Shown here: positions 1-7,968 of the stretch, in pieces
How positions within the stretch are numbered: the stretch's first letter is position 1
How the letters are laid out: the number at the start of each line of letters is the position of its first letter
NCBI GenBank assembly: GCA_019694835.1
Contig: JAIBBE010000173.1
Span: forward strand, 1-7,968
Direction: 5' to 3'
DNA: 7,968 nucleotides
Source: Fimbriimonadaceae bacterium
Lineage (GTDB): Bacteria > Armatimonadota > Fimbriimonadia > Fimbriimonadales > Fimbriimonadaceae
The notes under the pieces: model-generated
Databases searched by the model: none
What the model was told of the DNA's origin: nothing
What the model saw: the letters and a program-made list of their open reading frames with translations, nothing else
Program-made: the position numbers and the translations under genes

Positions 1-126
1 GATGTTGCTCTTGGCCTTGCTCAGCGAGGAGAGATCGAGCCGCTGACCGCCGAGGGTGAAGAAGACGTTGCAGCCACGGCCCTCCTGCCCGATGTGGATC
101 ACCAGGTCGATCCACTCCGGGTGGTT
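1..126 (-). pseudogene. eccC: Type VII secretion ATPase EccC, downstream fragment of interrupted gene
   Basis: Read on the minus strand from 126 to 1, all 42 codons are open. They give NHPEWIDLVIHIGQEGRG, then CNVFFTLGGQRLDLSSLSKAKSNI, and continue beyond the window. The HIGQEGRG and GGQRLDLSSL stretches are typical of an FtsK/SpoIIIE-type ATPase domain of EccC, the membrane-bound motor that drives export of WXG100 substrates through ESX systems. The style resembles ESX-3-like EccC, but the paralogue is uncertain. The segment follows directly, in frame, on the fragment at 7843-7968, so the two were one gene before the element inserted. This half has lost its promoter, start codon and N-terminal domains and is probably not expressed as a functional product. 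Family assignment is confident; loss of function is an inference. Confidence 0.85.
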
Positions 127-155
127 CTTACCTCCCCAATGATGAGAGTTCGTGA

Positions 156-200
156 CGTTCGCGGCGAGCCTTAGCGGCGGTGTGGCGAACGCGTGATCCA
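156..200 (+). repeat. Left subterminal repeat array, probable recombinase-binding site
   Basis: GTTCGC (157-162) and GCGAACGCGTGATCCA (185-200) lie 30 and 58 bases inside the left boundary. GTTCGC and GCGAAC are inverted copies of each other 22 bases apart. The same arrangement occurs at the other terminus in opposite orientation. It lies directly upstream of the first recombinase gene, where binding could both organise the transposition complex and repress transcription. The repeat is seen directly; the binding role is inferred. Confidence 0.6.
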
Positions 201-205
201 CTGGC

Positions 206-1429
206 GTGCGCGACGCCCCTTTCCGAGGCGACGGATTGGAGTTCTCAGAGCCGGTGGAGAAGGCCTTCAGAGTCAAGCCGATTGTTCACCGCGACGGTCG
301 GCGGTCATATTGGATCTTCTCGGAGTTCGGCGAGTTGCACCGCCCCGCTGTGAACGTTCTGCGCCGTTTCAACGAGTCCACCCAGCAGACATACGCTTTC
401 GGCCTCGTTGACCACTTGAACTGGCTGCATGCGAACCGCCTCGTTGTTTCGACGGTCAAGGTGGAGGATCTTCGCCGTTATATGAATGCGCTTACCGGCC
501 GGGGTAACGGAGTTTTCGGTGTCGCGTGGCGAGACCGACCGCCGGTCGGAGCGTCTGCTGGATCGAACGTCGCGACGATTGTTAAGGCGTTCTATCTGGA
601 GTCAGAAGAAACTGATCCATCTGTCGTCCAGTGGCTCTCGGGGAAGCTCGCGACCGTGCGACGCGGCGGCAGAGTCGTTACAGCGAACCCGCTTTCACCG
701 AAGAAGCGCTCGGGGAAGCCGCGGTTCCTCTCGGATGAAGTGGTCACAGCGCTACTTGAACCGGGTGTCTTAACTTCCGCTCGGGACAGCATGATTCTGC
801 GTTGGCTGGTTGATTCCGGGATCCGGGTCGGTGGCTTGTGCGGCCTCCGGTTTACCGATCTCCATCTTGTTCGCGATCATCCTTGTGGGCAGCGACGAGA
901 TCCCCATGTTCACATCGTCGGCCGTGACGACAACCCCAATCGAGCTCGTGCGAAGTCGTATCACGAAGCGGGCGTTAGCCCGGATGGTCATGTTATTGAT
1001 GGCGTGATCCGGGCGGTGAGCGATTCCATGATCGGCACGTTCTACACATATCTACTTGATGAGTTTCACCCGATACAGCATCTCGTCAGCCACGAACAGG
1101 TCCTCATTCACTTGAAAGGACCGAGCGCAGGTGACGCTCTAGGCACAAGTGGTGTCCGAAAGATGCTTCGGCGCGCTTGCGCTCGAGCGGGGCTGAATAG
1201 CTATGTCACACCACATGCGTTTCGCCATAACGCTGCTGCGCAACTGATGGTGGCAACTGATTTCAATGCGGATCTAGTGGCGCAGGAGTTCGGTTGGGCA
1301 AGCGCTGAGCAGGTGACCGGACTGTACGGGAGAGCCGCGAATAGGGAGTCGACGAAGTTTTTGGTTCAAGCGTGGGAGGCAACGGCACCAGGCCGTATGC
1401 CTCAAGATACGAAGGAGGATCCTCAATGA
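206..1429 (+). CDS. tnpA: Tyrosine recombinase, TnpA-like transposase A
   Basis: Site-specific recombinase of the phage-integrase (tyrosine recombinase) family, probably the first of the two recombinases that cut and rejoin the element's ends. The N-terminal part (about residues 50-150) looks like a SAM-like core-binding domain. The catalytic domain shows Arg207 in SGIRVGGLCGL, a possible catalytic Lys250, the box HAFR (His337, Arg340), Trp364 in FGWAS where many relatives have His, and nucleophile Tyr374 in LYGRAA. Length is close to Tn554 TnpA. The start is uncertain. GTG at 206 has no Shine-Dalgarno and lies in a small inverted repeat (GGCGT-5 nt-ACGCC, 203-217). TTG at 236 has GAGG seven bases upstream, and GTG at 254 is another option. 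The gene ends next to a strong ribosome-binding site that serves the downstream genes. Recombinase identity is firm; Tn554 membership rests on the three-gene context. Confidence 0.9.
   Translation: MRDAPFRGDGLEFSEPVEKAFRVKPIVHRDGRRSYWIFSEFGELHRPAVNVLRRFNESTQQTYAFGLVDHLNWLHANRLVVSTVKVEDLRRYMNALTGRGNGVFGVAWRDRPPVGASAGSNVATIVKAFYLESEETDPSVVQWLSGKLATVRRGGRVVTANPLSPKKRSGKPRFLSDEVVTALLEPGVLTSARDSMILRWLVDSGIRVGGLCGLRFTDLHLVRDHPCGQRRDPHVHIVGRDDNPNRARAKSYHEAGVSPDGHVIDGVIRAVSDSMIGTFYTYLLDEFHPIQHLVSHEQVLIHLKGPSAGDALGTSGVRKMLRRACARAGLNSYVTPHAFRHNAAAQLMVATDFNADLVAQEFGWASAEQVTGLYGRAANRESTKFLVQAWEATAPGRMPQDTKEDPQ
1412..1418 (+). promoter_or_regulatory. Strong Shine-Dalgarno AAGGAGG at the tnpA/tnpB junction
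   Basis: AAGGAGG lies inside the last codons of the first recombinase gene, seven bases before the ATG at 1426 of a nine-codon minicistron. It is 33 bases from the tnpB ATG at 1452, too far to serve that start directly. It therefore points to translation beginning at 1426 and passing on to tnpB. Confidence 0.6.
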
Positions 1430-1455
1430 ACTTCGAAACGCCAATCCGCACATGA
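1426..1455 (+). CDS. Nine-codon minicistron linking tnpA to tnpB
   Basis: ATG at 1426 overlaps the tnpA stop codon (ATGA at 1426-1429) and is preceded by a near-perfect AAGGAGG at 7-nt spacing. It reads MNFETPIRT and stops with TGA at 1453-1455, which in turn overlaps the tnpB ATG (ATGA at 1452-1455). This double overlap is what a translational relay would look like: ribosomes finishing tnpA reinitiate here, then reinitiate on tnpB. The peptide itself probably has no function. It is out of frame with tnpB, so it is not an N-terminal extension. An alternative is a recent small indel that moved an older tnpB start out of frame. Confidence 0.45.
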   Translation: MNFETPIRT

Positions 1456-4118
1456 CCGGAGTTGCCATCGCAGAGCTCGCTGAGACGGCCCTTCACGAAG
1501 CCACGGATTCGCTGGAATATCGTTACCTCTCACTACCTTTCGAGAAGCGATACGAATTGATAAGCCAGGCTTTTCCCGGCTGGCTGCTCTCCGAACCTGT
1601 CGAGTTTCCCGGGGATCACTCCACCTTCGGTTGGGAATGTCGTGTCCCCGATTGCTCAGCGGCACTGCCAGCAACTGGCACAAGCGGGCTGTGCCCAGGT
1701 CACGTAAGGGACTACAAAGCGTTGACCGTGCCGATGGAGGTCGATGAGTTCGCCAATCAGGCATCGGTTAGGTCCGCTCGCAGCGACTGGGCCCTGAAGA
1801 GGAACGACGACTGCCGAGTCTGCGGACCTGCCCGGGAGGCGGCCGGATGGGGCCTTTGCCAGTCACACATGAACTGCTGTCGCCGGGCGATGGACGATGG
1901 CCAAAGCGAGGAAGACTGGCTGAAGACAGCGGTGCCCAGGCCGGCTTATCCCGCTTGCTCAATACCGCGATGCGTTCACGACGGCGTCCTGACGAGCTAT
2001 CCGGGCGGCGGAGGCCCGAGGATTTGCGCCTCGCACTACATGGCGTGGACCTCGTTCGCCCGTGCATCGAAGATTAAGCGCGACTCCCGGACCTGGAACG
2101 AATGGCTCAGCACGACTCGTTTCAGCGGCTTCGAGCCAGCCGGCAACCGAGGACTGCTTCGTCTAGCGCACCTACCCGAGAGCGTGCAGTGCGAAGTCAG
2201 ATACGCCCTGCACCGCTATGGAAGTTCACCCCGGCGTGCGCGGTGGCGTCCTGGCCATATTCAGCTGGCGGTCGACTGGGTGGCCGCAGCCGGTGTGAAT
2301 TCCCTCAGCGACCCGATGACGGCGGAACTGGTTGAAGCAGGCGCACATAAGCAGAGTTCGGGCATTTTGCGCGATCTCATCGTCGCGGCGCGAAGCCTGA
2401 CCCTTACTGCCGAGGACACCAAGGAGGCGGGTTGGTTCGACCCGATTATTGTCGGCGGGTCTCAATTCACTATTGGTACAAAGAAGTCGACGCGCCGGAA
2501 GTATTGGGACTTGACGGGCGTCTCTCAACGGTGGCTCCGCGACCTCCTATGGGAGCAACTGCGCTACCTTGCACTTGAGCCGGAGGGCAAGCTGCCCTCG
2601 GTGACGACTGTGCATACACGGATCATGTCGATGCGGCTTCTCTCGAAAGCGCTACGGCACCTACGCGATGACGATGGGAATGACCCGTCTCGACTGACCG
2701 CGGTCGATGCGAAAGCCTTCAAGGATTTATGGGAGCTTTGGTACCGCGAACAAATTCCTGTCGTTGAGCGAGTCGTGTCGAATCCGCCGATAATGGCGGC
2801 CCTGAGTAAGGGCATGCGCGGACGAAACGTCGGTTACATGCGGCAAGTTCTCATCTTTGGTCGTGACCAAGAAATTTTAGGACCATGGGTAATACCGTTC
2901 CTCAAAGAGTTTCCCCAATATGACCATGTGTCGAAGGCGCCCCAACCCCGTCCGATAAGTCACAAAGACTTTCAACTGATGCTCTGCGATGAGTCGCTGG
3001 ACCTACTTGACTCGGCCGACCTCTCCGATGTGGGTTTGGTCGACATGTGGTTCACGCATGCTCTGCAGGGTGGTCGAATAGGCGAGACTCTCGAGCTGCG
3101 CCTCGGCTGTATCGGCATGATTGGCAATGCCCAACCGTACCTATGGCGAGACATAAGCAAGATCCGCGTCGTTGATTACGGAATGCCGTGTTACTTACCG
3201 GTTTACGAAAGGCTGCAGCGCCGCCAGGCCATAACGCGCGCGAAACTGCGCAACCGTTACGCGAAGGAACTAGCAGCTCTCGATGCAGAGGGACGCGCCA
3301 GCCTCGAAGCTGAGTGGGATCGCACAATGCCCTTGTTTCCAGGCGCCACGACGAATCCTGATCTAGAATTGACTCTGTCCCAGAGTCAATTCAGGAGCAT
3401 CTTCACCGCGTGGATCGACAAGCTCGGACTTACCGGCATCACCAGCCATCGGACGCGAGCCACCCTTGCAACCTCGCTGCTCAATAATGGAGCGCCCGCA
3501 GCGTTAGTCCGACAGGTGCTCGGGCACATCTCTGAACGGGCCATCGCACATTATGCCCGCTATAGCGATGACAACATCGCCCGCAGCTTGCAACAGGTGT
3601 GGACGGCAGGTCCGGGTATGAAAGACGCTGGGACAGTGTTGATGACGCCAACTACTGCCGCAGAGTATGGGAGCAAGTCCGCCCTAGCCGATCGAATCGA
3701 CTTGACCGTCGTACCGGTCGAGCATGGACTGTGCCGGTACGGACCTGTCGTTGGAGGAAAGTCATGTCCCTCAAAGAAGAACTGCAGCAATGGCCCTAGT
3801 GGCCCATGTCCCCACTTCGTACTGACCGGAGCGGACCTCGCGTACTGGGAACGCAAGCGCGACGCCGCCTACCATTTCGCTGAGGGAGCCCCCTCCGACG
3901 AGGCACGCGACTACATTCTCGGCGAGTGGAAGCCTTGGGAGAAGGTCCTCGACGGCCTTCGCCAAACGCTCGACGAACTGGGTCTTCTCGAAGCCGCTCA
4001 GGAAATGGATTTGCGCAGTCCGGTGCACGATTTCTTTCATCCCCTATTCGCTACTGGGTGGACGCTTACGGCGTCTCAGGAGGACGGCGATGCGGTTCTC
4101 ACCGAGGAAGCATCCTGA
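1452..4118 (+). CDS. tnpB: Large tyrosine recombinase, TnpB-like transposase B with zinc-binding motifs
   Basis: Second recombinase of the transposition operon, 888 aa, longer than the roughly 630 aa of Tn554 TnpB. Catalytic residues lie in the C-terminal half: Arg542 in GGRIGETLELR, possible Lys570, His666 and Arg669 in SHRTR, His692 in LGHIS, and nucleophile Tyr701 nine residues later in HYARYS. The N-terminal region carries three tandem Cys/His clusters: C63-x4-C68-x12-C81-x2-H84, C121-x2-C124-x11-C136-x2-H139 and C169-x4-C174-x17-C192-x2-H195. A fourth lies beyond the catalytic domain (C761, C772, C778, C786, H788). These probably bind zinc and may contact DNA or partners. Start at 1452 is supported by its ATGA overlap with the preceding minicistron. 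The stop overlaps the tnpC start. Recombinase assignment is firm; zinc binding is inferred from Cys/His spacing. Confidence 0.9.
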   Translation: MTGVAIAELAETALHEATDSLEYRYLSLPFEKRYELISQAFPGWLLSEPVEFPGDHSTFGWECRVPDCSAALPATGTSGLCPGHVRDYKALTVPMEVDEFANQASVRSARSDWALKRNDDCRVCGPAREAAGWGLCQSHMNCCRRAMDDGQSEEDWLKTAVPRPAYPACSIPRCVHDGVLTSYPGGGGPRICASHYMAWTSFARASKIKRDSRTWNEWLSTTRFSGFEPAGNRGLLRLAHLPESVQCEVRYALHRYGSSPRRARWRPGHIQLAVDWVAAAGVNSLSDPMTAELVEAGAHKQSSGILRDLIVAARSLTLTAEDTKEAGWFDPIIVGGSQFTIGTKKSTRRKYWDLTGVSQRWLRDLLWEQLRYLALEPEGKLPSVTTVHTRIMSMRLLSKALRHLRDDDGNDPSRLTAVDAKAFKDLWELWYREQIPVVERVVSNPPIMAALSKGMRGRNVGYMRQVLIFGRDQEILGPWVIPFLKEFPQYDHVSKAPQPRPISHKDFQLMLCDESLDLLDSADLSDVGLVDMWFTHALQGGRIGETLELRLGCIGMIGNAQPYLWRDISKIRVVDYGMPCYLPVYERLQRRQAITRAKLRNRYAKELAALDAEGRASLEAEWDRTMPLFPGATTNPDLELTLSQSQFRSIFTAWIDKLGLTGITSHRTRATLATSLLNNGAPAALVRQVLGHISERAIAHYARYSDDNIARSLQQVWTAGPGMKDAGTVLMTPTTAAEYGSKSALADRIDLTVVPVEHGLCRYGPVVGGKSCPSKKNCSNGPSGPCPHFVLTGADLAYWERKRDAAYHFAEGAPSDEARDYILGEWKPWEKVLDGLRQTLDELGLLEAAQEMDLRSPVHDFFHPLFATGWTLTASQEDGDAVLTEEAS

Positions 4119-4687
4119 TGAGCCAAAGCGGTCGGCGCCGTCCAGTTGAAGCGATCGAGGCGCGAAACCTGCGAACGATCGAGTGCGAACAGCGGGTTCG
4201 GAAGGCGGTCGCGAAGCTAAGCAAGACTGGACTGCCGTTCACGGTCGAGGAGGTGTGCCGCCGCGCCGGGGTCGGTAAGACATTCGTCTACGACAAAAAG
4301 CGGCCGGAGCTGACGCAGCTCGTGCTGACCGCCAGAGACACCTCCCAAGAACGCGTCAGCCGAGGCCCTGATGTTGACGCGAACGAGCAAACCGCGTCGT
4401 GGCGTACACGCGCCATCAACGCAGAAGCGAGGCTGAAGCAACTTCGCCGTCAAGTCATTGCACAGGAAGCGCGCATCAGCGACTTGACGGGTCAGCTCTT
4501 CGATCCCGAGGGCAATCACCTAGCAGATGAGAATGCTCGGCTGAGAGACCACCTCGACAGCTTGAGCACTGAAATAACCTGTATCCGCGGTGATTTGGCA
4601 ATAGCTCAGAGGTCGCTCACGGCCGCCCGAGCACAGGTTCGCCGCGAACAGGAAAGAACTCTCACGGTCGTCCGAAAGTCGACATAG
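4118..4687 (+). CDS. tnpC: TnpC-like transposition accessory protein (DUF6262-like)
   Basis: Soluble 189-aa protein translated from an ATG that overlaps the tnpB stop (TGATG at 4116-4120), with GAGGAAG seven bases upstream. An open frame extends upstream to about 3926, but that part overlaps tnpB and the ribosome-binding site supports 4118. Residues about 40-65 (FTVEEVCRRAGVGKTFVYDK) look like a helix-turn-helix. Residues about 100-185 are rich in charged heptads with few glycines or prolines and look like a coiled coil. This plan and gene position match TnpC of Tn554-family elements, where TnpC is an accessory factor known to influence efficiency and orientation of transposition rather than a catalyst. 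Tn554 TnpC is about 125 aa, so this one is longer. Assignment depends strongly on context. Confidence 0.8.
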   Translation: MSQSGRRRPVEAIEARNLRTIECEQRVRKAVAKLSKTGLPFTVEEVCRRAGVGKTFVYDKKRPELTQLVLTARDTSQERVSRGPDVDANEQTASWRTRAINAEARLKQLRRQVIAQEARISDLTGQLFDPEGNHLADENARLRDHLDSLSTEITCIRGDLAIAQRSLTAARAQVRREQERTLTVVRKST

Positions 4688-4708
4688 CGCGCTCACGCGG
4701 CTTAGCTA
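4679..4708 (+). promoter_or_regulatory. Possible promoter of the lipoprotein gene
   Basis: TCGACA (4679-4684) and TAGCTA (4703-4708), 18 bases apart, resemble -35 and -10 boxes. The second box lies in a perfect 10-base palindrome, CTTAGCTAAG (4701-4710), that could be an operator. Transcription would begin close to the ATG at 4720, giving a very short leader, which fits the lack of a Shine-Dalgarno there. The match is weak and actinobacterial promoters are variable. Confidence 0.25.
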
Positions 4709-4719
4709 AGCTGCACCCC

Positions 4720-5229
4720 ATGTTGGGGAGAAGAGAGACGCTGCCGTGCGCCGTACTGCTGCTTTGCGCTTGTCTAGCGGGGTGCTCCGCCGCCAAATCG
4801 ACCGAAAGCGCCCCCGGCGTGGTGGCGTCGAATGCCCCCGCTGCTTCAACGCAGGCACCGGCAGCGGCGGCAACCTTGCCCCCCATCACGACGGACGCTG
4901 AGTTTCATCAGTACGTCGACTATGCGCGCCAACTGCTCCGTAGGAGCTGCTTCGACGTGTACCAAGCTCTCGACGCACAATGCACAGTCGACGCGGGCGC
5001 ATCGACGTCGAAACTGCGCGAACTCATCCAACGACTGCCGGCGGACAAAGCAGGCACGCGCGCAGCGGCTTCCCAAACCGTTGACCAACTCGATCACTGG
5101 TGGCGCGATTGCCAGTCCACCAAATCCAACACCCCGGCCCGGCAGGCCTGTATTCCGTACATGCCCCGCGATGCCCAGCTGATGTCAATTGAGGCGGCCT
5201 GGACGCTGGACAAGCCCGAGAACAAGTAG
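4720..5229 (+). CDS. Putative lipoprotein of unknown function
   Basis: 169-aa protein with a lipoprotein signal: basic start (MLGRRE), hydrophobic segment (about residues 8-20) and lipobox LAGC with the acylated cysteine at position 22. Residues 23-55 are a low-complexity Ala/Ser/Pro/Thr linker, usual for proteins tethered to the outer face of the membrane. The remaining roughly 110 residues form a probably helical domain with four cysteines (77, 88, 131, 144) that could make two disulphides, plus an HWW segment at 126-128. I do not recognise the domain. It is the only non-transposition, non-restriction gene in the element. It lies 32 bases after tnpC and could be co-transcribed with it or have its own promoter. 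The start codon sits in a small hairpin, CCCCA-TGT-TGGGG (4716-4728). Lipoprotein prediction is good; role unknown. Confidence 0.7.
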   Translation: MLGRRETLPCAVLLLCACLAGCSAAKSTESAPGVVASNAPAASTQAPAAAATLPPITTDAEFHQYVDYARQLLRRSCFDVYQALDAQCTVDAGASTSKLRELIQRLPADKAGTRAAASQTVDQLDHWWRDCQSTKSNTPARQACIPYMPRDAQLMSIEAAWTLDKPENK

Positions 5230-5230
5230 T

Positions 5231-5295
5231 GGCGCCGTTGGGATCTCACGGGAGCTCGACCGGCGAGGAAGCGGTCGCCATCAGAGAGCGGCGCC
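5231..5295. terminator. Possible bidirectional terminator between convergent genes
   Basis: The 86-base gap between the lipoprotein gene and the convergent restriction gene holds nested inverted repeats. The outer arms are GGCGCCG (5231-5237) and CGGCGCC (5289-5295). Inside them is a hairpin of CGACCG (5257-5262), 9-nt loop and CGGTCG (5272-5277). There is no T-run on either strand, so it is not a classical intrinsic terminator. The location suits one, and actinobacterial terminators often lack the T-run. Confidence 0.3.
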
Positions 5296-5315
5296 CGTCG
5301 CACTCCCCCTCGTGG

Positions 5316-6635
5316 TTAGCCCTCGTCGCCGGCGCCAACCTCAGTTTCTAGCCAGGTGGCGAGATCTCGCAGGGCGGTTGGTGTCTCGGGGATGTCGGCG
5401 ATGTCCTCCGCCGCAAGGAAATCCCTCACTTTGACGAAGACAATGTCAACTTCCAGATCCTCCGGCCTGTTGACCTCTAATGCTCCGTCCCTGGATGCCA
5501 GATCGAGGTCTACGAGGCTGCTTACTAGCCGCTCAGCAAGCTCGGGCTGCCGGCGGTGATATTGCGCCAAACAGCGATAGACGAACCGAAATGCCTCTGC
5601 GCGTGCGGCCTTTGTGATGCGAGACGCTGACACGTCCATGAGGGCATGGAGATCGAGGACTGCGACATCTAGGCCGAGCCGCGTGGCGATGGGGTCAACC
5701 TTTTCGGCAAGCTCCTTGCCAGAGAGCATGTTCGTCACGTTGGGCGCAGCGATAACCGCCTCGCTCAGCCGCGCTTCAGCTACAGCTGGCAACTGATCGA
5801 GCTTGTCTTCCCACGAAGCGGCTGTGACTTCGATCGCGCCTTCGAGGGCGTGACGATGGCGAATCTCAAGGTCGCCCGCCGCGCCACTTGATCGGTCATT
5901 GGCGCCGACGTTTTTCGTAGTCACCCGCAGGCCTGACAGCGACGCCGACAGCTCCTCGTTCAACAATCCGGCGAGAAGATACTGCTCCAGAGCTCCCGCG
6001 CTCCCTACAGCCAATAACTTCTCTCGTGCCTGACGATAAGCCGTAAAGCTAAACCGACTGGCAACGAGAGCAGGAAATGGCGGCATCGACGCTGCCTTTG
6101 AGAGGAACCCGTCTACCAGCGCCTCGGCCATCGCTCGGACTTCCCCAAGGGAACGGTCAGGATGTGACTGCCACGCTACGAATCGCCTCAAGCTGGCGTT
6201 TCGGACCTGCGGCGCCAGGTACCCCGCCCGAAAGGACGAAGACTGGAATGGCCCGCGTGTAGCCGGGATGTTTCGCGGCTCAAGCACCTGCGCACACAGG
6301 CGGTCACCAACTCCGCGGTCGCCTGCGATCCTGCCACTTTCGGTCAGATCCTTCGAGCTGCTGCTATCGAGATTCAGCACGCGATCTTCGGCCAGCGTGA
6401 ACGCGGCGAGCGTGAGCGCTGCTTCTGCAGCCTGTGAAGCGACAGGCGGTTCGTTCGCCAACGACCCAAGAAGGTCGTTCACGACCGACCGCGCCTCATC
6501 AGACAAGCGAGGAGCCGGCGACGAGTTCGAGGCGGTTCGCTCTTCAAACAACCCTGCGAGCAATGCACTGACAGCCTCATTCCTCGCGCGGGTGTCGGAG
6601 AATCGGCTCGCTGAGGTCCAGGCGTCTTTTGCCAT
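5316..6635 (-). CDS. Probable type II restriction endonuclease partner of the C5-methyltransferase
   Basis: 439-aa protein encoded directly after the methyltransferase, three bases beyond its stop, so the two are surely one operon and probably translationally coupled. The best functional signal is GAAGDLEIRHRHALEGAIEVTAASW (about residues 251-275). Asp255 and Glu269 in a GDLE...IEVT arrangement resemble a PD-(D/E)XK nuclease centre with Thr at the usual Lys position. An upstream stretch, GVGDRLCAQVLEP followed by a TRGPFQSSSFR segment (about 108-136), recalls the layout of SacI-family endonucleases. That likeness is from memory and weak. The N-terminal 100 residues are helical and nondescript. 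The role would be cleavage of DNA lacking the partner's cytosine methylation. Gene position is the strongest argument. The alternative is another methyltransferase-associated protein such as DUF4928-type. ATG at 6635 has only a weak Shine-Dalgarno. Confidence 0.6.
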   Translation of the reverse strand: MAKDAWTSASRFSDTRARNEAVSALLAGLFEERTASNSSPAPRLSDEARSVVNDLLGSLANEPPVASQAAEAALTLAAFTLAEDRVLNLDSSSSKDLTESGRIAGDRGVGDRLCAQVLEPRNIPATRGPFQSSSFRAGYLAPQVRNASLRRFVAWQSHPDRSLGEVRAMAEALVDGFLSKAASMPPFPALVASRFSFTAYRQAREKLLAVGSAGALEQYLLAGLLNEELSASLSGLRVTTKNVGANDRSSGAAGDLEIRHRHALEGAIEVTAASWEDKLDQLPAVAEARLSEAVIAAPNVTNMLSGKELAEKVDPIATRLGLDVAVLDLHALMDVSASRITKAARAEAFRFVYRCLAQYHRRQPELAERLVSSLVDLDLASRDGALEVNRPEDLEVDIVFVKVRDFLAAEDIADIPETPTALRDLATWLETEVGAGDEG

Positions 6636-6638
6636 AAG

Positions 6639-7712
6639 TCAGGCCACACTCACCCGTGTGCCTCGGCCCCGAGTGGCGGTAGCCGCCACATGGCGATGCA
6701 AGGCAACACCGACAGCGTGGGCGAGGTCGACAGGAACGGCGTTACCGATCTGGCGATACCGCGACGAACGTCGACCAGACCACGGCATGTCCGCAGGGAA
6801 CGTTTGCACCCGTGCAGCTTCCTCAGCGGTGATTCTGCGTGCACCCTTCACGATTCCGCTTCGAGGATGACCGCCGGCCATCAGGTGCTTGTGATAGCCC
6901 GGCACCACTCCGCCGCCGTCCAGCCAGGGCGTCTTGTTACCGCCCATGGAAGCGAGCAGCGTCGGGACTAGGCCATCTGGATTTATTGGACGGCCACCCC
7001 CGTTCCACAAGTGGCCATCCCAAGGACTCGGCCGCAAGTCGGGTGTCTTCGCGTACGTCACCTTGGAGACGTTGAGGTCTCCTACGGGATTGCGGGGATC
7101 GAGTAACTCCTTCGATGTGACCCACGCGTGCTGTGTGCCCGGCCCATGCGTGGCGTCCGGCCACTCGAACCCCGTCGAACGGGATCCAACAACGAAGAGC
7201 CTCTGGCGGCGTTGAGAAACACCAAAGTCAGCCGCGTGGAGAACCCTCCACCTCACATGAAATCCAAGGTGTGCCAGCTCGTTCAAGAACTTTGAAAGCC
7301 GATCGAGCTGAACGCCTTTGGCTAGCCCCGGTACGTTTTCCATTAGGAACGCCTCGGGTTTGACTTCCTGCAACACCCTGAAGAACTGAGGAAGCCCATC
7401 GCGCACATCCAAGATCCCCCGCCGGAGGCCGCCCGTTGAATACGGCTGGCAAGGGGGTCCTCCTGCAACAACGGCGATGTTGCCCCGCAACTTCTTGAAA
7501 GACTGCGCGGCAATGTCACCCTCGAATACGTCGAGCTGCTTCTTCGGGTGGTACTTGGAGTGGGCCGCAACGTAGGTTTCTAGCGCGTCGCGATCCATCT
7601 CTGATGCTGCGACTGGAACCATCCCGGCACGCGCCAGTCCAAGACTCAGCCCCCCGGCCCCGCTGAAAAGGTCGAGAACGGGAATCTCGGCTTCGCGGCC
7701 TGACCGGGGCAT
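6639..7712 (-). CDS. DNA (cytosine-5-)-methyltransferase of a type II restriction-modification system
   Basis: 357-aa enzyme that transfers methyl from S-adenosylmethionine to C5 of cytosine in a specific DNA site. All key motifs are present in order: I, DLFSGAGG (14-21); IV, GGPPCQP with nucleophile Cys88; VI, MENVPG with Glu125; VIII, QRRQRLFVVG (167-176); IX, RRITAEEAARVQTFP (292-306); X, YRQIGNAVP (319-327). The stretch between VIII and IX (about 177-290), with LWNGGGRPINPDGLVPTLLA and GGNKTPW, holds the target-recognition domain. I cannot read its specificity. Start at 7712 is backed by AAGGT seven bases upstream. The enzyme looks intact and of normal length. It is first in the operon, so methylation can precede restriction, and it would protect the host chromosome and the element itself. 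Confidence 0.95.
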   Translation of the reverse strand: MPRSGREAEIPVLDLFSGAGGLSLGLARAGMVPVAASEMDRDALETYVAAHSKYHPKKQLDVFEGDIAAQSFKKLRGNIAVVAGGPPCQPYSTGGLRRGILDVRDGLPQFFRVLQEVKPEAFLMENVPGLAKGVQLDRLSKFLNELAHLGFHVRWRVLHAADFGVSQRRQRLFVVGSRSTGFEWPDATHGPGTQHAWVTSKELLDPRNPVGDLNVSKVTYAKTPDLRPSPWDGHLWNGGGRPINPDGLVPTLLASMGGNKTPWLDGGGVVPGYHKHLMAGGHPRSGIVKGARRITAEEAARVQTFPADMPWSGRRSSRYRQIGNAVPVDLAHAVGVALHRHVAATATRGRGTRVSVA

Positions 7713-7745
7713 GCTCAGTACCTTGGCACGAACCTCCGACTAAGC

Positions 7746-7768
7746 GGGGACATCGGAGACGTGTCCCC
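7746..7768 (-). promoter_or_regulatory. Inverted repeat upstream of the methyltransferase gene, possible operator
   Basis: GGGGACA (7746-7752) and TGTCCCC (7762-7768) are perfect 7-base arms around a 9-base centre. They lie 34-56 bases before the methyltransferase start and next to the right subterminal repeat. The position suits an operator at or just downstream of the restriction-modification promoter. No controller gene is seen nearby, so any regulator would be the methyltransferase, an element protein or a host factor. It could instead act as a hairpin in the leader RNA or block read-through from eccC. Confidence 0.4.
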
Positions 7769-7769
7769 C

Positions 7770-7815
7770 TGGAAAACGCGTTCGCGACATTCTGACCTGC
7801 GTTTTTAAGCGAACA
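7770..7815 (-). repeat. Right subterminal repeat array, probable recombinase-binding site
   Basis: On the minus strand, GTTCGC (7814-7809) and GCGAACGCGTTTTCCA (7785-7770) lie 28 and 57 bases inside the right boundary, with 23 bases between the inverted hexamers. The 16-base block matches the left-end block at 14 of 16 positions, and the distances from the end match within two bases. This symmetry supports both the element boundaries and a role as recombinase-binding arms. Confidence 0.6.
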
Positions 7816-7842
7816 ACTGCTCTTCAGGCCACTAATGGGAGC

Positions 7843-7968
7843 GTGGAACAACTCGAGGTACTCGTCGATGAGCACCAGCAGAATCGGCACCGGCTCGAGA
7901 TCCCGGCCGGCCAGCCGCATCTCCTCGTACTCGTTGGCGTCACGGGCGCCGGCATCCTTGAAAAGCCG
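7843..7968 (-). pseudogene. eccC: Type VII secretion ATPase EccC, upstream fragment of interrupted gene
   Basis: Read on the minus strand from 7968, 42 open codons give RLFKDAGARDANEYEEMRLA, then GRDLEPVPILLVLIDEYLELFH. LLVLIDEY is a Walker B motif (hydrophobic run followed by Asp-Glu), which binds the catalytic magnesium in FtsK/SpoIIIE-like ATPases. The EYEEMR and AGRDLEPVP stretches before it are typical of EccC. The gene enters from beyond the window and is cut five residues after the Walker B Asp-Glu pair. In this frame translation continues into the element and stops at 7516, adding about 108 unrelated residues. A truncated EccC would therefore keep the N-terminal part but lose the rest of this ATPase domain and all that follows. 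Family assignment is confident; which ESX locus is not determined. Confidence 0.85.

Follow-up and report, generated by a model that had tools for sequence, protein, structure and literature searches.

The window analysed here, a single contig of 7,968 nt, very probably contains a Tn554-related transposon of the actinobacterial class, for which eccC is one of several insertion sites used across the family. The element is 7716 bp long, with bounds set by intact eccC orthologues and by the ends of relatives (Table 1). Its plus strand encodes two tyrosine recombinases (TnpA and TnpB), a TnpC-like protein (189 aa), and a lipoprotein-like protein (169 aa), whereas the minus strand holds the genes for a likely restriction enzyme and a C5-cytosine methyltransferase. 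Two plasmid records near-matched the window, covering 3% of it; searches of phage records and viral contigs yielded no near match to the window, and an Rfam search of it returned nothing.

Table 1. Features of the window, with strand and supporting evidence
Feature	Coordinates	Strand	Evidence
eccC, 3' side	1..126	-	P0122 81-98% identical to intact eccC, 29/60 genomes
Left 6-bp core GTGGTT, part of the eccC target	121..126	+	left cores of relatives and intact codons
Tn554-related element	127..7842	.	intact orthologues and ends of relatives
Left terminal region, start CTTAC, GTTCGTGACGTTCGCGG-type repeats	127..205	+	starts of relatives and left-end matches
tnpA, tyrosine recombinase	254..1429	+	PF00589 2.8e-13; alignment; motifs
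tnpB, long tyrosine recombinase, 888 aa	1452..4118	+	PF00589 5.4e-10; motifs
tnpC, accessory protein	4118..4687	+	DUF6262 8.9e-5, below the curated cut-off
Lipoprotein-like cargo	4720..5229	+	LAGC lipobox, by eye
Likely type II restriction endonuclease, adjoining the methyltransferase	5316..6635	-	PADLOC REase_II 1.5e-10
C5-cytosine DNA methyltransferase	6639..7712	-	PF00145 5.4e-59; TIGR00675 8.9e-51
Right terminal region, 63 nt, end CTAAT	7774..7836	+	spacing shared with relatives
6-bp donor footprint GGGAGC	7837..7842	+	position equals that of the hexamers of 15 relatives
eccC, 5' side, ending just after the Walker B motif	7843..7968	-	P0121 to EccC5 581-622; register 29/29

The interrupted eccC gene and the element within it

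The peptide of the right flank (P0121) aligns with residues 581-622 of EccC5 (E = 0.0009, a weak match obtained with a short query), and a Walker B-like stretch can be read by eye at its end. The left-flank peptide (P0122) had no match in PDB, and the genomes in which it matches intact eccC belong to the genus of Mycolicibacterium agri. Because the best of these matches reaches 98%, the bacterium carrying the interrupted gene is, judging by this similarity, a member of the Mycobacterium group. Two of the intact eccC orthologues match TIGR03924 and TIGR03925 above cut-off (EccCa domain); the best solved chain for intact eccC is EccC5, a match that does not settle the ESX paralogue.

The two flanks were aligned separately, without gaps and never joined, with the 29 intact loci, and fell on adjacent positions in all of them, the register being extended where, as in several cases, an alignment ended short of the junction. 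At L059, the counterpart of window base 7843 is locus base 1500 and that of window base 125 is locus base 1502, so that the single base between them places the junction at 126/7843. The junction codon is AAC or AAT in 15 of the 29 orthologues and CAC or CAT in 14, which gives Asn-His or His-His, respectively, at this position; the AAC of the window is thus a natural allele, and nothing was lost or duplicated. Judged against all 29 intact orthologues, there is no target-site duplication. The upstream part of eccC reads into the element, where its frame stops at 7516, and the sole in-frame start available to the downstream part is an element-borne TTG at 276; the function of the interrupted EccC is likely lost.

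Both element termini match the family termini exactly at the eccC boundaries. The element starts with CTTA, as do 10 of the 12 relatives tested, and its left end matches those of relatives at 68-100% over 24-80 nt. The right terminal region spans 63 nt in 11 of 12 listed elements and 64 nt in L092; measured from the start of the GAACGCGTTC-like motif, the CTAA end lies at 63 nt, or at 64 nt in L092 and L094. The search pattern for right ends demanded this motif and CTAA, whereas the spacing itself was an outcome.

At one end of the element, tnpA, tnpB, and tnpC follow each other in this order. The open frame of tnpA begins at 206 (407 aa), and its relatives point to a GTG start at 254. As TnpA and TnpB both hold the Arg, His-x-x-Arg, and Tyr motifs of these recombinases, the two enzymes look intact. 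Each member of the trio aligns with its counterpart in a trio of the same order on Listeria grayi plasmid pLIS54 (E = 8e-18, 3e-13, and 3e-6), the last value being that of the alignment of TnpC with a DUF6262 protein; this comparison is with the L. grayi trio rather than with the proteins of Tn554 itself. The L. grayi trio was also considered as an insertion in a split polymerase gene, a candidate that was rejected, as the polymerase genes next to the trio, two in number, lie on opposite strands.

These alignments bear out much of the earlier note on this DNA, which had described a Tn554-like element splitting eccC just after a Walker B motif, with flanks that are consecutive pieces of one EccC and an empty site without lost or duplicated bases, and had expected this ESX system to be disabled unless the element excises or a paralogue compensates. 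The same note had taken the site for a conserved codon block, but especially conserved it is not. LELF before the junction and one Trp after it are invariant in the 29 orthologues, and the crossover codons vary; an 8-residue window at the insertion site scores 0.746 against a mean of 0.791 (1,006 columns), and 65.6% of such eccC windows are conserved at least as well.

The methyltransferase is firmly identified as a C5-MTase. The lipoprotein-like protein matched no family in profile searches, and the likely restriction enzyme had no match in PDB or Pfam. Among relatives of the latter, PF09566, which we take to be RE_SacI, the family of SacI-type restriction enzymes, is precomputed for 8 of 36 and was detected in none of 16 in our own scan, six of these being so labelled. 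GAGCTC occurs four times in the element against 2.5 expected; because it is not depleted, we claim no recognition site. A relative of the restriction enzyme (P0124, 74% identical) and one of TnpA (P0006, 71%) share the same value, 7158, for the longest contig, which suggests that the restriction-methyltransferase pair may travel with this type of element. With this likely restriction-modification cargo, the element would act as a compact carrier of such systems in mycobacteria.

Insertion sites of related elements

A contig scan for TnpA relatives yielded 23 loci, one of them remote (34% identity), with a TnpB relative present in 21. At E <= 1e-60, TnpA relatives were detected in 5 of 401 genomes of the family and 20 of 396 genomes of the genus. 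When the eccC flanks were compared with 72 loci around TnpA hits, neither flank matched any of them; this set includes duplicates of one place and some distant integrases, and a few of its loci come without one flank (L008 and L021 without the left one).

The relatives that could be placed occupy several different genes. Alignment of the right side assigns L003, L006, L007, and L089 to a gene for a T2SSE/TadA-type ATPase (TadA is our own name for it; the Pfam match is PF00437). On the left side, the same target can be seen by eye in L011 and L012. The GHSMG elbow of an alpha/beta-hydrolase is the target in L090 and L099 and, as read from fused proteins, in P0022, P0025, and P0028; P0026, P0030, and P0035 have the same Pfam domains as these hydrolase fusions, an assignment by domain content alone. 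Other targets are an RNB gene (L018/L094, and L092 by similarity), a Ser/Thr kinase gene (L016, right side), and DUF1942 genes (L017, right side; L093 by eye, with the right side alone tied to the gene). No DNA consensus shared among the target sites was apparent by eye.

Genome G571, taken as Mycolicibacterium sp. TY81, carries three copies that are 99.9% identical and reside at three sites, namely TadA, the hydrolase gene on plasmid pTY81_01, and an unnamed open frame. One clade of the TnpA tree contains TadA and hydrolase insertions intermixed, with no difference within the pairs L006/P0028 and L089/L099. The window belongs to a different clade from these elements; its nearest relatives in the tree, P0002, P0003, P0004, and P0006, are 71-77% identical and are not among the placed relatives.

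There is thus no single preferred target of the kind that radC represents, but several targets across the relatives. The earlier note had proposed eccC as a dedicated target, and as a safe harbour across actinobacteria. Neither proposal finds support: the relatives sit in other genes, no eccC flank was found among the 72 loci, the footprint is foreign (see below), and the eccC site is not especially conserved. The observation that the note had named as speaking against its own proposal, relatives scattered over unrelated sites, is largely what we found, in a set that leaves P0002, P0003, P0004, and P0006 aside.

Right-end hexamers and the previous home of the element

The hexamer that follows the right end was read in 15 relatives. 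For L003, L006, L007, L088, L089, and L090, either the target gene or a comparison of copies confirms where the right end lies; that of L012, which the right-end profile did not resolve, was inferred from L144, another contig of the same genome; and those of L004, L019, and L101, for which no target gene could be named, were placed solely by the pattern. The other loci in which the profile resolved no right end (L001, L002, L005, L009, L010, L011, L013, L014, L015, L020, L021, L022, L091, and L100) were not counted, nor were L098, from the same record as L090, and L099, from a sister plasmid, counted separately.

In 9 of the 15 relatives, the right hexamer can be assigned to the element's own target or to one of two recurrent homes. 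It equals the element's own left core in L003 (ACCGGT), L092 (CACGGC), and L094 (CACGGA). The TadA-site core GCCGGT appears as the right hexamer at non-TadA sites in L019, L088, and L090, and, conversely, hydrolase cores appear at TadA, GGGTGG in L006 and L089 and GGGAGG in L007. The remaining six match no known home (L004 GACGGC, L012 CGCGGT, L016 GCAGGG, L017 TCGAAC, L093 CCGAAT, and L101 ACCGGC). At intact TadA sites, GCCGGT is present in 15 and ACCGGT in 3 of 29, a sample outside which the interrupted TadA gene of L144 lies. Intact hydrolase sites read GGGNGG in 18 of 18 cases, with GGGTGG and GGGAGG found twice each; a nineteenth locus, L119, is not included, as the aligned part does not extend to the site. 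The right hexamer therefore appears to record the previous site, as the accessible parts of PMC10214605 and PMC12486829 describe for Tn554-related elements and for strand-biased elements (SEs). In G571, this indicates a TadA site as the origin of both the copy in the plasmid gene and that at the second chromosomal site.

The window element has the left core GTGGTT, which belongs to eccC, and the right footprint GGGAGC. Departure from an eccC orthologue with the observed codons, [AC]A[CT]CA[CT] (n = 29), would leave [AG]TG[AG]T[TG], which GGGAGC does not fit; the element therefore did not come to its present site from an eccC orthologue. GGGAGC does fit AT[G GGN GC], which corresponds to the hydrolase elbow in its GHSMGA version. 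The form GGGNGC was seen only at the pTY81_01 hydrolase and is also implied by the protein P0022 (GHSMGA); none of the 18 intact hydrolase cores is GGGAGC, all of them being GGGNGG. The last home of the element was perhaps, at about even confidence, a GHSMGA-type alpha/beta-hydrolase gene, the best-fitting known home.

By analogy with the Tn554 and SE papers, TnpA and TnpB, together with TnpC, would circularise a copy of the element together with the 6 bp that lay to its left at the old site. Upon insertion, the 6 bp of the new target would stay on the left, and the carried 6 bp would become the right footprint. In the window, the target was eccC in a member of the Mycobacterium group, interrupted just after the Walker B motif, so that EccC should be inactivated; the donor was a site other than an eccC orthologue, with the GHSMG[A] hydrolase elbow as the best fit.

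Both eccC flanks are exactly 126 nt long. Random contig ends rarely agree to the base, so the assembly graph probably determined where the contig stops on either side. Equal ends would be expected of one arm of a graph bubble whose overlap is 126 nt, in which case these 126-mers also had another continuation in the sample. Most simply, this would be uninterrupted eccC, which suggests a mixture of filled and empty alleles. The equal flanks and the shortness of the contig could also be taken to mean that the join between the element and eccC is an assembly artefact, but at both ends the match to the family terminus sits precisely at the eccC boundary, and all 29 intact loci keep the exact register, which makes an artefact hardly credible. 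We also find it very improbable that the element is an SE or a GInt rather than a Tn554-type transposon. The 6-bp footprint logic of those elements is identical, as far as the available text of PMC10214605 describes it, but they possess an additional recombination gene, tfp or ginC, whereas the remaining genes here encode the lipoprotein-like protein, the methyltransferase, and the likely restriction enzyme; recombinase families were matched by TnpA and TnpB and by none of the other four proteins, in a search that included no tfp or ginC model.

Two other explanations give eccC a more regular role. In one, eccC is the dedicated target of the lineage, a conserved safe harbour, and every move leads from one eccC to another, in keeping with an insertion that is exact and in-frame. 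The four nearest TnpA relatives, which lie outside the placed set, leave room for such a lineage, and the RNB elements L092 and L094 and the Nocardia element L003 do carry the core of their own target; the footprint of the window, however, is incompatible with the eccC codons, and with neither an eccC flank among the 72 loci nor special conservation of the site, this explanation is improbable. In the other, the window's subclade alternates between eccC and at least one further home, much as the TY81 subclade does between TadA and the hydrolase; there, three TadA copies bear hydrolase footprints and a hydrolase copy bears a TadA footprint. The window likewise bears a foreign footprint, but no second eccC insertion turned up among the 72 loci, and we regard this as rather unlikely. 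The preferred reading, several sites across the family with eccC among them, can be extended into a broader proposal, namely that the elements alternate among a few homes in motif codons (TadA, the hydrolase, and, where the subclade of the window is concerned, eccC), that six bases in every copy record its last home, and that eccC was both filled and empty in the sample. This combined proposal is speculative, and we would offer it only tentatively. If true, travel routes across genes, plasmids, and species could be read from sequence alone. A more general lesson is that a target need not be a dedicated one just because the insertion into it is exact and in-frame.

Relationship to known elements

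The element is a further representative of the already described class of actinobacterial Tn554-related elements, which, according to the accessible part of PMC3414803, was defined in 2012 by clustering of recombinases; the Mycobacterium cases listed there include identical copies on chromosome and plasmid. In the open-licence full-text literature, we found no paper that brings Tn554 together with eccC, and no survey of the targets of actinobacterial Tn554-related elements, a search with Rhodococcus leading only to PMC3414803. As described in that text, the elements of Mycobacterium and Rhodococcus chromosomes and plasmids encode, like the window, an ordinary and a long tyrosine recombinase and a TnpC-like protein, with no target genes being named there; to these, the present analysis adds a reading of targets, ends, and footprints, and a likely restriction-modification pair in the cargo.

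Tn554, Tn558, and Tn6188 of Firmicutes resemble the window element in tnpABC, 6-bp junction sequences, and a coding gene as target, but, by the account in the portion of PMC3788773 available, prefer one radC site, whereas the family of the window uses several genes. This preference characterises the Firmicutes members rather than all tnpABC elements, as comparison with Tn552-II shows (PMC12486829, in part); the latter, found in Staphylococcus, differs from the window element in its 7-bp att and its resistance cargo. Absence of target duplication, observed here, is also attributed to Tn554 in the title of a reference cited in PMC10214605 and PMC3788773. SEs likewise copy the 6 bp lying left of the donor site and place them on the right of the new one, but have four recombination genes and come from Gammaproteobacteria, as stated in the text seen of PMC10214605. 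The footprint mechanism is known for Tn554; read as it is here, the right-end hexamer becomes a record of where mycobacterial elements came from.

Flanks of eccC and cargo of the element

The two eccC flanks are equal in size, at 126 nt each. Such exact agreement is expected if the contig is one arm of an assembly-graph bubble, and it hints that an uninterrupted eccC is also present in the sample. The left end of the element stays open, on the - strand, in the frame of the downstream eccC part, with a TTG start at position 276, so that a separate downstream eccC fragment could be translated. The restriction enzyme P0124, a relative of the one likely carried here, and the TnpA protein P0006, one of the four nearest TnpA relatives, may lie on one common 7,158-nt contig.

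Coordinates of the features discussed
Feature	Sequence	Positions	Strand
eccC flank	window	1-126	
eccC flank	window	7843-7968	
Open frame from left end of element into downstream eccC part	window	1-276	-
Likely restriction-modification pair, transposon cargo	window	5316-7712	
Site of the insertion in a hydrolase gene	pTY81_01 (L098)	7940-9220	
Site of the insertion in a hydrolase gene	pTY66_01 (L099)	7752-9401	
Match to left end of element	L008	1-118	
Run of CTTAG repeats	L010	about 3910-3950	
Tn554-type trio	Listeria grayi pLIS54 (L151)	1876-5438	

Genes interrupted by related elements

In L144 the match ends where the TadA-type ATPase gene of M. agri is broken. The break most likely marks where the element of L012 ends on its right side, on a different contig of that genome from L012 itself, with the hexamer CGCGGT. 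On plasmids pTY81_01 and pTY66_01 the insertion is held by a hydrolase gene, and the frame entering tnpA is annotated "alpha/beta fold hydrolase" in both records.

Left ends and the Listeria relative

A contig binned as Phycisphaerae (L008) starts almost exactly at the left end of the element, with about 87% identity to the TY81 copies; it is probably mis-binned and cut at the element edge. Several CTTAG repeats directly precede the left end in L010, perhaps scars of repeated insertion. CTTAG is also present upstream of tnpA in pLIS54, where the Tn554-type trio, its third gene annotated as DUF6262, has a Y-family polymerase gene on each side, one on either strand.
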